A stretch of DNA of 64,000 nucleotides, from assembly GCA_020725465.1 (NCBI GenBank), contig DYEY01000056.1, forward strand, positions 1-64,000. The letters run 5' to 3'. This document shows positions 1 to 64,000 of this stretch, piece by piece (the first letter of the stretch is position 1; each line of letters begins with the position of its first letter). The position numbers were made by a program, and so were the translations under genes. This DNA comes from Dethiobacter sp. Lineage in GTDB: Bacteria; Bacillota; Dethiobacteria; Dethiobacterales; Dethiobacteraceae. Under the pieces are notes generated by a model. The model worked only from the letters and a program-made list of their open reading frames with translations, had not been told where the DNA came from and searched no databases.

Positions 1-145
1 GTCCCCCTGACACGGCCTGATGGGGAGTGTGTCACCTCCCCCGTCCCCCTGACACGGCCTGATGGGGAGTGTGTCACCTCCCCCGTCCCCCTGACACGGC
101 CTGATGGGGAGTGTGTCACCTCCCCCGTCCCTCTGACACGGCCTT
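1..145. repeat. 42-bp tandem repeat, three full copies plus a partial
   Basis: Three essentially identical 42-bp units occupy 1-42, 43-84 and 85-126. A partial, diverged fourth copy begins at 127 and runs into the ylxM promoter. Each unit contains GGGGAG and CTCCCC as inverted arms around an 8-base loop, and also the pair TGACAC/GTGTCA, so every copy can fold. The array starts at the window edge and may continue to the left. There are no unique spacers between copies. Function unknown; it looks like a local expansion of a dispersed intergenic element. Confidence 0.9.
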
Positions 146-172
146 GACATAAGAGGGTGTAAGTGTTAAACT
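144..172 (+). promoter_or_regulatory. Probable sigma-A promoter for ylxM-ffh
   Basis: TTGACA at 144-149 and TAAACT at 167-172 are separated by 17 bp. The -35 box is formed at the edge of the last, diverged 42-bp repeat copy. Initiation would be expected near 178-180, which coincides with the base of the hairpin at 177-202. Confidence 0.6.
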
Positions 173-176
173 ATGG

Positions 177-208
177 GCTGTAAAGTAATTATACTTTACA
201 GCTTTTTT
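177..208 (+). terminator. Perfect 11-bp hairpin with T6 tail just before ylxM
   Basis: GCTGTAAAGTA (177-187) pairs perfectly with TACTTTACAGC (192-202) around a 4-base loop and is followed by six T residues (203-208). This is a textbook intrinsic terminator. It ends 14 bases before the ylxM ATG and starts where the predicted promoter would begin transcription. It may end an upstream transcript (ftsY is usual there, unseen here), or form a 5' hairpin on the ylxM mRNA. Confidence 0.75.
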
Positions 209-221
209 GGGGTGTGGTACA

Positions 222-557
222 ATGCTTGAGGATACTACCAGGATAAACATGCTCTACGATTTTTACGGGAACCTTTTGACCGACAAGCAGCGTGAGATTT
301 TGGAGCTGTATTACCAGCATGACCTTTCGCTCGCGGAGATAGCGGCGGAGGGCGGCATTTCCCGCCAGGGGGTGCACGATCTGGTAAAAAGAGCGGTGCG
401 CACGTTGGAGAAGGCGGAGGAGAAGATGGGGCTGGTGGAGCGGTTTGCCGGGCAGGAAAAGCTTCTGCGCAGGCTGAGGGAGATCCTGTCGGCGGATGTG
501 CTGGATGAGGTGGCCAGGCTCGAGGCTTTGAGCCTGCTTGATAAACTGCCGGAATAA
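222..557 (+). CDS. ylxM: YlxM-family helix-turn-helix protein, SRP-associated
   Basis: A 111-residue protein of the YlxM/p13 family, which is encoded beside ffh in Firmicutes and is reported to modulate signal recognition particle GTPase activity. The N-terminal half contains the family pattern YDFYGNLLTDKQREIL followed by a sigma-70 region 4-like helix-turn-helix (LAEIAAEGGISRQGVHDLVKR). ATG at 222 is chosen because family members begin MxExTxRxNxLxDFY; an in-frame TTG lies at 207. The gene is 25 bp upstream of ffh and is probably co-transcribed with it. Confidence 0.92.
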   Translation: MLEDTTRINMLYDFYGNLLTDKQREILELYYQHDLSLAEIAAEGGISRQGVHDLVKRAVRTLEKAEEKMGLVERFAGQEKLLRRLREILSADVLDEVARLEALSLLDKLPE

Positions 558-582
558 CTGATGGCGTTGGGAGGCGGAAAGA

Positions 583-1914
583 ATGGTTTTTGAGAGCCTG
601 TCGGGGAAGCTCCGGGAAACACTGAAGCGCCTCCGGGGCAAGGGCAAACTGACTGAAAAGGATGTTGACGCCGCCCTGCGCGAGGTCCGCCTGGCCTTGT
701 TGGAAGCAGATGTAAACTTTAAGGTGGTGAAGGATTTCATCTCCCAGGTCAGGGAGCGCTGCCTGGGGAAAGAAGTGCTGGAGAGCCTGACACCGGGCCA
801 ACAGGTCATAAAGATAGTCAACGAGGAGCTGACCCGGCTCATGGGCCAGTCGGCGGCCAAACTCAACCAAGCCTCCAGTCCGCCCACAGTGGTTATGATG
901 GTTGGCCTGCAGGGTTCCGGTAAAACCACCTCGGCGGCCAAATTGGCCAGCTTTTTAAAAAAGAAGCAGCACACGCCGCTTTTGGCGGCGGCGGATATTT
1001 ACCGCCCGGCGGCTATCAGGCAGCTGCAGGTATTGGGGGAACAGCTGGGGTTGCCGGTTTTCCAACTGGGACAGCAGGACCCGGTGACTATTGCCCGGGC
1101 TGCCCTGGAGTCGGCCAGAAAGAACAGGAACGACTACCTGATTATAGACACCGCCGGGCGCCTGCATATAGATGAAGAACTGATGGGCGAGCTGCAGCGT
1201 ATTGAAAAGGCTGTATCACCCCACGAAACCCTGCTGGTGGTGGACGCCATGACCGGGCAGGACGCTGTGAACGTGGCGAAGTCATTTCACGAGAAGCTGG
1301 GTCTGACCGGAGTGGTGCTGACCAAGCTGGACGGCGATACCCGTGGTGGCGCTGCTTTGTCGGTGCGGTCGGTGACTGGTTGCCCCATTAAATTCGCCGG
1401 CCTGGGTGAAAAGGCCGACGCTTTTGAACCTTTCCACCCTGACCGGATGGCCTCCCGGATACTGGGCATGGGCGATGTTTTGTCCCTGATTGAAAAGGTA
1501 CAGACCTCATTTGATGCCGACAAGGCGCGCGAGATGGAAAAGAAACTGCGTAGCCAGCAGTTCACCCTCGAAGACTTTTTGGACCAGCTGCAGCAGGTAA
1601 AAAACATGGGACCGCTTAACCAGTTGCTGGAAATGTTGCCGGGGATGGGCCAGATGGGCAAAAAACTTAAAGGCCTTACTGTTGATGACCGGGAACTGGT
1701 TAAGGTGGAGGCCATCATCAGGTCCATGACCAAAAAAGAGAGGCTAAACCCGGATATCATAAACAGCAGCCGGCGCAAGCGTATTGCCGCCGGCAGCGGC
1801 ACCCGGGTCCAGGACGTGAACAACCTGCTGAAGCAGTTTGACATGATGCAGAAGATGATGAAGCAGTTTGGCAAAGGCAAAATAAAAGGCAGGGGCAAGT
1901 TTCCCTTTGTGTAG
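583..1914 (+). CDS. ffh: Signal recognition particle protein Ffh (SRP54 GTPase)
   Basis: 443 residues, the usual length. It binds SRP RNA and signal peptides and delivers ribosome-nascent chain complexes to FtsY at the membrane. An N domain (about 1-90) precedes the GTPase domain with G1 GLQGSGKTT (108-116), a DTAGR motif and TKLDGD. The methionine-rich M domain at the C-terminus (MLPGMGQMGKKLKG, then MMQKMMKQFGKGK) forms the RNA and signal-peptide binding surface. It is followed 20 bp later by rpsP, in the standard Firmicutes order. Confidence 0.98.
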   Translation: MVFESLSGKLRETLKRLRGKGKLTEKDVDAALREVRLALLEADVNFKVVKDFISQVRERCLGKEVLESLTPGQQVIKIVNEELTRLMGQSAAKLNQASSPPTVVMMVGLQGSGKTTSAAKLASFLKKKQHTPLLAAADIYRPAAIRQLQVLGEQLGLPVFQLGQQDPVTIARAALESARKNRNDYLIIDTAGRLHIDEELMGELQRIEKAVSPHETLLVVDAMTGQDAVNVAKSFHEKLGLTGVVLTKLDGDTRGGAALSVRSVTGCPIKFAGLGEKADAFEPFHPDRMASRILGMGDVLSLIEKVQTSFDADKAREMEKKLRSQQFTLEDFLDQLQQVKNMGPLNQLLEMLPGMGQMGKKLKGLTVDDRELVKVEAIIRSMTKKERLNPDIINSSRRKRIAAGSGTRVQDVNNLLKQFDMMQKMMKQFGKGKIKGRGKFPFV

Positions 1915-1933
1915 AGAGAGGAGGTGAGAACGG

Positions 1934-2179
1934 ATGGCAGTCAAAATCAGGCTGAAAAGAGTGGGCGCCAAGAAAAGACCGTTTTACCGAATTGTGGTGG
2001 CTGATTCCCGCTCGCCGCGTGACGGGGCTTTCATTGATGAAATCGGCTTTTACAACCCCACCACAGACCCTACAACCCTCAGCATTAACAGCGATAAAGC
2101 ATTGGACTGGCTGAAAAAAGGCGCCCAGCCTTCCGATACGGTAAAGGTGCTTTTGGAGAGGGCGGGACTCAGCAAATAA
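1934..2179 (+). CDS. rpsP: 30S ribosomal protein S16
   Basis: 81 residues, full length for S16. The N-terminus [20 protein letters not shown] followed by [11 protein letters not shown] is diagnostic. It assembles early into the 5' domain of 16S rRNA. A good ribosome-binding site (GAGAGGAGGTG) precedes ATG at 1934. It lies between ffh and the KH-domain gene in a tightly packed run. Confidence 0.98.
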
Positions 2180-2207
2180 CCGGACTTTCTGGTAGGAGTG
2201 GTTAATA

Positions 2208-2438
2208 ATGAAAGATCTGGTGGAATTCATCGCCAGGGCCCTGGTTGATCATCCCGACCAGGTGCGCGTGGAACAGGTTGAGGACGACAGAACGGTTACC
2301 ATCGAGCTTTACGTGGCTCCCGAGGATATGGGTAAGGTAATCGGCAAGCAGGGGCGAATAGCCAAAGCCATCCGCACCGTGGTCAACGCGGCGTCGGCCG
2401 GGGAGAAGAAACGGGTGCTGGTGGAAATCATACAGTAG
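2208..2438 (+). CDS. khpA: KH-domain RNA-binding protein KhpA (YlqC)
   Basis: 76 residues comprising a single KH domain. The GxxG RNA-binding loop is GKQG within MGKVIGKQGRIAKAIRT. KhpA pairs with KhpB/Jag in Firmicutes and affects cell elongation and RNA metabolism. It sits between rpsP and rimM as in Bacillus, with the preceding stop 28 bp upstream and an AGGAG-type ribosome-binding site before ATG. Confidence 0.95.
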   Translation: MKDLVEFIARALVDHPDQVRVEQVEDDRTVTIELYVAPEDMGKVIGKQGRIAKAIRTVVNAASAGEKKRVLVEIIQ

Positions 2439-2447
2439 GTGTAAACC

Positions 2448-2966
2448 GTGTCTGATATGGCAACTATCGGCAAAATAGTGAGCACCCATGGTGTCAGGGG
2501 CGGGCTGAAGGTGGTCCCCTTCAGTGACAACCCCGGCCGTGTCTTTGAACTGGACCGTGTTTACCTGGCCAAAAACGGGATGCTGTCGGAACACCGGGTT
2601 AACCAGGCGTTCGAACACGGCAAGTTTTGGGTTATCAGCCTGGCGGGCAGCGATACCGTGGAGGCGGCTGTGGCCCATGTGGGGTCTTTGCTGCAGATCC
2701 CGGTGGCAGAACGGCCGGTACTGCCGGAAGGCAGCTACTATTTTGATGAAATCATCGGCCTTGATGTGTACACCATATTAGGGCGCAGGCTCGGCACGGT
2801 CACTGACATCCTGCAGGCGGGCGGCAACGACGTCTACGTGGTTAAGGCGGCCGCTGCAGCTGACCTTCCCGCGGAGATACTGGTGCCTGCGGCCAAAAAA
2901 ATAGTGTTGTCCATCAACCTCGCCAAGAAAAGAATGGAAGTGGACCTGCCGGAAGGGCTGCTGTGA
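2448..2966 (+). CDS. rimM: 16S rRNA processing protein RimM
   Basis: 172 residues, normal for RimM, which aids maturation of the 30S head and binds S19. The N-terminal barrel begins IGKIVSTHGVRGGLKVVPFSDNP (family signature G-x-HGx+GE/L) and the C-terminal PRC-barrel has YYFDEIIGLDVYT and ILVPAAKKIVLSINL. Translation starts at GTG 2448, nine bases after the khpA stop. The next gene, trmD, begins one base after the rimM stop, which suggests translational coupling. Confidence 0.95.
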   Translation: MSDMATIGKIVSTHGVRGGLKVVPFSDNPGRVFELDRVYLAKNGMLSEHRVNQAFEHGKFWVISLAGSDTVEAAVAHVGSLLQIPVAERPVLPEGSYYFDEIIGLDVYTILGRRLGTVTDILQAGGNDVYVVKAAAAADLPAEILVPAAKKIVLSINLAKKRMEVDLPEGLL

Positions 2967-2967
2967 G

Positions 2968-3723
2968 GTGGCTGTTTTGCTGATAGATATTGTTACCATA
3001 TTTCCGGGAATGTTTGCCCCCCTGTACGAAAGCATAGTAAGGCGAGCCGTCCGGGAGGGCCTGGTGGAAATCAGGATAACCGACCTGCGGGACCATACAA
3101 CCGACCGGCACCGCAGTGTGGATGATTACCCATACGGTGGCGGACCAGGTATGGTGATGCAGCCGGAACCTTTTTTCCGGGCGGTTGAACACCTGAGGGA
3201 ACTCGACGCCCGCCGTGGCAAAGTCATACTGCTCTGCCCGCAGGGAGAAACGCTGACACAGGCCGTGGTGAAAAGGCTGGCACGGGAAGATAGGCTGATT
3301 CTTCTTTGCGGCCACTACGAGGGTGTGGACGAGAGAATCCGCGAGAACCTGGTGGACGAGGAAATATCCCTGGGCGACTTTGTGCTCACCGGCGGGGAGA
3401 TACCGGCCATGGCGCTTACAGACGCCGTGGTAAGGCTCCTGCCCGGTGTGCTGCCGGCCGTATCCACCCAGGACGAATCTTTTGTCGCAGGCTTGCTGGA
3501 ATACCCCCAGTATACCAGGCCCGCTGAGTTCCGGGGGCTCACCGTGCCGGAAGTGCTTTTGTCCGGTAACCACAAAATGATCAGAGAATGGCGGCGCAGC
3601 CAGTCTCTGCTGCGGACACTCAGGCGCCGGCCTGAACTTCTGCGCACGGCCGAGCTCACCGCAGCTGAAAGGAAAGAGTTGAGTGATGCGGCGGCAGCTG
3701 ACGGCCTCAGTTTCGAGTTGTAA
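2968..3723 (+). CDS. trmD: tRNA (guanine-37-N1)-methyltransferase TrmD
   Basis: 251 residues. It methylates G37 of tRNAs reading CNN codons, using S-adenosylmethionine bound in a trefoil knot. Visible family motifs are DIVTIFPGMF at the N-terminus, YPYGGGPGMVMQPEP, the SAM-binding knot segment LLCGHYEGVDERI and DEEISLGDFVLTGGE. GTG at 2968 is the only start that preserves the conserved N-terminus. It is coupled to rimM and is followed by a separate promoter for rplS. Confidence 0.97.
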   Translation: MAVLLIDIVTIFPGMFAPLYESIVRRAVREGLVEIRITDLRDHTTDRHRSVDDYPYGGGPGMVMQPEPFFRAVEHLRELDARRGKVILLCPQGETLTQAVVKRLAREDRLILLCGHYEGVDERIRENLVDEEISLGDFVLTGGEIPAMALTDAVVRLLPGVLPAVSTQDESFVAGLLEYPQYTRPAEFRGLTVPEVLLSGNHKMIREWRRSQSLLRTLRRRPELLRTAELTAAERKELSDAAAADGLSFEL

Positions 3724-3746
3724 ATCCTAAATCCCTATGGTATAAT
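3718..3746 (+). promoter_or_regulatory. Probable sigma-A promoter for rplS
   Basis: TTGTAA (3718-3723) and a perfect TATAAT (3741-3746) are separated by 17 bp. The -35 box overlaps the trmD stop codon. It gives rplS its own start within the longer operon. Confidence 0.65.
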
Positions 3747-3750
3747 CTCT

Positions 3751-3769
3751 CTGTCTGTCCGGCAGACAG
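3751..3769 (+). promoter_or_regulatory. Leader hairpin before rplS, possible L19 leader
   Basis: CTGTCTG (3751-3757) pairs with CAGACAG (3763-3769) over a five-base loop. It lies just after the rplS promoter and 22 bases before the start codon. Small autoregulatory L19 leaders are known upstream of rplS in Firmicutes; the position fits, but the hairpin alone does not prove membership. Confidence 0.45.
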
Positions 3770-3791
3770 GTGAAGGAAAGGAGGCATTGCA

Positions 3792-4136
3792 ATGGACATT
3801 ATCAGGCAGATCGAAGCAGAACAGATGAAAAAGGACCTGCCGCCTATTTCACCCGGAGATACGGTACGAGTGCACGTTAAGGTTATTGAAGGCAACCGCG
3901 AGAGGACTCAGGTTTTTGAGGGCGTGGTAATCAAGCGCCAGGGTGGAGGCCTGCGCGAAACCTTTACGGTGCGCCGGGTAACATACGGCGTGGGGGTGGA
4001 AAGGACTTTTCCCCTCCACTCACCTAAGATTGAGAAGCTTGAAGTCATAAAGCACGGCCGTGTCCGCAGAGCCAAGCTCTACTACCTGCGCAAACTCACG
4101 GGTAAGGCAGCCCGCATCAGGGAAAAGCGTTTTTAA
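3792..4136 (+). CDS. rplS: 50S ribosomal protein L19
   Basis: 114 residues, full length. The motifs [20 protein letters not shown], [13 protein letters not shown] and [20 protein letters not shown] are characteristic of L19, which sits at the 30S-50S interface. A strong ribosome-binding site (GGAAAGGAGG) precedes ATG 3792. The gene is followed at once by an intrinsic terminator, ending the ribosomal part of the run. Confidence 0.98.
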
Positions 4137-4144
4137 AAAAAAGA

Positions 4145-4168
4145 GGACTGTCTTTACAGTCCCTTTTT
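4145..4168 (+). terminator. Intrinsic terminator after rplS
   Basis: GGACTGT (4145-4151) and ACAGTCC (4156-4162) form a perfect 7-bp stem with a 4-base loop, followed by CTTTTT. An A-rich run precedes the stem. Confidence 0.8.
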
Positions 4169-4216
4169 GCATTTTTGGTATTGACAGGAATCCGCCGGAA
4201 GAGGGGCATCTGTCCG

Positions 4217-4741
4217 ATGGAACACAGAGATAAAAACGAAGCCTGGGAATGGATAAAGTCAATCCTGATTGCGGTGGTCCTGGCACTGCTGATCCGTGCC
4301 TTTTTGGTGGAGGTGTTCATGGTGCAGGGCCAGTCCATGCTGCCCACCCTCCATGACCGTGAAAGGCTTATTGTCAGCAAAGTCCAGTACCACCTGCGCC
4401 TGCCCCGCCAGGGCGAAATAGTGGTTTTTAAGGCTGCCGACAACAGGGATTTTATCAAGCGGGTCATAGGTGTTGCCGGAGACGAAATACGGGTGGACCG
4501 CCAGGGAGTCTGGGTGAACGGTAAACTTCTCGATGAACCTTACCTGCTGGAGAAGGCCAGGGAACAGTTCGGCCCGGTAGTGGTTCCTCCGGGGACCATT
4601 TTTGTCATGGGAGACAATCGCAACAACAGCATGGACAGCCGGCACCCCAGCGTTGGTTTTGTACCGCTCGGCCTCCTTAAAGGCAAGGCAATGCTGGTAT
4701 TCTGGCCAATCCAAGATGTGCGCGTGATAATTCACCCCTGA
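4217..4741 (+). CDS. lepB: Signal peptidase I
   Basis: About 174 residues, typical of short Firmicutes type I signal peptidases that cleave secretory signal peptides on the outer face of the membrane. One N-terminal membrane segment (SILIAVVLALLIRAFLVEVF) precedes the box B serine motif QGQSMLPTL, the box D lysine motif RDFIKRVIGVAGD and the box E motif VMGDNRNNSMDSR. The Ser/Lys dyad is intact. ATG 4217 is preferred over upstream TTG codons, because it keeps the short cytoplasmic tail usual for the family. Confidence 0.93.
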   Translation: MEHRDKNEAWEWIKSILIAVVLALLIRAFLVEVFMVQGQSMLPTLHDRERLIVSKVQYHLRLPRQGEIVVFKAADNRDFIKRVIGVAGDEIRVDRQGVWVNGKLLDEPYLLEKAREQFGPVVVPPGTIFVMGDNRNNSMDSRHPSVGFVPLGLLKGKAMLVFWPIQDVRVIIHP

Positions 4742-4758
4742 AAAAAAGTGAGGGAAAA

Positions 4759-5643
4759 ATGGATATTCAGTGGTATCCCGGCCAGATGGCCAAGACCAAA
4801 AGACTGCTGCGCCAGGATTTAAAGCTGGCGGATGCGGTAATCGAGGTTCTTGATGCCCGCCTGCCGGCCAGCAGCCGGAACCCGGACTTAAAAGAGATGC
4901 TGGCCGCCCGGCCGGTGGCGGCTGTATTGACCCGCCGCGACCTGGCTGATCCGGAGGCCACCGCTGCCTGGCTTAACGTGCTGCGTAACGAGTACGTGTT
5001 GGCCGTCGCCGTCAACGCGGCAAGCGGTGAAGGAGTCAGGCAACTGCTGCAGCGACTGGAAACCATTCCCCGCCGCGCCAGGGCCGGTAACCGCCCGCTG
5101 AGGCTGTTGGTGGCGGGCATACCCAACGTGGGCAAATCTTCGCTTATTAACCGGCTCACCGGGCGCAGCGCCGCTGCTACCGGTGACAAGCCCGGCGTGA
5201 CCAGAGGCAGGCAGTGGGTGCGCGTGCGGGAGAGCCTGGAGGTTCTCGACACCCCGGGCCTGCTCTGGCCCAAAATCGAGACAGGGCATGCGGCTTTTGC
5301 CCTGGCGGCAGTGGGCTCGGTACGGGACGAAACGGTGGATATGCCCCGGCTGGCGCTGGCAGTGATAGAGTTTTTTTTAAAGAAAAAGCCGGCGGCGCTG
5401 GCCGAACGCTACCGCTTTGACGGCGTTATAAGTGACAGTGCTGACCTGCTTCAGAAGATAGGCCGCACCCGCGGTTGCCTGATCAAAGGCGGCACGGTGG
5501 ACCTGGAAGCGGCGGCGCGGGTCCTGATCAGGGATTTCCGTGACGGGAGGCTCGGCCGCATTACACTGGAGATGCCCGGGGAAACGGGGGAGCACGATGG
5601 ATATAAAGAAGATGACGGTGGCGGAAATAGCCCGCTGTCTTAA
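4759..5643 (+). CDS. rbgA: Ribosome biogenesis GTPase RbgA (YlqF)
   Basis: 294 residues. A circularly permuted GTPase needed for late 50S subunit assembly in Firmicutes. The start WYPGQMAKTKR is diagnostic. The G4-like element TRRDL appears early, before G1 (AGIPNVGKSSLINRL) and G3 (DTPG), which is the permuted order. The C-terminal helical domain contacts rRNA. The reading frame overlaps the beginning of rnhB by 47 bp, as in related operons. Confidence 0.96.
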   Translation: MDIQWYPGQMAKTKRLLRQDLKLADAVIEVLDARLPASSRNPDLKEMLAARPVAAVLTRRDLADPEATAAWLNVLRNEYVLAVAVNAASGEGVRQLLQRLETIPRRARAGNRPLRLLVAGIPNVGKSSLINRLTGRSAAATGDKPGVTRGRQWVRVRESLEVLDTPGLLWPKIETGHAAFALAAVGSVRDETVDMPRLALAVIEFFLKKKPAALAERYRFDGVISDSADLLQKIGRTRGCLIKGGTVDLEAAARVLIRDFRDGRLGRITLEMPGETGEHDGYKEDDGGGNSPLS

Positions 5644-6376
5644 AGACGGCATACTGACCGGGGAGCTGGAGGAGCAACTGCTGATGGACCACCGTGCCGG
5701 CGTGAGAAACCTGGCGCAGCGCCTGCAAAACAGGCGGCGGGCCGAGAGCGGGGAGCTTTCCCGCCTGGATAGAATGTTGGTTTATGAACGGGAGGCCTGG
5801 CGGCAGGGCTTTATCCGGATTGCCGGTGTGGACGAGGCAGGCAGGGGCCCCCTGGCCGGGCCGGTGGTGGCCGCCGCCGTAATATTGCCAAAAAATACAT
5901 ACATCAGGGGACTTAATGATTCCAAACTGCTCCCGCCCCGCAAACGGGAAACCTTATACGCGGAAATTACAGCCAGAGCGCTGGCCTGGTCCGTGGGCGT
6001 AGGCGAGGTGGCCGAGATAGACGCAATTAACATCCATAATGCGGGGAAACTGGCCATGCTGCGTGCCCTCTCCTCGCTGTCGCAGCAGCCCGATTATATC
6101 ATAACAGACGCGCTGAAGCTGGACGGCCCCGATTGCCCGCTGCTGCCGCTAACCGGCGGCGACAGGTTATCGCTGTCGGTGGCAGCCGCCTCGGTTGTGG
6201 CCAAGGTAACCCGCGACAGGTGGATGACTGAGATGGACAAGGTCTTCCCCGGTTACGGTTTTGCTCAGAATAAGGGCTACCCTACCCGGGAACACAGGGA
6301 GGCCATCAGAAAATCAGGCCCCTGCCCCATACACCGGCGTTCTTTCCTGCTTGTGCCGGAGGCGTGTTATGAGTAG
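5597..6376 (+). CDS. rnhB: Ribonuclease HII
   Basis: 259 residues. It removes ribonucleotides from DNA-RNA hybrids and misincorporated ribonucleotides. The catalytic region begins GVDEAGRGPLAGPVVAAAV (D and E of the DEDD site), with NDSKLLPPRKRE and the later YIITDALKLDG supplying further acidic residues, and KGYPTREHREAI near the end. An N-terminal extension of about 75 residues matches Firmicutes RNase HII. ATG 5597 follows a GGGGGA ribosome-binding site inside rbgA. Confidence 0.96.
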   Translation: MDIKKMTVAEIARCLKDGILTGELEEQLLMDHRAGVRNLAQRLQNRRRAESGELSRLDRMLVYEREAWRQGFIRIAGVDEAGRGPLAGPVVAAAVILPKNTYIRGLNDSKLLPPRKRETLYAEITARALAWSVGVGEVAEIDAINIHNAGKLAMLRALSSLSQQPDYIITDALKLDGPDCPLLPLTGGDRLSLSVAAASVVAKVTRDRWMTEMDKVFPGYGFAQNKGYPTREHREAIRKSGPCPIHRRSFLLVPEACYE

Positions 6377-6707
6377 CAAAGGAAAAGCCGGGGAGGACAG
6401 GGCCGCTGAGTTTATTGCCGGTCTGGGGTACCGGATAATTGACCGCAACTGGCGCTGTGCCCGGGGCGAGATAGACATCGTGGCCCGGGAAGGCGCCACG
6501 CTGATATTTGTTGAGGTAAAAGCGCGTCGCAGCCAAAAATTCGGCTTCCCGGCGGAAGCGGTTAATCCGCGCAAGCAGGAGCGCCTCCGCCTGCTGGCGC
6601 TCCATTATATAAGCGCCTCTGGCCAGGGCGCCCCGGACTACCGCTTTGACGTGGCAGCAGTCAACCTGCACGATGGCAGTGTGGAACTAATCAGGGGTGC
6701 TTTTTGA
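6369..6707 (+). CDS. yraN: YraN/UPF0102 family putative endonuclease
   Basis: 112 residues. UPF0102 proteins have a Holliday-junction-resolvase-like nuclease fold and are routinely next to rnhB. The catalytic-type residues are visible in GEIDIVAREGATLIFVEVKAR (D...ExK, PD-(D/E)xK type). ATG 6369 overlaps the last codons of rnhB, implying coupled translation. The true cellular role is not settled for this family. Confidence 0.9.
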   Translation: MSSKGKAGEDRAAEFIAGLGYRIIDRNWRCARGEIDIVAREGATLIFVEVKARRSQKFGFPAEAVNPRKQERLRLLALHYISASGQGAPDYRFDVAAVNLHDGSVELIRGAF

Positions 6708-6722
6708 TAAATGAAAAGATAA

Positions 6723-6752
6723 AATATCCGGGCACTGCCCGGATATTTTTTG
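6723..6752 (+). terminator. Intrinsic terminator after yraN
   Basis: AATATCCGGGC (6723-6733) pairs perfectly with GCCCGGATATT (6737-6747) around ACT, followed by T residues. It ends the housekeeping run. Confidence 0.9.
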
Positions 6753-6838
6753 CAAACAGGAAATAAAGGATATATTTGCCAACCAGCTTATAGTAATATA
6801 TATGTAAGAGCAAAGCTGCATAAAGGAGGGGCGGGGCA

Positions 6839-7855
6839 ATGTTCCGCATCCGCAGGGCCAAAGCAAAGACGCTGGCGGCAGAAGGATGGACGGACAATAT
6901 AATCAGATTTCACAGGGAGAACCTGGGCCCGGCGCAACAGGCGGGCCTGACTTTTGACGTGGAAACCGGAAAAAAGAATTGCGGGGAAGGGCAGGAGACC
7001 CTGATACTGGCCTTCGACCGGGAGAATAACCTGGCGGGATACCTGGAATACTGCCCGCGTGATGGCGGGGAAGTATACATAACATCCGTGCTGGTGGCCA
7101 AAAAATACCGCAGGAGCACGCTATTTGCGCTGCTTGTGCAGGAAGCGGCCGAGGACCTGTCCAGGCCGGACTTTGCCACGATTTCCTGCCATGTGCCACG
7201 GAACAATGGGGCTGCACTGGAGATTTGCCGGAAACTGGGCTTTACTCTTTCCGGAGTTAAAGGAAACGAACGGTTGCTTTTGGCCTCTGTGCCTGTAAAG
7301 GAGCTTAACGGGGGTTTGCCCGCCAGGCTGCGTAAAAGAAGGCTGACACTGGTGGAGCCCAGTGCAGGATTAAAAGAAGCGTTTTTAGCCATGGCAGCGG
7401 ACTTTGCCTTGTCCGGAGAAGATGCTTACAGTGGGTTTCTCCGGGGTCAAAGCTGTTTTGAAGGGGACCTTTCCGCAGTGAGGGCTCATGCTTGGGGCGA
7501 ATGTCTCCCCGGTGGCTATATGCCTGCAAAAGTATTCTGGCTGACCAGGGGAGAGAGGAGTGTCATCGGCGTGTCATACCTGCGGCACCGGCTGACTCCC
7601 TCCCTGGTACGGGAAGGGGGCCATATCGGTTACCACGTGGCGCCTTCCAAAAGAAACAAGGGCTACGGGACCGTCCTGCTCGCCCTTACCCTGGATAAGG
7701 CCTGGCAGGCAGGCTTAAAAAGGGTGATGATTACCTGCGACCGTAACAACCTGCCGTCTGCGCGCGTTATTGAAAAAAACGGCGGAGTTCTGCTGCGGGA
7801 GGACAAAAAGGTCAGGGGCAGAGATATCCTGCGCTACTGGATCGGGCTGGGGTAA
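6839..7855 (+). CDS. Protein with two GNAT acetyltransferase domains
   Basis: 338 residues. The first GNAT-like half (about 1-150) has YITSVLVAKKYRRSTLFALL in the acetyl-CoA binding position, with a degenerate Q/RxxGxG loop. The second half (about 160-338) has VGYHVAPSKRNKGYGTVLL-like features (HIGYHVAPSKRNKGYGTVLL) and DRNNLPSARVIEKNGG, which resemble COG3981-type acetyltransferases. Only the second domain looks catalytically complete by motif. Substrate unknown. A GGAGGGG ribosome-binding site precedes ATG 6839, and a strong terminator separates it from yraN. Confidence 0.85.
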   Translation: MFRIRRAKAKTLAAEGWTDNIIRFHRENLGPAQQAGLTFDVETGKKNCGEGQETLILAFDRENNLAGYLEYCPRDGGEVYITSVLVAKKYRRSTLFALLVQEAAEDLSRPDFATISCHVPRNNGAALEICRKLGFTLSGVKGNERLLLASVPVKELNGGLPARLRKRRLTLVEPSAGLKEAFLAMAADFALSGEDAYSGFLRGQSCFEGDLSAVRAHAWGECLPGGYMPAKVFWLTRGERSVIGVSYLRHRLTPSLVREGGHIGYHVAPSKRNKGYGTVLLALTLDKAWQAGLKRVMITCDRNNLPSARVIEKNGGVLLREDKKVRGRDILRYWIGLG

Positions 7856-7859
7856 TCTG

Positions 7860-7895
7860 GCGCTCTCCATCCCCCGGGATGAGGGCGCTTTATAA
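7860..7895 (+). terminator. Probable imperfect terminator after GNAT gene
   Basis: A GC-rich imperfect stem (arms ending GCGC and starting GCGC, loop around CCCCGG) followed by TTTATAACTTTTT lies just past the GNAT stop. The stem has mismatches, so the call is tentative. Confidence 0.45.
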
Positions 7896-8054
7896 CTTTT
7901 TACGCCCAATATCAAAACAGCGTTAATCCAGGGCAAAATATTGCCAATACTGTATATACAATAATATACGGTAATATATATGCATATAAGACAGATGTTC
8001 GCCTCTCTGCCTTATTAACCAATAATGGCCGCTGTATACAGCCGGATAGGACTT
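7896..8054. other. AT-rich intergenic stretch, nothing recognised
   Basis: This is the left part of the 336-bp gap between the GNAT and sleB-like genes. It is AT-rich, with several short TATA-like runs and no convincing reading frame on either strand. The right part carries the promoter and leader annotated separately. Confidence 0.6.
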
Positions 8055-8083
8055 TTGCCACCTTTCGCCTCCTGTAGTATAAT
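8055..8083 (+). promoter_or_regulatory. Probable promoter of the sleB-like gene
   Basis: TTGCCA (8055-8060) and a perfect TATAAT (8078-8083) are separated by 17 bp. About 100 bases of GC-rich foldable leader follow before the start codon, which is longer than needed for a plain 5' UTR. Confidence 0.55.
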
Positions 8084-8191
8084 GGCCGGGTGACATACAA
8101 AAGAGCCGAATCCCCCGGGCAGCAGGTACAGGGGCCCCCGGATACCGTGGAGTGAACCCTTTCTCCCGGAGGCGAAAGGAGGTTTTTGTGT

Positions 8192-8956
8192 GTGAAAAGG
8201 CACAGTATTCTTACACGGATAATGGTTGTGGTGATGGCCTTACTGCTTTTCTCGGCAGGGGTGGCCGAGGCGTATAGCCTGGGCTACCGGACCCTTGACC
8301 CCGGCGTTGTAGGAGAAGATGTGGGTGAATTGCAGGACTTCCTCATCAGGCGCGGTTACATCAGTGGTGCGGTGGACGGCCTGTACGGCCTGCGTACCCG
8401 TAGCGGTGTAGCACTCTTTCAGGAGGAAATGGGCCTGCCGGTTACCGGTATTGTTAACCGGGAAACCCTGGACGCCATAAAAGAAATTAAAGACGCAGAA
8501 GCCGAAACTTTGGCAGAAGAAGAGGAAGTAACAGCAACAGTTAAACCGATTGAACCGGCCGGGCAGGATAAAAAGAGTGAATTTAACTTTACGGACTGGG
8601 AAATGGACCTTTTTGCCAGGATCGTTCACGCCGAAGCCGAAGGTGAACCGTTTATCGGGCAGGTGGCGGTAGCGGCCAGTATATTAAACCGCATCCGCAG
8701 CAGCCGTTACCCCAACACGCTGCAGGCGGTGGTATACCAGGCACCTGGCGGCTTCTACCAGTACAGCCCGGTCCTGGACGGCAGGATTAACCGTCCCGCC
8801 GGGGACAGCGCCCGCCGCGCCGTGGCTGAAGCCCTGAACGGTAACGACCCCACAGGAGGCGCCACCGGTTTTTACAACCCGCGCAAAACCCGTAACCAAT
8901 GGGTACGCCGGCAACCCGTAACCACCATTATCGGAAATCATGTCTTTTTCAGGTAA
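8192..8956 (+). CDS. SleB-like spore cortex / cell-wall hydrolase
   Basis: 254 residues. An N-terminal hydrophobic signal sequence (about 6-28, ending VAEAYS) is followed by a peptidoglycan-binding type 1 repeat (about 38-95, VGELQDFLIRRGYISGAVDG...). An acidic linker leads to a C-terminal Hydrolase_2/SleB domain (FARIVHAEAEGEPFIGQVA, the first acidic residue being the expected catalytic Glu; ending GNHVFFR). Such enzymes are lytic transglycosylases that degrade spore cortex on germination, though some act on vegetative wall. GTG 8192 is placed nine bases after AGGAGG; an upstream TTG is too close to it. Confidence 0.88.
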   Translation: MKRHSILTRIMVVVMALLLFSAGVAEAYSLGYRTLDPGVVGEDVGELQDFLIRRGYISGAVDGLYGLRTRSGVALFQEEMGLPVTGIVNRETLDAIKEIKDAEAETLAEEEEVTATVKPIEPAGQDKKSEFNFTDWEMDLFARIVHAEAEGEPFIGQVAVAASILNRIRSSRYPNTLQAVVYQAPGGFYQYSPVLDGRINRPAGDSARRAVAEALNGNDPTGGATGFYNPRKTRNQWVRRQPVTTIIGNHVFFR

Positions 8957-9090
8957 AATCCATATTTGCGGCATCCAAGGCAACTGAAGGAATAGGAACA
9001 TTTCCTTGACAGACGATACCGAGGGCATCGAGACGGTAAGGTATTTTGCCAGAAACATGGCGCGCCTGATAAAGTTGATGAACAAATCAA

Positions 9091-9120
9091 TTGACGCACG
9101 TGGCAATACATTGCTATAAT
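9091..9120 (+). promoter_or_regulatory. Probable sigma-A promoter for the DUF362 gene
   Basis: TTGACG (9091-9096) and TATAAT (9115-9120) are separated by 18 bp. The expected start lies about 25 bases before the GGGGAGG ribosome-binding site of the following gene. Confidence 0.65.
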
Positions 9121-9153
9121 TTCCCCATGCAAAGGTAGAAAGGGGAGGCGGCC

Positions 9154-10479
9154 ATGGGGAAAAACCTCGTTTCCGTAACACGGTATGAAGAGCCATATGT
9201 ATCGGTAAAGAAAGCCGTCACGGACTGCAGCGGCCTTGACCACCTGCCGGCGGGTGGTCGTGTCTTTATCAAGCCCAACATCGTGTTCTGGACCAAAGCC
9301 TGTACTTTTCCCAAGTGGGGGGTAATCACCACCTCCAGGGTTATAGAGGACGTGGTGGTTCTTTTAAAGGAATATGGTATTGACCACATCACCATCGGGG
9401 AAGGTATTACCACTGACCCCCGTGATACACAAACTCCCGCCCATGCTTTTAAAACTCTGGGTTATGAAAACCTAGGCAGGCGCTACGGCGTAAAATGCAT
9501 CAATGTGATGGAGAGGCCGTTTAAAAAAGTTGACTTGGGCGAAGGCATCATCCTGAAGTTTAACGCAGACATACTGCAAAGCGATTTTGTGGTAAATATC
9601 CCGGTAATGAAAACCCACAACCAGACTGTGGTCAGCCTGGGCATCAAGAACCTGAAAGGCACCATCGATATGCCCTCGCGGAAAGCCTGCCACAGCCCGG
9701 ACCCTAATAAAGATCTGCACTTCTTTGTTTCCAGGCTGGCCGACAAAATGCCTCCCATGCTTACTCTCATTGACGGCATCTTCAGCCTGGAAAGGGGCCC
9801 TGCTTTTGACGGGAAGGTGAAACGGAGCAACATACTGGTGGCATCATCGGATATTTTGTCTGCTGATATGGTTGGGGCAAAAATTTTAGGGCATGATCCT
9901 GCAGCTGTGCCCCATCTGGCCTGGGCGGCTAAAAACCGTAACCGGCCGCTTGACTTATCTGATATGGAAATCGTCGGAGAAAAGATCACAAACGTGGCGG
10001 CTTACCACGAACATGACTTTGAATACAGTTCAAATGAAGCCGGAGAAATGCCGCTGCCGTTGGCCAGGCAGGGAATCGCAGGACTGTTTTACCGGAAGTT
10101 TGACGATACAATGTGCACATATTGTTCAGGGTTGAACGGATTGATTCTCAGTGCCATCCGCAATGCCTGGAAAGGGAAACCGTGGGATAACGTGGAGGTG
10201 CTCACCGGCAAAGCCATGAGCCCTTCGCCCGGCATGAACGCCACCGTGCTGGTGGGACAGTGCATGTACAGGGCCCACAAAAACAACCCTGTTATCAGGA
10301 AAATGCTGGCGGTAAAGGGGTGTCCGCCGGCTCCTGAAGAGGTGGTCAGCGCCCTGCAGCAGGCAGGTATTGATGTTAATCCTTACCTGTTTTCCCAGAT
10401 AGATACCCTGCCCGGCTTTTTCATGGCACGCTACGCGGGCAAACCGGAATTCGACGAGGCTTTCTTCCGGGTGGAATAA
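9154..10479 (+). CDS. DUF362 domain protein
   Basis: 441 residues. The DUF362 core is recognisable from the N-terminal pattern RVFIKPNIVFW, the middle section DFVVNIPVMKTHNQTVVSLG followed by IKNLKGTI, and LTLIDGIFSLERGP. DUF362 proteins are widespread in anaerobes and often carry 4Fe-4S ferredoxin modules. Here no CxxCxxC cluster motif is present, only scattered cysteines (MCTYCSG near residue 325). Biochemical role unknown. It is monocistronic, between its own promoter and a terminator shared with convergent hypE. Confidence 0.85.
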   Translation: MGKNLVSVTRYEEPYVSVKKAVTDCSGLDHLPAGGRVFIKPNIVFWTKACTFPKWGVITTSRVIEDVVVLLKEYGIDHITIGEGITTDPRDTQTPAHAFKTLGYENLGRRYGVKCINVMERPFKKVDLGEGIILKFNADILQSDFVVNIPVMKTHNQTVVSLGIKNLKGTIDMPSRKACHSPDPNKDLHFFVSRLADKMPPMLTLIDGIFSLERGPAFDGKVKRSNILVASSDILSADMVGAKILGHDPAAVPHLAWAAKNRNRPLDLSDMEIVGEKITNVAAYHEHDFEYSSNEAGEMPLPLARQGIAGLFYRKFDDTMCTYCSGLNGLILSAIRNAWKGKPWDNVEVLTGKAMSPSPGMNATVLVGQCMYRAHKNNPVIRKMLAVKGCPPAPEEVVSALQQAGIDVNPYLFSQIDTLPGFFMARYAGKPEFDEAFFRVE

Positions 10480-10495
10480 ATAAAATCACGGCAAA

Positions 10496-10524
10496 ACGAG
10501 TACCCATCGTACCCGTTTTTTTTT
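10496..10524. terminator. Terminator between convergent DUF362 gene and hypE
   Basis: ACGAGTAC (10496-10503) and GTACCCGT (10509-10516) form a stem with one mismatch, followed by eight T residues for the plus strand. The hypE stop codon falls at the T-run. Confidence 0.7.
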
Positions 10525-11533
10525 AGCAAATCCTCGGCAGCGGAGTACCGGCAAGCATCTGCAGGGGCCTGGTGCCTCCTAAGGCTGTCTTTAAGTACAG
10601 GCGGCCGCTACCCTCCTGAACCTGGCCGATGATGCTGCTTTGGGCCGAGAGGGGGTGGTTTTGCAGTGCCGCCAGGATGTGGGTGGCGGCTTCCGCTTTT
10701 ACCACCAGCACTGCCCGCCCTTCTGAGGCGAGATAGAGCGGGTCGACGCCATAAATCCCGGCTACCGCTTTAACCCTGGGCTGAACAGGCAGCCTGTCTT
10801 CATGAATCAGGATATCCAAGCCCGCTGCCGAAGCAATTTCTGTTAAAGTGGTGGCCAAGCCTCCCCTGGTTGGGTCACGCATTATTTTTATCGAAGAAAA
10901 AAAAGGTTCCAGTATATCATAAAGAAAACAGAGCGGCATGCAGTCGCTCTCCGGGGATTCCTCAGTAGGGATACCAAGTCTGGCCGAAAGCACGGCCGCA
11001 CCGTGGTCGCCGATGCTGCCGGTGAGCAGGACAAGGTCAGATGATCTGACATTTGTCGCTTTGAACGAAGCGTCCGGATGAACCAATCCTACACCGGAAG
11101 TGTTGATAAACAGGCTTTGTTCCCCTCTGCCGGCCACTTTGGTATCTCCTGCAACCACAGGTATGCCAAGATCACGGCATACCAGGGAAAGTGAACGGAC
11201 TATCGCTGACAGATTTGTCAGCGCAAACCCTTCCTGTAAAATAAAAGCGGCTGACAGCCAGAGCGGTTTAGCGCCGCTGACAACCAGGTCGTTAATGGTG
11301 CCACAGGCGGCCAGCTTGCCAATATCACCGCCGGGAAAAACAAGGGGCGAGACCACAAAAGAGTCGGTGGTGAAAGCCAGCCTTTGCCCTGCCAGTTCCA
11401 GGACTGCCGCATCGCTTTTTTCGCTCAGCCACGGGTTATCAAAAAGCGGCAGGAATGTTTCGTCCAGCAGTTTGTGCGTCAGCAGGCCTCCGTCGCCGTG
11501 ACTGGACAGAACAACTTCTTTTTCAGACTTCAT
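10523..11533 (-). CDS. hypE: Hydrogenase expression/formation protein HypE
   Basis: 336 residues. HypE dehydrates the carbamoyl group placed on its C-terminal cysteine by HypF to a thiocyanate, the source of the cyanide ligands of the [NiFe] iron. The protein ends in the required PRIC tail. PurM/AIRS-fold motifs are visible: TTDSFVVSPLVFPGGDIG, the VAGDTKV segment and RDPTRGGLATTL. It is divergently transcribed from the hydrogenase genes across 330 bp, whereas the other hyp genes are clustered downstream of the structural genes. The start is preceded on its own strand by AAAGGAGG. Confidence 0.96.
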   Translation of the reverse strand: MKSEKEVVLSSHGDGGLLTHKLLDETFLPLFDNPWLSEKSDAAVLELAGQRLAFTTDSFVVSPLVFPGGDIGKLAACGTINDLVVSGAKPLWLSAAFILQEGFALTNLSAIVRSLSLVCRDLGIPVVAGDTKVAGRGEQSLFINTSGVGLVHPDASFKATNVRSSDLVLLTGSIGDHGAAVLSARLGIPTEESPESDCMPLCFLYDILEPFFSSIKIMRDPTRGGLATTLTEIASAAGLDILIHEDRLPVQPRVKAVAGIYGVDPLYLASEGRAVLVVKAEAATHILAALQNHPLSAQSSIIGQVQEGSGRLYLKTALGGTRPLQMLAGTPLPRIC

Positions 11534-11863
11534 ACAAGCCTCCTTTGCAAAACAGAAATTTTTTAAACAATTCTCAAGTTTACAGGTTTTTCACTGCAGC
11601 GTTATTTAAATCGTAATACTTAATCTTTTTAATTGCAATATTGTTTTTAAGCTAACAGTTGCCGCAGAAAAAATATTTTGGATCAGAATATCTGTTAGCA
11701 TTATTACAGATATAAGGAAAATTCCCTATATTAAATTATGTTATAGTAATTAACCCTGATTGTCTTAAATAAATTGCTATGTAAAAATTATTATTAAAAA
11801 CAGAGAAGGGGAGGCAAATGATTATTTATTGTGTAAAAAAGACAGGGAGGAGGTTATATCAAT
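11534..11863. promoter_or_regulatory. AT-rich divergent region between hypE and the hydrogenase operon
   Basis: 330 bp of strongly AT-rich sequence with no convincing gene. It must hold the promoters for hypE (leftward) and the hydrogenase operon (rightward). TTGTCT followed 16 bp later by TAAAAA, around 11760-11785, is the best rightward candidate but is weak. No clear palindromic operator was found. GGGAGGAGGT at 11845-11854 is the ribosome-binding site of the first rightward gene. Confidence 0.5.
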
Positions 11864-12739
11864 TTGCTTATTAAAAGACGAAAACTGTTACAGTTAGCTG
11901 GATTGTCAGGCCTTGGCGCATTGCTTGGAAGAGGCAGAGCTTGGGCTGTGGCTACCGGTGAGGAAGCCTCTTTTTTGGTTGATACCTCCATCTGCACAGG
12001 GTGCAGGCTTTGTGTACAGGCCTGCAAAAAGTGGAACAGGCTTCCGGCAGAAGAACAAAAATTTACCACATTAAAAGTAAAACCGATGTTTTCCGCCATT
12101 AACTGGATTAGCATCCATACCAGCAAGTATGTGGCTGAGACAGGAGGGCGGGAGCAAGAAAAGTGGTTGCATACCAGGCTTAGTTGCATGCACTGTACCG
12201 ATGCTGCCTGTGTCCAGGTCTGTCCCTCCGGTGCGTTGTCGCACACCGTTTATGGGACTGTTTCGCTCAATGAAAGAGTTTGTATTGCCTGCAACTATTG
12301 TGTCTCTCACTGCCCCTTTACTGCTGTTTCTTTTGATAAAGCCATGAATGTGGCCAGGAAATGCACGTTCTGCCATGACCGGCTGCAAGCGGGCCTGATT
12401 CCTGCCTGTGCGCATGCTTGCCCTAACGGTACCATAAAATACGGCACCAGGAAAAGTATGGAGGAGCTGGCTTTTGCCAGGGTGCAGGAATTAAGGCGAA
12501 TGGGTTCAACAAAGGCTGAAGCGTATGGCATCAAAGAGCTAAAAGGGCTTGGGGTCTTATATGTGCTGGAAAAAGGCAGGGAAAATTGCCAGGTATACTA
12601 CGGCCTGCCTGATGATCCCCAGGTCAGCATCGCAGCCAAGATGTGGAATTCTATCTTTAAACCGGCAAGGTTGCTGGCGTTCCTGGGAGTGGTATTTGTA
12701 CTTTGGCTAAATAAAACAGAAACAAAGATACAGGAATGA
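11864..12739 (+). CDS. Exported 4Fe-4S electron-transfer subunit of [NiFe] hydrogenase
   Basis: 291 residues, HybA/FdnH-like. A twin-arginine-like signal (KRRKLLQLAG, then a hydrophobic stretch to about 30) suggests Tat export. Cysteine clusters follow: CTGCRLCVQACKKW (about 46-60), CMHCTDAACVQVCP, CIACNYCVSHCP and CTFCHDRL...CAHACP, enough for about four 4Fe-4S clusters. A single hydrophobic segment near the C-terminus (LLAFLGVVFVLWL) can anchor it to the membrane. It starts with TTG at 11864, ten bases after GGAGGAGGT. It is probably the link between the hydrogenase and a quinone or cytochrome partner; no cytochrome b gene is adjacent. Confidence 0.88.
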   Translation: MLIKRRKLLQLAGLSGLGALLGRGRAWAVATGEEASFLVDTSICTGCRLCVQACKKWNRLPAEEQKFTTLKVKPMFSAINWISIHTSKYVAETGGREQEKWLHTRLSCMHCTDAACVQVCPSGALSHTVYGTVSLNERVCIACNYCVSHCPFTAVSFDKAMNVARKCTFCHDRLQAGLIPACAHACPNGTIKYGTRKSMEELAFARVQELRRMGSTKAEAYGIKELKGLGVLYVLEKGRENCQVYYGLPDDPQVSIAAKMWNSIFKPARLLAFLGVVFVLWLNKTETKIQE

Positions 12740-12780
12740 CCTTTGTCGGCGGTCTTAAATAATTAACCGGAGGGTTGGCA

Positions 12781-13899
12781 ATGAACGACCAGAAAAAAAT
12801 GCAGGAGATCGGTTACCTGAAGCTGGAGGCCAGGGGAATAAACAGGCGCACTTTTTTAAAATACTGTGCTGCAACTGCCGCAGCCTTGGGACTTGATTTG
12901 TATTTCGGAGAACTTTTGGCTGACGCGGCGGCGGTGGCAATACAGAAAAAACCTGTCATATGGATACAGGGTCAGGGTTGTACCGGCTGCAGCACCTCTC
13001 TTCTTTCTACGTTAAGCCCGGGTCCTGCGGAAATATTGCTTGATATGGTATCCATGAGGTTTAACAGTACAGTTATGGCTTCTGCCGGCCATGTGGCAGC
13101 GGGTGTATTGGAAAAGACTGTGGAAGAGGGTGGATACCTGCTGGTGGTTGAGGGTTCAATACCCACGGCTAACCCCCGCTTCTGCACTGTAGAAGGGATG
13201 CCTTTTGATGTATTGCTGACCAAAACGGCCAAAAACGCCGCGGCAGTGGTGGCAGTGGGGGCTTGTGCCGCTTATGGCGGAATACCGCGGGCCGGCCTGA
13301 CCGGTGCCAAAGGTGTAAGCGAAATTATAGGCAGCAAGGGCGTTGTTAATATACCTGGTTGTCCCTACAAACCGGATTGGTTGGTGGGAACGCTTTTGCA
13401 TTACCTGAGCTTTAATTCTCTCCCTGCCCTGGACAGCGATTTAAGGCCAGTCAATTATTTCAGCAGGCACTTCATTCATGATACCTGCCCACGGGTGGCT
13501 TACTTTGAAAAAGGGCAATTCCTGGAAGACTGGAATGACCCGGCTACCGCCAACTGGTGTTTGCTGAAAATGGGCTGTAAGGGCCCGGTTACTTATGCCG
13601 ACTGCAACCGTATCCTGTTTAACGATGGCGTAAACACCTGCATCAGGTCTGGAGCGCCCTGTGCCGGCTGCGTACAGCCTCAGTTCTATGAGACTTTGGC
13701 CCCGCTTTATGTTTCACCTTTTGTGCCGGGACGGGAAGGAGAGGTCCTCGATTTGCTTACAAAGGAAGGAAGGCAAGGTATAGATCTGGCCTCAGCTGCC
13801 CTTGGGGCCGGTGTGATGGCGGTTCCATATATAGCAAACAAAGTATTTGAACTGGTGAAAAAGGACAAGAAGGAAGGAGTGACCATGGGTGGCCACTAG
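12781..13899 (+). CDS. [NiFe] hydrogenase small subunit, Tat-exported
   Basis: 372 residues. The twin-arginine motif NRRTFLKYC and a hydrophobic stretch direct export of the folded enzyme. The N-terminal flavodoxin-like domain carries proximal-cluster ligands in GQGCTGCSTSLL, VGACAAYGG and IPGCPYKP. The C-terminal domain has medial and distal cluster ligands around HDTCPR, WCLLKMGCKGP and GAPCAGCVQPQF. A hydrophobic C-terminal segment (about 345-362) may anchor it. ATG 12781 lies six bases after GGAGGG. Its stop overlaps the start of the large subunit by 11 bp. Confidence 0.95.
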   Translation: MNDQKKMQEIGYLKLEARGINRRTFLKYCAATAAALGLDLYFGELLADAAAVAIQKKPVIWIQGQGCTGCSTSLLSTLSPGPAEILLDMVSMRFNSTVMASAGHVAAGVLEKTVEEGGYLLVVEGSIPTANPRFCTVEGMPFDVLLTKTAKNAAAVVAVGACAAYGGIPRAGLTGAKGVSEIIGSKGVVNIPGCPYKPDWLVGTLLHYLSFNSLPALDSDLRPVNYFSRHFIHDTCPRVAYFEKGQFLEDWNDPATANWCLLKMGCKGPVTYADCNRILFNDGVNTCIRSGAPCAGCVQPQFYETLAPLYVSPFVPGREGEVLDLLTKEGRQGIDLASAALGAGVMAVPYIANKVFELVKKDKKEGVTMGGH

Positions 13900-15478
13900 A
13901 ATAGTTGTTGACCCGGTAACACGGATAGAAGGGCACCTTAAAGTAGAAGTAACAGTGGAAAACGGAGCAGTTACCGACGCGAAATGCATGGGCACCATGT
14001 TTCGCGGCCTCGAGCAGATAGTGATAGGCAAAGACCCCAGGGACGTCCCTTACGTTACTGAGAGAGCATGCGGTGTCTGCGCCGGTGTCCATGGCTGGGC
14101 TTCTTGTCTTTCCGTGGAAGATGCCCACGGGGCGGTGGTGCCCGAAATGGGTAGAGTTTTGCGTAATTTAATGATGGGTGCTCTTTGGCTGCATGACCAT
14201 ATCCTGCATTTTTATCACCTGGCAGCCCTTGATTATATCGATCCCACCGCAATACTCAGATATGACGGGGCTGTTCCTGAGTTGGTGGCGGTTAAGGAGA
14301 AAGTGGGAGCATTGGCTGCGGCGGGAGACTTGCATCCTGTACTGCCAAATTATAAACCTGATGATTTTTGTGTAAACGATCCGCAACTGGTTACCCAACT
14401 GGTGTACCATTACCTGCGTGCTCTGGAGATTCAGGCTAAAGGCAGGAAAGCTTCTGCCATTTTCGCCGGCAAGCAGCCGCATCATTCTTCGATGATTGTT
14501 GGCGGGGTTACTTGTTATCCCACATTGGTGGAAGTGCAGCATTTCAGGCAGCTGATAAGAGAAATAATTGACTTTGTTCACAACGTTTATGTGCCGGACG
14601 CTCTGTTGCTGGCCACCGGCCCGCTGGCACCGCTGGAGAAGGCTTCGGTGGGAGCAACTGCCGGGCATTACATGACTTTTAACGGCTATCCCCTTGACAA
14701 AAAAGGTGAAAAATACCTTTTCCCCGCTGGCGTTATTTTTAACAATAACTTTAACAGCATTCAAAAAATGGATGTAACGCAGATAACCGAAGAGGTTGAC
14801 TTTTCCTGGTATAAGGATGAACCGCGGCCTGGTCACCCAGCGGTGAGAACTACTCAGGTGGAAGTGGACAAAGCAAAAGGGTATTCGTTTATCAAAGCGC
14901 CGCGTTATCAGGGCATGCCGGTTGAAGTAGGTCCTGTGGCAAGAATGTTGGTAATGAAAAACCGTACGTTTTTTGATCTGATGAATGAATACGGGGTAAA
15001 GAAACCTGGCGTCGTTTTGCGTCATGCCGCAAGGGCGCTTGATACATTGGTGATGGCCGATGCCATAACCGGTTGGATTGACGAGCTGGTAAGCCTGATG
15101 GGTGAAGCTGGGATCTATAGCCAGGGCCGCAATGCCATGATACATGACACGGCACACTGGGAGCCGCCACTTAACGGCAGCGGTGCCGGCCTGACAGAGG
15201 CACCGCGGGGAGCGCTCGGGCACTGGATTGACATCTCGGGCAAAAAGGTACGGCGTTACCAGATGGTTGTTCCCACAACCTGGAACGCTTCCCCCAGGGA
15301 TAACAGGGGGCAGAGGGGTCCCATTGAAGAAGCACTGGTAGGTGCACCGGTCCCTGATCCCGACAATCCCCTGAACGTGGTCCGTATTATCCGCTCATTT
15401 GACCCGTGCCTGGCCTGTGCCATTCACGTTATCCACCCCAAAGGCGACAAAGTAATACCGCTGGCTCCCATCCTCTGA
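13889..15478 (+). CDS. [NiFe] hydrogenase large (catalytic) subunit
   Basis: 529 residues. The N-terminus VDPVTRIEGHLKVEV is the family hallmark. Nickel is bound by two CxxC pairs: ERACGVCAGVHG near residue 60 and DPCLACAIH near the C-terminus. The protein continues 16 residues beyond that His (VIHPKGDKVIPLAPIL); this tail is expected to be removed by the maturation protease encoded next, after nickel insertion. Ala replaces the more usual Ile in the first motif. GTG 13889 overlaps the small-subunit gene. Context and exported partners indicate an uptake or respiratory hydrogenase facing outward. Confidence 0.97.
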   Translation: MATRIVVDPVTRIEGHLKVEVTVENGAVTDAKCMGTMFRGLEQIVIGKDPRDVPYVTERACGVCAGVHGWASCLSVEDAHGAVVPEMGRVLRNLMMGALWLHDHILHFYHLAALDYIDPTAILRYDGAVPELVAVKEKVGALAAAGDLHPVLPNYKPDDFCVNDPQLVTQLVYHYLRALEIQAKGRKASAIFAGKQPHHSSMIVGGVTCYPTLVEVQHFRQLIREIIDFVHNVYVPDALLLATGPLAPLEKASVGATAGHYMTFNGYPLDKKGEKYLFPAGVIFNNNFNSIQKMDVTQITEEVDFSWYKDEPRPGHPAVRTTQVEVDKAKGYSFIKAPRYQGMPVEVGPVARMLVMKNRTFFDLMNEYGVKKPGVVLRHAARALDTLVMADAITGWIDELVSLMGEAGIYSQGRNAMIHDTAHWEPPLNGSGAGLTEAPRGALGHWIDISGKKVRRYQMVVPTTWNASPRDNRGQRGPIEEALVGAPVPDPDNPLNVVRIIRSFDPCLACAIHVIHPKGDKVIPLAPIL

Positions 15479-15492
15479 TCAATAGTAGTACA

Positions 15493-15999
15493 ATGGTTAC
15501 AACCGTTGGTGACGGTACTGCCGGTAAACTGCTGGTTCTTGGTATTGGCAACATAATGTGCGGTGACGATGGTGTTGGCTCGGTGATAGCTGAACAGCTG
15601 GCAGAAAGATTACAGATGCCAGGTGTAGACATAGTAAATGGGGGCAGCGTGGGGTTGGGACTGCTCTATCTCCTGGCGGAATATCCCGCACTGCTGGTAG
15701 TGGATGCGGTTGATGCCGGCGCCGAGCCGGGGGAGCTTTTCAGCTTCCGGCCTGAGGACCTTGCACAGGGGGGTATGCAGGACATTTCTTTTCACCAGTC
15801 CGGCCTGGCGGTGCTTTTAAGTCGGGCCCGGTTGCTTGGGATTCTTCCCCCGCAGGTAAAAATAATCGGTATCCAGGTGAGCCGGATTGTACCGGAGGCT
15901 GGCCTCAGTGCAGAGTTAGTGGCAAAATTGGATATTATACTGGAAAAGATAAGGGGGGAAATAGAGCATTACCACAGCCAATGCATGAGCTGTCAGTAG
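15493..15999 (+). CDS. Hydrogenase maturation endopeptidase (HyaD/HycI family)
   Basis: 168 residues. The start LLVLGIGNIMCGDDGVGSVIA is the family signature, with Asp of the GDDG segment and the later Asp in LLVVDAVDAG as the expected nickel-sensing ligands and HQSGLAVLL carrying the third (His). It trims the large-subunit C-terminal tail. ATG 15493 begins shortly after the large-subunit stop without an evident strong ribosome-binding site, so translation is probably coupled. The C-terminus overlaps hypA by 19 bp and ends in an unusual Cys-rich QCMSCQ. Confidence 0.94.
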   Translation: MVTTVGDGTAGKLLVLGIGNIMCGDDGVGSVIAEQLAERLQMPGVDIVNGGSVGLGLLYLLAEYPALLVVDAVDAGAEPGELFSFRPEDLAQGGMQDISFHQSGLAVLLSRARLLGILPPQVKIIGIQVSRIVPEAGLSAELVAKLDIILEKIRGEIEHYHSQCMSCQ

Positions 16000-16322
16000 T
16001 TATGTCACTGTTGAAAGCAGTGGAAAGCGACGCTGGGCAAAGGGGAATACAAAAGGTCACTCATTTCCGCCTGGTGGTGGGGGAGTACTCCGCTGTAAGC
16101 ATCAAAGCGATGGACTTTGCGCTGCAGCATCTTACGACGGGCACTATCCTCGACGGTGCCAGTTATGAACTGGTAACGGAAGAAGCCCGGTCGCAGTGCC
16201 AGGACTGTGGGCGGGCATTCAGGCCTGCCCCTCCTTTTTTTCTCTGCCCCGGCTGCGGCCGGGGAGGAGCCCCTTTTACCTGCGGCAGGGAGCTGTATAT
16301 AGATTATTACGAAGGAGAATAA
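15981..16322 (+). CDS. hypA: Hydrogenase nickel-insertion protein HypA
   Basis: 113 residues. The N-terminal MHELSVV contains the His2 nickel ligand, and the zinc-binding loop has two CxxC pairs (CQDCGRAF and CPGCGRGG). HypA delivers nickel to the large subunit together with HypB. ATG 15981 reads within the end of the protease gene. Three bases separate it from hypB. Confidence 0.96.
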   Translation: MHELSVVMSLLKAVESDAGQRGIQKVTHFRLVVGEYSAVSIKAMDFALQHLTTGTILDGASYELVTEEARSQCQDCGRAFRPAPPFFLCPGCGRGGAPFTCGRELYIDYYEGE

Positions 16323-16324
16323 AA

Positions 16325-17017
16325 GTGAAGATATACCTGGGGCGTGAACTGAGGGAGGCCAACAAAAACAGCGCAGCGGACAACAGGATGATGCTGGACA
16401 GATCCAGGGTCCTCATGGTCAATATCATCGGTTCTCCCGGCGCGGGCAAAACGGCTCTCCTGGAACAAACCTTAAGACACCTTTCGTCCCACCTGACCAT
16501 TGCTGTTATCGAGGGCGACCTGTACACCGACGCCGATGCGAAAAGGTTGCGAGGGCTATGTGCAAAGGTTATCCAGATAAACACAGAAGGTTCCTGTCAC
16601 CTGGAAGCGGGGCAAATAGGAGAACTGCTTGTCAAAGAGAACCTGCTGCACACTGATATTGTCTTTGTGGAAAATGTCGGCAACCTGGTCTGCCCTGCTG
16701 CTTTTGACCTGGGTGAAGATCTTAGGGTGTCATTGGTAAGCGTAACGGAAGGGGCGGACAAACCGTGTAAATACCCTCTCACCTTCCGTGATTCGCATGC
16801 CTGTATAATCAGCAAAACAGACCTGCTGCCTTACTGTGACTTCGACCTGGACAAGGTTACCGGAGACTTGCAAACAATAAACAGCAGCCTGACTGTTTTT
16901 ACGCTGTCTGCAAAGTCAGGGGAGGGATTGGCAAAATGGTGCAGGTGGCTGGAAGCTCACGTGGCGAAGAAAAAGTCTGCGTTGAACTCAGGATTAGCGG
17001 TACCGTCCAGGGAGTAG
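16325..17017 (+). CDS. hypB: Hydrogenase nickel-incorporation GTPase HypB
   Basis: 230 residues. A SIMIBI-class GTPase with the P-loop IIGSPGAGKTALLEQ, switch I region EGDLYTDADAKRL, VENVGNLVCP and ISKTDLLPY. The metal-site residues include the Cys in ENVGNLVCP. No His-rich nickel-storage stretch is present at the N-terminus. GTG 16325 is chosen because the protein then starts as compact HypB homologues do. Its 3' end overlaps hypF by 82 bp. Confidence 0.95.
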   Translation: MKIYLGRELREANKNSAADNRMMLDRSRVLMVNIIGSPGAGKTALLEQTLRHLSSHLTIAVIEGDLYTDADAKRLRGLCAKVIQINTEGSCHLEAGQIGELLVKENLLHTDIVFVENVGNLVCPAAFDLGEDLRVSLVSVTEGADKPCKYPLTFRDSHACIISKTDLLPYCDFDLDKVTGDLQTINSSLTVFTLSAKSGEGLAKWCRWLEAHVAKKKSALNSGLAVPSRE

Positions 17018-19275
17018 GGTTCCGGCCTTACCTGTATAACCTGGCGGCCGCTTTAGGCCTGAAGGGCTGGATATGCAACGGTGGTGAGGGGGTTGTGGCG
17101 GAAATCGAAGGAGAAAACGCCGAAGTGGATGCTTTCTGCCGGAAGCTGTATACCGAACCGCCGAAACTGGCTGTTATTGAGCAGGTAAATAGCAGGCCGT
17201 TGCCTCTGCGCGGCTACGAGAGCCTGGAAATCGTTCATAGCCGGCCTGACGGCACCACACGTGCTTTTGTGCCCCCTGACGTTGCAACCTGCGGTGAGTG
17301 CCTGCGGGAAGTCAGGGACCCGGACGACAGGCATTACCTGTACCCCTTTACCAACTGCACCCACTGCGGTCCCAGATTTACCATTATCTTTGATGTGCCC
17401 TATGACCGCCCCAGGACGGCCATGGCCGGCTTCACTCCCTGCAGCAGCTGCCAGGCGGAATACAACGACCCGTCACACCGCCGCTTTCATGCCCAGCCGG
17501 TGGCCTGTCCGGACTGCGGGCCCCGAATATCAGTCCTGGATAAAAATGGCAGGCCCATAACCGTGAAAAAAGGCTGGCAGAACTTCTTTTTCCACAGAAT
17601 GTGCCAGGGTAAAATTTTTGCCGTAAAGGGGCTGGGCGGTTACCACTTGGCTTGCCTGCTGGACGAAGAAGTGGTGGCGGAATTGCGGCGGCGCAAAAAA
17701 AGGCCATGCAAACCTCTGGCGGTGATGTGTGCCAGCCTGGAAACGGTGGAAAGGCTGTGTGTGCTCACTTCCCCGGAAGCGGAGCTGCTGCAGAGCCCGG
17801 CTGCTCCCATCGTGTTGCTCCCGCTGAAAAAAGGCGCTCTTGTCCCGCGCAATATTAGCCCCGGACTGATGACTCTGGGTGTTATGCTCCCATACACGCC
17901 GTTTCACCACCTCTTGTTGCGGGGGCCTTTCAGCGCCATGGTGCTTACCAGCGCCAATCCCACCGATCTGCCTATCCTGAAAGATGATGCAGAAGCGATA
18001 CAGGGATTGAGAGGCATCGCCGATTATTTCCTGGTGCACGACAGACCGATCGTGCAAAGATGTGATGACTCGGTGGTCAGGGTCGCTGCAGGTGATGTGC
18101 AGTTCTACCGGAGGTCCCGTGGTTATGTGCCCAAACCGGTTGACCTCGCTTTTGAAGCCGCTGAAGTAGCCCTGGGAGCAGGCGCGGAGATGAAAAGCAC
18201 CTTTTGTCTAATCAGCGGGCGCCAGGCCATTATGAGCCAGCACCTGGGCGAGATGGGGACGGTGGAATCCGCCCGGTTTTACAGCGAAAGCCTGGGACAC
18301 TTTCTCCGTTTTTTTAAGCTGCAGCCAGGCATTGTCGGCTATGACGCCCACCCGGACTTTCATGTTTCAGCCTGGGCCCGTGAATTGCCGCAGGTGGTAA
18401 AGATTCCCGTACAGCATCACCACGCCCATTTTGCCTCCTGCCTCGCTGAGAACGGTTATGGCGGCAGGGCGGTGGGCGCCATTCTGGATGGAACAGGCTA
18501 CGGCAGTGACGGTGCTGTATGGGGTTTTGAGGTAATCAGCGGTGATTTTCTGAATTTCCAAAGACATTATCACCAGCGGTATGTCCATTTGTCCGGTGGG
18601 GAATCGGGCATCAGGTGGCCATGGCGCATGGCACTGAGTTATCTTTACAGCAGCATGGCAGAGAAAGCACTGCCCCTGGCACGCGGACTTTTCCCGGAAC
18701 GGGCGGCCTGGGAACTGAAAGCTGTGGCCAGGGAAATCTCCGGGCCGCTCCAGTGGCTCCCCACGTCCAGCTGCGGCCGCCTTTTTGACGCTGTTTCGGC
18801 TCTGCTTGGTGTCTGCCGGGAAAATACCTACGAGGGCCAGGCTGCCATGGAGCTGTCTGAGCTGGTACCGGACGACGCCGGACCCCTGGACCCTTACCCG
18901 TTTTGCCTTGGGGATAACGAGATTGATTTCCTGCCTATGTTTCCCGCCCTGTTGCGCGATTTAAAAAAAGGCAGGGATAAAAAATTAATTGCCCGCCGCT
19001 TCCACGACACAGTGGCCGGCGCGGTGACCGAAGCGGTGGCCCTGGTATGCCGGAGTGAAAGAACGGATACAGTGGCGCTTTCCGGCGGTACCTGGCATAA
19101 CGCTTACCTTTTGGCAACGGTAAAAAGGGAACTGGGGAAAAGAGAGCTTAACGTATTAACACACCGCCATGTTCCTCCCAACGACGGCGGGTTGTCCCTG
19201 GGACAGGCGGCAGTGGCATACTGGAGGTGGAAGGAGAATGTGCCTGGGCATACCTATGCGGATTACCAAAGTTGA
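16936..19275 (+). CDS. hypF: Carbamoyltransferase HypF
   Basis: 779 residues, full length. It converts carbamoyl phosphate to carbamoyl-adenylate and transfers it to HypE. Domains in order: acylphosphatase (ISGTVQGVGFRPYLYNLA, about 18-36), two zinc fingers (CGECLREV...CTHCGPRF, then CSSCQAEY...CPDCGPRI), a YrdC-like domain (VKGLGGYHLACLLDEE) and a Kae1-like C-terminal domain (HHHAHFASCLAENGY, GTGYGSDGAVWG, ALSGGTWHNAYL). The start lies inside hypB and the end overlaps hypC by 38 bp, so the whole run is probably coupled. Confidence 0.97.
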   Translation: MVQVAGSSRGEEKVCVELRISGTVQGVGFRPYLYNLAAALGLKGWICNGGEGVVAEIEGENAEVDAFCRKLYTEPPKLAVIEQVNSRPLPLRGYESLEIVHSRPDGTTRAFVPPDVATCGECLREVRDPDDRHYLYPFTNCTHCGPRFTIIFDVPYDRPRTAMAGFTPCSSCQAEYNDPSHRRFHAQPVACPDCGPRISVLDKNGRPITVKKGWQNFFFHRMCQGKIFAVKGLGGYHLACLLDEEVVAELRRRKKRPCKPLAVMCASLETVERLCVLTSPEAELLQSPAAPIVLLPLKKGALVPRNISPGLMTLGVMLPYTPFHHLLLRGPFSAMVLTSANPTDLPILKDDAEAIQGLRGIADYFLVHDRPIVQRCDDSVVRVAAGDVQFYRRSRGYVPKPVDLAFEAAEVALGAGAEMKSTFCLISGRQAIMSQHLGEMGTVESARFYSESLGHFLRFFKLQPGIVGYDAHPDFHVSAWARELPQVVKIPVQHHHAHFASCLAENGYGGRAVGAILDGTGYGSDGAVWGFEVISGDFLNFQRHYHQRYVHLSGGESGIRWPWRMALSYLYSSMAEKALPLARGLFPERAAWELKAVAREISGPLQWLPTSSCGRLFDAVSALLGVCRENTYEGQAAMELSELVPDDAGPLDPYPFCLGDNEIDFLPMFPALLRDLKKGRDKKLIARRFHDTVAGAVTEAVALVCRSERTDTVALSGGTWHNAYLLATVKRELGKRELNVLTHRHVPPNDGGLSLGQAAVAYWRWKENVPGHTYADYQS

Positions 19276-19471
19276 AAACGCTTTCAAGGGTATGGCTTCT
19301 GCCTTCGGGGTAAGCAGGCCGGTACGCCTGGAGCTGGTCCGGGACGTCAAAGCAGGTGATTTTGTGCTGGTCCATGCCGGTTTTGCCGTAACTAAACTGG
19401 ATGCAGAGGAAGCTGCCCTGAGGGAAGAATTCTTTAGACAATTTCTGGATACGGAGCAGGAAGATGAATGA
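19238..19471 (+). CDS. hypC: Hydrogenase assembly chaperone HypC
   Basis: 77 residues. It begins MCLGIPMRI; the N-terminal Cys2 is the essential residue that carries the Fe(CN)2CO unit with HypD and contacts the large subunit. AGDFVLVHAGFAVTKLD is the second family motif. AAGGAG lies just upstream of ATG 19238, inside the end of hypF. The last eight bases overlap hypD. Confidence 0.96.
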   Translation: MCLGIPMRITKVENAFKGMASAFGVSRPVRLELVRDVKAGDFVLVHAGFAVTKLDAEEAALREEFFRQFLDTEQEDE

Positions 19472-20579
19472 CGAGTATCTTTCTGATTACGGCGCAAACC
19501 ATCCGGTGGCTACCAAACTGGTCAAAAGAATACTGAAAACAGGAGAGGCTTTATGTTTTGACAGAGGCCGCAGGCTGGTTATCATGGAAGTCTGCGGTAC
19601 GCACACCGTGGCTTTCGCCAGGGCCGGCATTACAAGGTTGGTGGAGGACATAATCGACCTGCAAAGCGGACCCGGTTGCCCTGTCTGCGTCACCCACCAG
19701 GCCGACCTGGACTGCATGGTGGCGCTGGCTGGGAGGAAGGACTTCTCCGTTGTCACTTTTGGAGACCTGCTAAGGGTTCCCGCCTCGGACACCTCCCTGG
19801 AAAGAGAAGTAGCCGGAGGTGCGGACGTGCATATCTGCTACTCTCCCGCTGATTCGCTGGACCTGGCCCGGCAGCTGGCGCCGCGGGAAGTGGTAATGCT
19901 TGCTGTTGGTTTTGAAACCACTGCTCCGGCTATTGCTGCCACCGTGCTGCAGGCCGGGACCAAGGGCCTCAAAAACTGGAGCATTTACTGTGCCTTAAAA
20001 AAAGTACCACCCGCCTTGCGGGCACTGCTGGGACCGGACGGGCACAACCTGGACGGCATGATACTGCCAGGCCATGTGGCTGCGGTCACCGGCAGGCGGG
20101 AATTTGATTTTATCGCCTGGGAATACGGTATTCCGGCTGTGGTAACCGGGTTTGAACCGGTTGACCTGTGCTTTGGGCTATACCGGCTTCTTTGTGATAT
20201 CAAAGCGGGAGAGAAAAAAGTGGTCAACTCTTACTCCCATGTGGTAAAGGAGGAGGGAAACCGGGAGGCACAGGCCCAGGTTTCGCAATGCTTTGAGATC
20301 ACTGATGCCCGCTGGCGTGGCTTTGGCTTAATACCTGACAGCGGCCTGAAGCTTAACAAACTCTTCGCCCGCTTTGACGCACAGCTTCGTTTCGGGCTGG
20401 ATCCGGTACCAGCCTGTGAGGAAAGTGGCTGTCTTTGCGGCCGCATCCTGACCGGAAAAGCAAAGCCTCCCCAGTGCCCCCATTTTGGCTCCACCTGTAC
20501 GCCCCTGGCACCTATAGGCCCCTGCATGGTTGCCACTGAAGGCGCCTGCGGCGCCTATTATCGGTTTATGGCCGGGTAG
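19464..20579 (+). CDS. hypD: Hydrogenase formation protein HypD
   Basis: 371 residues. HypD is the scaffold on which the Fe(CN)2CO group is made; it carries a 4Fe-4S cluster and redox-active cysteines. Visible motifs are MEVCGTHTVAFARAG, GPGCPVCVT, AVGFETTAPA and the cysteine-rich C-terminal part (CEESGCLCGRILTG and APIGPCMVATEGAC). The gene ends the hydrogenase operon and faces a convergent gene. Confidence 0.97.
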   Translation: MNDEYLSDYGANHPVATKLVKRILKTGEALCFDRGRRLVIMEVCGTHTVAFARAGITRLVEDIIDLQSGPGCPVCVTHQADLDCMVALAGRKDFSVVTFGDLLRVPASDTSLEREVAGGADVHICYSPADSLDLARQLAPREVVMLAVGFETTAPAIAATVLQAGTKGLKNWSIYCALKKVPPALRALLGPDGHNLDGMILPGHVAAVTGRREFDFIAWEYGIPAVVTGFEPVDLCFGLYRLLCDIKAGEKKVVNSYSHVVKEEGNREAQAQVSQCFEITDARWRGFGLIPDSGLKLNKLFARFDAQLRFGLDPVPACEESGCLCGRILTGKAKPPQCPHFGSTCTPLAPIGPCMVATEGACGAYYRFMAG

Positions 20580-20603
20580 CCCGGGGAAAAAAGCGGTTAT
20601 AAC

Positions 20604-20628
20604 AAAAAAACACTCCCCATAGGGAGTG
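20604..20628 (-). terminator. Intrinsic terminator for the leftward membrane-protein gene
   Basis: CACTCCC (20611-20617) and GGGAGTG (20622-20628) form a perfect 7-bp stem. The seven A residues at 20604-20610 become the U-tract on the minus strand, so it serves the gene at 20655-21071. It may also stall hypD transcription. Confidence 0.7.
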
Positions 20629-20654
20629 CGTGATAACAGCTGGCAAAACAGCGG

Positions 20655-21071
20655 TTATTTTTTTTTGAGGATAACCTGCCCATCGCGTTTGACGGTGTCA
20701 ACTTCATAGATATAAAACCCCTGGTGTTGTTTCAGGGTTCCGGACACTTCCACAAACTGACCGGCAACGGGAAGCGTTCCGGTATAGAGGGGAACAGGTA
20801 CTCCCATGGCCTGCTGGTGCTCCTCTGTTACCGGCACCATTGCCGGTATTTCACAGCAACCTCCGGAGTCTGCCAGCGTGATAACAGATGATTCTGCATC
20901 AACGGAGCTGACCCGGACATTGACCAAAGTCAGTTTTCCCAGGTAATTGGACGGATTGGCGGCAACCTGGGAGACGTTGGCTGTTTTGCCGGCTCCGCCC
21001 AGACGGGGATAAACTACCAGCACTGCCAGGGCCGCAACCAATAAGAATATTAATAAATTTCTTTTCTGCAT
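20655..21071 (-). CDS. Small exported or membrane-anchored protein, unknown
   Basis: 138 residues. An N-terminal hydrophobic segment (NLLIFLLVAALAVLVVYPRL, about 4-23) acts as signal or anchor. The rest reads as beta-rich and resembles OB-fold stress-tolerance or CcmE-like small domains (VNVRVSSVDAESSVITLAD ... FVEVSGTLKQHQGFYIYEVD), with a CC pair at about 72-73. No lipobox. Function not recognised. Start ATG 21071 follows AGGAGGTT on its strand. It faces hypD, with a terminator between. Confidence 0.7.
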   Translation of the reverse strand: MQKRNLLIFLLVAALAVLVVYPRLGGAGKTANVSQVAANPSNYLGKLTLVNVRVSSVDAESSVITLADSGGCCEIPAMVPVTEEHQQAMGVPVPLYTGTLPVAGQFVEVSGTLKQHQGFYIYEVDTVKRDGQVILKKK

Positions 21072-21223
21072 GACAACCTCCTTCTGCTATAACCATTATA
21101 CGGGTGAAGGGGTATTTAGTCCAGAGGAGAAAGTTTGAAAGATTTGTGAACAGCCGGCAACTGACAGAACGGTGGGGATATGATAATATAATTTCAGTAT
21201 ACCGGTGGAAGGAGGCAGCTGGC

Positions 21224-21703
21224 ATGGCTGAAATGGTTTACATAGGTGTTATCGGCGCCGCCGAGTGCAGCGGGGAAGTGGCCGCACACGCGGAAAAGCT
21301 GGGTGAGGGCATTGCCCGGCTTGGTGCGGTGCTGGTCTGCGGAGGCCGCGGCGGCGTGATGGAGGCGGCAGCCCGGGGCGCCCGGAGCGCCGGCGGCACA
21401 GTTGTGGGCATTCTGCCGGGGAACGACCCCCGCGGCGGTAACCGTTACCTGAACGTGGCCGTGGCCACCGGTCTCGGCGACGCCAGGAACGCTGTCATTG
21501 CCCGCACCTGTGATGTACTGGTGGCAGTGGACGGCGGCTACGGCACACTGTCCGAAATTGGGCTGGCCCTGAAGATGGGCAAACCGGTTGTAGGCCTCGG
21601 TACCTGGCGCTGTACCGACTGCAGGGGAAAAGACGCTGAGGTTATCCCGGCGGCCGATGCTGAGGAGGCGCTCAGGCACTGCCGTTTGCTGCTCGGACTA
21701 TAA
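21224..21703 (+). CDS. TIGR00725 family (LOG-like Rossmann) protein
   Basis: 159 residues. It matches the TIGR00725 family, distantly related to LOG/lysine-decarboxylase-like proteins and DprA-type Rossmann folds. GVIGAAECSG, LVCGGRGGVMEAAARGA and the phosphate-binding-like VDGGYGTLSEIGLALKMGKP are visible. A CTDC pair occurs near residue 134. Biochemical role unknown. ATG 21224 lies behind GGAAGGAGG; longer in-frame starts upstream lack this. Confidence 0.88.
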   Translation: MAEMVYIGVIGAAECSGEVAAHAEKLGEGIARLGAVLVCGGRGGVMEAAARGARSAGGTVVGILPGNDPRGGNRYLNVAVATGLGDARNAVIARTCDVLVAVDGGYGTLSEIGLALKMGKPVVGLGTWRCTDCRGKDAEVIPAADAEEALRHCRLLLGL

Positions 21704-21707
21704 AATC

Positions 21708-21734
21708 AGTTCTTTGGCCCAGAGAACTTTCTTT
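21708..21734 (+). terminator. Weak intrinsic terminator
   Basis: AGTTCT (21708-21713) and AGAACT (21723-21728) can pair, followed by TTCTTTC. The stem is short, so the call is tentative. Confidence 0.4.
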
Positions 21735-21841
21735 CGCTTTAGTGCAGGGAATTTTCAGATTTATGACAATATATGCTGAACCTATTACAGTGAGCAGGGG
21801 CCATGGCGAGAAATACAAGGACAAAAGGAGTGCATGCAAAA

Positions 21842-23293
21842 ATGATGACGGGACAGCAGTATATTGACAGCCTGCGGAAACTGAATACAGTGATTTATGC
21901 TTTCGGGGAAAAAATTGAAAACTTTGTGGACCACCCCCTCTTTAAGCCTCATATTAACGCGGCCGCTCTCACTTACGAAATGGCCCATGACCCCAGTTAT
22001 GAAGATCTGGTTACGGCTACCTCTCACCTCACCGGTAAAAAAATTAACCGTTTCACCCATATCCATCACAGCACCGAAGACCTGGTAAAAAAGGTAAAAA
22101 TGCTGCGGGCCATCGCCCAGCGTACCGGTTCATGTTTTCAGCGCTGCGTCGGGTTCGACGGGCTGAACGCCCTCTATACCACTACTTTTGAGATCGACCA
22201 AAAATACGGTACCAACTACCATGAACGTGTGAAAGACTATGTGAAGTATTTGCAGGAAACAGACAAAATGGTGGCCGGTTCCATGACCGACCCCAAGGGT
22301 GACAGGGGGCTTACGCCCAGCAAGCAGGCAGACCCGGACATGTTTGTCCGCGTAGTAGCAAAAAATGAAAAAGGCATTGTTATCCGCGGTGCCAAAGCCC
22401 ACCAGACCGGTATCATAAACTCCCACGAAATGATGGTTATGCCTACAGTGGCCCTTGGTGAGGAAGACAAAGACTATGCTGTGGCCTGTGCGCTGCCCGT
22501 TGATGCTGCCGGAGTTATCCACATTTTTGGCCGGCAGACCAATGACTCGCGTAAATTTGACCAAATGGACCAAGGCAATGCCTGTTATGGTGCAGTGGGC
22601 GGAGAAGCCCTGACTGTGCTTGAAGATGTGTTTGTTCCCTGGGAAAGAGTATTTATGTGCGGGGAATTCGATTTTGCCGGCCTGCTGGTTGAGCGTTTTG
22701 CCTGCTACCACCGGCAAAACTACGGCGGCTGCAAGGGTGGTGTCAGCGACATCGTAATCGGTGCTGCTGCTGCCATGGCGGAAATGAACGGTGTAGCCAA
22801 AGCATCGCATATCAGGGATAAACTGGTGGAAATGATTCACCTGACGGAGACGATTTACTGCGGTTCCATCGCCTGTTCCTCCCAGGGCAGGCCCACCCCG
22901 AGCGGCGCTTATTTTGTGGACCCGCTGCTGGCCAACGTTACCAAGCTTAATGTTACCCGTAATATATACGAAATCTGCCGCCTCAGCCATGATATTGCCG
23001 GTGGCCTGTTGGCAACCCTGCCTTCGGAGCAGGACCTGAATCACCCCGAAATTGGCAAATACGTAGAAAAATACAGTAAAGGTGTCACCTCAGTACCTGC
23101 CATTGAACGTATCAGAATGACCCGGCTGCTGGAGAACATGACCGGCGGCACAGCGCTGGTGGAAAGTATGCATGGTGCCGGTTCTCCCCAGGCCCAAAGA
23201 GTTATGATACTACGCCAGGGTAATCTTCCCCATAAGATGAAATTGGCAAAAAGACTGGCTTCGCTAAACAAGGCGGGAGAAGAACAAAATTAA
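21842..23293 (+). CDS. abfD: 4-hydroxybutyryl-CoA dehydratase / vinylacetyl-CoA isomerase
   Basis: 483 residues from ATG 21842. This FAD- and 4Fe-4S-containing enzyme converts 4-hydroxybutyryl-CoA to crotonyl-CoA via a ketyl radical, as in 4-aminobutyrate or succinate fermentation. Cluster ligands are visible in CFQRCVG and in HRQNYGGC (His and Cys). MTDPKGDRGL, RGAKAHQTG and SMHGAGSPQAQR are conserved. The start MMTGQQYIDSLRKLN matches known AbfD N-termini and has AAGGAG 11 bases upstream; an in-frame ATG at 21803 would add 13 residues. No CoA-transferase or hydroxybutyrate dehydrogenase gene is adjacent. Confidence 0.94.
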   Translation: MMTGQQYIDSLRKLNTVIYAFGEKIENFVDHPLFKPHINAAALTYEMAHDPSYEDLVTATSHLTGKKINRFTHIHHSTEDLVKKVKMLRAIAQRTGSCFQRCVGFDGLNALYTTTFEIDQKYGTNYHERVKDYVKYLQETDKMVAGSMTDPKGDRGLTPSKQADPDMFVRVVAKNEKGIVIRGAKAHQTGIINSHEMMVMPTVALGEEDKDYAVACALPVDAAGVIHIFGRQTNDSRKFDQMDQGNACYGAVGGEALTVLEDVFVPWERVFMCGEFDFAGLLVERFACYHRQNYGGCKGGVSDIVIGAAAAMAEMNGVAKASHIRDKLVEMIHLTETIYCGSIACSSQGRPTPSGAYFVDPLLANVTKLNVTRNIYEICRLSHDIAGGLLATLPSEQDLNHPEIGKYVEKYSKGVTSVPAIERIRMTRLLENMTGGTALVESMHGAGSPQAQRVMILRQGNLPHKMKLAKRLASLNKAGEEQN

Positions 23294-23296
23294 CAG

Positions 23297-23623
23297 ATGA
23301 AACCAACGTATAAAATCGGGGTAAAATTCTGTGGCAATTGTAATCCTTGCATTGCTGCCGGGGAGTTGTATGCTGAAATCAAGGAAAAAGTTAGCGCAGA
23401 GAATCCGTTAGCCCAATTTGTTACTGCCGATACACCTGACATACTGGCTCTTCTGGTGATCAGCGGCTGCCAGGTCGACTGTGCCAGCCGACCTGCCGGC
23501 CGTACAGCTGATATTGTGATAGCCGGGGAAACATTAAACCTTACTAAGTGTTCCACTCAGGTTATTGTAAAAGAAGTGGTGCGATTCTTAACTTTAATTT
23601 TAAGGAACCATTGCTCCCTGTAA
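23297..23623 (+). CDS. Small cysteine-rich protein downstream of abfD
   Basis: 108 residues, beginning three bases after the abfD stop and so probably co-translated. The N-terminus has IGVKFCGNCNPC, similar in style to small Firmicutes proteins with a VKYCGGCNP motif that are themselves uncharacterised. Further cysteines occur in SGCQVDCASRP and LTKCSTQ. A redox, metal or Fe-S accessory role for AbfD is possible by position only. Its stop codon follows directly on one arm of a 10-bp inverted repeat. Confidence 0.7.
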   Translation: MKPTYKIGVKFCGNCNPCIAAGELYAEIKEKVSAENPLAQFVTADTPDILALLVISGCQVDCASRPAGRTADIVIAGETLNLTKCSTQVIVKEVVRFLTLILRNHCSL

Positions 23624-23674
23624 AGCGCAGGGCTGACGAATTATACGGGACTGAAGATTAAAATCAGGGAGCAA
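23611..23674. repeat. Perfect 10-bp inverted repeat with 44-bp spacer
   Basis: TTGCTCCCTG (23611-23620) and CAGGGAGCAA (23665-23674) are exact reverse complements. The left arm is the last coding part of the small Cys-rich gene. No T-tract follows, so it is not a standard terminator. The spacer includes the stop codon. Confidence 0.7.
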
Positions 23675-23708
23675 GGGCCGCATGATTCCATAGGGCGCAC
23701 CTCTCTGC

Positions 23709-24143
23709 TTATCCCAGTATTTTCCTGACCATGTCCTGGACTCGCGAGCCTTCGGCCTTCCCCCTGACCAGGGGCATCAGCTTGCCCATCACCTTGCCGA
23801 ACTCTTTGGCCGAGGCTTTAAGCTCGTCCACCACACCTCTGACCAGCTTTTCCAGTTCTTCGTCACTCAGCTGCTGCGGGAGGTAGGCCTCAAGATAAGC
23901 GATCTCCTGCCTGGCCTGGTTGACCAGGTCTTCCCGTTTGCCTTTGGCGAATTCTTCGATGGCGTTGCGCCGCTGCCTGATTTCACGTTGTATTACCGTC
24001 AGGATTTCCGCTTCGTCCAGCTCTTTGCGCTTTTCAATGGCCTCGTTTTTAAGAGCGGCCAGCAGCATGCGGATGGTGCCCAGGCGCTGCTTTTCGCCCG
24101 CTTTAAGGGCCTGTTTCATGTCTTCCTGGATGCGGGAAAGCAT
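23709..24143 (-). CDS. yqeY: GatB/YqeY domain protein
   Basis: 144 residues. It is a full-length YqeY-like protein, related to the tail domain of GatB and often linked to tRNA-dependent amidation or ribosomal protein S21 loci; exact function is unsettled. The start MLSRIQEDMKQALKAG..RLGTIRMLLAALKNEAI and the C-terminal FGKVMGKLMP are family-typical. The start on its strand follows AAGGAGGATG. It is convergent with the abfD pair and divergent from the asnB remnant. Confidence 0.92.
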   Translation of the reverse strand: MLSRIQEDMKQALKAGEKQRLGTIRMLLAALKNEAIEKRKELDEAEILTVIQREIRQRRNAIEEFAKGKREDLVNQARQEIAYLEAYLPQQLSDEELEKLVRGVVDELKASAKEFGKVMGKLMPLVRGKAEGSRVQDMVRKILG

Positions 24144-24267
24144 GGTATCATCCTCCTTGGCAAATATATACTATGTTTTCCATTATATTACCGCGGGCCT
24201 TAAAAAGCAAACCGGCTGTAACCCGCCCGCGGGGTATTTAATATACTGTGTATTATCGGTGACGACG

Positions 24268-24300
24268 GCGTCCCGTATTAAAACGGGACGCTTAATTTTT
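24268..24300 (+). terminator. Terminator or attenuator hairpin before asnB remnant
   Basis: GCGTCCCGT (24268-24276) and ACGGGACGC (24283-24291) form a perfect 9-bp stem, followed by TTAATTTTT. No rightward gene lies between this and the divergent yqeY, so the hairpin most likely acted as a transcription attenuator in the asnB leader. The ATG of asnB is 15 bases after the T-run. Confidence 0.6.
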
Positions 24301-24315
24301 ATGGGAGGCTTTTGT

Positions 24316-25594
24316 ATGTGCGGAATTGCAGGATGGGTTGATTATAAACTGGACCTTTCCCGGCGGGCTGATGTCCTGGCAGCCATGACAGAAATCATGA
24401 CCTGCCGCGGTCCTGATGCCGGGGGGTTATGGCTGTCGGAGCGGGCTGCCCTCGGGCACCGCAGGCTGTGCGTGGTGGACCCCGAGGGAGGCGACCAGCC
24501 CATGACGGTTGCCCGTGGGGAAGAGACTTATATTATTGTTTATAACGGCGAGCTGTACAATACCGGTGACATCAGGAAAGATCTCCTGGCCAGGGGATAC
24601 ACCTTCCGGGGGCATTCGGACACCGAGGTTTTACTTAAATCTTTTGTGGAGTGGGGGGAAGGATGCCTGGAGCGGCTGAACGGCATTTTTGCCTTTGCCG
24701 TCTGGGAAGCGGCAAAAAGCCGGTTGTTTCTGGCCAGAGACAGGCTGGGGGTAAAGCCGCTTTTTATACGGAACAAAACGGCTCCTTCCTGTTTGGCTCG
24801 GAACTGAAAGCCCTCATGGCTAACCCGCTGGTTAGGCCGGTGGGGAGGCGGATGGGCTGGCTGAGGTCCTGGTGATGGGGCCTTCCCGCACGCCCGGCCA
24901 CGGAATTTTTAAGGGAGTGGCGGAGCTTGAGCCGGGCTGCTTCATGTGGGTAAACCAAAACGGCAAAGGCACGGAGAAAGCATACTGGCAGCTGCAAAGC
25001 GCGGAACACCCCCACAGTTTCGATAAAACGGTGGAGCAGGTGCGGGAACTGTTACTGGAAGCGCTGGAGGCGCGCATGCGCGAACTTTTCTACCTGAACA
25101 TCACCCGCTTCATGCCAACCCTGCTTGACCGCAAGGACAGGATGAGCATGGGGGGGCTGGAAGCCAGGATACCTTACTGTGACCACCGCCTGGTGGAATA
25201 CGCCTGGAATATCCCCTGGTCCATGAAAAACCACCAAGGCCGGGAAAAGGCGATCCTGCGCCTGGCGCTGGCCACAATCCTGCCTGAGGCGGTAATAAAC
25301 CGTAAAAAAAGCCCTTACCCCAAGACACACCATCCCGCTTACCTGGAGGCTATGCGCCGGGGAGTACTGGCTGTTCTGAAAGACAGGGAAGAGCCGCTGA
25401 ACCGTTTTGCCGATGCCGCAGCGGTACGTGCCTTTGCTGTGTCCGGAAAGCGGCTGACAGTTTTCCCTGGTTCGGCCAGTTAATGAGCGGGCCGCAGCTT
25501 TTGGCCTACCTGCTGCAATTTAATCAGTGGCTCAAAAGATTACAAAGTCAATGCGGAGGTGGACTTCGGCGCAAGCAGGCGGGTGAGTATCTGA
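24316..25594 (+). pseudogene. asnB: Asparagine synthetase (glutamine-hydrolysing), decayed
   Basis: The N-terminal glutaminase domain is clear: MCGIAGWVDY with nucleophile Cys2, then CRGPDAGG and YNGELYNT. The frame breaks at a T-run near 24765 (GVKPLF should continue YTEQNGSFLFGSELKAL, which is one frame over), again near 24843 (needed for VLVMGPSRTPGHG), near 25465 (MSGPQLLAYLLQFNQWLK continues in another frame) and near 25540 (DYKVNAEVDF). Between about 25050 and 25090 the segment that should contain the SGGLDSS pyrophosphatase loop is missing, so a large internal deletion is also present. A homologue is about 600 residues. The gene cannot make an active synthetase. Confidence 0.9.
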
Positions 25595-25685
25595 CGGATG
25601 GGCTAAAACACTGCTGGCTGCCGTATTGACGCGAACAGATGTTTGGTATATGATGTAGTAAATGGCAGGGGAGGTAGGTTCAGGT

Positions 25686-26723
25686 ATGCTGGCCAGTGTC
25701 ACCGGTTGCACCATCACCGGTATAGAGGGCAGGATGGTTGAGGTGGAAGTATATTTATCATCCCAGCTGCCTAGTTTTGATATTGTGGGGTTGCCTGACG
25801 CTGCAGTCCGGGAGGCCAAGGACCGGGTGCGAGCCGCTATCAAAAACAGCCGGCTCGATTTTCCCAAGCAGCGGATTATTGTCAACCTGGCGCCGGCGGA
25901 CCTGAAGAAAGAAGGGCCGCAGTTGGACCTGGCTCTGGCGCTCGGGGTACTGGCAGCTGCCCGCCAGGCGGAGGTGCCGGCGCCGCTGGCGGTACTTGGA
26001 GAACTGGCTTTGGACGGCACTCTGCGGCCGGTGAGAGGGGTGCTGCCCATGGTTCTGGCAGCCCGCGACTCGGGCTTTAAAAGGGTGCTGCTTCCCAGGG
26101 AAAATGCCCGGGAAGCCACCCTGGTGGCTGGTATGGATATTGCCGGCGCCGGTTCACTGGGTGACGCCCTGGCCATTATCCGCGGCGAGCTTAAGCCGGA
26201 AATACCGCCGCCGGCCAAGAGTTTCTCAGCCGCCCCGGACTGTGACTTTGCCCGGGTTAAGGGACAGGAAGGCGCCAAGCGGGCTCTGGAGGTGGCGGCG
26301 GCCGGAGGCCATAATTTGCTGATGACCGGACCCCCGGGCTCGGGCAAGACGATGCTGGCCCGTTGTGTCCCCTCTATCCTGCCTGAACTAAGCGAAGAGG
26401 AAAGCCTGGAGACCACCAAGATTTACAGCGCCGCTGGCTTCCTGAAAGAATCGGCCGGCCTGATTACCAGGCGCCCTTTCCGCCACCCTCATCATACAGT
26501 TTCGTTGGCAGCTCTTTGCGGCGGCGGCCGGGTCCCGCGGCCGGGAGAAGTGTCGCTGGCCCACAACGGCGTTCTCTTCCTGGACGAGCTGCCCGAATTC
26601 CGGCGCGAGACGCTGGAGGTGCTGCGCCAACCGCTGGAAGAAGGGGAAGTAACTGTAGCCAGGCTGCAGGCATCGTATACCTATCCGTCCCGTTTCATGC
26701 TACTGGCTTCCATGAACCCCTGA
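25686..26723 (+). pseudogene. comM: ComM/YifB Mg-chelatase-like AAA+ ATPase, truncated by prophage
   Basis: 345 residues of about 510 remain. ATG 25686 gives the family start [15 protein letters not shown], ten bases after [36 protein letters not shown] and the Walker A GPPGSGKT (about 215-222) are intact, and [11 protein letters not shown] is the Walker B. The frame ends at SMNP followed by a stop, where intact homologues read AMNPCPCGY. The break coincides with the integrase-proximal end of a prophage. ComM is a helicase aiding natural transformation in Gram-negatives; its role in Firmicutes is less clear. The 3' part should lie at the far prophage end, outside this window. Confidence 0.93.
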
Positions 26724-28314
26724 CCGTGCGGGTAACATCCTTGGAAAAAGAATACCGAGCGGTAACCACTGCTAACGGGCGTCCATTATCAGAGGGTTTT
26801 GTTTCCACAATAATTTCTTTTACGAGGGCACGCACAATTTCCCGGCGCACTTCAAACGGCGGGGCGGAATCCAGTTTGGCTTTTAGCGCATGCAGTAGTT
26901 CCTCCGCTGTATCGAACTGGCCGACCGCCGTTTCCTCGGATTTAATCTGCTTTTCAATCTCTTTAACACGCTGCTCCAAAGACGCTTTCTCCAGGGTAAT
27001 TTTTTGCATCTGTTGCTCTACATCTAAACTGCTAATAATCTTTTTTCTGTAGAGGTCGAGAATGCTCTGTTTCTCGGCCTCTTTTTCATTTATGGCCAAG
27101 ATGATTTTTTGCTTTTCATCCTCCAGTGCTGCTTTTTGAGATTTCCTCACGTTCATCGTAGCTGCCAACTCCAGCAGGGCATCACCTGGGTTGTTAATAA
27201 AATCTACACAAGCAGACCACACCAAATCCTCAACCCAATCTTGAGGTATATTTTTTGCGGTGCATTTTCCGTCCAAAGGGCCACGGTAGGCCGTTTTTCC
27301 GCCGCAGAGGTAATATGCTTTAGGCTTCCCCTCCGGACCGCTGTAGGCTGTGCCGTGATAAGTTAGACCACACGTACCGCATTTAATCATACCCCGCAAA
27401 AGATATTTTCTTTTGGCGTTCTTCATGGCTTCTAACTGGTTGTCTTTAAGAGCCTCCTGGGCCTTTTGCCATACTTCCTCGCTGACGATTGCAGGGACTT
27501 CACGGGGGATGAGCTCTCTCTTTTTATTTGTCCTCTTCCCATAATGGTGTATACCCTTATAAGTGGTGTTTACCAGCATGTTTCTGATGCGGCCGGGCCT
27601 CCAGATTCCTGCTGTGTTAACCTTACGTTTCCCCTTTTTTACCTGCCTGCCGTCTTTAACATAAGCAGTGGGAATACCAAGGGCATTAAGGTAGTCGGCG
27701 GCTTTTATGGTGGAATAACCCTGCTCGGCCACAAGGCGGTAAATAAGGCGTACAACGTCCGCCTCGGTCATCTCCAAGCCAGGAAGTTCTTCTTCGTTAA
27801 TTTCCAGGTATCCCTCTTCATTTACCCGATACCCATAGGGCACGATGCCGCCAAGCCACTTTCCGGCTCGGGCAGCCCGGTTTGCACCGTACCACATTCG
27901 CTCCAGCACTGTTTCCCGTTCCAGGTCTGCAACTCCGGCTAAAACAGTTAACAGGAACCGGCCATTGGGGTCGCCGGTATCAAAAGGCTCCGTCATACTG
28001 CGAATTTTTACGCCGTTTTGTTCCAGTTCGTAAACTGCGTTAAGTATAATACGGGCAGAGCGGCCTAGGCGGTCGAGGCGGTAGATAAGCAGCAGGTCGA
28101 ACTTATTCTCTTTGGCATCGTTTAATAGACGAAGACCCTCTGGCCTCTGCTCCAATGGGACAGTCCCAGTTACGCCATCGTCTTTGTACCAATCAATTAT
28201 ATCCAACTGGTGCAGGTCGCAATATTTTTCCCCAAACTCCAGCTGATTTTCAATTGTTTTACGTTCTGCCTGGTCCTCTGACGAGACCCGGGCGTAAACT
28301 GCTACCCTTGCCAT
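26695..28314 (-). CDS. int: Large serine recombinase (phage integrase)
   Basis: 539 residues. The N-terminal resolvase domain carries the catalytic serine in YARVSSEDQ, with [23 protein letters not shown] and further Arg residues. A recombinase domain ([10 protein letters not shown] ... [18 protein letters not shown]) precedes a zinc ribbon ([13 protein letters not shown], then YLCGG and GKCTAKN). A long coiled coil (about 385-475) controls synapsis, and a basic tail ends the protein. The last roughly nine codons are read from the junction with comM, so the 3' end is partly host-derived. It performs attP x attB integration; the directionality factor was not identified. Confidence 0.96.
26706..26736. 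other. attL, host-prophage junction within comM
   Basis: Sequence up to ATGAACCCCTG (26711-26721) reads as comM Met-Asn-Pro-(Cys). The next bases, ACCGTGCGGGTA, still resemble the expected codons for Pro-Cys-Gly-Tyr apart from one base, so host-like similarity spans the crossover. This is expected if attP resembles attB. The exact core cannot be fixed without attR. Confidence 0.7.
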
Positions 28315-28318
28315 TTAA

Positions 28319-28759
28319 TCACCCCGCCTTTTTGGCATCTGGAAGATTTAGCCTAAATTGAATCATCTCATCGGTAACGTCAAAGTGCTCTGCCAGTTCC
28401 CATGGCTGGGAAATACCTTTTTTAACGGCAGCAAAAAGGCGTTCCTTTGGTATAAGCTGCTGTGCCGCCCATTTTAAAGCTCGATGTTCAGACCTGCTTA
28501 TCTTCAACCGTTCCCGATAATGGAAAAAAGTTTGGCCTGGGATGGTGTAAAGCAGGGAAGTAAAGTGGTGCCCCAGTTCTTCCGCAAATACACATTTGAA
28601 ATATGCTGTCGAAGCGGTTTTTAAAGACTCTGCCAAGCCGATTATCGGGGGAATGCTGGGAATAAGCAAATATACGGCTTCCAATGGGGGCTGAAAGTCC
28701 CACCACTCCACCAAGACACCTTCTTTTTCGGCCAGGTTAAAAAGTTGTTCAACACGCAT
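28319..28759 (-). CDS. ImmA/IrrE-like protein of the lysogeny operon
   Basis: 146 residues. It resembles short phage ImmA/IrrE family proteins. The HExxH-type site appears as AEELGHHFTSLLYT (about 58-71), where the first His is replaced by Glu, a variant common in phage members; catalytic competence is therefore uncertain. In other phages ImmA peptidases cleave the CI-type repressor to induce the prophage. ATG 28759 lies behind GGAGGTTACAA. It sits between the methylase and the integrase, on the same strand as the repressor. Confidence 0.75.
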   Translation of the reverse strand: MRVEQLFNLAEKEGVLVEWWDFQPPLEAVYLLIPSIPPIIGLAESLKTASTAYFKCVFAEELGHHFTSLLYTIPGQTFFHYRERLKISRSEHRALKWAAQQLIPKERLFAAVKKGISQPWELAEHFDVTDEMIQFRLNLPDAKKAG

Positions 28760-28813
28760 TTGTAACCTCCTATATAAAAACCGAGAAATGTGTCGATTTC
28801 CCCCAAAGAGACA

Positions 28814-28847
28814 TTTAACCTGCCACCACAAAAGGTAGCAGGTTAAA
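28814..28847. repeat. Inverted repeat upstream of immA-like gene
   Basis: TTTAACCTGC (28814-28823) and GCAGGTTAAA (28838-28847) are perfect reverse complements. After a single mismatch the pairing extends by ACC/GGT, leaving a 6-base loop. Another CAGGTTAAA lies near 28877. With no U-tract it may be an operator or an mRNA hairpin between the methylase and the immA-like gene. Confidence 0.65.
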
Positions 28848-28880
28848 GTGACCATTCAGAGATACAGGATGCACAACAGG

Positions 28881-29762
28881 TTAAACAGAAGTATTTGAAA
28901 TTATTAGCTCATATCTTATGGAATTGTGTGTGCCCTTCATAGGGATTTTTTTATAATTAAAACCGTACTTTTCTGCAAGGTTAATAATCGCCTCGTCATA
29001 ATCGTATGTGAGCATGAATTTCCCTTTAACATTTTTAAGCATACGAGAGAGTCGGTCGTGGTCTACTTCGGAATAACGGTATAAGCGCTTACCTGCTTTT
29101 TTCTTTGATGCTGTGTAGGGAGGGTCAACGAAAAAGCAGGTTTTTTCATTGTTCCCACATTCCTGGATGTAATCAAAAGCATCTCCTTCAAAGAAATCCA
29201 ACCTGTCTTTAATTGAGACAATCGTATTAATGCGCTTTGCTAGTGTATCAGGATACCAGCGGGAAAGGATGCCCTTCCCGTTTTCACCGTACTTTAAAAG
29301 GCCGGAACCGTTTGCCATTACACCCCCGTGGCAAACTCTATTCTTTAATATCGTTTTGAAGGCCATCTCCTCACAGCTGTCAGCAGGAGCGTTAATAATT
29401 TTCCTTGCTGCTTCCACGGTCAGGTTAATGGACTGAATCTGGTTAACCAGCCACTCCCAATCACCGTACAGGATGGTTTTCCAAACCGAGGCTACGTCTT
29501 CGTCTTTCTCAACCATAACGCATTTATCCACCAGCCCGTGATATGCGGTGGACAAGCTTATTATTCCGCCACCGGCAAAAGGTTCAACTAGATATTCAGG
29601 TTTATAGGAAAGTGATTGCAGCCACCTTAAAAAGCCAGGAACAAGCCAAGTCTTTCCGCCCGGATACCTAAAAGGGCTTAACTGTTTTACCTTTGCTACA
29701 TTCACGATTTCCGACTGCTCGTCCCCAAAAACGGTAAGCTGCTGCATGTTAAGTTCAGGCAT
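28881..29762 (-). CDS. D12-class DNA adenine-N6 methyltransferase
   Basis: 293 residues. Dam-like order of motifs: FRYPGGK (31-37) and PFAGGG (61-66) for AdoMet binding, then the catalytic FFVDPPY (211-217). The intervening target-recognition region differs from Dam. The ATG directly abuts the stop codon of the NotI-like endonuclease gene, so the two are translationally coupled and most likely form a type II restriction-modification pair. An adenine methylase implies a recognition site containing A, unlike the GC-only site of NotI itself. Confidence 0.92.
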   Translation of the reverse strand: MPELNMQQLTVFGDEQSEIVNVAKVKQLSPFRYPGGKTWLVPGFLRWLQSLSYKPEYLVEPFAGGGIISLSTAYHGLVDKCVMVEKDEDVASVWKTILYGDWEWLVNQIQSINLTVEAARKIINAPADSCEEMAFKTILKNRVCHGGVMANGSGLLKYGENGKGILSRWYPDTLAKRINTIVSIKDRLDFFEGDAFDYIQECGNNEKTCFFVDPPYTASKKKAGKRLYRYSEVDHDRLSRMLKNVKGKFMLTYDYDEAIINLAEKYGFNYKKIPMKGTHNSIRYELIISNTSV

Positions 29763-30662
29763 TTAAGAGTCCTCCCCGTTTTTTAAAAAGCGAAACACAT
29801 CGGCCGGGTTTTCAGTCTCCGGCGGATTATCATTCTCCAATTTCTCATCCAATTTCTTCTGTAAAAGCTTTATAAAGTTTTCCAGGCTCCCGGGAATGGG
29901 AGTTGATATTTTCTGTAGGGCTTCTCCAAACTGCGTATAGACAACCTTTCTTTTTGCCAGAGAATAGGTTTGCTCTGTCTCGTTGTAATCAAGGCCGTAA
30001 ATAAACCAGGCCACATTCGACTCGTCTTTATGTACTTCAGGCAATTCCGGCAGGGTGTTATAGAACGATTCATGCAAGACAACCCCTATCTTTTTGTTCC
30101 AGGCATTTAGAATTCCCCCCTTAAACATTAACTGGGGGATAAGGCGTTTCCTCGATGAGGAAAGGTAGTCTGCCTTAGGATAGTTGTAGCCGGTGCTCCA
30201 GGTAAAATCAGGAGGCATGGTTTCCATATATTTTTCAAAAGGCCGCCTAACGTTACCGCTGATATATACTGCCTGAACTTCCACGGCTCCAAAATCCAGA
30301 AGATTTCCTTCTACATCATAAGATACCAGAACCAGGTCTATGTTGCCTGCGCTTTTCCCGTTGGCATCATTTAGCCTTATTTCAGAAAGGGATGTCCACG
30401 ACACCCCCGGTTCAAAAAAATACTCTGCAGTGTCGGAAGCGATTAACCAGTCCTGGCGAAAGCGAACCGGACAGGTGATGGCCAGATTATCACCATTAAA
30501 GATGGAGCACACTCCCAGAGGGTTCTGTGCTTTGTCTTTGGTGCAATTAGCAGAAATGTTGTGATATGGGCAAAGGCGTGATTTTCTAAAGTGTGTGGCT
30601 TTTTTGCCTGCGTTAGTGATGGGAAAACCGAATACTTCACATAATGGGTTTTCGTTGCTCAT
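29763..30662 (-). CDS. NotI-like type II restriction endonuclease
   Basis: 299 residues from ATG 30662 (AAGGAG upstream). The N-terminal part matches the NotI family pattern: NPLCEVFGFP, then RLCPYHNISANCTKDKAQNP and GVCSIF, with cysteines at 8, 31, 40, 52 and 64. NotI has a four-Cys iron-binding fold in this region. The nuclease core has GNIDLVLV (D109) and AVEVQAVY (E128, Q130), a PD-(D/E)xK-like site with Gln in the Lys position. It lies one base after the repressor stop and touches the methylase start. The specificity cannot be read from the sequence. Confidence 0.8.
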   Translation of the reverse strand: MSNENPLCEVFGFPITNAGKKATHFRKSRLCPYHNISANCTKDKAQNPLGVCSIFNGDNLAITCPVRFRQDWLIASDTAEYFFEPGVSWTSLSEIRLNDANGKSAGNIDLVLVSYDVEGNLLDFGAVEVQAVYISGNVRRPFEKYMETMPPDFTWSTGYNYPKADYLSSSRKRLIPQLMFKGGILNAWNKKIGVVLHESFYNTLPELPEVHKDESNVAWFIYGLDYNETEQTYSLAKRKVVYTQFGEALQKISTPIPGSLENFIKLLQKKLDEKLENDNPPETENPADVFRFLKNGEDS

Positions 30663-30663
30663 A

Positions 30664-31014
30664 TCACTGCTCCTTCTTTCTGTATTTGCGGAGAATGAAT
30701 TCTTTGAATTCCTCAATTGACTTCCTGGCCTCCTCCGGCAGTTCAGACATCGGGTCGTCTGTTCGGTGTGTAGAGATATTCTCAGGGCCCTCTTTTACAT
30801 GTCCCCGTCTTTGCTCTGTCCTCCCAAGCAAATAGTCAACTGATACATCAAAAAGATCGGCCATTCCTTGCAGGGTGTCCCACTCAGGGAATCTTGTGCC
30901 TTGCTCATAGTGGGTTATAGCAACTCTTGATAGGTTTAATTTTTCGGCAAGCTCTCGCTGGAGAAGACCCTTTTCTTCACGGAGCATTTTTAACCGTTCC
31001 GGGAAACCTGGCAT
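30664..31014 (-). CDS. CI-like XRE repressor
   Basis: 116 residues. An N-terminal XRE helix-turn-helix is clear (ERLKMLREEKGLLQRELAEK, then LNLSRVAITHYEQGTRFPEWDT and LADLF-like MADLFDVSVDYLLGR). The C-terminal part is short and charged and lacks a LexA-type protease domain, so induction may depend on the ImmA-like protein. ATG 31014 has GGGAG upstream; longer starts do not. It heads the leftward operon from promoter 31049-31077. Confidence 0.9.
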   Translation of the reverse strand: MPGFPERLKMLREEKGLLQRELAEKLNLSRVAITHYEQGTRFPEWDTLQGMADLFDVSVDYLLGRTEQRRGHVKEGPENISTHRTDDPMSELPEEARKSIEEFKEFILRKYRKKEQ

Positions 31015-31048
31015 TATTACACTCCCTTTCAACATAACTCCATATATA

Positions 31049-31077
31049 ATTATAACCTTTAAGGTAACTAACTGCAA
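31049..31077 (-). promoter_or_regulatory. Leftward lysogeny promoter (PRM-like)
   Basis: On the minus strand TTGCAG (31072-31077) and a perfect TATAAT (31049-31054) are separated by 17 bp, driving the repressor gene. The -35 box lies inside the first operator-like site (31064-31078), allowing autoregulation. Confidence 0.75.
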
Positions 31078-31174
31078 CATTAAGTAACAACAGGGAACTA
31101 TTTTTTAAAATCATGCATTAAAACCCTTGACAGGTTACGAACTGTAACTTAAAATAAGAGTAACAGCAGGTGAC
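31064..31174. promoter_or_regulatory. Four 15-bp operator-like sites
   Basis: GTAACTAACTGCAAC (31064-31078), GTAACAACAGGGAAC (31084-31098), GTTACGAACTGTAAC (31134-31148) and GTAACAGCAGGTGAC (31160-31174) share the pattern GTwAC-5-bases-rAC or close to it. The third is a perfect GTTAC/GTAAC palindrome within the spacer of the rightward promoter. The first covers the -35 of the leftward promoter. The arrangement is that of repressor/Cro operators in a lysis-lysogeny switch. Confidence 0.7.
31127..31155 (+). promoter_or_regulatory. Rightward early promoter (PR-like)
   Basis: A perfect TTGACA (31127-31132) and TAAAAT (31150-31155) are separated by 17 bp. The palindromic operator-like site at 31134-31148 fills the spacer, so bound repressor would block RNA polymerase. 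Confidence 0.8.
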
Positions 31175-31202
31175 GAAACGGAACCTCAAGGAGGTGGATG
31201 CA

Positions 31203-31466
31203 TTGAAAAAGCGTACCAAACTTGCTGAAATTCGCATTTCCAAAGGCTTGCTGCAAAAAGACGTTGCCAGAGCTGCTGGCGTAACGAGAGTTTTCTATAC
31301 GCAAATAGAGAACGGCTCAAGGCTACCATCTTTAAAGCCAGCAAAAGCAATGGCAGATGCCCTCGGTATATCGCTAGATGACTTTTTTGTTGCCCTCGGG
31401 GTAACAAAACGGAACTCCAGTATTCAGGGAAGCCAGGCAACCACCACCGAGGCCGTAAACCAATAA
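31203..31466 (+). CDS. Cro-like XRE regulator
   Basis: 87 residues. A single XRE domain: RTKLAEIRISKGLLQKDVAR, then AAGVTRVFYTQIENGSRLPS and MADALGISLDDFF. It is the first gene of the rightward early operon, directly opposite the CI-like repressor, so a Cro role is likely. TTG 31203 is chosen because AAGGAGG lies at the right distance; an in-frame GTG at 31170 lies before that site. Confidence 0.85.
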   Translation: MKKRTKLAEIRISKGLLQKDVARAAGVTRVFYTQIENGSRLPSLKPAKAMADALGISLDDFFVALGVTKRNSSIQGSQATTTEAVNQ

Positions 31467-31484
31467 CCAAAGGCGGTGAGGAAA

Positions 31485-31661
31485 ATGATTAAGCGGCTCT
31501 GTCCAGGCTGCGGCACCAGTTGGTATTCTGCCGACACTACAAACACCGTATGGAAGTGCGACAACTGTGGCGCAAGCATCCCTAAATCGGCAGAACTGCC
31601 GATAGATGCCAATCGACAAAATGTTTCAACCAATCATACCCCAAAGGGGCAGAGGAAATAA
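31485..31661 (+). CDS. Small zinc-ribbon protein
   Basis: 58 residues. Two CxxC pairs (LCPGCGTSW and KCDNCGAS) form a rubredoxin-like zinc ribbon, and the tail is polar. ATG 31485 follows GGTGAGG. It belongs to the early rightward operon after the Cro-like gene. Function unknown; possibly a regulatory or DNA-binding adaptor. Confidence 0.6.
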   Translation: MIKRLCPGCGTSWYSADTTNTVWKCDNCGASIPKSAELPIDANRQNVSTNHTPKGQRK

Positions 31662-31813
31662 ACCCCAGCAGTCTACCGGACAGGGCAAAAAGGTGTATTG
31701 GACTCTACCAAAGGAGGTGAAATGCTGCGGTCGGAGAGGCGTTAAAAGAAGCAAGGAACAAGCGAGGATACACCCAGGCGGAAGCAGGCAAGGTAGCCTT
31801 CGTTACAGACAAA

Positions 31814-32281
31814 ATGATTTCAGCCATAGAGTGCGGACGAAGGCAGACCACGCCGGATGTTTTGCGGCGGTTGGCAAGTGCGCTGGATTACCCAAGGCTC
31901 TATATGGAGTTAGTGGCCGAGGTTACCGGAGGCGCATATTCCTCGCCCTGGCTGGACGGCGAAAATGCAGACCTGCACAGAGTCTGCGTGTGGGCAAAGG
32001 CCTGCGAAGAGATAGCCGAAGCACATAAAAAGTTATCTGAAACAGACCTGATAAGTTCGCCTTACCGGTCGGGTGAAACAAGGAGACAGGAAGTTTGGGA
32101 AAGCCTGTTGGAAGCACTTGATGCCAGGGTCGCCATTGACCACTACGTAGCCGTAGTTTGTGAGACCTTCGGGTTTAGCGTATCGGAGCTTTACCGGGAA
32201 CACCGTAAAAAATTAGAAAACCTGGGCTATGTGCAGCCCAGGCCAAAGAGAAAAAACTGTTATGAAATTAGCTTACCTTGA
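31814..32281 (+). CDS. XRE-family regulator, N-terminus probably disrupted
   Basis: From ATG 31814 the protein is 155 residues and begins in the middle of an XRE helix-turn-helix (MISAIECGRRQTTPDVLRRL). Reading the same frame upstream to 31727 gives the missing half: EALKEARNKRGYTQAEAGKV. No ATG, GTG or TTG exists there in frame before the stop at 31718. A strong AAGGAGGTGAA ribosome-binding site precedes ATG 31722, which is out of frame by one base. A one-base deletion after the start (or a sequencing error) best explains this. The C-terminal 100 residues are alpha-helical and unrecognised. Confidence 0.65.
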   Translation: MISAIECGRRQTTPDVLRRLASALDYPRLYMELVAEVTGGAYSSPWLDGENADLHRVCVWAKACEEIAEAHKKLSETDLISSPYRSGETRRQEVWESLLEALDARVAIDHYVAVVCETFGFSVSELYREHRKKLENLGYVQPRPKRKNCYEISLP

Positions 32282-32531
32282 TTCTACCACAACAACAGTG
32301 GTAGAGGCAAGGGGAAAAGGAGGCACGCAGGGCGTGAAGCAGCCAAAAGGATTGTTTTATCAAGCTGAATATGAACCCGACATGCCCAGGATGATTAAGG
32401 CCCTGCGGGTGCTTTTAGAGTCCCAAACTGGAAAGGAAGATGGGCATGAGCAAAGTAACTCCAATTCTCCCCCGAGACACCAGAAACTGCCTTGCGGAGT
32501 ATGTAAGGGCGTTCGCTCGAGGGCTTGTTGA
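32262..32531 (+). CDS. Small phage protein, unknown
   Basis: 89 residues from ATG 32262. The segment FYQAEYEPDMPRMIKALRVLL looks like a real folded protein and resembles short conserved early phage proteins, but the last 30 residues overlap the next gene in another frame and look like out-of-frame translation. The ribosome-binding site is weak. A shorter native product ended by a frameshift is possible. Function unknown. Confidence 0.4.
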   Translation: MKLAYLDSTTTTVVEARGKGGTQGVKQPKGLFYQAEYEPDMPRMIKALRVLLESQTGKEDGHEQSNSNSPPRHQKLPCGVCKGVRSRAC

Positions 32532-32841
32532 CCGGAATTCCATGCTGGAAACAGTTGATAAACTCATGAACGAGTTTAAAGTAAAACGAATCCCCCTCGG
32601 CTCTTACGAGTTAAAACACTTGGGATATGTAGAAGGAATGCCGGTAATTCATATCCAGGGCAGGCTGAAGTTAAGCGATAACTGCCCGGCCTGCGGGAGC
32701 AGCGGATGGCGGTACATCAGCACAGAACAGGAACTGTTCCACAAAGACTACGATGTTATTACCGCTTTTTGCCTTGACTGCTCTTGTTACTACCGCAAGC
32801 GTGGCTGGAAAACTGAGCTTTCGGAGGGGAAGACAATATGA
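32446..32841 (+). CDS. Zinc-finger-like phage protein, unknown
   Basis: 131 residues. The C-terminal half contains two CxxC pairs (NCPACGSSGW and FCLDCSCYY) consistent with a zinc ribbon. The N-terminal half is helical and charged. ATG 32446 lies at a good distance from AAGGAAG; ATG 32440 is too close to it. The stop overlaps the next start (ATGA). Function unknown. Confidence 0.65.
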   Translation: MSKVTPILPRDTRNCLAEYVRAFARGLVDRNSMLETVDKLMNEFKVKRIPLGSYELKHLGYVEGMPVIHIQGRLKLSDNCPACGSSGWRYISTEQELFHKDYDVITAFCLDCSCYYRKRGWKTELSEGKTI

Positions 32842-33077
32842 GTTGGGCTGAAAGGATTACGGGAATCGGCATTCTGCTGATGTTTCTCGGCGGGGCAGCG
32901 GCGGATTCTCCAGGTGACGGTTATTTATACGCAGGGGCGATAGTCTTAGTTGGCTGCGCCCTTGCATTCCTGGGGCAAAGGCTCGAAGCCAAGTCTGCCA
33001 GGAAAGCAAGCATGAGCATATCCCCAGGGAGGTGGAACCGTGTACAACAGTCTAATAAACTGGCTCAAAGACGATAA
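32838..33077 (+). CDS. Small membrane protein
   Basis: 79 residues with two hydrophobic segments (ITGIGILLMFLGGAAA and YLYAGAIVLVGCALAFLG) and a basic C-terminal tail. It overlaps the upstream stop by an ATGA, so it is coupled. The 3' end overlaps a second tiny membrane ORF. Both may be accessory or immunity-related phage membrane proteins; function not recognised. Confidence 0.6.
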   Translation: MSWAERITGIGILLMFLGGAAADSPGDGYLYAGAIVLVGCALAFLGQRLEAKSARKASMSISPGRWNRVQQSNKLAQRR

Positions 33078-33138
33078 AAATGCTTGGAGATTTGTAGTGA
33101 TAGCGGTAGTAGTCATTAGCTACATCGCTTTTAATTAA
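33040..33138 (+). CDS. 32-residue membrane protein
   Basis: A short frame starting GTG 33040 behind AGGGAGGTGG encodes a charged N-terminus (NSLINWLKDDKNAWR) and one membrane segment (FVVIAVVVISYIAF). It overlaps the preceding gene by 38 bp. The good ribosome-binding site and clean hydrophobic profile support it. Function unknown. Confidence 0.5.
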   Translation: MYNSLINWLKDDKNAWRFVVIAVVVISYIAFN

Positions 33139-33162
33139 AAAAATCGGAAAGGACGGAAAGAC

Positions 33163-34233
33163 ATGAAACAAGGCAAAAGTCTGCAGGAACTGGCGAAGGA
33201 AATTGAACGCCAGGCCCATGCGAAAAAAGACTTTATAGCTAATACAAAGCAGCTTGAGATGGTAAACGAATTGGGGAACGGCAGTCCAGTTCGGCAAAAG
33301 CTCCACATCAGCGGAATAGGCGAGTTTGATATGAAAGAGTTAACGCATCGGCAGATTGGTGACCGGCTGGGCATCCCGGCCAAATACTACGACCGGATGC
33401 GCCAGGAAGCACCTGACCTTTTAAGCAACAATGTTAATTACTGGTTCCAGTGCAGGCCGGAAGACAGGATGATAAGGACGCTGGATGGCAGTGCGAGGGC
33501 GTTCCTCTCTAACAGGTATAGGCGGCTGGATAACTACGAGTTAATGGAAGCAGTGCTTCCGGTTCTGGCCGAAATACCACAGCTTGAAATTAAAAGTTGT
33601 GAGGTCACTGACACAAGGCTTTATTTGAAGGCGGTTACTCCCCGAATTGAAGCGGAATTGAGGCCTGGAGATGCGGTAAATGCTGGTATTGTCATCAGCA
33701 ACAGCGAGGTAGGCCTCGGGGCATTCAAAGTAGAGCCGCTGGTTTTCCGGTTGGTTTGCGAGAACGGCATGATATCGGCTGACTATTCGATGCAAAAATA
33801 CCATGTCGGCAGAAAAATAGCCGCCGAAGAAGCTGCAGCCATGGAGTTGTTCAGCGATGAAACATTAATGGCTGATGACAGGGCCTTTTGGCTAAAAGCA
33901 CGGGACATCGTTAAAGGTGTGCTGGCTGAAAAGACATTCCAGATGATTGTAAACGGCATGCGTGAAGCTGCTGCACAAAAAATACAGGGAGACCCGCATA
34001 AAGCAGTGCAGGAGCTCTCTAACAGGTTTAGGCTCACCCAGGATGATACCGGCGGCATTATGCGCCACCTTATCGAAGGCGGTGACCTGTCGAAGCTGGG
34101 CCTGGCCAATGCGATAACAAGGTACAGCCAGGACGAAAAAGACTATGACCGTGCAACCGAACTAGAAAGGCTGGGCGGGAAAGTGATTACGCTGGAGCAT
34201 TACGAGTGGAGACCAATTGCAGAAGCGGCTTAA
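33163..34233 (+). CDS. DUF932 domain protein
   Basis: 356 residues. The family is recognisable from the TH+QIG-ddRLGIPAKYYDRM pattern (LTHRQIGDRLGIPAKYYDRM), ARAFLSNRYRRLDNYEL and LVCENGM. DUF932 proteins are common on phages and plasmids, often near recombination genes; biochemical role unproven. ATG 33163 follows GGAAAGGACGG. It precedes the YqaJ exonuclease gene by 60 bp, consistent with a role in DNA metabolism. Confidence 0.88.
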   Translation: MKQGKSLQELAKEIERQAHAKKDFIANTKQLEMVNELGNGSPVRQKLHISGIGEFDMKELTHRQIGDRLGIPAKYYDRMRQEAPDLLSNNVNYWFQCRPEDRMIRTLDGSARAFLSNRYRRLDNYELMEAVLPVLAEIPQLEIKSCEVTDTRLYLKAVTPRIEAELRPGDAVNAGIVISNSEVGLGAFKVEPLVFRLVCENGMISADYSMQKYHVGRKIAAEEAAAMELFSDETLMADDRAFWLKARDIVKGVLAEKTFQMIVNGMREAAAQKIQGDPHKAVQELSNRFRLTQDDTGGIMRHLIEGGDLSKLGLANAITRYSQDEKDYDRATELERLGGKVITLEHYEWRPIAEAA

Positions 34234-34293
34234 GTAAACCAACCGGGCGGGGTGCAAAGCCCCGCCCCATTTAAAATACCTGGAGGTGTTAGT

Positions 34294-35223
34294 ATGACGG
34301 CGGTAACGCTGGCAAAAACAGCTGATATGCCCAGGGATGAATGGCTTGACCTGCGCCGCAAAGGAATCGGCGGCTCAGATGCTGCGGCTATCCTGGGGTT
34401 AAATCCCTGGAAAACTCCTATGGACGTATGGCTGGAAAAGACAGGCGAGTTTGAGGATGACCCCGGCGAAAACGAAAAGATGTACTGGGGAAACGTGCTG
34501 GAGGATATAGTGGCCAGGGAGTTCACGGCCAGGACGGGGCTGAAGGTGCGGCGGAGAAACGCCATATTAAAGCACAAAGACCGTCCCTTCATGATAGCAA
34601 ACGTAGACAGGCTGGTCATAGGCCACAAGGCAGGCCTTGAGTGCAAAACTGCAGGCCAGTATGCGGCAGAAGATTGGGAAATGGGCCTGCCGGACTATTA
34701 CATGCCCCAGCTGCAGCATTACATGGCAGTGACCGGCTATCCTGTATGGTATGTAGCGGTTCTGATAGGCGGCCAGGAGTTTAAGTACTACAAAATTACC
34801 AGGGATGATTATTTCATACGTGACCTAGTTCAAGCAGAGGTCGAGTTCTGGCGGCTGGTGGAGACGAGGACACCGCCTCCGGTAGACGGCACAAAGGCCA
34901 GCACGGAGCTTATAAAAAAGCTCTATCCGGAAGCGGAAAAAGGTAAGGAAATTCAGTTGCCCTTTGAAGCATTTGAGTTAATCCAGCAATACGAGCGGGC
35001 CTGCGAAGAAGAAAAGCAGATACAGCTTCTCAAAGATGAAGCAGCAAACAGGCTCAAAGACATGCTAGGTATGGCAGAAAGAGGGAGTATCCACGGTCGG
35101 CAGGTTATCTGGCAGAACGTTGTTTCAAAGAGACTGAATACCAAGTCCCTGCAAAAAGAGTATCCGGACATTTACGAGCAGTTTGCCCAGGAAAGCACTT
35201 ACCGGCGGTTTTCAATTAAATAA
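34294..35223 (+). CDS. YqaJ-family phage exonuclease
   Basis: 309 residues. The YqaJ/lambda Exo-like nuclease core is visible: EWLDLRRKGIGGSDAAAIL at the N-terminus, NVLEDIVAREF and the metal site NVDRLVIGHKAGLECKTA (D...ExK) with MPQLQHYMAVTGYPVWYVA. It resects dsDNA ends for phage recombination with an annealing protein. ATG 34294 follows TGGAGGTG. A helical C-terminal extension (about 225-309) may contact the partner. Confidence 0.92.
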   Translation: MTAVTLAKTADMPRDEWLDLRRKGIGGSDAAAILGLNPWKTPMDVWLEKTGEFEDDPGENEKMYWGNVLEDIVAREFTARTGLKVRRRNAILKHKDRPFMIANVDRLVIGHKAGLECKTAGQYAAEDWEMGLPDYYMPQLQHYMAVTGYPVWYVAVLIGGQEFKYYKITRDDYFIRDLVQAEVEFWRLVETRTPPPVDGTKASTELIKKLYPEAEKGKEIQLPFEAFELIQQYERACEEEKQIQLLKDEAANRLKDMLGMAERGSIHGRQVIWQNVVSKRLNTKSLQKEYPDIYEQFAQESTYRRFSIK

Positions 35224-35350
35224 TGAATGACCCCTCTGCCAATGAAAAGGCTTAATGGGTATACCCGTACAGGAAGGCGCCGCCGGGGGCGCAGGAAACA
35301 GCCAGGTCGCCCGGCAGGCCTGGCCTCAAACAAACAAAGGAGGTAAAAAA

Positions 35351-36070
35351 ATGGGACAGACATCTAACAGCCTGGCGATTATTGACACGGTGGAAATTCA
35401 GCAGGTGCAAGCCACCATGAGCAAAATAACCCAGTTCCAGCAAGTGATACAGAAGACGCTACATCAGGGGCATGACTTCGGGATAATTCCCGGCACCGAC
35501 AAGCCGACACTGCTGAAGCCGGGGGCGGAAAAAATCCTGATGATGATGGGCCTGCGGTCAGAGTTTGAGATAGTAGACAGCACTCGGGACTTTGAAAAAG
35601 GCTTCTTCCAGTACCAGGTACGATGCAGGCTGCTTAAAGGGGACATGGTTATAACCGAGGGCCTTGGTGCCTGCAACACCAGAGAACGGAAATATTTGAA
35701 GATGGACCCGTTCACGATGGACAACACGGTGCTGAAGATGGCCAAGAAACGCGCGCTTGTCGATGCATCACTTCTTGTGGCTTCCCTTTCAGATGTATTT
35801 ACCCAGGACATTGAGGATATGGATTTAAACGGGCAGCAGACCGGCGGTCAGAAAGTTTATACCGACCAGGACGGCACTATCAGTAAAGCGCAAGCCAAGC
35901 GGATGTTTGCCATATCCCATGGTAATGCGGATTTGGTTCGCAAGGTGTTAACAGAATACGGCTACGAAAAATCGGAGCAGGTCAGGAAAATAGAATACGA
36001 TGCCATCTGCGGCAAAATAGTGGCTCTGGCTCACGCCAGGGTAAGAGAGCCTGGAGAGGACGATGAATAA
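35351..36070 (+). CDS. Phage recombination-associated protein, probable annealing partner
   Basis: 239 residues, directly after the YqaJ exonuclease, where RecT, Erf or another single-strand annealing protein is expected. It is not RecT by motif. Conserved-looking segments are GHDFGIIPGTDKPTLLKPGA, CNTRERKYLKMDP and NTVLKMAKKRALVDASLLVA, reminiscent of Rad52-like proteins where a K-KRAL helix follows the core. The C-terminus (SKAQAKRMFAISHGNADLVR) resembles a small helical DNA-binding tail. AAAGGAGG precedes ATG 35351. Function is inferred mainly from position. Confidence 0.6.
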   Translation: MGQTSNSLAIIDTVEIQQVQATMSKITQFQQVIQKTLHQGHDFGIIPGTDKPTLLKPGAEKILMMMGLRSEFEIVDSTRDFEKGFFQYQVRCRLLKGDMVITEGLGACNTRERKYLKMDPFTMDNTVLKMAKKRALVDASLLVASLSDVFTQDIEDMDLNGQQTGGQKVYTDQDGTISKAQAKRMFAISHGNADLVRKVLTEYGYEKSEQVRKIEYDAICGKIVALAHARVREPGEDDE

Positions 36071-36073
36071 ACC

Positions 36074-36373
36074 ATGAGAGGCTGTGGGACACACAAGTTG
36101 TTGCTGGAAAAAGCAAGGTGTGTAGCGGGAAAGCGGGAGTCGGACGACATGAAGGTGTCTCCGAAACACGACAACACGGAATGGCGGGAAGCAGATAAAG
36201 AACGCCTTAAAGCAGAAATAACCACAAGAAAATTTGCCGAGATGTGCGGTCTTAAACCTTCCAGGTGGTGTGATATCAGGGAAGGAAGGGTAAAACCGAT
36301 AGACGAGGAAGCGGAGAGTATACGGGCCGCTGCCAGGCAGGTGGCGGTACGAGCGGGGGTGACGAGAAAATGA
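36074..36373 (+). CDS. Small phage protein, unknown
   Basis: 99 residues, rich in Lys, Arg and Glu, with a HTH-like stretch (TTRKFAEMCGLKPSRWCDIREG). No family recognised. It starts three bases after the preceding stop; an internal ATG at 36149 is an alternative. The stop overlaps the next ATG (ATGA), supporting an operon. Confidence 0.5.
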   Translation: MRGCGTHKLLLEKARCVAGKRESDDMKVSPKHDNTEWREADKERLKAEITTRKFAEMCGLKPSRWCDIREGRVKPIDEEAESIRAAARQVAVRAGVTRK

Positions 36374-36570
36374 AATACCCAAAATGGAATGAGTATTCTA
36401 ACAGCACAAAATGGAAGGTTGTGGCAGATGAGATTGAACTTGAAACCCACAACGGCACGACAAAATCGGACTTGATTAATATCATGAAATTCTTGGCAGG
36501 TGAAGCAGTAAGGCTGCAAGCACGTGTATATCAACTTGAAGAAAGGTTGGCAAAGGGTATTACAGACTAA
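36370..36570 (+). CDS. Small coiled-coil-like phage protein
   Basis: 66 residues. The C-terminal half (AGEAVRLQARVYQLEERLAK) should form a short coiled coil. ATG 36370 overlaps the previous stop. Function unknown. A structured GC-rich element follows. Confidence 0.5.
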   Translation: MKYPKWNEYSNSTKWKVVADEIELETHNGTTKSDLINIMKFLAGEAVRLQARVYQLEERLAKGITD

Positions 36571-36581
36571 TAGTCTTCAGT

Positions 36582-36687
36582 GGGCGGGCGGCATGGCTGA
36601 CCATGAGCTGACCAGAAAGCCGCATGCACCGGGCGGTGAGTAAACGCGATAGCGTTCCCGTGCGGGGTAAACGGGACACGCCCGCCC
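36582..36687. other. GC-rich foldable element, candidate structured RNA or origin part
   Basis: GGGCGGGCG (36582-36590) pairs perfectly with CGCCCGCCC (36679-36687). Inside are CATGG/CCATG (36592-36596 with 36601-36605), GCGGC/GCCGC (36588-36592 with 36619-36623), ACGC-GATA-GCGT (36644-36655) and GCGTTCCCGT (36652-36661) pairing with 36671-36681 through one bulge. Several helices are mutually exclusive. No gene is seen in 36571-36762, so this fills the gap before the replication initiator. Confidence 0.55.
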
Positions 36688-36762
36688 CTGAACATAGTTT
36701 CAGTTGGGGAGGAAGGGATATGCAAATAGAGATATTCCCAGCGTTTTGCAGGGGTGAAATAT

Positions 36763-37548
36763 ATGAACTATATCAGGGAGCTTAACGCATTCTATGATTG
36801 GCTCGAAACGAACGGACTGTCACTATCTGCGTTCGCACTATGGCACGTGTTGATGCACATAGCGAACAAGGCAGGATGGACGGAGGAGTTCGCTGTAGCC
36901 GTATCGGTGTTATGCGCTAAGACCGGTTTATCACCCCGTGCAGTTTACGAGGCAAGAAATGAATTGAGAACAAAAGGGCGATTAGAATGGCGGTCACGGA
37001 GAGGCAATCAATCAGCAGTTTATAAAATCATCCCTTTGTCTGCATCAGGTGCAGACAATCATGCAGGCAAATATTTGTCTGCAATAAATGCAGGCAATCA
37101 TGCAGACAACTGTGCAGACAATGGTGCAGACAACCGTGCAGGCAATGGTGCACCATTAAATAAACTAAACAAAACAGAAACGAAACTAAACAGTACCTGC
37201 TCTAAAGAGCAGGACGCTGCTGCCTGTCCCGATATTCCCACCAGCAACCAGCCGTTAATCATCGAGTTGACAAGCGAATACAGGGGTATTCCAGGCATTA
37301 CGCATGAGCAGAGCGATTATGCCTTCATTGGCAGCTGTTATAACGCCCATGGCTATAATGCAGTGCTGGAGGCAATTCATATCCTGAAAACCCGAATGGA
37401 GGCTGGGTTTACCCCTGACAAGCCCAAGATTTATCTCATGGGAATTTTGAAGAAAGGAGAAGAGCCTGATGGGAGAACTGGTATCCGTGGCAGAAGTGCT
37501 CGGAAAGCAGCAAACAAGGGGAAATATGACTGGTTCTACGAGTTCTGA
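36763..37548 (+). CDS. Phage replication initiation protein
   Basis: 261 residues. The N-terminal half is a winged-helix/DnaD-like replication domain (FALWHVLMHIANKAGWTEEF ... LSPRAVYEARNELRTKGRLE). The middle (about 95-130) is a low-complexity Ala-Asp-Asn stretch encoded by 12-bp iterons. The C-terminal part (EQSDYAFIGSCYNAHGYNAV, then LMGILKKGEE) resembles loader-interacting domains of phage initiators. It overlaps the DnaC-like gene by 80 bp, the standard initiator-loader order. ATG 36763 follows AGGGGTG. Confidence 0.8.
   Translation: MNYIRELNAFYDWLETNGLSLSAFALWHVLMHIANKAGWTEEFAVAVSVLCAKTGLSPRAVYEARNELRTKGRLEWRSRRGNQSAVYKIIPLSASGADNHAGKYLSAINAGNHADNCADNGADNRAGNGAPLNKLNKTETKLNSTCSKEQDAAACPDIPTSNQPLIIELTSEYRGIPGITHEQSDYAFIGSCYNAHGYNAVLEAIHILKTRMEAGFTPDKPKIYLMGILKKGEEPDGRTGIRGRSARKAANKGKYDWFYEF
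37035..37148. repeat. 12-bp iterons inside the replication gene, probable origin
   Basis: Five 12-bp units of the form TGCAGrCAAyNN run head to tail from 37089 to 37148. Two more lie at 37050-37073, and inverted copies (TTTGTCTGCA) at 37035-37044 and 37074-37083. They encode the repetitive Ala-Asp-Asn region. Iterons inside the initiator gene are the arrangement of lambdoid and many Gram-positive phage origins. Confidence 0.8.
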
Positions 37549-38353
37549 GTTTGTTTATGACACAGAAAAAGCACCAGAGGAATGCCTCCATTGTCAGAAA
37601 CAGCTTCGCTGGCGGCGTTACGTCATCGGCAACATGCGGGTAGGCCTGTACCTGGAGCCGTGTATGTGTGAGGGTGCTGTTCTTGAACGCCAGGAAAAGG
37701 CCGCCGAAGAAGAGCGCAGGCTGCGGGAAGAGGAAAATCAGCGGAAGATGCGGCGCATTGAAGACCTCTTTCGGCAAAGCAGACTGGGAAGGCGTTTCAG
37801 GGAGCGGACATTTGATAATTTCAAAGTCATGCCCCACAACAGGAAGGCATTTGAGACGGCTCTGGAGTATGCTCAAAGTTTTACGCAGCACAGGGAAAAA
37901 GGCGAGGGCCTATTTATCACAGGTGGTGCAGGGACAGGAAAAACTCACCTTGCTGCTGCTATAGCAAATTTTCTGCTGCGGGGATTGACTCCGGTGGTAT
38001 TTGCGGACATTACCCGGCTGCTTTCCAGCCTAAAGGCAACATTTACCGAAGAAAGCACTAACTCAGAACAACAGTTGATAGACGAGCTCTGCCGGGTTGA
38101 GCTTTTAGTTATTGACGACCTGGGCAAAGAAAAGCCCAGCCAATGGGTTGAGGAAAAGCTCTACACCATTGTCAACGCGCGCTACGAGGATTATAAACCT
38201 ATTATCATTACCAGCAACTACTCCCTGGAGGACATCGAAGCCCGTCTGGAAAACAGCGGCGAGGCAATAGTCTCCAGGTTGATGGAAATGTGTAAGGGAT
38301 TAAAAATGAACGGCCCTGATTACCGGAAAGGAGGGGCGAAGCGAAAAACATGA
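37469..38353 (+). CDS. DnaC-like helicase loader ATPase
   Basis: 294 residues. The N-terminus has a zinc-ligand-like set (CLHCQKQL...CMC), followed by a charged coiled coil. The AAA+ domain has Walker A GGAGTGKTH (about 151-159), Walker B LLVIDDLGKE and sensor ITSNYS. It loads the replicative helicase at the origin bound by the upstream initiator. AAAGGAGAAGAG precedes ATG 37469. Confidence 0.93.
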   Translation: MGELVSVAEVLGKQQTRGNMTGSTSSEFVYDTEKAPEECLHCQKQLRWRRYVIGNMRVGLYLEPCMCEGAVLERQEKAAEEERRLREEENQRKMRRIEDLFRQSRLGRRFRERTFDNFKVMPHNRKAFETALEYAQSFTQHREKGEGLFITGGAGTGKTHLAAAIANFLLRGLTPVVFADITRLLSSLKATFTEESTNSEQQLIDELCRVELLVIDDLGKEKPSQWVEEKLYTIVNARYEDYKPIIITSNYSLEDIEARLENSGEAIVSRLMEMCKGLKMNGPDYRKGGAKRKT

Positions 38354-38709
38354 AACATATTTACACTCACAAGGATTTTGATGATCTGGTTGCTGAGTTT
38401 TTAAACAGAGAACAGCAGCTAATGCAGTGGAAAACAGGTGAATATGCCAGCGAGAAAGACCGGCTGCTAAACTTCCACCAAGTAGGTGAGCTAATGGGAA
38501 GGCCACCAGCGGAAATAGTCCTGGCGTATTTGCTTAAACATATCCAGTCAATAACACTGGCAGTTATGGCGGGGAAATTTAAATGGACATGGGAAGAAGA
38601 CGGTAAGGAGGGGTTAAAGCAAAGAATAGCAGACGCAAGGAATTACTTGCTGCTCCTTGCAGCCTGCCTGGATGAGGAGGAAAGAAAAAATGAACACAGC
38701 ACAATGTAA
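38350..38709 (+). CDS. Conserved phage protein, unknown
   Basis: 119 residues, overlapping the previous stop by four bases. The sequence is helical, with a C-terminal pattern EGLKQRIADARNYLLLLAAC resembling small phage proteins related to nucleotide-metabolism (DUF1599-like) domains, but the match is weak. Function unknown. Confidence 0.55.
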   Translation: MKHIYTHKDFDDLVAEFLNREQQLMQWKTGEYASEKDRLLNFHQVGELMGRPPAEIVLAYLLKHIQSITLAVMAGKFKWTWEEDGKEGLKQRIADARNYLLLLAACLDEEERKNEHSTM

Positions 38710-38986
38710 AGGGTGTGGTGCTGCTATAAAGTTTATCCGGATGAAGAGCGGTAAAATGATGCCTGTAAACCCAGAACCATATATGGCAGATCAGTCCCGA
38801 ACCGGGAAAGAGATTTTTGTCCGGCCAGACGGCGAACTGATAAAAGGAAAATCCATCTGCAAGCTTGACCCCGGGACAAAGCATGCCGGTTACGACCACT
38901 ACATTCCCCACTGGGCCTCATGTCCTGCAGCAAAACAGTTCAAAAAGCAGGAGAAAGACAGGTTTGAACAGGCAACCATTTTTTGA
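38690..38986 (+). CDS. Small phage zinc-binding-like protein
   Basis: 98 residues. It begins MNTAQCKGCGAAIKFIRM, with one CxxC pair, and has H and C residues in IPHWASCPAAKQF that could complete a zinc site. This is a common early phage protein type. ATG 38690 follows GGAGGAAAGAA inside the previous gene. Function unknown. Confidence 0.65.
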   Translation: MNTAQCKGCGAAIKFIRMKSGKMMPVNPEPYMADQSRTGKEIFVRPDGELIKGKSICKLDPGTKHAGYDHYIPHWASCPAAKQFKKQEKDRFEQATIF

Positions 38987-38995
38987 GGTGTGAAA

Positions 38996-39397
38996 ATGAG
39001 AATGCGTAAACAGAACTGGGAGGCCAGGGTCGAGGCCGGGTCTCCTCTTCAAGTTATGATAAGCATTCCTCTCCTCCCTCCCAGCCTAAATGTGTGGGCA
39101 AGAAAGCACTGGCGTATAAGACACCAGCAGATTGATGTCATCACAGAGGGGTTAAAATTGCTGGCAATAAAAAAACAGATTCCGTGCATTGAACGGGCAG
39201 AGGTTCGCTTAACATATTTCTTTAGGGACAAGAGGCGAAGAGACCCGGACAATTATGTGGGGAAGTTCATTCTTGATGGACTGCGAAAGGCGGGAATCAT
39301 CGCTGAAGACAATGCCGAAGTATTGAAGCTGCCGCAGCCGGTATTTAGGGTAGACCGGGCCAACCCAAGGACAGAGATTAATATCGTGGAATGGTAG
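38996..39397 (+). CDS. rusA: RusA-family Holliday junction resolvase
   Basis: 133 residues. RusA cuts four-way junctions. The family core is visible: IPLLPPSLNVWARKHW near the N-terminus and the metal-binding region RRRDPDNYVGKFILDGLR with AEDNAEV (three Asp residues). It is placed at the end of the replication-recombination module, before the late regulator. GTG 38990 is an alternative start. Confidence 0.92.
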   Translation: MRMRKQNWEARVEAGSPLQVMISIPLLPPSLNVWARKHWRIRHQQIDVITEGLKLLAIKKQIPCIERAEVRLTYFFRDKRRRDPDNYVGKFILDGLRKAGIIAEDNAEVLKLPQPVFRVDRANPRTEINIVEW

Positions 39398-39420
39398 AGC
39401 ATGTGTAAGGGGGGGAAATT

Positions 39421-39846
39421 ATGACTGTACCAAGGGCTGTCTTTAGATATATAGAACATGAGCTGTACAATTACAAGGAAACAAAAAAAGAAATACAGGA
39501 ACTGCGAGAAGACATACAGGAAGGAATGTCTGTACCGCTTAAAGAGGCCGTGCCAGGGAGGGGGTACATCAGCGACCCCACATCCCGTAAGGCGATGAAG
39601 CTTTTGACCAGTAAAGCCTTAAAAAAAATGGTAGGCAATGTTACCGCCATTGACAGGGCGTTGAACAGGCTAAATGATGACCATCGGCAGTTATTTGTGT
39701 TGAAATACCAGCATGCACTGCACTGGAAAAAGGTCTGCAGCGAGATGCCCGTCAGCGACAGGACGTATTTCCGGCTGCGTAGAGAGCTGGTTCTTATGGT
39801 GGCAGCAGAGATGGGGCTGCTGGCCGAAGTAGGTAAAGGGGAATAG
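39421..39846 (+). CDS. ArpU/RinA-family late transcription regulator
   Basis: 141 residues. The pattern VFRYIEHELYNYKETKKEI, SDPTSRKAMKLLTSKALKKM and the C-terminal region-4-like HTH (VCSEMPVSDRTYFRLRRELV) matches phage regulators of the ArpU/RinA type. These activate packaging and structural genes. It lies directly before the packaging module, the usual position. Confidence 0.85.
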   Translation: MTVPRAVFRYIEHELYNYKETKKEIQELREDIQEGMSVPLKEAVPGRGYISDPTSRKAMKLLTSKALKKMVGNVTAIDRALNRLNDDHRQLFVLKYQHALHWKKVCSEMPVSDRTYFRLRRELVLMVAAEMGLLAEVGKGE

Positions 39847-40046
39847 AAATAAAATACCCAGCCACGATGTTTGTCAAGTAAAGTTCAAAAATAAAATAAA
39901 ATGGAAAGTATGATTTGTTTCGTGGCAGAAAGTTGGCAGGAATGAGAGTACTCTCTGTGATATTGTGGTACAAAGGGGCTGTCCGCAGAGGGTGGTTATT
40001 TGTTACAGGTTTCATTAATATTTCACAAAACAAGGGGTCATTTCAG
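39847..40046. promoter_or_regulatory. Probable late control region
   Basis: This AT-rich 200-bp gap between the late regulator and the late genes holds GCCACGA (39861-39867) and its exact complement TCGTGGC (39920-39926), 52 bp apart. TTGTCA at 39871 could be a -35 element, but the -10 is poor, as expected for an activator-dependent promoter. No convincing gene found. Confidence 0.45.
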
Positions 40047-41078
40047 TTGCGAAGGTTAAAAATTTTTGATGCTTTGCCTGCCTATTTTGGGGGCAAAAGG
40101 AAACTGGTAAAAGAGATATTCAAGCTGGTTCCGCCAGCCAGCAATGCTCCGGTTTTCGCAGACGCTTTTATGGGGGGTGGGTCAGTTTCTCTCCTGGCGA
40201 AGGCGATGGGGTACAAAGTGCTGGCTAACGACATTGCAGAACGGTCATGCATCGTGGGGAAGGCACTGATTGAAAACAACCGGGTAAAAATTGCAGGAGA
40301 AGATATTAACAGGCTTTTTGTGGAAAGCTCAAACGACCGCTTTATACAGGACAAGTTCTCCCCACAGGTGTTTTTAAGCAAACATGCAGCATTTCTGGAT
40401 AATGCTATGGCCGTTGTTCGGGCCATGGAAGACGGGCCCAAAAAACACTTAAGCCTCCTGCTCCTGATTAAAATGGTATTTTACCTGCGGCCCTACTCCA
40501 AGTTCTCCAGCCCAAATGCTTTTAATATCCCGATGGAACAACGGCAGATTGAAAGCATTAAAAATAGGACATACCATGCCAGCATCAAGGCGGCTTTGCG
40601 GCCAATACCTGATATACTGAAAGACTTGGTGGCGGCTATTAATGCCGGAATAATAGACAACGCCCAGGAGAACAGGGTTTTCAGGATGGATGTCCGCGAG
40701 TTTTTGCGCCAAATCAAAGCAGATGTGGTGTACTTTGACCCCCCATATGCCGGAACGCTGGCCTATGAGGAAGAATACAACGTTTTAGACCAAATCCTTA
40801 CCCGGCAAATAACTATAGAAAAAAGCGAGTTTTCCCGTAAAGACGGGATTATTTTTTTAGCAGAAGTATTCCAGTCGGCCAGGCACATCCCTGTATGGAT
40901 AATCTCTATGGGCAATGCAGGCGGCGCAAATAACTGCTTTGATGAACTGATAGAAATCATCGGCCAGTACAAAGATGTCCAGGCGAAAAGGATTAAATAC
41001 AAACATATGACCGGGGCCGCCAGCGAAGAACATAAGGCTAAAAATGAAGAATACCTGATACTGGGGAGACCAAAATAA
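40047..41078 (+). CDS. D12-class DNA adenine methyltransferase (first of a tandem pair)
   Basis: 343 residues from TTG 40047. Motifs: LPAYFGGKRK, DAFMGGGSVSLLAKAMGYKV, NDIAERS and catalytic VYFDPPYAG. The start is chosen by alignment with the next gene (both have a short lead before the YFGGK motif) and the nearby AAGGGG. It differs strongly from the methylase in the lysogeny operon. It may protect phage DNA against host restriction. A stand-alone methylase at the start of the late region is common. Confidence 0.85.
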   Translation: MRRLKIFDALPAYFGGKRKLVKEIFKLVPPASNAPVFADAFMGGGSVSLLAKAMGYKVLANDIAERSCIVGKALIENNRVKIAGEDINRLFVESSNDRFIQDKFSPQVFLSKHAAFLDNAMAVVRAMEDGPKKHLSLLLLIKMVFYLRPYSKFSSPNAFNIPMEQRQIESIKNRTYHASIKAALRPIPDILKDLVAAINAGIIDNAQENRVFRMDVREFLRQIKADVVYFDPPYAGTLAYEEEYNVLDQILTRQITIEKSEFSRKDGIIFLAEVFQSARHIPVWIISMGNAGGANNCFDELIEIIGQYKDVQAKRIKYKHMTGAASEEHKAKNEEYLILGRPK

Positions 41079-42089
41079 ATGAAATTTCTGCAAGCCCTCC
41101 CTCCTTATTTCGGAGGGAAACAAGCATTGCTCAAAACCATATTCGGTCTTTTGCCCGGGGCACAGCAATGCCCAACTCTTGCAGATGCGTTCCTTGGCGG
41201 CGGGAGCATCTCTTTATATGCAAAGGCAATGGGATACCAGATCTTCTGTAACGATTTGGCAGAGCGATCTGCGGTTGTTGGCAGGAGTCTTATTGAAAAC
41301 AGCCGGGTCAAGGCAAACAAACAAGACGTTGGGGAACTTATAAAGCCGAACGGTTTTACACTATGCCAAAAAGACCCGGTGAATAAGTTCTTTACTCCAG
41401 ATGACGCCCTGCTGATTGATACCGTCCGGGGAAATTTAGAACAAAAAGAACCGGGATTTAAAAAAGACCTCTCTACCCTCGCTCTCATAAATTTTGTCTT
41501 ACGCAGCAGGCATCATGGGGACTTTGGTGTGCAGTGGACATACGATGCGCTGCGGGCGAAGGAGAACACATACCTCCCCTTAGGGCATATGCGCAGCGCA
41601 AGAATTTTTCTTAAGTCGCCCATTGATAGGTTTGTGAAAGAGATAGAAAAGATTAACCGGGCAGTGTTTTCTAACGGCGAAGAAAATGTTTTTACGCAAG
41701 AAGACGTGCTGGAATTCCTGGAGCACACCAGGGCAGATATTGCCTACTTTGACCCGCCGTATTACGGCTCTGCTCCTTACGAGGAAAGGTATAAGGTGCT
41801 GGACTGGATATTACATGGTGAAATCAAGGAACCGGCAGTAAGCGAGTTTAACAAAGACCAGGCTTACAGCCTTATCGAAGACATGCTGGAACGGGCTGAG
41901 TGGGCAAAGATATGGGTCATCAGCTACGGTGGGCCAAAGGTTGATAGGCAGGAGTTCCTTAACCTGGTTAAAAAGCACCGGAAGACGGCGAGGGAAATAC
42001 TACTCAATTATAAATACCGCTTTGGAAATCAAAAGGCGGACAGCGAAAACAGAGACACTGAAATCCTTATTTTTGCCGAAAGGGGTTAA
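41079..42089 (+). CDS. D12-class DNA adenine methyltransferase (second of the pair)
   Basis: 336 residues, starting at the base after the upstream stop. Motifs parallel its neighbour: LPPYFGGKQ, DAFLGGGSISLYAKAMGYQI, NDLAERSAVVGRSLIENSRV and AYFDPPYYGS. The N-terminal and catalytic regions are clearly homologous to the first gene, while the middle (target-recognition) section diverges. This suggests duplication, followed by a change of specificity or formation of a heteromer. Confidence 0.85.
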   Translation: MKFLQALPPYFGGKQALLKTIFGLLPGAQQCPTLADAFLGGGSISLYAKAMGYQIFCNDLAERSAVVGRSLIENSRVKANKQDVGELIKPNGFTLCQKDPVNKFFTPDDALLIDTVRGNLEQKEPGFKKDLSTLALINFVLRSRHHGDFGVQWTYDALRAKENTYLPLGHMRSARIFLKSPIDRFVKEIEKINRAVFSNGEENVFTQEDVLEFLEHTRADIAYFDPPYYGSAPYEERYKVLDWILHGEIKEPAVSEFNKDQAYSLIEDMLERAEWAKIWVISYGGPKVDRQEFLNLVKKHRKTAREILLNYKYRFGNQKADSENRDTEILIFAERG

Positions 42090-42093
42090 GCAT

Positions 42094-43008
42094 ATGGCAA
42101 ATACGCCGCAGCAGGAGATAAGGGTAACCAGGCTGCCAATTGATAAGGTCAGGGCAAACAACTGGAATCCCAACAAAGTAGATGAAAAAACGATGGCTAA
42201 ACTAAAGGCCGATATCCGGCGCAAGGGATGTATCCAGCCCATCATTGTCAGAGCAACCAGACCTGAAGAGTGGGAAATCGTTGATGGTTTCCACCGCTGG
42301 AGCATCCTTCAGGAGTTAGGCTATGCAGAAGTACCAGCCATTATCGTGGACATGGACGATACAGAAGCGAAGCTCAAGACCCTGCAGTTAAACTATATGC
42401 GGGGAGCGGCAGTACCTATCCGCCTGGCGAACCTCATCCACGATTTGAATAAAACGTTGACACTGGAAGACCTGGAAGCCGCCCTGCCGTACGAAAAAAC
42501 CGAGTTAAAAGACAGCCTATCACTGCTTAAACTTCCAGCGGATATCGATAAGGTGGTTGAAGAAAAAGCCGAAAAGGAACGGCAGGCAGAGCCCATCTTC
42601 ATTTCTGCCACCATATACAAAGACAAGGAAAAAAGCCTGCATGATTTTGTGGAACAGGCACTGCTGGAAAGTGAGGCTACCTTTGCGGAGATTAAAATAA
42701 AAGTTGAATGCCCTGCCAACGACTTTAACCTGGTTATAAAAGCCATGCAGAACCTTTCAAAGTTGGACAGGGGTAAGGATGACCTTACTGGGGAGAACGC
42801 CCCTGTTGTGACACGTTTTGCCCTGTTCCCCGAACAACTGCGGGTGATAGACCGGGCACTGCAGCATATTGCCAAAACCCAGGGATACACAAAGAACCCA
42901 AGGGGTATGGCCCTGGAAATGATGGCAGCAGACTACCTGGCAGGCGCAAGTTTGGAGGATGTCCAACATGAACAAGGAGAAAAAAAAGAAGCTCGGCTCA
43001 ACTCCTGA
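42094..43008 (+). CDS. ParB-like nuclease-domain protein
   Basis: 304 residues. The N-terminal ParB/Sulfiredoxin-type domain is clear: LPIDKVRANNWNPN, LKADIRRKGCIQPIIVRA and the IVDGFHRWSILQELGYAEVP box (ParB box with GxHR). The middle and C-terminal parts are unrecognised. Phage proteins of this type often lie next to methylases and the terminase and may be nucleases or regulators rather than partition proteins. ATG 42094 follows AAGGGG. Confidence 0.88.
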   Translation: MANTPQQEIRVTRLPIDKVRANNWNPNKVDEKTMAKLKADIRRKGCIQPIIVRATRPEEWEIVDGFHRWSILQELGYAEVPAIIVDMDDTEAKLKTLQLNYMRGAAVPIRLANLIHDLNKTLTLEDLEAALPYEKTELKDSLSLLKLPADIDKVVEEKAEKERQAEPIFISATIYKDKEKSLHDFVEQALLESEATFAEIKIKVECPANDFNLVIKAMQNLSKLDRGKDDLTGENAPVVTRFALFPEQLRVIDRALQHIAKTQGYTKNPRGMALEMMAADYLAGASLEDVQHEQGEKKEARLNS

Positions 43009-43459
43009 AATAATTGAAAGAAGAAAAAAAGTAATGCGCCTGCGGTTTATTAAACGCTGGCCAGTGGAGCAGATAGCTAATGTTTTTGGAGTCACCGAAA
43101 GAACAATATACAACGATATCCAGGCAATTACTGAGTATGGCAATACAGAAATGGCCAGGGATGAGCTAAAGCAGCCCATAGAAAGGACGCTGTGGGAGGC
43201 CAGCATAAATTACCAGGAGCGCCAGATGTTGCGCTGGCAGGAATACGCCAATGCCAAACACCCACTTATTAAGGCCAAAATCATAAACGACATACAAAAT
43301 GAAGAAGCACAGTACTATAAACTGCTGCAGAGCCTGGGAGTAGTCGAAAAGGTTCCCGAACAAACCGTGGTAACAAACGTCTGGTCGGATTTGGTACGGG
43401 CTGCCGATGAAGAGGGTGCCGGTGTTGCTGAACAAGGCCAGCATAAAAAGCGTTATTGA
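42968..43459 (+). CDS. Terminase small subunit (putative)
   Basis: 163 residues. A helix-turn-helix near the N-terminus (MRLRFIKRWPVEQIANVFGV, then TERTIYNDIQAI) fits DNA recognition by a small terminase. It ends inside the large terminase gene by 53 bp. TTGGAGG precedes ATG 42968. Assignment rests on HTH, length and position. Confidence 0.75.
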   Translation: MNKEKKKKLGSTPEIIERRKKVMRLRFIKRWPVEQIANVFGVTERTIYNDIQAITEYGNTEMARDELKQPIERTLWEASINYQERQMLRWQEYANAKHPLIKAKIINDIQNEEAQYYKLLQSLGVVEKVPEQTVVTNVWSDLVRAADEEGAGVAEQGQHKKRY

Positions 43460-44804
43460 CAAGGCAAGGGTTGACCCTGTCTTTTTTGTTACCAAGGTTT
43501 TAGGCGGTGACCCCTGGGAGAAGCAAAGCGAGATTTTAAAAGCTGCCCGACACAGCCGCAGAGTTGCTGTCAGAGCATGTCATGGTGTAGGCAAAACCAG
43601 AGTGGCTGCCTGGGTTGCCGTCTGGTTTTTGTTTTGCCACAGGGACAGCAAAGTAATAACCACGGCTCCTACCTGGCACCAGGTGGAGAACTTGCTATGG
43701 CGGGAAATTCATGTCATACACTCCAGGGCGAAATATCCGCTTGGCGGGAAGCTGTTACAGACACAGCTTGAGATAGACAAACAATGGTTTGCTTTGGGGT
43801 TATCCACGGATAAACCGGAGAGATTTCAGGGTTATCATGCGGAAAACATCCTGCTTATTGTTGACGAGGCCAGCGGTGTTGACCAGTATATTTTTGATGC
43901 CGCAGAAGGGCTTTTGACCAGCCCCGGCGCAAAATTGCTCTTAATCGGCAACCCGACACAGCTATCAGGAGAGTTTTACAACGCCTTCCGCTCTCCACTC
44001 TATCACAAAGTCCATATAGGGGCGTTTGACAGCCCCAATGTTAAGGCCGGAAAAGTAGTCCGGCCTTATCTCGTTACAAAAGAGTGGGTCGAAGAAAAAC
44101 GCATCCAGTGGGGGGAAGACAGCCCGTTATGGTACAGTCGGGTGCTGGGAGAATTTCCTGAACAGGGGGACGATACTCTTATTCCCCTCTCCTGGATAGA
44201 AGCTGCACAAAACAGATGGACAGAGGCAGCAGCAGGCGAGCCGGTCGAACTCGGCGTTGACGTTGCCCGGTTTGGAACAGACACCACAGCAATCGTCCTG
44301 CGGCGTGGCATCATAGCGGAAGTTATAGCCCAATTACGGGGACAAGACACCATGGCCGTGACGGGAGCCGTTATCCAGGCCATCCATAAGACCAGGGCAA
44401 AAATTGTTAAGGTTGACGTTGTCGGAATCGGCTCCGGAGTAGTAGACCGGTTGAAAGAACAAGGATATCCGGTTCAGCCGATGAACGCTGGTGAATCGGC
44501 TTTTGACAATGAGCGTTTTGTTAACAGAAGGGCAGAATGGTTCTGGAGCTTAAGGGAAAGATTTCAGGCTGGAGACATTGCTATCCCACCGGATGAAGAA
44601 CTGGCAGCGCAGTTATCCAGCATCAAATACAAGTTTGACAGCCGTGGTCGGATACAGATAGAGGGCAAAGACGAAATGCGAAAACGGGGGCTTCCAAGCC
44701 CGGATAAAGCAGATGCCCTCATGTTTGCCTTTGCCCGGACGGGAGCAGAAGTTCTGCCGGAAGAAAAAATCAGGCTGTTTAGAGGGGCGAAAATTTATGG
44801 CTAA
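43407..44804 (+). CDS. terL: Terminase large subunit
   Basis: 465 residues. Packaging ATPase with Walker A CHGVGKT (58-64), Walker B LLIVDEASG and coupling GNPTQLSGEFY. The C-terminal RNase H-like nuclease starts GVDVARFGTDTTA, with a second acidic site VKVDVVGIGSGV and a third near DKADALMFAF. It cuts concatemers and pumps DNA into the prohead through the portal encoded next. Confidence 0.95.
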   Translation: MKRVPVLLNKASIKSVIDKARVDPVFFVTKVLGGDPWEKQSEILKAARHSRRVAVRACHGVGKTRVAAWVAVWFLFCHRDSKVITTAPTWHQVENLLWREIHVIHSRAKYPLGGKLLQTQLEIDKQWFALGLSTDKPERFQGYHAENILLIVDEASGVDQYIFDAAEGLLTSPGAKLLLIGNPTQLSGEFYNAFRSPLYHKVHIGAFDSPNVKAGKVVRPYLVTKEWVEEKRIQWGEDSPLWYSRVLGEFPEQGDDTLIPLSWIEAAQNRWTEAAAGEPVELGVDVARFGTDTTAIVLRRGIIAEVIAQLRGQDTMAVTGAVIQAIHKTRAKIVKVDVVGIGSGVVDRLKEQGYPVQPMNAGESAFDNERFVNRRAEWFWSLRERFQAGDIAIPPDEELAAQLSSIKYKFDSRGRIQIEGKDEMRKRGLPSPDKADALMFAFARTGAEVLPEEKIRLFRGAKIYG

Positions 44805-46266
44805 CTTTTTTAACCGAATAATTGAAAAAGCCGTGGGCGAGGCATCCGCACTCCGCTCTGCTTTTGAAAGGAACTTCAGGTTTACATCTCCATATTCCCT
44901 AGACTCAAGCCGTGTGGATTACCAGACGGCCAGGGAGTTATACAGGAACATAAACGATAAATACAAATTGGGGGCTGGTTTTGCGAAACCAGTCATTAAC
45001 ACAACTGCCGGTTTTATGGGTACCCCCCACTTTACGCATACCGAAGTAGAAGCAGACCAGGCACTGGAAGAAGCTATGGGTCAGTGGGTGGGAAAACTGC
45101 TGCGGATTAACCGAAACACCCTGCGGGATGGTGATGTTTTTGCCCGTATCAGCCGGGTTAAGGGGCGTTTTAATCCCAAAGAAGAGGATTTTAATTTGTT
45201 CCTTGTCCCGCCGGAGTGGGTAACGCCAATCCCGGATCCTCTCACAGGCCAATGGCAGGAAGTCGTTATCCGGCACCCGGTTATTGTAACGGACGGTCAG
45301 GGGCGCACTCTGCAGAGGTACACAATCACAGAAAGTATAACGCCAAGGTCAAGGGAAATAGAGGCCGACAGTTATGCGCCGCCTGAAATCAGAGATAAGA
45401 ACAGGACAGAGGAAAATCCGTGGGGTTTTATCCCCATCGTCCACTTCCGCAACGAGGCAGAAGAAAATCAGCTGTTCGGATGCAGCGAACTTGAACCGGT
45501 GGAACCGTTTATGAAGGCGTACCACGACACGATGCTTTTTGCCGTCCAGGGGTCGAAACTATTTTCCCGCCCAAAAGCCAAGTTTGCCCTTAAAGACGTT
45601 GACAAGTTTCTGCGGGAGAACTTCACCCCTGATGAAATCAAAAGCGGCAAACTGCGGTTTGTGGATAAAGAAATATTTTTGATGCAGGACGGAGACGAGG
45701 CCAGCTTTATTACAGCCGACAGTGGGCTTACAGGCATCACCACTCTTCTGAAGTTTATTTTCCGCTGTATTGTGGATGTCTCGGAAACTCCTGAATTTGC
45801 CTTTGGGACGGCAGTGGCCAGCTCCAAAGCCTCCGTCTCGGAACAGATGGTGCCCCTGTCAAAAAAGATACACCGGAAAAGAGGTATGTTTGAAGAACCG
45901 TATGGCGAGTTGGCCTCCATGTACCTCGCCATGTGGGCACAGGTTGAGAATCGCCGTCTTGACACCTACCGGGTACAGGTTAACTGGGATGAAATAAGTC
46001 CACGTGACGACAGAGAGACGGCCCGGACAATTAAAACCCTGGTAGACGGCCTGGTTACCGCCATGGAAGCAGGACTTGTCTCCCAGGACGCAGCAGCAGA
46101 ATTCCTGCGGGAGTTCGTACCGACAATGCTCCCCTTTGTTGACCCCGATGCGGATGAAGACGAACGGCGCAGGGTTGCAAAGACTATTCTCTGGAAAAAA
46201 CGCATGGAAGATGATGAAGGATGGGATGAAAAACCGGTAACCATCCAAGGGGATGAAAAGTCATGA
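44797..46266 (+). CDS. Portal protein (SPP1 gp6-like)
   Basis: 489 residues from ATG 44797, which overlaps the terminase end by eight bases. It matches the SPP1-type portal family: KLGAGFAKPVINTTAGFMG, IPIVHFRNEAEENQLFGCSE and SETPEFAFGTAVASSKASVS. Twelve copies would form the DNA-entry ring and connector platform. Confidence 0.9.
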   Translation: MANFFNRIIEKAVGEASALRSAFERNFRFTSPYSLDSSRVDYQTARELYRNINDKYKLGAGFAKPVINTTAGFMGTPHFTHTEVEADQALEEAMGQWVGKLLRINRNTLRDGDVFARISRVKGRFNPKEEDFNLFLVPPEWVTPIPDPLTGQWQEVVIRHPVIVTDGQGRTLQRYTITESITPRSREIEADSYAPPEIRDKNRTEENPWGFIPIVHFRNEAEENQLFGCSELEPVEPFMKAYHDTMLFAVQGSKLFSRPKAKFALKDVDKFLRENFTPDEIKSGKLRFVDKEIFLMQDGDEASFITADSGLTGITTLLKFIFRCIVDVSETPEFAFGTAVASSKASVSEQMVPLSKKIHRKRGMFEEPYGELASMYLAMWAQVENRRLDTYRVQVNWDEISPRDDRETARTIKTLVDGLVTAMEAGLVSQDAAAEFLREFVPTMLPFVDPDADEDERRRVAKTILWKKRMEDDEGWDEKPVTIQGDEKS

Positions 46267-47246
46267 GACTTCCCCAGGGGATGATAACATACATGCAGTA
46301 CCTGGCTGCGGCCAGGGCACGCTTTGACGGGGGGAAAGCCGCTACATTAAATGACATTACGCTAATATACCACAGGGCTGCGACAAGCGTCCGTAAGGAT
46401 ATTGAGGCACTCGCAACAGGCAGTTTAAGACACGGCCACCTATCAGCCTTAGCCCATACGCTTGAAAGGCGTGCTGAAGAACTATCGAAGCAAACGCTGG
46501 ATGCAATACACAAAGGAGTATATATATCAAGCGAGGTGGCTACCGGCTATTCTCAAAAAGTTTTAGAGGACATGACGAAGCCATATTTCAGGCCGGAGGC
46601 AATAAGGGCCATGTTTGCAGCTGTTAATGAAAGGGCGGTGCTGGCACTCCTCTCTCGAACAAGGACTGACGGCCTAAAACTGTCGGACAGAGTCTGGCGC
46701 ACAGCCTCTCATTGGCGCACTGCACTGACGTATGTCGTGGAAGACGGTGTGGCCAGGGGTCTGGACTCCAGGAGAATGGCACGGGAAGCCCAGAGGTATC
46801 TACAGCCGGGGGTATGGACATCACATAAGGCGGAGACAAGAAAAAGGCTCGGCGTGCCCAAAGACGTATCATATGAAGCCATGCGCCTGGCCAGGACGGA
46901 GCTTAACAACGCTTTTCACGAAGGCATGGTGATGGCAAACCGCCATAACCCGGGGTATAAAGGGATTTACTGGCGGCTCTCCCCTGCTCACCCTGTCCCC
47001 GACATTTGTGATGATATGGCGGCGGACATAACATACGGTGCGCCAGGATTTTATCCTGCAGGCTATGAACCGTTTCGCCCACACCCGCAGTGTATATGCA
47101 CCCCTGTCCCCGCCTATGAGGACCCCAGGGAGTTCTCAAACCGGCTTAAAGAATGGGTGCAGAACCCCAACGCCCACCGGGACATAGAATCATGGTTCTG
47201 GGAGAACCACATCTACCTGGAGGAAAGGCCGCTAAGCTGGCTGTAA
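46263..47246 (+). CDS. Minor head / head morphogenesis protein (SPP1 gp7 / Mu F-like)
   Basis: 327 residues, with an ATGA overlap to the portal gene. The C-terminal domain contains ARTELNNAFHEGMVMANR and YWRLSPAHPVPDICDDMAAD, ending in PHPQCICTPVPAYE, the typical head-morphogenesis domain with conserved Cys and His. It attaches to the portal and is thought to aid DNA retention or exit. Confidence 0.9.
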   Translation: MRLPQGMITYMQYLAAARARFDGGKAATLNDITLIYHRAATSVRKDIEALATGSLRHGHLSALAHTLERRAEELSKQTLDAIHKGVYISSEVATGYSQKVLEDMTKPYFRPEAIRAMFAAVNERAVLALLSRTRTDGLKLSDRVWRTASHWRTALTYVVEDGVARGLDSRRMAREAQRYLQPGVWTSHKAETRKRLGVPKDVSYEAMRLARTELNNAFHEGMVMANRHNPGYKGIYWRLSPAHPVPDICDDMAADITYGAPGFYPAGYEPFRPHPQCICTPVPAYEDPREFSNRLKEWVQNPNAHRDIESWFWENHIYLEERPLSWL

Positions 47247-47258
47247 GGAGGAAGAGAA

Positions 47259-47498
47259 ATGAACAACGGACTGCCAAAGGGCATGATGCCGCCCATGCAA
47301 AACAACAAGGAACATCCGACACCTCTTACTCTGGCTGACGGCAACTATGCCGCAGCCATTAGACAGGCTTTATCTATCTTGCCGGTAGTGATAAGGGTCG
47401 ACCGCTGCCTCATCCTGGAGCAAGACGGCAAGACTCCAGAGGTAAGGCTGACCTTAACCATACTAGAGGAAAAGCCTGCCCAGGAAGGGGGTGAGTAA
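47259..47498 (+). CDS. Small head-region protein, unknown
   Basis: 79 residues. GTAAGGAGGAAG precedes ATG 47259 and the stop abuts the next start. A Met/Pro-rich N-terminus leads into a beta-rich half (VIRVDRCLILEQDGKTPEVR). No family recognised. Confidence 0.6.
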   Translation: MNNGLPKGMMPPMQNNKEHPTPLTLADGNYAAAIRQALSILPVVIRVDRCLILEQDGKTPEVRLTLTILEEKPAQEGGE

Positions 47499-48941
47499 AT
47501 GGGTTTAAAGATAAAAAACGAACGGGTTTCTGGAAAACCCTGGGGCGAAGTGGATAAAACAGCTTTACGCAACAGGCTTGCAAAAGCACTGGAAGACAAC
47601 GAAGACGGCGCAAGAGAAGCTGTGCGGGAAGTCTATGCCGTTGTTACTAGCGAGGACATCAACGATGCTCCCAGTCAAAACTGGTGGGGGCCGCACCATG
47701 AAATCACCCGGGAGGGTACCGTGATATTGAACCGTGGTGGAATGATAGCAGCAGCGGCTGCCCTTGCCGGAGCCAGAGCAGAACCGAACTTAACAGTAGC
47801 ACAGATACGGGAGGCAGCGGAACATTTGTTGAAACACTACCGGCAGGAGGATGTGAACCTGCAGCCACCGGCAAGCCTTCTCCGCCTTGCAGGCGTAGAA
47901 GCGGAAATTGTTGCAGTTTCCGCTCACGTATCCGGGGAAATACGGGTCGAAGACGTGCCCGTAAACACGGCCATTAACCTCTCCGCCCTAAAGGAAGGGG
48001 ACGAAAGCCCACTGGAAGTCGTGGTGGAAATTCCCGCCGGGAAATCAAAGAGGGGATGGAATTACAAGCCTTCTGCCATCCAGCGAATTGTGGACGTAGT
48101 TATGAAGGAAGGGTTGCCCGGCTTTTTGGGACACCAGAAGCCAGACGATGTAGACCATGAGTTCCCCACTCCTGTAACCCACTGGGTAGGAGCGAAGTTT
48201 CAGGACGGAAAAGCATATTTCCGTGGTGTAATCGACAAGGCATCTTCAGATTTGAAAAGGTGGATTCGCTCCGGTGCAATTAAAACGGTAAGTATCTTTG
48301 GTATCCCCACTTTGCGGAACGAGTCTGGAGAAACGCAGGTGGTGGATTACCAGCCCCTCTCTATTGACTGGACACCGCTGGGAAGGGCAGGTATGCCGAC
48401 CAGGGTGGTGGCGGTCGGGGAGATGGACGTTGATATTATTGAAAAGAAGGAGAGTGAAAAAATGACGCTTCAAGAACTATTAGCCGAACTGCGGAAGCTC
48501 GGCGCAAAACCTGCCCAGGTAATGGGCGAGATGGGCTGGAAGATGGAAGACATCGATGGTGTAAACGAACTAAAAGCAAAGGCTGAAGCCTTCGGTGAAA
48601 TCGCCCAAATATTTGGCGGCAAAAGCACGGAAGAAGTGGTATCTGCAGTTAAGGGTGCTCATGCAGCAATGCAAAATGCCAAACAGGACGAGCACGAAAA
48701 ACTGGTAGCAAAGGTAATCGGAGAAATGGTTCAGGCAGAAGCCGTCCGGCCGCTGGTGAGGCGCATGCTTACAGTAGATGCCGAAGCTGACGAAGCAGGC
48801 ATCAGAAAGGCTGTAGGCGAGCTGCTGCAACAGGACGACGTGAAGAAAGTCCTGGCGGAAGTATTTAAAGACACTATCATTTCCCCAAAGGCCCCCAGGG
48901 ATGAAAAGACAGCCCTGCGGGTTAAGCGGGTAGCAATTTAA
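47499..48941 (+). CDS. Capsid maturation protease with C-terminal scaffold (putative)
   Basis: 480 residues. It lies where the prohead protease/scaffold is expected, just before decoration and capsid genes. The N-terminal two thirds is an all-beta/alpha domain with IPAGKSKRGWNYKPSAIQRI, FLGHQKPDDVDHEF (possible catalytic His) and SGAIKTVSIFG (possible catalytic Ser), consistent with an S78/S14-like prohead protease. The C-terminal part (about 322-480) is highly charged and helical, as in scaffolds. It also has its own ribosome-binding site and ATG. No exact family match. Confidence 0.7.
   Translation: MGLKIKNERVSGKPWGEVDKTALRNRLAKALEDNEDGAREAVREVYAVVTSEDINDAPSQNWWGPHHEITREGTVILNRGGMIAAAAALAGARAEPNLTVAQIREAAEHLLKHYRQEDVNLQPPASLLRLAGVEAEIVAVSAHVSGEIRVEDVPVNTAINLSALKEGDESPLEVVVEIPAGKSKRGWNYKPSAIQRIVDVVMKEGLPGFLGHQKPDDVDHEFPTPVTHWVGAKFQDGKAYFRGVIDKASSDLKRWIRSGAIKTVSIFGIPTLRNESGETQVVDYQPLSIDWTPLGRAGMPTRVVAVGEMDVDIIEKKESEKMTLQELLAELRKLGAKPAQVMGEMGWKMEDIDGVNELKAKAEAFGEIAQIFGGKSTEEVVSAVKGAHAAMQNAKQDEHEKLVAKVIGEMVQAEAVRPLVRRMLTVDAEADEAGIRKAVGELLQQDDVKKVLAEVFKDTIISPKAPRDEKTALRVKRVAI
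48447..48464 (+). promoter_or_regulatory. Internal ribosome-binding site and in-frame start for a separate scaffold
   Basis: AAGGAG (48447-48452) is followed nine bases later by ATG 48462, in frame with the 480-residue protein (codon 322). Translation here would give a 159-residue helical protein equal to the scaffold portion, like Nu3 nested in lambda C. Confidence 0.6.
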
Positions 48942-48955
48942 GGAGGTGCAACATA

Positions 48956-49345
48956 ATGGGAAGGAAAATTTCTGATGGCCAGTCTGTTAAGGTAACGGTG
49001 CCAGAGAGCACTGAAATCAAGCAAGGAGAATTTGTGCTCCTGGGAGGATTTTTCGGTTTGGCTGTGCGGGGAGCGACTACCGGCCCGGAAGAGACTGCAG
49101 AAGTAGTGTTAAATATCGAACCGGGAGAATATGAAACCAGCCAAATCACGGAAACGGATGATTTTGGAGCGGGAGATGCTGTGTACTTTAATGAAGATAC
49201 AAAGCTTCTAACAACCCAGGCCACCCTTGACGCAAACGGCAACCCGCAGAACAGGCCTGTGGGCAGGGTTACCCAGGCCAAAGACGCTAACAATGTTATC
49301 TGGTTTGTCCTTGGGCCTCAAGTCCAGGCACATCCCGTATCTTAA
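48956..49345 (+). CDS. Head decoration / DUF2190-like capsid protein
   Basis: 129 residues, beta-rich, with repeated short strands (VKVTVPESTEIKQGEFVLLG, AEVVLNIEPGEYETSQI, GDAVYFNEDTKLLTT, PVGRVTQAKDA). The pattern corresponds to DUF2190/decoration proteins that stabilise expanded capsids. AAGGAGG precedes ATG 48956 and the major capsid gene follows. Confidence 0.8.
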   Translation: MGRKISDGQSVKVTVPESTEIKQGEFVLLGGFFGLAVRGATTGPEETAEVVLNIEPGEYETSQITETDDFGAGDAVYFNEDTKLLTTQATLDANGNPQNRPVGRVTQAKDANNVIWFVLGPQVQAHPVS

Positions 49346-49359
49346 GGAGGGGTTGAAAG

Positions 49360-50418
49360 ATGAGCTATAAAGTTGTCAACATTGAAGAGTTAAAGAGGGA
49401 AAGACGAAACAAGACGATTGAAGAAGACATCCCCTACATCTTCCCTAAAGGAGAGATGAAAACTGTCAAAAAGCGGATAGTTAACGGCGAGATGGAAGTC
49501 TTTGATTTTACCCGTCCGCTGGGGGAGATGATCACCACGCCGGACGGGCTGGAGCAGATTATCCAGAACACGATTATTAATCTGGAGCTTGGGAGGGAAG
49601 CAGTTCCGCTGCTGTACGGGCCAATTTATCGCAGGATTGAAAACCCCGGCTTTACAGAAAATGTCAATATTTCGCCCTTTGTTGGTGCCCAGGTAGTCTT
49701 CCTGCAGCACATGGAACTGGAAGAAGTGAAGTTCGGCACCCGTAGGATTGGGGAAAAAGAAACCGTCCCCATTATCACCTATGCTGCAGGCTTTGAGTAC
49801 ACGGAAGACCTTGTGCTGTATGACAAGACCTGGGAAAAGAACGAACTGGACAGGGCGATGGGCGAAGCATATAATGCTCTGCTGAACCATATCCACCTCT
49901 ACCCTATCACCTCTTACAGCTACAAGGCGAAGAACAAGACTGCTGCTCAAACGGAAGGTGACGGGAACAGCCGTGTGCTTAACATCCGCAAGACTATCCG
50001 CCAAGGCTTAATTGACGCTTCCCAGGACAAGCACCCGGACGCCAATGCCCCCCGCCGCCCCAGCGTGCTGTTAGCGCATTCCGCCAACCGATGGGATATT
50101 GAAGAAGCACTGCAGCGTCATCAGGTGCAGGGGACTATCTATCCGGCACTTACCGGCATCGACACTCTTATTTTCTATGACGGCTGGTCTTTGCGTGTAG
50201 GTGAAAAGGAATACGAATATCCGCCCTGTCCTGTGGACAAAGCATACCTCATCGAGCCGCAACGGTACTACCGTGAACTGGTCAAGCATGACCTCTGGGT
50301 CGATGCTGCCGGTGCCGATTTAACTAGGCTGGTGGAGCAGCAAATAGTGGGCCGTGCCCGTCGTGGTGTAGTGGCGAGCCCCGCTCTTTCCGTCCAGGAA
50401 CTAACGCTTCCCGCATAA
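49360..50418 (+). CDS. Major capsid protein
   Basis: 352 residues, between the decoration and connector genes. The length, the central conserved-looking region (TYAAGFEYTEDLVLYDKTWE) and the C-terminal beta strands (ALSVQELTLPA) fit an HK97-fold major capsid protein without an obvious cleaved delta domain. A strong AAGGAGGGG site precedes ATG 49360, as expected for an abundant product. Assignment is mainly by position and size. Confidence 0.82.
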   Translation: MSYKVVNIEELKRERRNKTIEEDIPYIFPKGEMKTVKKRIVNGEMEVFDFTRPLGEMITTPDGLEQIIQNTIINLELGREAVPLLYGPIYRRIENPGFTENVNISPFVGAQVVFLQHMELEEVKFGTRRIGEKETVPIITYAAGFEYTEDLVLYDKTWEKNELDRAMGEAYNALLNHIHLYPITSYSYKAKNKTAAQTEGDGNSRVLNIRKTIRQGLIDASQDKHPDANAPRRPSVLLAHSANRWDIEEALQRHQVQGTIYPALTGIDTLIFYDGWSLRVGEKEYEYPPCPVDKAYLIEPQRYYRELVKHDLWVDAAGADLTRLVEQQIVGRARRGVVASPALSVQELTLPA

Positions 50419-50432
50419 GGAAGTGATGTCTA

Positions 50433-50831
50433 ATGAACATAACGGACGAACTGCGGAGGAAACTGCGGCAGCTTCTGGACGAGGCCATACCTAAAGACGG
50501 CACGGAGGAAGACACCCGCTTTTTAGATGCGGAAATAGATGAACTGCTCCAGGAATCAAGGCATATTTACGAGGCTGCAGCGGCAGGCTGGAAAATCAAG
50601 GCGGCCAGGGCTATGAGCGAACGGGGCGGCCTTGAAGAAAGCCAGGCCGGAGACGAAAAACATAAGTTTGTTTCGTTGAAGGAGTACCGTGACCACTGCC
50701 TGGCCATGTCTCGTATGTATGCTGAAATGGTGCCTGGAAGCGGGTCAAAGGCTTTCAAAATGGATACCCCTGACCCCTTCAGAAAGCAGGCAGCATGCAG
50801 CGATTTAACTCGCTTGCGGGGGGTGGATTAA
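50433..50831 (+). CDS. Head-tail connector protein (adaptor type, putative)
   Basis: 132 residues, mainly helical (DELRRKLRQLLDE, RHIYEAAAAGWKIKAARAM), immediately after the capsid gene. The length and helical content suit the adaptor that binds beneath the portal. Its stop abuts the next start. No clear family motif. Confidence 0.65.
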   Translation: MNITDELRRKLRQLLDEAIPKDGTEEDTRFLDAEIDELLQESRHIYEAAAAGWKIKAARAMSERGGLEESQAGDEKHKFVSLKEYRDHCLAMSRMYAEMVPGSGSKAFKMDTPDPFRKQAACSDLTRLRGVD

Positions 50832-51209
50832 GTGGACACTCTGAAAGCCCTGCGTGCGGCAAACCAAAGAACCATTCAGGAAAACCCGGTGGACGTAACA
50901 ATTCATCGGGTATTGTTTTTACCCGATGGTGCTGGGGGGAGACAAAAGCAGGAAGAAGACATCCCCCCTTTCCAGGGGCGTATCATGCCTTCAAAACAAC
51001 AGTTAAAAAAAAGACAAGACGAAGCTGGAGAGATGCAAATATCAGCATGGACGCTAATTGCTCCCTGGGATGCGGACATAAAAGCAGGCTCTAACGTCAT
51101 TGATACCTTTCAGGTAAACGGGCGGAGCTTTCGGGTTGTCCGTGTTATCCCCCGCAAATTTATAGGTAAAGCGTATTCTATCCAGGCCGTACTGGATGAG
51201 GTGATGTGA
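50832..51209 (+). CDS. Head closure / stopper protein (putative)
   Basis: 125 residues starting GTG 50832, next to the previous stop. Beta-rich C-terminal half (GEMQISAWTLIAPWDADIKA, FRVVRVIPRKFIGKAYSIQA) fits the SPP1 gp16-like head-closure family. A basic loop (PSKQQLKKRQDEAG) is in the middle. Assigned by order and fold impression. Confidence 0.65.
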   Translation: MDTLKALRAANQRTIQENPVDVTIHRVLFLPDGAGGRQKQEEDIPPFQGRIMPSKQQLKKRQDEAGEMQISAWTLIAPWDADIKAGSNVIDTFQVNGRSFRVVRVIPRKFIGKAYSIQAVLDEVM

Positions 51210-51553
51210 TGGCTAAAGGGGCGGATAAAGTAATAAACAATATGCACAGCTGGGCTGACAGGCAGCGGGCTGCAGTTATTGCCCTGGCACAAAACTGGGC
51301 CGGGCAGCTGGAGGGCAGGGCCAAAAGGAATGCACCCTGGAGAGACAGGACAGGTAACGCCAGAAACGGCCTTTTCGGCTCGACAGAAGTAACGGGGCTT
51401 TGGCGAAATGAAGTTAAAATCCGCCTGGCCCACACTATGGACTACGGGGTCTTCCTGGAACTGGCCAGGGACGGGAAATACGCTATCCTTAAACCCACCG
51501 TTGACGCCGCCGTGCCGGAAATTTGGGAAAGCTACCGGAACCTATGGGAGTGA
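51209..51553 (+). CDS. HK97 gp10-like tail-joining protein
   Basis: 114 residues. The pattern WAGQLEGRAKRNAPWRDRTG, then NARNGLF and HTMDYGVFLELARDGKYAIL is that of the HK97 gp10 family, a neck/tail-completion component. ATG 51209 overlaps the preceding stop. High confidence for family from the NAPWxDRTGNAR and YGxFLE motifs. Confidence 0.88.
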   Translation: MAKGADKVINNMHSWADRQRAAVIALAQNWAGQLEGRAKRNAPWRDRTGNARNGLFGSTEVTGLWRNEVKIRLAHTMDYGVFLELARDGKYAILKPTVDAAVPEIWESYRNLWE

Positions 51554-51559
51554 AAAGTT

Positions 51560-51964
51560 ATGCTTCGCAGAGCAGTTATAAACCACATCATGGATAACGT
51601 ATCGACCCTTTCTGGCCGGGTTTACCAGGCCTTTCTTGCGCCTTCAAATACAAGAAAGCCTTATGCAACGGTAAAGGTAGGGCCCGTCCAGGGGAGCCCC
51701 GGCCTAAACTATGGAGGCACGCTATCCATCGAGGTGCGTATCTACAATGACCAGGATTCCTTCCTTTCTCTGGACGCCTATGAAAAAGGAATCGTGGCTG
51801 CACTCCATGGGAGAGAAATTACCGATAATAATGGAGGTTCCCGTTATTTCCTGCAGTGGCTGTCTTCGCCAGGTGATTTTGTGGACGAAGAAAAAAAATT
51901 GATTGGCCGCCTGGTAGTATTCGGGGCGGCTGTTTTACTTGAACCTGGAGGTGATGGAATGTGA
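51560..51964 (+). CDS. Tail terminator / completion protein (putative)
   Basis: 134 residues. Alpha-beta composition with YATVKVGPVQGSPGLNYGGT and LSIEVRIYNDQDSF resembles tail-terminator (gp17/DUF3168-like) proteins that cap the tail tube. Position directly after the gp10-like gene supports this. The stop overlaps the next GTG. Confidence 0.65.
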   Translation: MLRRAVINHIMDNVSTLSGRVYQAFLAPSNTRKPYATVKVGPVQGSPGLNYGGTLSIEVRIYNDQDSFLSLDAYEKGIVAALHGREITDNNGGSRYFLQWLSSPGDFVDEEKKLIGRLVVFGAAVLLEPGGDGM

Positions 51965-52128
51965 TAGCGCAGGTAAATAAGATTATACGGCATGAGGGAA
52001 AAGAGTACCGCCTGCACAAGGGGAGAGAAGCCCCGGAGATGCCGGACAGTTTGAAAAGGAGCTTAAAGAAAATAGGCTATGTAAAAGAATTACAGCCTGC
52101 TCCCAATGTGAAGGAAGGAGGAAAATAA
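51961..52128 (+). CDS. Small 55-residue tail-region protein
   Basis: Starts with GTG 51961 overlapping the previous stop (GTGA) and ends at the base before the tail-tube ATG. GGAGGTG lies upstream. The product is basic (EGKEYRLHKGREAPEMPDSL). Comparable short genes occur between the tail terminator and tail-tube genes of other siphoviruses. Function unknown. Confidence 0.65.
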   Translation: MIAQVNKIIRHEGKEYRLHKGREAPEMPDSLKRSLKKIGYVKELQPAPNVKEGGK

Positions 52129-52728
52129 ATGGCACAGCAGATTAAAAGAGGCTATATCCGTGGAGTGCGTGGGATGGTCATCACCAGGTTAAAGCCTGAT
52201 GGCACGGAAGACCCTGAAGCTACCCCTTATGGAATAAAGACTGCCCAGCAGGTCAACGTGTCCGCAACCGTTGAATCCGGCGGGGCATCGGCACTGCGGG
52301 GTGGAGGCCGGTTTCTGGCTTACGTGAAAGACCCTGACACTGTAGTAATGCTTTCTCTGGCTGTCCAGGATGCCAGGTTTGACGCGCAAGCGATAGAGGT
52401 CATTGCCGGAGGCACCCTTATAGAAGAGGTCGTGGATACGGAAACGCATATTGTGGGCTGGGAAGCTCCGGACATCGAAGCACAGCAGAACCCGCCTTAT
52501 TTTAAAGCCGAAGTGTACGCCACCAATTACAACGCCCAGAGTGCAGTAGACGGCTATGTTAAATACTCCTTCAACTACTGCCGGGCTATTTTTGGCAACG
52601 AATCATTACAAGACCAGAACTGGTCAATCCCGGAGATGACCATTGAAGTAATGCACAACCCCAGCACCCAGGCAGGGCTGTACAAGAAGCAGTTCGTTGA
52701 CTCACTGCCTGCTGAGTTGGCATCGTAA
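52129..52728 (+). CDS. Major tail tube protein (putative)
   Basis: 199 residues between the terminator and the assembly chaperones. Beta-rich, with SATVESGGASALRGGGRFLAYV and VMLSLAVQDARFDAQAIEVI followed by an unusually asymmetric Asn-Tyr-rich segment (AEVYATNYNAQSAVDGYVKY). AAGGAGGAAAAT precedes ATG 52129. Position and size indicate the tube subunit. Confidence 0.8.
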   Translation: MAQQIKRGYIRGVRGMVITRLKPDGTEDPEATPYGIKTAQQVNVSATVESGGASALRGGGRFLAYVKDPDTVVMLSLAVQDARFDAQAIEVIAGGTLIEEVVDTETHIVGWEAPDIEAQQNPPYFKAEVYATNYNAQSAVDGYVKYSFNYCRAIFGNESLQDQNWSIPEMTIEVMHNPSTQAGLYKKQFVDSLPAELAS

Positions 52729-52742
52729 AGGGGGCTTATCCA

Positions 52743-53165
52743 ATGACAGAAAAGAAAGTGACAACGCTGGAGGAAATAAAAAAGCAGGCTGCGCCTGACG
52801 TAGTAGAGATACCGGGCTTTAAGCCGGGCACTACGATAAATGTTGCCGTCCAGCTTATTGATTTAACGCCCTATCTCCTGGAATTGGACATTGGAAACCC
52901 TCTGTATGAAGCTGCTGTAATGAAAGCAAAGCTGGGAGAGGACAAAAAAGCGGTTGCAGATGCCGTACAAAAAGAAGCACTGAAGTCGGGGATTGATTTA
53001 AAGAAAGTCCTTCCTATTCTGGACGCTGTGGCAAAAGAAGCACTGGTGGAACCCCGGTATGAAAAAATTATCTCCATCGCCCCGCTAACCCTTGAACAAA
53101 AGATGGCTATCTTTAACTACGCTATCGGGGATGTGGATGGGCTCTCTTCCTTTCGTAGCCAGTAG
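52743..53165 (+). CDS. Tail assembly chaperone, first protein
   Basis: 140 residues, helical and charged, before the tape measure gene as for lambda gpG. A conserved-looking central part (LELDIGNPLYEAAVMKAKLG, KVLPILDAVAKEALVEPRYE) is typical of these chaperones. Its 3' end overlaps the second chaperone frame by 29 bp or more. Confidence 0.75.
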   Translation: MTEKKVTTLEEIKKQAAPDVVEIPGFKPGTTINVAVQLIDLTPYLLELDIGNPLYEAAVMKAKLGEDKKAVADAVQKEALKSGIDLKKVLPILDAVAKEALVEPRYEKIISIAPLTLEQKMAIFNYAIGDVDGLSSFRSQ

Positions 53166-53349
53166 CGGATTTGAAAGGCTTGTCGTTACTGCTTCGAACT
53201 GGAAATGCTCTCCCTCCTCTTATCTTTCCGGCATTACAGGGCTTCATGCTTTCTGGCTTGACGAGGCAGCAGCCGCGTGGCTAACGGAAAAACAAAAAAT
53301 GCAAAAAAACGGCCACAATGTGGACTATGTAGGAGAGGACATCTTGTAA
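53137..53349 (+). CDS. Tail assembly chaperone, second protein (possible frameshift product)
   Basis: 70 residues if started at ATG 53137. The sequence PSSYLSGITGLHAFWLDEAA resembles the C-terminal part of gpGT-like chaperones. It occupies the +1 frame relative to the preceding gene and overlaps its end. A frame shift near 53145-53160 could fuse the two. A separate start is also possible, since GGGG lies ten bases upstream. Confidence 0.65.
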   Translation: MGSLPFVASSGFERLVVTASNWKCSPSSYLSGITGLHAFWLDEAAAAWLTEKQKMQKNGHNVDYVGEDIL

Positions 53350-53367
53350 GGGGAAGGGGGTGCTGCG

Positions 53368-55890
53368 GTGGCTGTCAATTTAGGGACGATTTATGCGGAG
53401 CTAGCCATCCGGCTGGATAAGTTTGACAAAGGTCTACGGGAAGCCGAAGCTGCTATCAAGGTAGCGGAAAAGCGGCTGGAAGGGTTTAAGGAAACTGGTG
53501 AGCGGCTTACCAGCATAGGTAAAAACTTAACCACCAAAGTAACCCTTCCCATCATGGGGCTTGCCGCAGCGGGAGTAAAAGCTTTTTCCGATTTTGATGA
53601 TGCAATGACTGGCTCGCTGGCTATCATGGGCGATGTGTCAGAAGAAATGCGGAAACGGATGGAAGGCACCGCACGGGACATAGCGAAAGAAACTCGCTTC
53701 TCTGCTTCTCAGGCAGCAGAAGCTTATTTTTTTCTGGCCAGCGCAGGGTTAGATGCTGCCCAGTCTATAGAGGCCCTTCCCCGGGTCGCCAAGTTCGCTA
53801 CCGCCGGAAAGTTTGACCTGGCAAGGGCGACAGACCTGCTGACAGACGCACAGTCGGCGTTAGGGCTGGCTTCCAAAGATACGGCAGAAAACATGCAAAA
53901 CATGGAAAGGGTCGCTGATGTCCTGGTTAAGGCGAACACGCTGGCCAATGCCAGCGTCGAGCAATTTTCTGAGTCGCTGACCAATAAAGCCGGGGCTGCC
54001 TTAAGACTTTTAAATAAGGATGTTGAAGAAGGTGTTGCTGTCCTGGCCGTGTTTGCTGACCAGGGGCTAAAAGGTGCTGCCGCAGGGGAATCGTTAAACA
54101 TCGTGATGCGTGACCTGCAGCGCACGGCCATTAACAACAAGGAAGAGTTTAAAGAACTGGGTATCTCCGTCTTTGATGCCGAAGGAAACATGCGCAACAT
54201 TGCCGATATCATCGGTGATCTCGAGAACGCACTGGACGGCATGTCTGATGAACAGGTCAGGGCAACTTTGATGATGCTCGGCTTCCAGGACAGAAGCGTC
54301 TCGGCAATGATGGCACTCCTTGGTACATCTGACGCTATCAGGGAATATGAGAAAGAACTACGGAATGCGTCAGGCATCACAGAAGAAGTGGCCGATAAGC
54401 AGATGGAGTCCCTGGCTGCCCGGCTGGACAAAGTTAAAAGCAAGCTGTGGGATGCCGCCATCACTATCGGAGAGCATCTGGTTCCCATCGTAGAAAGGCT
54501 GGCCGGATGGATAGAACGGCTGGTTGAAAGGTTCGACAACCTCTCGCCGTGGATACAGAAAGCCATAATTTACTTTGCCTTATTGGTGGCCGCCATTGGC
54601 CCGGTTATTTGGGCTGCAGGGGTTCTGTTCGGTAGCATCTATAAAATACAAGTGGGAATGACATTCCTTTCTAAAACGGTTATCCCTCTTTTGGTTAAAG
54701 GTATCGGCCTTTTAGGGAAAGCATTGATGTTCCTCTTTGCAAACCCCATAGGGCTGATTATCCTGGGCATTACAGCACTGATAGCAGCAGGTTACTTGCT
54801 ATACAAAAACTGGGACACGGTAAAAGAAAAAGTCGTAGAACTGTGGGTAAGCCTGAAAGAATGGGCTGTATCCACCTGGGAAGCATTGAGAGAATGGCTG
54901 GCGGAAACATGGGAGAATATGAAGACTTCGGCCATAGCAGCATGGGAAAGCATCGTACTATGGTTTCAGGAGCTGCCGGGAAGAGTTAAAGAATGGCTTT
55001 CAAAATTGGGAGAGTTCTTGGTGAAGCTCTTGGTAGAGGACATACCTTTCTGGTTGGGCTATGCAATAGGCAGCTTTATCCGCTGGTCATTGGAGATGCG
55101 GGAAAAAGCCCTGGAGACCGGGAAGGCTGTCCTGGACAGTGTCATCCAGTTTATTAAGGAACTGCCGGGAAGAGTATGGGAATGGCTCGTGAATACGGCA
55201 GTTCGGCTGGGTCAATTTGCTATCGAAGCCAGGGAAAGGGCTGTTGAAGCCGGACGCAGTATCCTCGAAAACGTGGTTGCTTTTATCAGAGAATTGCCGG
55301 GGCGCATTTGGGACTGGCTGCTCCGGACAGCAGACAGAGTCACATCTTTTGCGTCAGAAGCCAGGACGAGGGCAATCAGTGCAGGCAGGAACATTATAAA
55401 CGGCATAGTAGATACCATCCGCAACTTGCCAGGAGAAGTCTGGAACATACTGACGCAAACGGCAAGAAGATTGCTCGATATCGGCGGCACCCTCTGGCGC
55501 AACGCCAGGGAAGCGGCAAGCAATCTGTGGAACGGGTTTAAACGGGGACTTGGCATTGCTTCTCCCTCCTACATCGAAAAGGCACTAGAAAAAATAATTG
55601 AGAGCTCCGGGGAGACGCTGGATAAGCTTAAAAAAGATTTTTCAGCTCTTTCCCGTCTCAAGGTAGAGCCTCAAATCTCTCCAGGGATATCCCCCGTTCC
55701 AGCCCTTGCTGTGGCTACAGCACCGGTGCCCTCCCCTGGCCTGGGACAATCCTTTTATGACCAGAGGATTAACGGCCCGCTGGTAGTAGTGGAGAACATG
55801 ACTGTCCGTTCAGAAGAAGACATCGAAACATTGAGCCGCAAGTTGTACCGCTATATTGAGGCAGCTAACCGTGGAAGGGGGAGGTTGTAA
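53368..55890 (+). CDS. Tail tape measure protein
   Basis: 840 residues. The N-terminal 350 residues contain the TP901-type core (FDDAMTGSLAIMGDVSEEM, AKETRFSASQAAEAYFFLAS, GLDAAQSIEALPRVAKFATA). Hydrophobic segments follow at about 390-420 and 440-475. The C-terminal part has four Leu-Pro-Gly-x-(V/I)-(K/W) repeat centres. It sets tail length and passes into the host membrane on infection. It starts with GTG 53368. Confidence 0.95.
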   Translation: MAVNLGTIYAELAIRLDKFDKGLREAEAAIKVAEKRLEGFKETGERLTSIGKNLTTKVTLPIMGLAAAGVKAFSDFDDAMTGSLAIMGDVSEEMRKRMEGTARDIAKETRFSASQAAEAYFFLASAGLDAAQSIEALPRVAKFATAGKFDLARATDLLTDAQSALGLASKDTAENMQNMERVADVLVKANTLANASVEQFSESLTNKAGAALRLLNKDVEEGVAVLAVFADQGLKGAAAGESLNIVMRDLQRTAINNKEEFKELGISVFDAEGNMRNIADIIGDLENALDGMSDEQVRATLMMLGFQDRSVSAMMALLGTSDAIREYEKELRNASGITEEVADKQMESLAARLDKVKSKLWDAAITIGEHLVPIVERLAGWIERLVERFDNLSPWIQKAIIYFALLVAAIGPVIWAAGVLFGSIYKIQVGMTFLSKTVIPLLVKGIGLLGKALMFLFANPIGLIILGITALIAAGYLLYKNWDTVKEKVVELWVSLKEWAVSTWEALREWLAETWENMKTSAIAAWESIVLWFQELPGRVKEWLSKLGEFLVKLLVEDIPFWLGYAIGSFIRWSLEMREKALETGKAVLDSVIQFIKELPGRVWEWLVNTAVRLGQFAIEARERAVEAGRSILENVVAFIRELPGRIWDWLLRTADRVTSFASEARTRAISAGRNIINGIVDTIRNLPGEVWNILTQTARRLLDIGGTLWRNAREAASNLWNGFKRGLGIASPSYIEKALEKIIESSGETLDKLKKDFSALSRLKVEPQISPGISPVPALAVATAPVPSPGLGQSFYDQRINGPLVVVENMTVRSEEDIETLSRKLYRYIEAANRGRGRL

Positions 55891-56651
55891 TGGGCCATTT
55901 TTCTTTTGCCGGAGAACATTCTACCGATTATTCCGTATATCTCCTCCGCTCTCCCATCTCTATCTTTCCCGGCACTCGGGATAAGGTCATCGTTATGCCT
56001 GGGAGACACGGAATTTTTAGAATGCTGCCGGACTTCGGGCCCCGCATAATACGACTAGAGTGCTGGCTCAAAGCTAGCTCATATGCAGATATATACCAGA
56101 AGCTGGACGCAGTGCGTTCCTGGCTAAATCCCATACGGGGGCCACAAAAACTCGTTTTTGACCACATACCCGACAGATACTATTCTGCTATTTGGGCTGG
56201 CAGCGACATGGAGGCACAGGTCACGGCAAATCAGGGACTTTTTACGCTGCAGATGGTATGTGATGATCCTTTTGCCTATGACCGCACACCAGATGAACTT
56301 CTGCTACTGGAAAGCCCATATACCCACTACCAGAGAGGGACGGCCCCAGCAGACCCTCTTTTTTTACTGCAGGGATTGTCGGCTGGCGGCAACCAGTCAT
56401 TAGCCATTAAGGTGAACGATGAGCAAGTTATTTACCGGGGCCCCCTGGAAGAAGAGGAACAGCTGGAAATTGACTGCCTGCAAAAGACAGTTTATATTGT
56501 CCGGGACAACGACAGAGAAAGAGCTCTCCACCACCTGGAAAGGCCGGTTTTCCCGCAGCTGGTGCCGGGGATAAATATTGTTCAAGTAATCGCTGAGGGC
56601 GGCGCAGCCTGGTCGAGGCTGGATATTATGTGCAGAAACCGCTGGCTATAA
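55890..56651 (+). CDS. Distal tail protein (Dit, Siphovirus tail component)
   Basis: 253 residues; ATG 55890 overlaps the tape measure stop. The N-terminal part is a Dit-like beta domain (GEHSTDYSVYLLRSP, RIIRLECWLKASSYADIYQK, RSWLNPIRGPQKLVFDHIPD). DDPFAYD is a typical Dit motif. It forms the hexameric hub joining tail tube and baseplate. Confidence 0.9.
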   Translation: MGHFSFAGEHSTDYSVYLLRSPISIFPGTRDKVIVMPGRHGIFRMLPDFGPRIIRLECWLKASSYADIYQKLDAVRSWLNPIRGPQKLVFDHIPDRYYSAIWAGSDMEAQVTANQGLFTLQMVCDDPFAYDRTPDELLLLESPYTHYQRGTAPADPLFLLQGLSAGGNQSLAIKVNDEQVIYRGPLEEEEQLEIDCLQKTVYIVRDNDRERALHHLERPVFPQLVPGINIVQVIAEGGAAWSRLDIMCRNRWL

Positions 56652-56665
56652 AAAGGAGTGAGATA

Positions 56666-57646
56666 ATGGCTAAAACTCCATTTAAAAGAGTAACAAGCAG
56701 AGAAATATACGGGGCGGACATTTCAGGGCTTCAAGATGCGGTCAACAAACTGGAAACAGTGCTGGAGATGAATGTTGCCAATACAGAGAACCACAATCTA
56801 TTCCCCGTAGAAGACCAGCCAGAGCAAACGCTACACAGAAGGATATACGAGGGCAATATCCGCAACTGGCTGGAAGACCCTGTCCCTATAATAAAGCGCA
56901 ACGGCGAAATCGTCTCGACGGAGGAATATACGCTGTATGCTGCCCAAGGGATGGTCGTCTTTCATGAGCAGCAACCCCCGGGCGCAACGGTCACTGCAGA
57001 TTTTTCTTATGTGCATGATACCTCGCCTTTTACAGGGCATGTGGGAGCAGGGGGAACGGCACACGCTTCTGCAACGGCTGAAACAGCAGGTTTTATGACA
57101 GCAGGAGATAAGCTGCGGCTTGATGCGCTGGATTACCTGCGCTACCGCAAAAGAGGGCTTTACCATTTCGGGATTACTGCCAATGTTTTAAGCGCATATG
57201 CGACTGCAGCAAACGTAATAGACGTCCTCCCTTTTTATGTGCCAGAACCCCAGTCTTTTGACCGCCTGGCGATACACGTAACATCCGCCAGCACAGGCCA
57301 GGCTCGGCTGGGCATTTATGCCGACAACGGCGATATTTATCCCGGGGAACTGGTCATCGATGCCGGGGAAGTAGACACATCAACCACAGGCACTAAAGTT
57401 AGGGCAATAGAGCTAACCCTTGACACAGGGCTTTACTGGATAGCCCGGCTGCAAAGCGGAACGCCTACAATCAGAGGCGTGCAAACAGCCGCAATGATTG
57501 CCCTGGGTTTGGACGATCCAATAAACGTAGGGCTTGCTACCGGCTATAGGGCAAGCTTTGATTATGCGGAGCTGCCGAACCCCTATCCGGCAGGAGCGGA
57601 GTACATCACAGGGGCAAGACCGGCTGTCTTTCTCAGGAGGGCTTAA
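56666..57646 (+). CDS. Baseplate / tail fibre protein (putative)
   Basis: 326 residues from ATG 56666, which follows AAAAAGGAGTGAG. The N-terminal helix (REIYGADISGLQDAVNKLET) could trimerise and attach. A middle section (TAETAGFMTAGDKLRLDALD) is a known tail-fibre-like motif, and the C-terminal part is a beta sandwich. It may be a receptor-binding or adhesion component; the exact role is unclear. Confidence 0.65.
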   Translation: MAKTPFKRVTSREIYGADISGLQDAVNKLETVLEMNVANTENHNLFPVEDQPEQTLHRRIYEGNIRNWLEDPVPIIKRNGEIVSTEEYTLYAAQGMVVFHEQQPPGATVTADFSYVHDTSPFTGHVGAGGTAHASATAETAGFMTAGDKLRLDALDYLRYRKRGLYHFGITANVLSAYATAANVIDVLPFYVPEPQSFDRLAIHVTSASTGQARLGIYADNGDIYPGELVIDAGEVDTSTTGTKVRAIELTLDTGLYWIARLQSGTPTIRGVQTAAMIALGLDDPINVGLATGYRASFDYAELPNPYPAGAEYITGARPAVFLRRA

Positions 57647-57649
57647 GCA

Positions 57650-59113
57650 GTGTATAACACAGGCAGGCGTTACAATACAAGCAAACTTTACAACCAGATC
57701 GTTATTCCCTGGCGACCTATCTCCTGGTATGACCGATTGGGTTTTGCTGTGCCTGTCATAGTCAACAAGCAAATGGAACCGGTTGCCCTCCTGCACGAGG
57801 CATATGAAATAATCGTGTACCAAACCCTGGGGAGCGAAGACCGGCTGGAGTTCAAACTGCCTATAAAGCCTGGCATGGAAGACCTGGAAACAGGGATGAT
57901 GCTCGACCTGGCAGGAAGCATTTACCGGACAATGATAATCGCCAACGAGGAAGATGCTTCGGGAGCCAGGCATCTGCACGTTGAGGCCTGGGCGCTTTGG
58001 TATGATTTGCTGAAAATGCCGGAGATTCCGCCGCGGGAATGGGAAAATGCAACAGCGGCAGAGGTGTTAACATACCTCCTTTCTGATACAGGGTGGCAGG
58101 CGGTGGAATCGGTCTCCTCAGCTAACCGGCCCTTTGTTTTTCGAGGGGGATGTAACCGCCTTGAAGCACTGCGAGAAATTGAACGCATTTTTCAAGTGGA
58201 GCTCAGTTTCCAAACAAAGCAGAGAACAGTATCAATAAGGGACGCTGAAGGCATCGAGCGGAACGTATTCTTTTTACGGGGGAAAAACCTGCGCAGGGCA
58301 CAAGAAGAAAAAAACGTAATCGAACAGATTACCAGGGTGTATCCCAGGGGCAGAGGTGGCCTGACTATTGCCACAGTAAATAACGGCATCCCCTATCTGG
58401 AAGTACCAAGCGAATATGACCCTCCTCCCTCCGCAGTCCTTATCGCAGAAGAGTTTACAGACCCGAACCAGCTGAAAGAATATGCCCAGGCTTTTTTGGA
58501 AGCCTTAAGTCAGGTGCAGGTAAGCTACGAGTGCGGCATTGTTGACCTCTCTGTCTTACCCGGTTATGAAGAAGAAAAAGTCGACCTGGGAGACGTGGTG
58601 ACAGTTTATGATGAGGATTCTGGCATTAATGTAAAGACAAGGGTCGTCCGCATGCGGTATTTTGTGGAGGAACCGTGGCAGAGCGAAATCGAGCTTGCGG
58701 CTATCCGCAAAGACTTATCGGAGACGTTTAGCCAGGTTAAGCATTCTGTGGCTCTGTTTGAAACGACAGACATTGTCGACAGGAAAGACATCGAGCAGCT
58801 GTCCCCTTTTAACCTGCTTCTAAACTCCAGGGCAGAAAGCGGTACTGCCTACTGGATAAATGACGGATGGACTGTGGACAGCACGAAAGGCTATTCAGGC
58901 CGGGCCTCTTTTAAGGCCACAGGTGCCCTTGGTGTTTCAAAAACACTAACCCAGACCGTATATCCTTCCCACAGGGACAGCTATGTATTAAGCCTGCGGG
59001 CGGCTCTGGAAAATATCCAACTGGGGCCAAACGGCAGGGTCGGGGTTGAGATAGTTATACATTACGAGGACGGAACCAGCGAGACGCAGTTTGTTTCCCT
59101 CGTCCTCGAATAA
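57650..59113 (+). CDS. Tail-associated lysin-like hub protein (Tal/gp37 family)
   Basis: 487 residues starting at GTG 57650, three bases after the previous stop. The first about 370 residues match siphovirus tail-hub proteins (EDRLEFKLPIKPGMEDLETG, HVEAWALWYDLLKM, VDLGDVVTVYDEDSGINVKT). The last about 120 form a carbohydrate-binding-like jelly roll (NLLLNSRAESGTAYWINDGW ... DGTSETQFVSLVLE). No peptidase or muramidase motif is seen, so it may be only the hub and adhesion part. Confidence 0.85.
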   Translation: MYNTGRRYNTSKLYNQIVIPWRPISWYDRLGFAVPVIVNKQMEPVALLHEAYEIIVYQTLGSEDRLEFKLPIKPGMEDLETGMMLDLAGSIYRTMIIANEEDASGARHLHVEAWALWYDLLKMPEIPPREWENATAAEVLTYLLSDTGWQAVESVSSANRPFVFRGGCNRLEALREIERIFQVELSFQTKQRTVSIRDAEGIERNVFFLRGKNLRRAQEEKNVIEQITRVYPRGRGGLTIATVNNGIPYLEVPSEYDPPPSAVLIAEEFTDPNQLKEYAQAFLEALSQVQVSYECGIVDLSVLPGYEEEKVDLGDVVTVYDEDSGINVKTRVVRMRYFVEEPWQSEIELAAIRKDLSETFSQVKHSVALFETTDIVDRKDIEQLSPFNLLLNSRAESGTAYWINDGWTVDSTKGYSGRASFKATGALGVSKTLTQTVYPSHRDSYVLSLRAALENIQLGPNGRVGVEIVIHYEDGTSETQFVSLVLE

Positions 59114-59126
59114 AGGAGCAAGCACA

Positions 59127-59312
59127 ATGGCATTTTTTGAACCTAAAGTTTTTGCTGTTTACCCTACAAAGAAAGTTGAAAAAATCGAGGTTCGCCTATG
59201 CCTGGAAGATGCAAATGGCCATGTCAACATCACTGATATCGTGCTGCAGGGCGGGAGGCTGGCCACCTTGTGGAACGGCCACCCTGCGGAGCTTCGCTTC
59301 TCCTTTGAGTAG
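59127..59312 (+). CDS. Small baseplate-region protein
   Basis: 61 residues; AAAGGAGCAAGC precedes ATG 59127. The segment VEKIEVRLCLEDANGHVNIT, then DIVLQGG is homologous to the N-terminus of the next gene (IEIRATISDAVGSFSFTDIM, then LQDGKHLTG). Function unknown. Confidence 0.65.
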   Translation: MAFFEPKVFAVYPTKKVEKIEVRLCLEDANGHVNITDIVLQGGRLATLWNGHPAELRFSFE

Positions 59313-59321
59313 GTGAAGAAA

Positions 59322-59957
59322 ATGGATCGTTATTTTTATCGTTTTGAACCGGAAGAGGGCAAAAATGTAGACAACATAGAGATACGAGCCACCATATCAG
59401 ATGCGGTCGGCTCGTTTTCTTTTACGGACATCATGCTCCAGGACGGAAAGCATTTAACCGGCTACTCCCAGAACACCCGGGAGATGCTGCAAAAGCTGCG
59501 GGAAGACTCAAGTCCGGCCACGCCAAAGCACTACAACGCCGTGGTGAGGGGCACTAAAACAATTATTGTCCCCAACCGCGGCGCATATTGGGCTGTGGAA
59601 CCGGAAGCGGTTATCGTCCCAACAGCCCTGGACTTTCATGTTAGAGCAAAGGAAAGCCTGCCAAGAGGCATAGCCCTGGGGCAGGACAGGCTGACAAGGC
59701 TTTTTTATTTCCCAGGAGAACTGGCTGGTAATCAGGAGTTGCAAATTATAGGCACTGACCGGCAGGTATTGTTTAACGGTGCTCCTGCTCAAAGCTTTAA
59801 AGGCCATTTTCTGTATGCCGCCTGGGGGAACCCCCGCTTCCCTGTTACTCTCCTGGAGCTGGAGGAAGAACAGGAAGCACTGCGGCCCGAACCTTCAGCC
59901 AGAGTACTTATAGAGTTTCAGGAGTGGCAGTTGGCGGAAGGGGGGAAAAGGATATGA
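59322..59957 (+). CDS. Baseplate-region protein, unknown
   Basis: 211 residues. The first 50 residues repeat the fold of the small upstream gene. The remainder is beta-rich without a recognised domain (TIIVPNRGAYWAVEPEAVIV, GNPRFPVTLLELEEEQEALR). ATG 59322 is chosen because AGGTGA lies just upstream; GTG 59313 is in frame. The end overlaps the GH18-like gene by four bases. Confidence 0.65.
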   Translation: MDRYFYRFEPEEGKNVDNIEIRATISDAVGSFSFTDIMLQDGKHLTGYSQNTREMLQKLREDSSPATPKHYNAVVRGTKTIIVPNRGAYWAVEPEAVIVPTALDFHVRAKESLPRGIALGQDRLTRLFYFPGELAGNQELQIIGTDRQVLFNGAPAQSFKGHFLYAAWGNPRFPVTLLELEEEQEALRPEPSARVLIEFQEWQLAEGGKRI

Positions 59958-62440
59958 GCATGAGACAAGAAGGCCGGGGTTTTATGACCTGGTCTTTTTT
60001 AAAAACCACCAGGGCAAGACAGGAGTGGTGGGATTACGGCGACAGGATAACCCATATGGGGCTGTTTGACTTCATTGTGACTGACAACACCGGCAGGATT
60101 ACGGGCGCTATCCCTGCCGCAGATTTGCAAAGGGTTTATCGCTGGCCCCATATTACCCATTTACTGACGGTCAGAAATGACGGGATAACCTCACGGTTCA
60201 GGGCGATTGTGGAAAATAAAAATGCCCAGGACAGGTTCATCGAAGACCTGCACCGCATCCTGGACGAGTACCCCTTTGCCGCCGGAGTAGATATCGACCT
60301 GGAAGCAGGGCCGAACGATAATCCGGACGGCGTTGTGGCCCTGGCAAAGAGGATTTATGAAGAGATTAAAGCACGGCCAAGCCAAAACTACGTCCACTGG
60401 GACTTGCCTCCCATGACCGGGGACGGCGCTCCGTCCTGGGAACGCTGGTGTGACTATAAGAGGATGGAGCCTTACTTTGATACCTGCGTCATCATGAGCT
60501 ACGCTTTTGCCTGGGCAGGCAGTGCTCCAGGCCCCATCAGTCCAGTATGGTGGATGGAAAACATATACGACTATGCAGTAACGAGAATACCAAGGGAGAA
60601 AATCTTCCTCGGTATCCCGGGTTTTGGCTTCAACTGGCGCATTGATTACAAGCCGACAGGTTACCGGGGCAGCGGCGGGACGTTTCTGGCTATGTTGGGC
60701 TGGCAGCAGGGAGAATTTACTTTTCATGAGCAGCAGCCACGTATTCCTTTTGCCGGTTTCCTGGACGAGGAAAGCCAAAGCCCCTATCTTTTGCTTCACA
60801 TATACGACTACCAGGAAGGGATGGATGCGGTACAGGTTACAAGCCCCATTTTTAAGGTTTCCGGCCAGGTAGGCAGGGTCAGAAGAAACTACCTGGTCAC
60901 CTATGAAAAAGCAGCCAGCTATGAGGTTATCGGGCAGGTTGTAGATAAAACAGGCAACGATTATGACGAAATATCCGGTGCCATGACGGTAGGCAGCGGC
61001 TGGATTTCACCGAGAGCACCGGGCTTAATTTGGGATCCTGAGGAAGAGGAATGGGTGCTTGAAGAAGAGGGTTTGGCCCTTTTTTCTTTTTCCGTCCCCC
61101 AGTCGGGAGAATATGACCTGGCGGCAAGGGTAAATCTCCCCTGGTGGAACCGTCAGGTTTTGCAGCTGCGCCTAGACGGGACACCCATACAAATCGGGCC
61201 GTTTCCTGATTGGTATCCTCTCCACCGCCGGACGCACTGGCTAAAGGTCGGGCGTTTTTATTTATCTGCCGGAAGCCACATCCTGGAGGTGCGGGGCGAA
61301 GGCAGCCAATACGGTACCCAGTTTTGGGGCTTTAGGGTATGTGCCCAATTCAACTTTAACATGACCGGTGGAGAGGCGACCTTTAAGTTTACCCCAAGGA
61401 GGCTAAAAGACATAAGCGGCAACTGGGTACTGCCGGAGCAGTTTATTCTGACCCCTGAGGTTTTGCGAAACGCTCCGGAGCACGCCTGGGTCTGGTATGA
61501 CGATTTCAGGGACAACGCCCTGGCCTATTACAACCGCAGCGGCGGTTCCTGGAGCATTGATACAGACCCGGCAAGGCGGGTGCTCATCCAGTCTGACCAG
61601 TCAAGTTCTGACGCTCAAGCACACCTGTCCTATTACGGGTTTGGTGACCTAAATATCAGGGCCAGGCTGCGTATGACTCAAGGAAGCGGCACGATGGGCA
61701 TTGTCTTCAAAGCCCAGGGTGTTAACGACCTGTATTTATTCCTGCTGCGGCGCAGCACGCAGACGGCAGAAATCTGGCGCAGGACAGGCGGGACATGGTC
61801 AAGGCTGCAGCCGGATGTGACACAGGGCGTGAGTTTAAACACCTGGTACACCCTGCGGGTGCGGACCCGGGGAGAGGAGCTTCACTGCTGGGTAGGTACA
61901 ACCAGAGCGTTTAATGTAACGGCGGCTCTTCCGGTTTCCGGTGGCTTCGGGATACGCACCAGCAATGCGGCCTGCGAGTGCAGCGTTCTGGACGCTGGTG
62001 ACCCCTATGTCTATGTGCCGCAGGAAGCGATAGATGTGGTGCTGCCGGGCGGTCATGTCCAGACACTGGGGCGCATCCAGCGCACCGGCGTAACATGGCT
62101 TGAACCCTGGGGGTATTTTCGCTTTGAAGGCCCCGGGGAAGAACCGTCAACCAGGCAGGAAAGCATTTCGACAGATTTCGACTATCTGCATACTGCTCCT
62201 TTCACGGCATTTGATGATGACAGAAACATTATTGTCCGCCTCCGAGACCGGGGGGTTTGGCTTACACAGCTTTTCCTGGGAGATGCAAGGGGATTTTCCA
62301 TAGCCCATTATTCCGATGCCGAGCATTTCGACATGCTGGCCAACCTGGCAAAACACAGGTGGAGGTTAAATGGTATCGGGTTGTGGGCTTTGGGACATCA
62401 AGATCCCCTTGTTTTTAAATATCGGGAGGGGGTGGTTTAA
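59954..62440 (+). CDS. GH18-type tail glycosidase with large insertion
   Basis: 828 residues from ATG 59954. A glycoside hydrolase family 18 barrel of the YaaH type is visible: the DxDxE catalytic motif as VDIDLE (Asp 113, Asp 115, Glu 117), MSYAF (181-185) and FLGIPGFGFNW (218-228). The terminal strand, GIGLWALGHQDP, appears only near residue 807. Between about 320 and 730 are two beta-sandwich modules: one carbohydrate-binding-like (LFSFSVPQSGEYDLAARVNL) and one LamG-like (MTQGSGTMGIVFKAQGVNDL). It probably degrades or binds cell-surface polysaccharide at infection. Confidence 0.82.
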   Translation: MSMRQEGRGFMTWSFLKTTRARQEWWDYGDRITHMGLFDFIVTDNTGRITGAIPAADLQRVYRWPHITHLLTVRNDGITSRFRAIVENKNAQDRFIEDLHRILDEYPFAAGVDIDLEAGPNDNPDGVVALAKRIYEEIKARPSQNYVHWDLPPMTGDGAPSWERWCDYKRMEPYFDTCVIMSYAFAWAGSAPGPISPVWWMENIYDYAVTRIPREKIFLGIPGFGFNWRIDYKPTGYRGSGGTFLAMLGWQQGEFTFHEQQPRIPFAGFLDEESQSPYLLLHIYDYQEGMDAVQVTSPIFKVSGQVGRVRRNYLVTYEKAASYEVIGQVVDKTGNDYDEISGAMTVGSGWISPRAPGLIWDPEEEEWVLEEEGLALFSFSVPQSGEYDLAARVNLPWWNRQVLQLRLDGTPIQIGPFPDWYPLHRRTHWLKVGRFYLSAGSHILEVRGEGSQYGTQFWGFRVCAQFNFNMTGGEATFKFTPRRLKDISGNWVLPEQFILTPEVLRNAPEHAWVWYDDFRDNALAYYNRSGGSWSIDTDPARRVLIQSDQSSSDAQAHLSYYGFGDLNIRARLRMTQGSGTMGIVFKAQGVNDLYLFLLRRSTQTAEIWRRTGGTWSRLQPDVTQGVSLNTWYTLRVRTRGEELHCWVGTTRAFNVTAALPVSGGFGIRTSNAACECSVLDAGDPYVYVPQEAIDVVLPGGHVQTLGRIQRTGVTWLEPWGYFRFEGPGEEPSTRQESISTDFDYLHTAPFTAFDDDRNIIVRLRDRGVWLTQLFLGDARGFSIAHYSDAEHFDMLANLAKHRWRLNGIGLWALGHQDPLVFKYREGVV

Positions 62441-62508
62441 ATGAGATAAATGAGATTGTAGGGCTTTATAGGGGCGAACAAAAATCTAAATGGTTAGGAG
62501 GAAAAAAT

Positions 62509-63159
62509 ATGTCTCTTGCGCGTACACTTGGGACACATAACGCATTTGTAGTAAACAGGCTGAACACCTCTATTAGGGTGCTATCTACAAATTATAGTAC
62601 AGAAATTGGAAACGTCGCTCCAAACGAATTTTTCCGCTTAAACAGGAATTACACACATGATCTGCCGCACACTTCGTATACAGACCAGTGGTCAGAAATC
62701 GAATTTGCCCGTAATGGTCAGATGTTAAGAGGTGTGGTTGAGTTACCACTTTTTCGAGACTGGAGTATCAGTGAGCAATTTTTAACCGATGTTCGTACTG
62801 CAGTAAGGCTAAATCGGATGACTGCCACTATTAATGGGGTTCAGCGAACGCTAAATGTCTTTCAGGTGCAAAACAGGCAAGCCAGAGTTGTCCGCCGAGA
62901 CGGAACAAATCCCATTGATTTGCCAGTTGGCACCTACGTAGGCATTGTTGATAATGCAACAATGGGTGCAACATTAAGGCATTACTGGTTCGTTAGCGCC
63001 AGAACAATATTGGTAGGCGGTGTCCCGCAATGGGTGCCTCTATACCCACAATATTCTTGGGGCGGGCAAACTGTGGATGATGGGTTTATTGACACGGGTT
63101 TGTTGGTCGGAAACATGCCCAATACTCTTACTATACGTACAACCTTATCAACTGTTTAA
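62509..63159 (+). CDS. Unknown phage tail-end protein
   Basis: 216 residues. TTAGGAGGAAAAAAT precedes ATG 62509. No known domain is recognised. It is rich in Asn, Thr and Arg, with many short beta strands, and resembles an extracellular structural or adhesion protein. The DNA is visibly more AT-rich than the preceding structural genes. It is followed by a strong hairpin without a U-tract. Confidence 0.55.
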   Translation: MSLARTLGTHNAFVVNRLNTSIRVLSTNYSTEIGNVAPNEFFRLNRNYTHDLPHTSYTDQWSEIEFARNGQMLRGVVELPLFRDWSISEQFLTDVRTAVRLNRMTATINGVQRTLNVFQVQNRQARVVRRDGTNPIDLPVGTYVGIVDNATMGATLRHYWFVSARTILVGGVPQWVPLYPQYSWGGQTVDDGFIDTGLLVGNMPNTLTIRTTLSTV

Positions 63160-63176
63160 TATCCAAAGCAATAGAA

Positions 63177-63201
63177 GAGCGGGGAGTTCATCTCCCCGCT
63201 C
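63177..63201. terminator. Strong hairpin between convergent genes
   Basis: GAGCGGGGAG (63177-63186) pairs perfectly with CTCCCCGCTC (63192-63201) over TTCAT. There is no T-run on either side, but it sits exactly between the stops of two convergent genes, so it probably acts as a bidirectional transcription barrier. Confidence 0.6.
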
Positions 63202-63973
63202 AATGTTCTAATATAACCCAGTTATCTGGCGACAAAAATGTCCTTCGGTTTTCTTTTGAGATACCTGCGTTAAGGTTAGAGGAAGAAACATAGCCCAAAG
63301 AAGCTGTAAAAAAATCCCCGATAATTAATAGATGAACGGGCTGTACCTGTTCAAACAATTCGACGCTGTCTGCTATAAACCAGCCTGCAAAAAAATGCGA
63401 GTCTGGCCACAAGGCTCGGGATTCGTAAACATCAAAAGAAACTGAGGATGATCTCACTGAAAAGAGTTGGTGAACATCAGGGCTGGTTATTGCTTTTTTG
63501 TGAACAGGATGAGTAACGGGATTTCCGTTGTTGTCGGTAAAGAAGCTTATGACCACTGGTGGTTTCCCCGGCGTATGTATATATAAAGAACGCTCCTGCA
63601 ACCCTTTATTGCGGAGAACTGCCTCTTCTGAGTCATTTGCATCGAAAAGACCTGCCTCAACTTGTTCAAAACGAATACCCTTTTCAGGAAACGCAAGATT
63701 TGTTGTTGTGTTCAAAAGATCTTCCATAATAGGATTTGGTAACATGAATGGGATGCCATTTAAAAACTCAAGGGCTGTATCAATACCACCTAATAGGCCA
63801 AATTCAGTTTCAGTTAATTCGCTAAACGGCAAGGACTGCCTGTCTGGGTAATCCCCTTTTTCCCGCAAAGATTGTAAGGATAATGTTCCAACTGATGTTT
63901 GACGAGTGCACCCAGACAAAATGACCAGGGCAAAAGTTATAGTCAAAATGGCTACAGTAACAGATTTTTTCAC
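63200..63973 (-). CDS. Lipoprotein of unknown function, leftward
   Basis: 257 residues. A signal peptide with lipobox LSGC (Cys 22) predicts lipid anchoring on the outer face of the membrane. The mature part has no recognised domain; acidic and beta-rich segments include VISFFTDNNGNPVTHPVHKK. GTG 63973 has AAGGAGGAG upstream on its strand. Its direction opposes the late genes and its DNA is AT-rich, so it resembles a lysogenic-conversion (moron) gene, perhaps for superinfection exclusion. Confidence 0.65.
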   Translation of the reverse strand: MKKSVTVAILTITFALVILSGCTRQTSVGTLSLQSLREKGDYPDRQSLPFSELTETEFGLLGGIDTALEFLNGIPFMLPNPIMEDLLNTTTNLAFPEKGIRFEQVEAGLFDANDSEEAVLRNKGLQERSLYIHTPGKPPVVISFFTDNNGNPVTHPVHKKAITSPDVHQLFSVRSSSVSFDVYESRALWPDSHFFAGWFIADSVELFEQVQPVHLLIIGDFFTASLGYVSSSNLNAGISKENRRTFLSPDNWVILEH

Positions 63974-64000
63974 AAGCTACTCCTCCTTGCAATTGTTTGC

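Follow-up and report, generated by a model that had tools for sequence, protein, structure and literature searches.

A NotI-family endonuclease and a Dam-type methylase behind the repressor gene of a Dethiobacter prophage: a probable coupling of immunity to restriction

The immunity region of a prophage in comM

The window analysed (the first 64,000 nucleotides of contig DYEY01000056.1 of Dethiobacter sp.) carries a prophage of ~40 kb, with genes for terminase, portal, tape-measure and tail proteins. It splits comM, the 5' part of which lies at 25662-26723 and the C-terminal domain at contig position 67125-67412, so that the right end of the prophage is beyond the window. When the two comM junctions were compared for an attachment core, none of 12 bases or more was shared in the region compared; for serine integrases, lack of a long shared core is usual. 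A second serine integrase in the same genome (G000:C65:363-1853; 38% identical) probably marks another prophage or element.

The features of the immunity region are listed in Table 1. The endonuclease gene lies on the strand of the repressor gene and directly behind it in the lysogeny module, with 1 base between the repressor stop codon and the endonuclease ATG; the methylase gene follows with no intervening base. A reading made earlier from the sequence alone (the sequence-only reading) had described a string of five genes from repressor to integrase. Its coordinates and the junctions of repressor, endonuclease and methylase were correct, but the ImmA-like and integrase genes are isolated from these by a spacer of 121 bp with a hairpin, so that the five genes do not make up one tight string. 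The hairpin (28847-28814; 14-bp stem, 6-nt loop; folding z=-5.0) is present in a single copy in this genome and is missing in cassette-less relatives, where the ImmA-like gene has a gap of 2 bp before it. It is a candidate terminator or processing site, and may end the transcript, which would leave the integrase outside the unit.

Table 1. Features of the immunity region, in window coordinates.
Feature	Position	Strand	Evidence
Large serine integrase	26695..28314	-	Resolvase/Recombinase/Zn-ribbon domains (Pfam); phrog_95 2e-121; prophage end within comM
ImmA-like M78 metallopeptidase (AEELGHH motif)	28319..28759	-	phrog_87 metallo-protease 6e-17; Pfam M78 slightly under cut-off
Spacer with hairpin, 121 bp, methylase to ImmA-like gene	28760..28880	-	
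D12/Dam-type N6-adenine DNA methyltransferase (predicted), 293 aa, DPPY 213-216	28881..29762	-	PF02086, PADLOC, fold
NotI-family type II restriction endonuclease (predicted), 299 aa	29763..30662	-	PF12183, fold, alignments
Phage repressor (HTH_3/Xre, 116 aa; RstR/ImmR-like)	30664..31014	-	Pfam HTH_31 6e-13, HTH_3 2e-12
Repressor (lysogeny) promoter, probable: TTGCAG-17-TATAAT	31049..31077	-	sequence
Lytic promoter: TTGACA-17-TAAAAT	31127..31155	+	
Palindromic candidate operator GTTACGAACTGTAAC within lytic promoter	31134-31148		
Cro-like HTH protein, divergent	31203..31466	+	HTH_3 1.5e-15

The repressor promoter faces the lytic promoter. On the minus strand, no other sigma70-like promoter site was found between the repressor promoter and the endonuclease gene; a weak promoter-like match (9/12) occurs within the methylase gene, at 29587-29560. 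This promoter layout agrees with the earlier proposal that restriction stands under the immunity promoter, and we infer that repressor, endonuclease and methylase would be transcribed together.

Five viral contigs (L052-L056, some of them near-copies of each other) encode integrases 79-81% identical to that of the prophage and carry no cassette. In them the repressor gene is followed after 2 bp by the ImmA-like gene, then by a gene encoding ~199 aa and by the integrase gene. The repressor of the prophage shares 50-58% identity with its counterparts in these relatives, with a near-identical C-terminus, and the ImmA-like protein is 54-57% identical to theirs; up to the junction, the repressor C-terminus and the body of the ImmA-like protein align with the relatives. 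Since the cassette-less phages have the two genes 2 bp apart, comparison of the sequences places the insertion of the cassette at the junction of these two genes in the comM prophage. The G+C content of the cassette is 43.7%, as against 49.8 +/- 2.4 for the prophage. The embedding of the pair in a prophage repressor operon, which the sequence-only reading had asserted, is thus borne out by the cassette-less relatives, the comM junction and the gene layout. The ~199-aa gene, conserved in all five relatives (the L052 copy has no Pfam match), is missing from this prophage.

The endonuclease and its methylase

A Pfam profile search assigned the endonuclease to PF12183 with 195.4 bits (cut-off 22; E=1.3e-57). 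The best PDB matches of its predicted fold were NotI (3c25/3bvq; E 1e-7 to 2e-5, prob 1.0, TM about 0.5), and as all other entries failed a threshold of 0.001, solved NotI is the only significant fold match. The model has a pLDDT of 65, the core being better predicted and the N-terminal cysteine/metal-binding part of low confidence. A PDB sequence search with the endonuclease, as a single sequence or as a profile, gave no match, and NotI was reached by fold comparison only; identity to R.NotI (PDB 3BVQ, 3C25) is ~12% in the structural alignment. An alignment of 15 close family members shows no variation at residues C31, C40, C52, C64, D109, E128 and Q130; across ten diverse members these residues are likewise invariant, save for C40, which is replaced in one sequence. 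We take the four cysteines and D109...E128xQ130 to be the NotI metal-site and active-site residues. Both alignments confirm the NotI-type cysteines and D...ExQ site recognized in the earlier reading, and the profile and structure comparisons agree on membership of the NotI family. We conclude from sequence and model that this protein is a NotI-family type II restriction endonuclease, with a predicted cutting activity.

The methylase matches Pfam D12 (PF02086) with 41 bits (cut-off 22; 1.8e-10), has conserved EPFAGGG (SAM-binding) and DPPY motifs, and resembles Mcbe1, Dam and DpnM in fold. Because class, motifs and fold agree, the enzyme is predicted to modify N6-adenine, and the adenine-methylase partner claimed by the sequence-only reading is genuine. 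Against the Dam subfamily model TIGR00571 it scores 42 bits, the curated cut-off being 115; judged by its sequence, it is like Dam but not a Dam orthologue. It also matches the PADLOC model PD-Lambda-5_B (7e-41). Identity with PD-Lambda-5 was rejected, as component A is absent and the endonuclease matches only the REase_II model of PADLOC and no PD-Lambda-5_A model.

The endonuclease thus shares its fold and Pfam family with R.NotI but differs in its partner. As a Dam-type methylase would mark adenine, the recognition site is expected to contain adenine and therefore to differ from GCGGCCGC, which supports the earlier inference of a specificity unlike that of NotI. A search for the site through palindrome avoidance yielded GCCGGC, which lacks adenine and shows no avoidance in the host flank, and so is no pointer to the cassette methylase. 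This palindrome occurs 0 times in the prophage (26725-63160), against 16.5 predicted from the prophage's own 4- and 5-mers, and 29 times in the host flank (1-25600), against 29.7 predicted. Its absence suggests that the phage formerly met an enzyme of such specificity in other hosts.

Relatives of the cassette in bacteria, plasmids and phages

A scan of species genomes revealed 19 endonuclease relatives of 52-59% identity, in hosts that include Calidithermus, Nitrospira, Verrucomicrobia, Planctomycetaceae and Desulfobulbaceae. In a set of 29 loci from many phyla, made up of the window, the species-genome relatives and loci found later, a cassette-type methylase gene lies directly behind the endonuclease gene in 27. 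The two exceptions are L020, which stops at a contig end, and L019, where the 0.6 kb that remain show no methylase. Divergence of the endonuclease tracks that of the methylase (Mantel r=0.94, p=2e-4). The family is rare: among 398 genomes sampled from the window's phylum, 8 have a NotI-family match of any kind. These comparisons indicate that endonuclease and methylase form a conserved mobile cassette, already established across many bacteria.

In all 27 pairs the endonuclease comes first. The sequence-only reading had seen in this order a sign of translational or Fe-dependent control. The order is family-wide and is the norm in hosts without an adjoining phage repressor, so that special control is unsupported; moreover, the Shine-Dalgarno sequence of the endonuclease is strong (GAAGGAG), both enzymes have apparently strong ribosome-binding sites, and RNA structure around the endonuclease start is ordinary (z=-0.2).

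Three loci (L021, L022 and L023) have a broken endonuclease gene beside an open methylase gene, the pattern that an active and costly endonuclease would be expected to produce, and in one genome (G274) a lone broken methylase is left. The broken copies could in part be assembly errors.

Other NotI-family enzymes are paired with cytosine methylases, and on plasmid pEST4011, which like the cassette here has endonuclease then methylase, the methylase is 47% identical and its endonuclease just 27%. From these two observations it follows that partners of NotI-family enzymes diverge or change. Plasmid pTbrSNM4-1c of Thermus brockianus has the same two-gene order (endonuclease 53%, methylase 49% identical). 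Unlike the pair in the phage immunity region, the pairs of both plasmids lie beside partition or replication genes, and one plasmid copy adjoins a ParA-family gene. Public plasmid records label such pairs 'NotI family restriction endonuclease' and 'DNA adenine methylase'. By eye, the cassette lies between feoA- and feoB-like genes in a Desulfobulbaceae genome (L017, 7.3-12 kb), while in another genome (L011, 5.7-11.5 kb) its neighbours on either side resemble nuoF and nuoG. The cassette may be a habitual invader of operons.

A search of an isolated-phage collection with P0001 gave one weak match (27%) and no close relatives, and a scan of viral contigs with single P0001 and P0004 gave no matches. 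On four viral contigs (L092, L093, L094 and L099), counted as one lineage by their matching hits, a repressor of the CI/LexA type (HTH and S24 peptidase) precedes a co-oriented NotI-family endonuclease (PF12183, 1.5e-46) by ~59 bp, an arrangement located at 5833-7772 (-) on L092. The methylase of this group is 49% identical and lies on the strand opposite the endonuclease (convergent). L060 has a tyrosine integrase and then the cassette, L062 and L088 carry it elsewhere in the phage, and L003-L017, like L062 and L088, have it outside any immunity region. Placement behind a repressor is recurrent in these loci but not universal. As other carriers lie outside immunity regions, coupling is not inherent to the cassette.

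Probable control of restriction by the immunity switch

Defence genes in repressor operons are already known. Tha of staphylococcal phage 80alpha is transcribed with the repressor from the cI promoter in lysogeny and reduced on induction; unlike the pair described here it is not a restriction-modification system but a HEPN RNase, which is switched on by tail proteins and has a separate antisense inhibitor (PMC11087260). The gp43/gp44 genes of Gordonia phage CarolAnn provide heterotypic defence and are co-expressed with the repressor (gene 45); they are not described there as a type II pair (PMC6426596). Phage-borne restriction-modification is known as well: Sau42I is the type II system of temperate Staphylococcus aureus phage 42, a BcgI-like type IIS enzyme for which the cited part of the source describes no repressor-operon placement (PMC6532042, citing Dempsey 2005). 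Pairs of a NotI-family endonuclease and an adenine methylase are likewise familiar from plasmid annotation. What this locus adds is a complete type II pair directly behind the repressor, together with an outline of the family to which the pair belongs.

The simplest account is that heterotypic exclusion has been added to repressor immunity in lysogeny, as for Tha and CarolAnn. We consider it likely that the cassette, read from the repressor promoter, couples immunity to a predicted restriction activity, with a predicted specificity and a predicted exclusion of incoming phages. This interpretation retains from the sequence-only reading the NotI family, the adenine-methylase partner, the repressor-operon embedding and the non-NotI site, and drops the special control read into gene order. 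From what is established, namely gene order, protein families, folds, conservation of the pair and insertion point, we infer the following mechanism. A mobile type II cassette, NotI-family endonuclease then Dam-type methylase, entered between the repressor and ImmA-like genes and, having no evident promoter of its own, would be read from the repressor promoter. In the lysogen, the methylase would mark the DNA of both host and prophage at a site that contains adenine. DNA entering from unrelated phages and plasmids would lack the mark and be cut by the endonuclease, and related phages would be blocked by the repressor, so that homotypic immunity and heterotypic restriction would go on and off together. 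ImmA-type inactivation of the repressor would flip the switch and silence the cassette together with the repressor. The resident virus would then probably defend its host against other viruses solely while dormant.

Type II restriction-modification pairs in general act as addiction modules, and selfish maintenance is a real rival, to which we give a low but appreciable probability: endonuclease persisting while methylation dilutes would kill cells that lose the prophage, and phage exclusion would be secondary. The presence of the cassette in other phages and on a plasmid, beside a ParA-family gene, is consistent with this account, whereas an integrated prophage is already stable; sequence cannot separate addiction from defence. 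A recently acquired cassette might also be inert cargo in this prophage, with little expression or no activity. Frequent decay, as in the broken endonucleases and the lone broken methylase above, points that way, but here neither frame is truncated, every invariant residue is present and the ribosome-binding sites are strong, and we regard inertness as improbable. C (controller) genes often precede endonuclease genes, and the HTH protein has weak matches to PADLOC control-protein models, but a controller rather than a phage repressor is very improbable and was rejected, because the cassette-less phages have the same gene in the same place, 50-58% identical and divergent from a Cro-like gene, and by eye none of the bacterial relatives listed has an HTH gene directly next to the cassette.

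If restriction is coupled to immunity as we favour, the locus offers a testable case in which a phage immunity switch governs a whole type II pair. Relatives free of the cassette serve as natural controls, and the second viral lineage allows comparison. The NotI-fold endonuclease with a Dam-type methylase is a widespread combination whose site should differ from that of NotI; as a possible new restriction enzyme, it is of practical interest.

More tentatively, temperate phages might repeatedly recruit NotI-family endonucleases to be transcribed with the repressor, and the immunity switch would then gate restriction too; this generalization is possible rather than probable. The L092 group would then be an independent instance. 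The prophage would also have to escape self-cutting at induction, when the supply of methylase stops with the repressor, perhaps through prior methylation or through two adenine methylases of the lytic region. These D12 enzymes are encoded in tandem at 39915-42089 (+), among the rightward, lytic genes of the prophage, and are followed by a ParB-domain gene (41929-43008). Their similarity to the cassette methylase is short and weak, and they could protect phage DNA during lytic growth.
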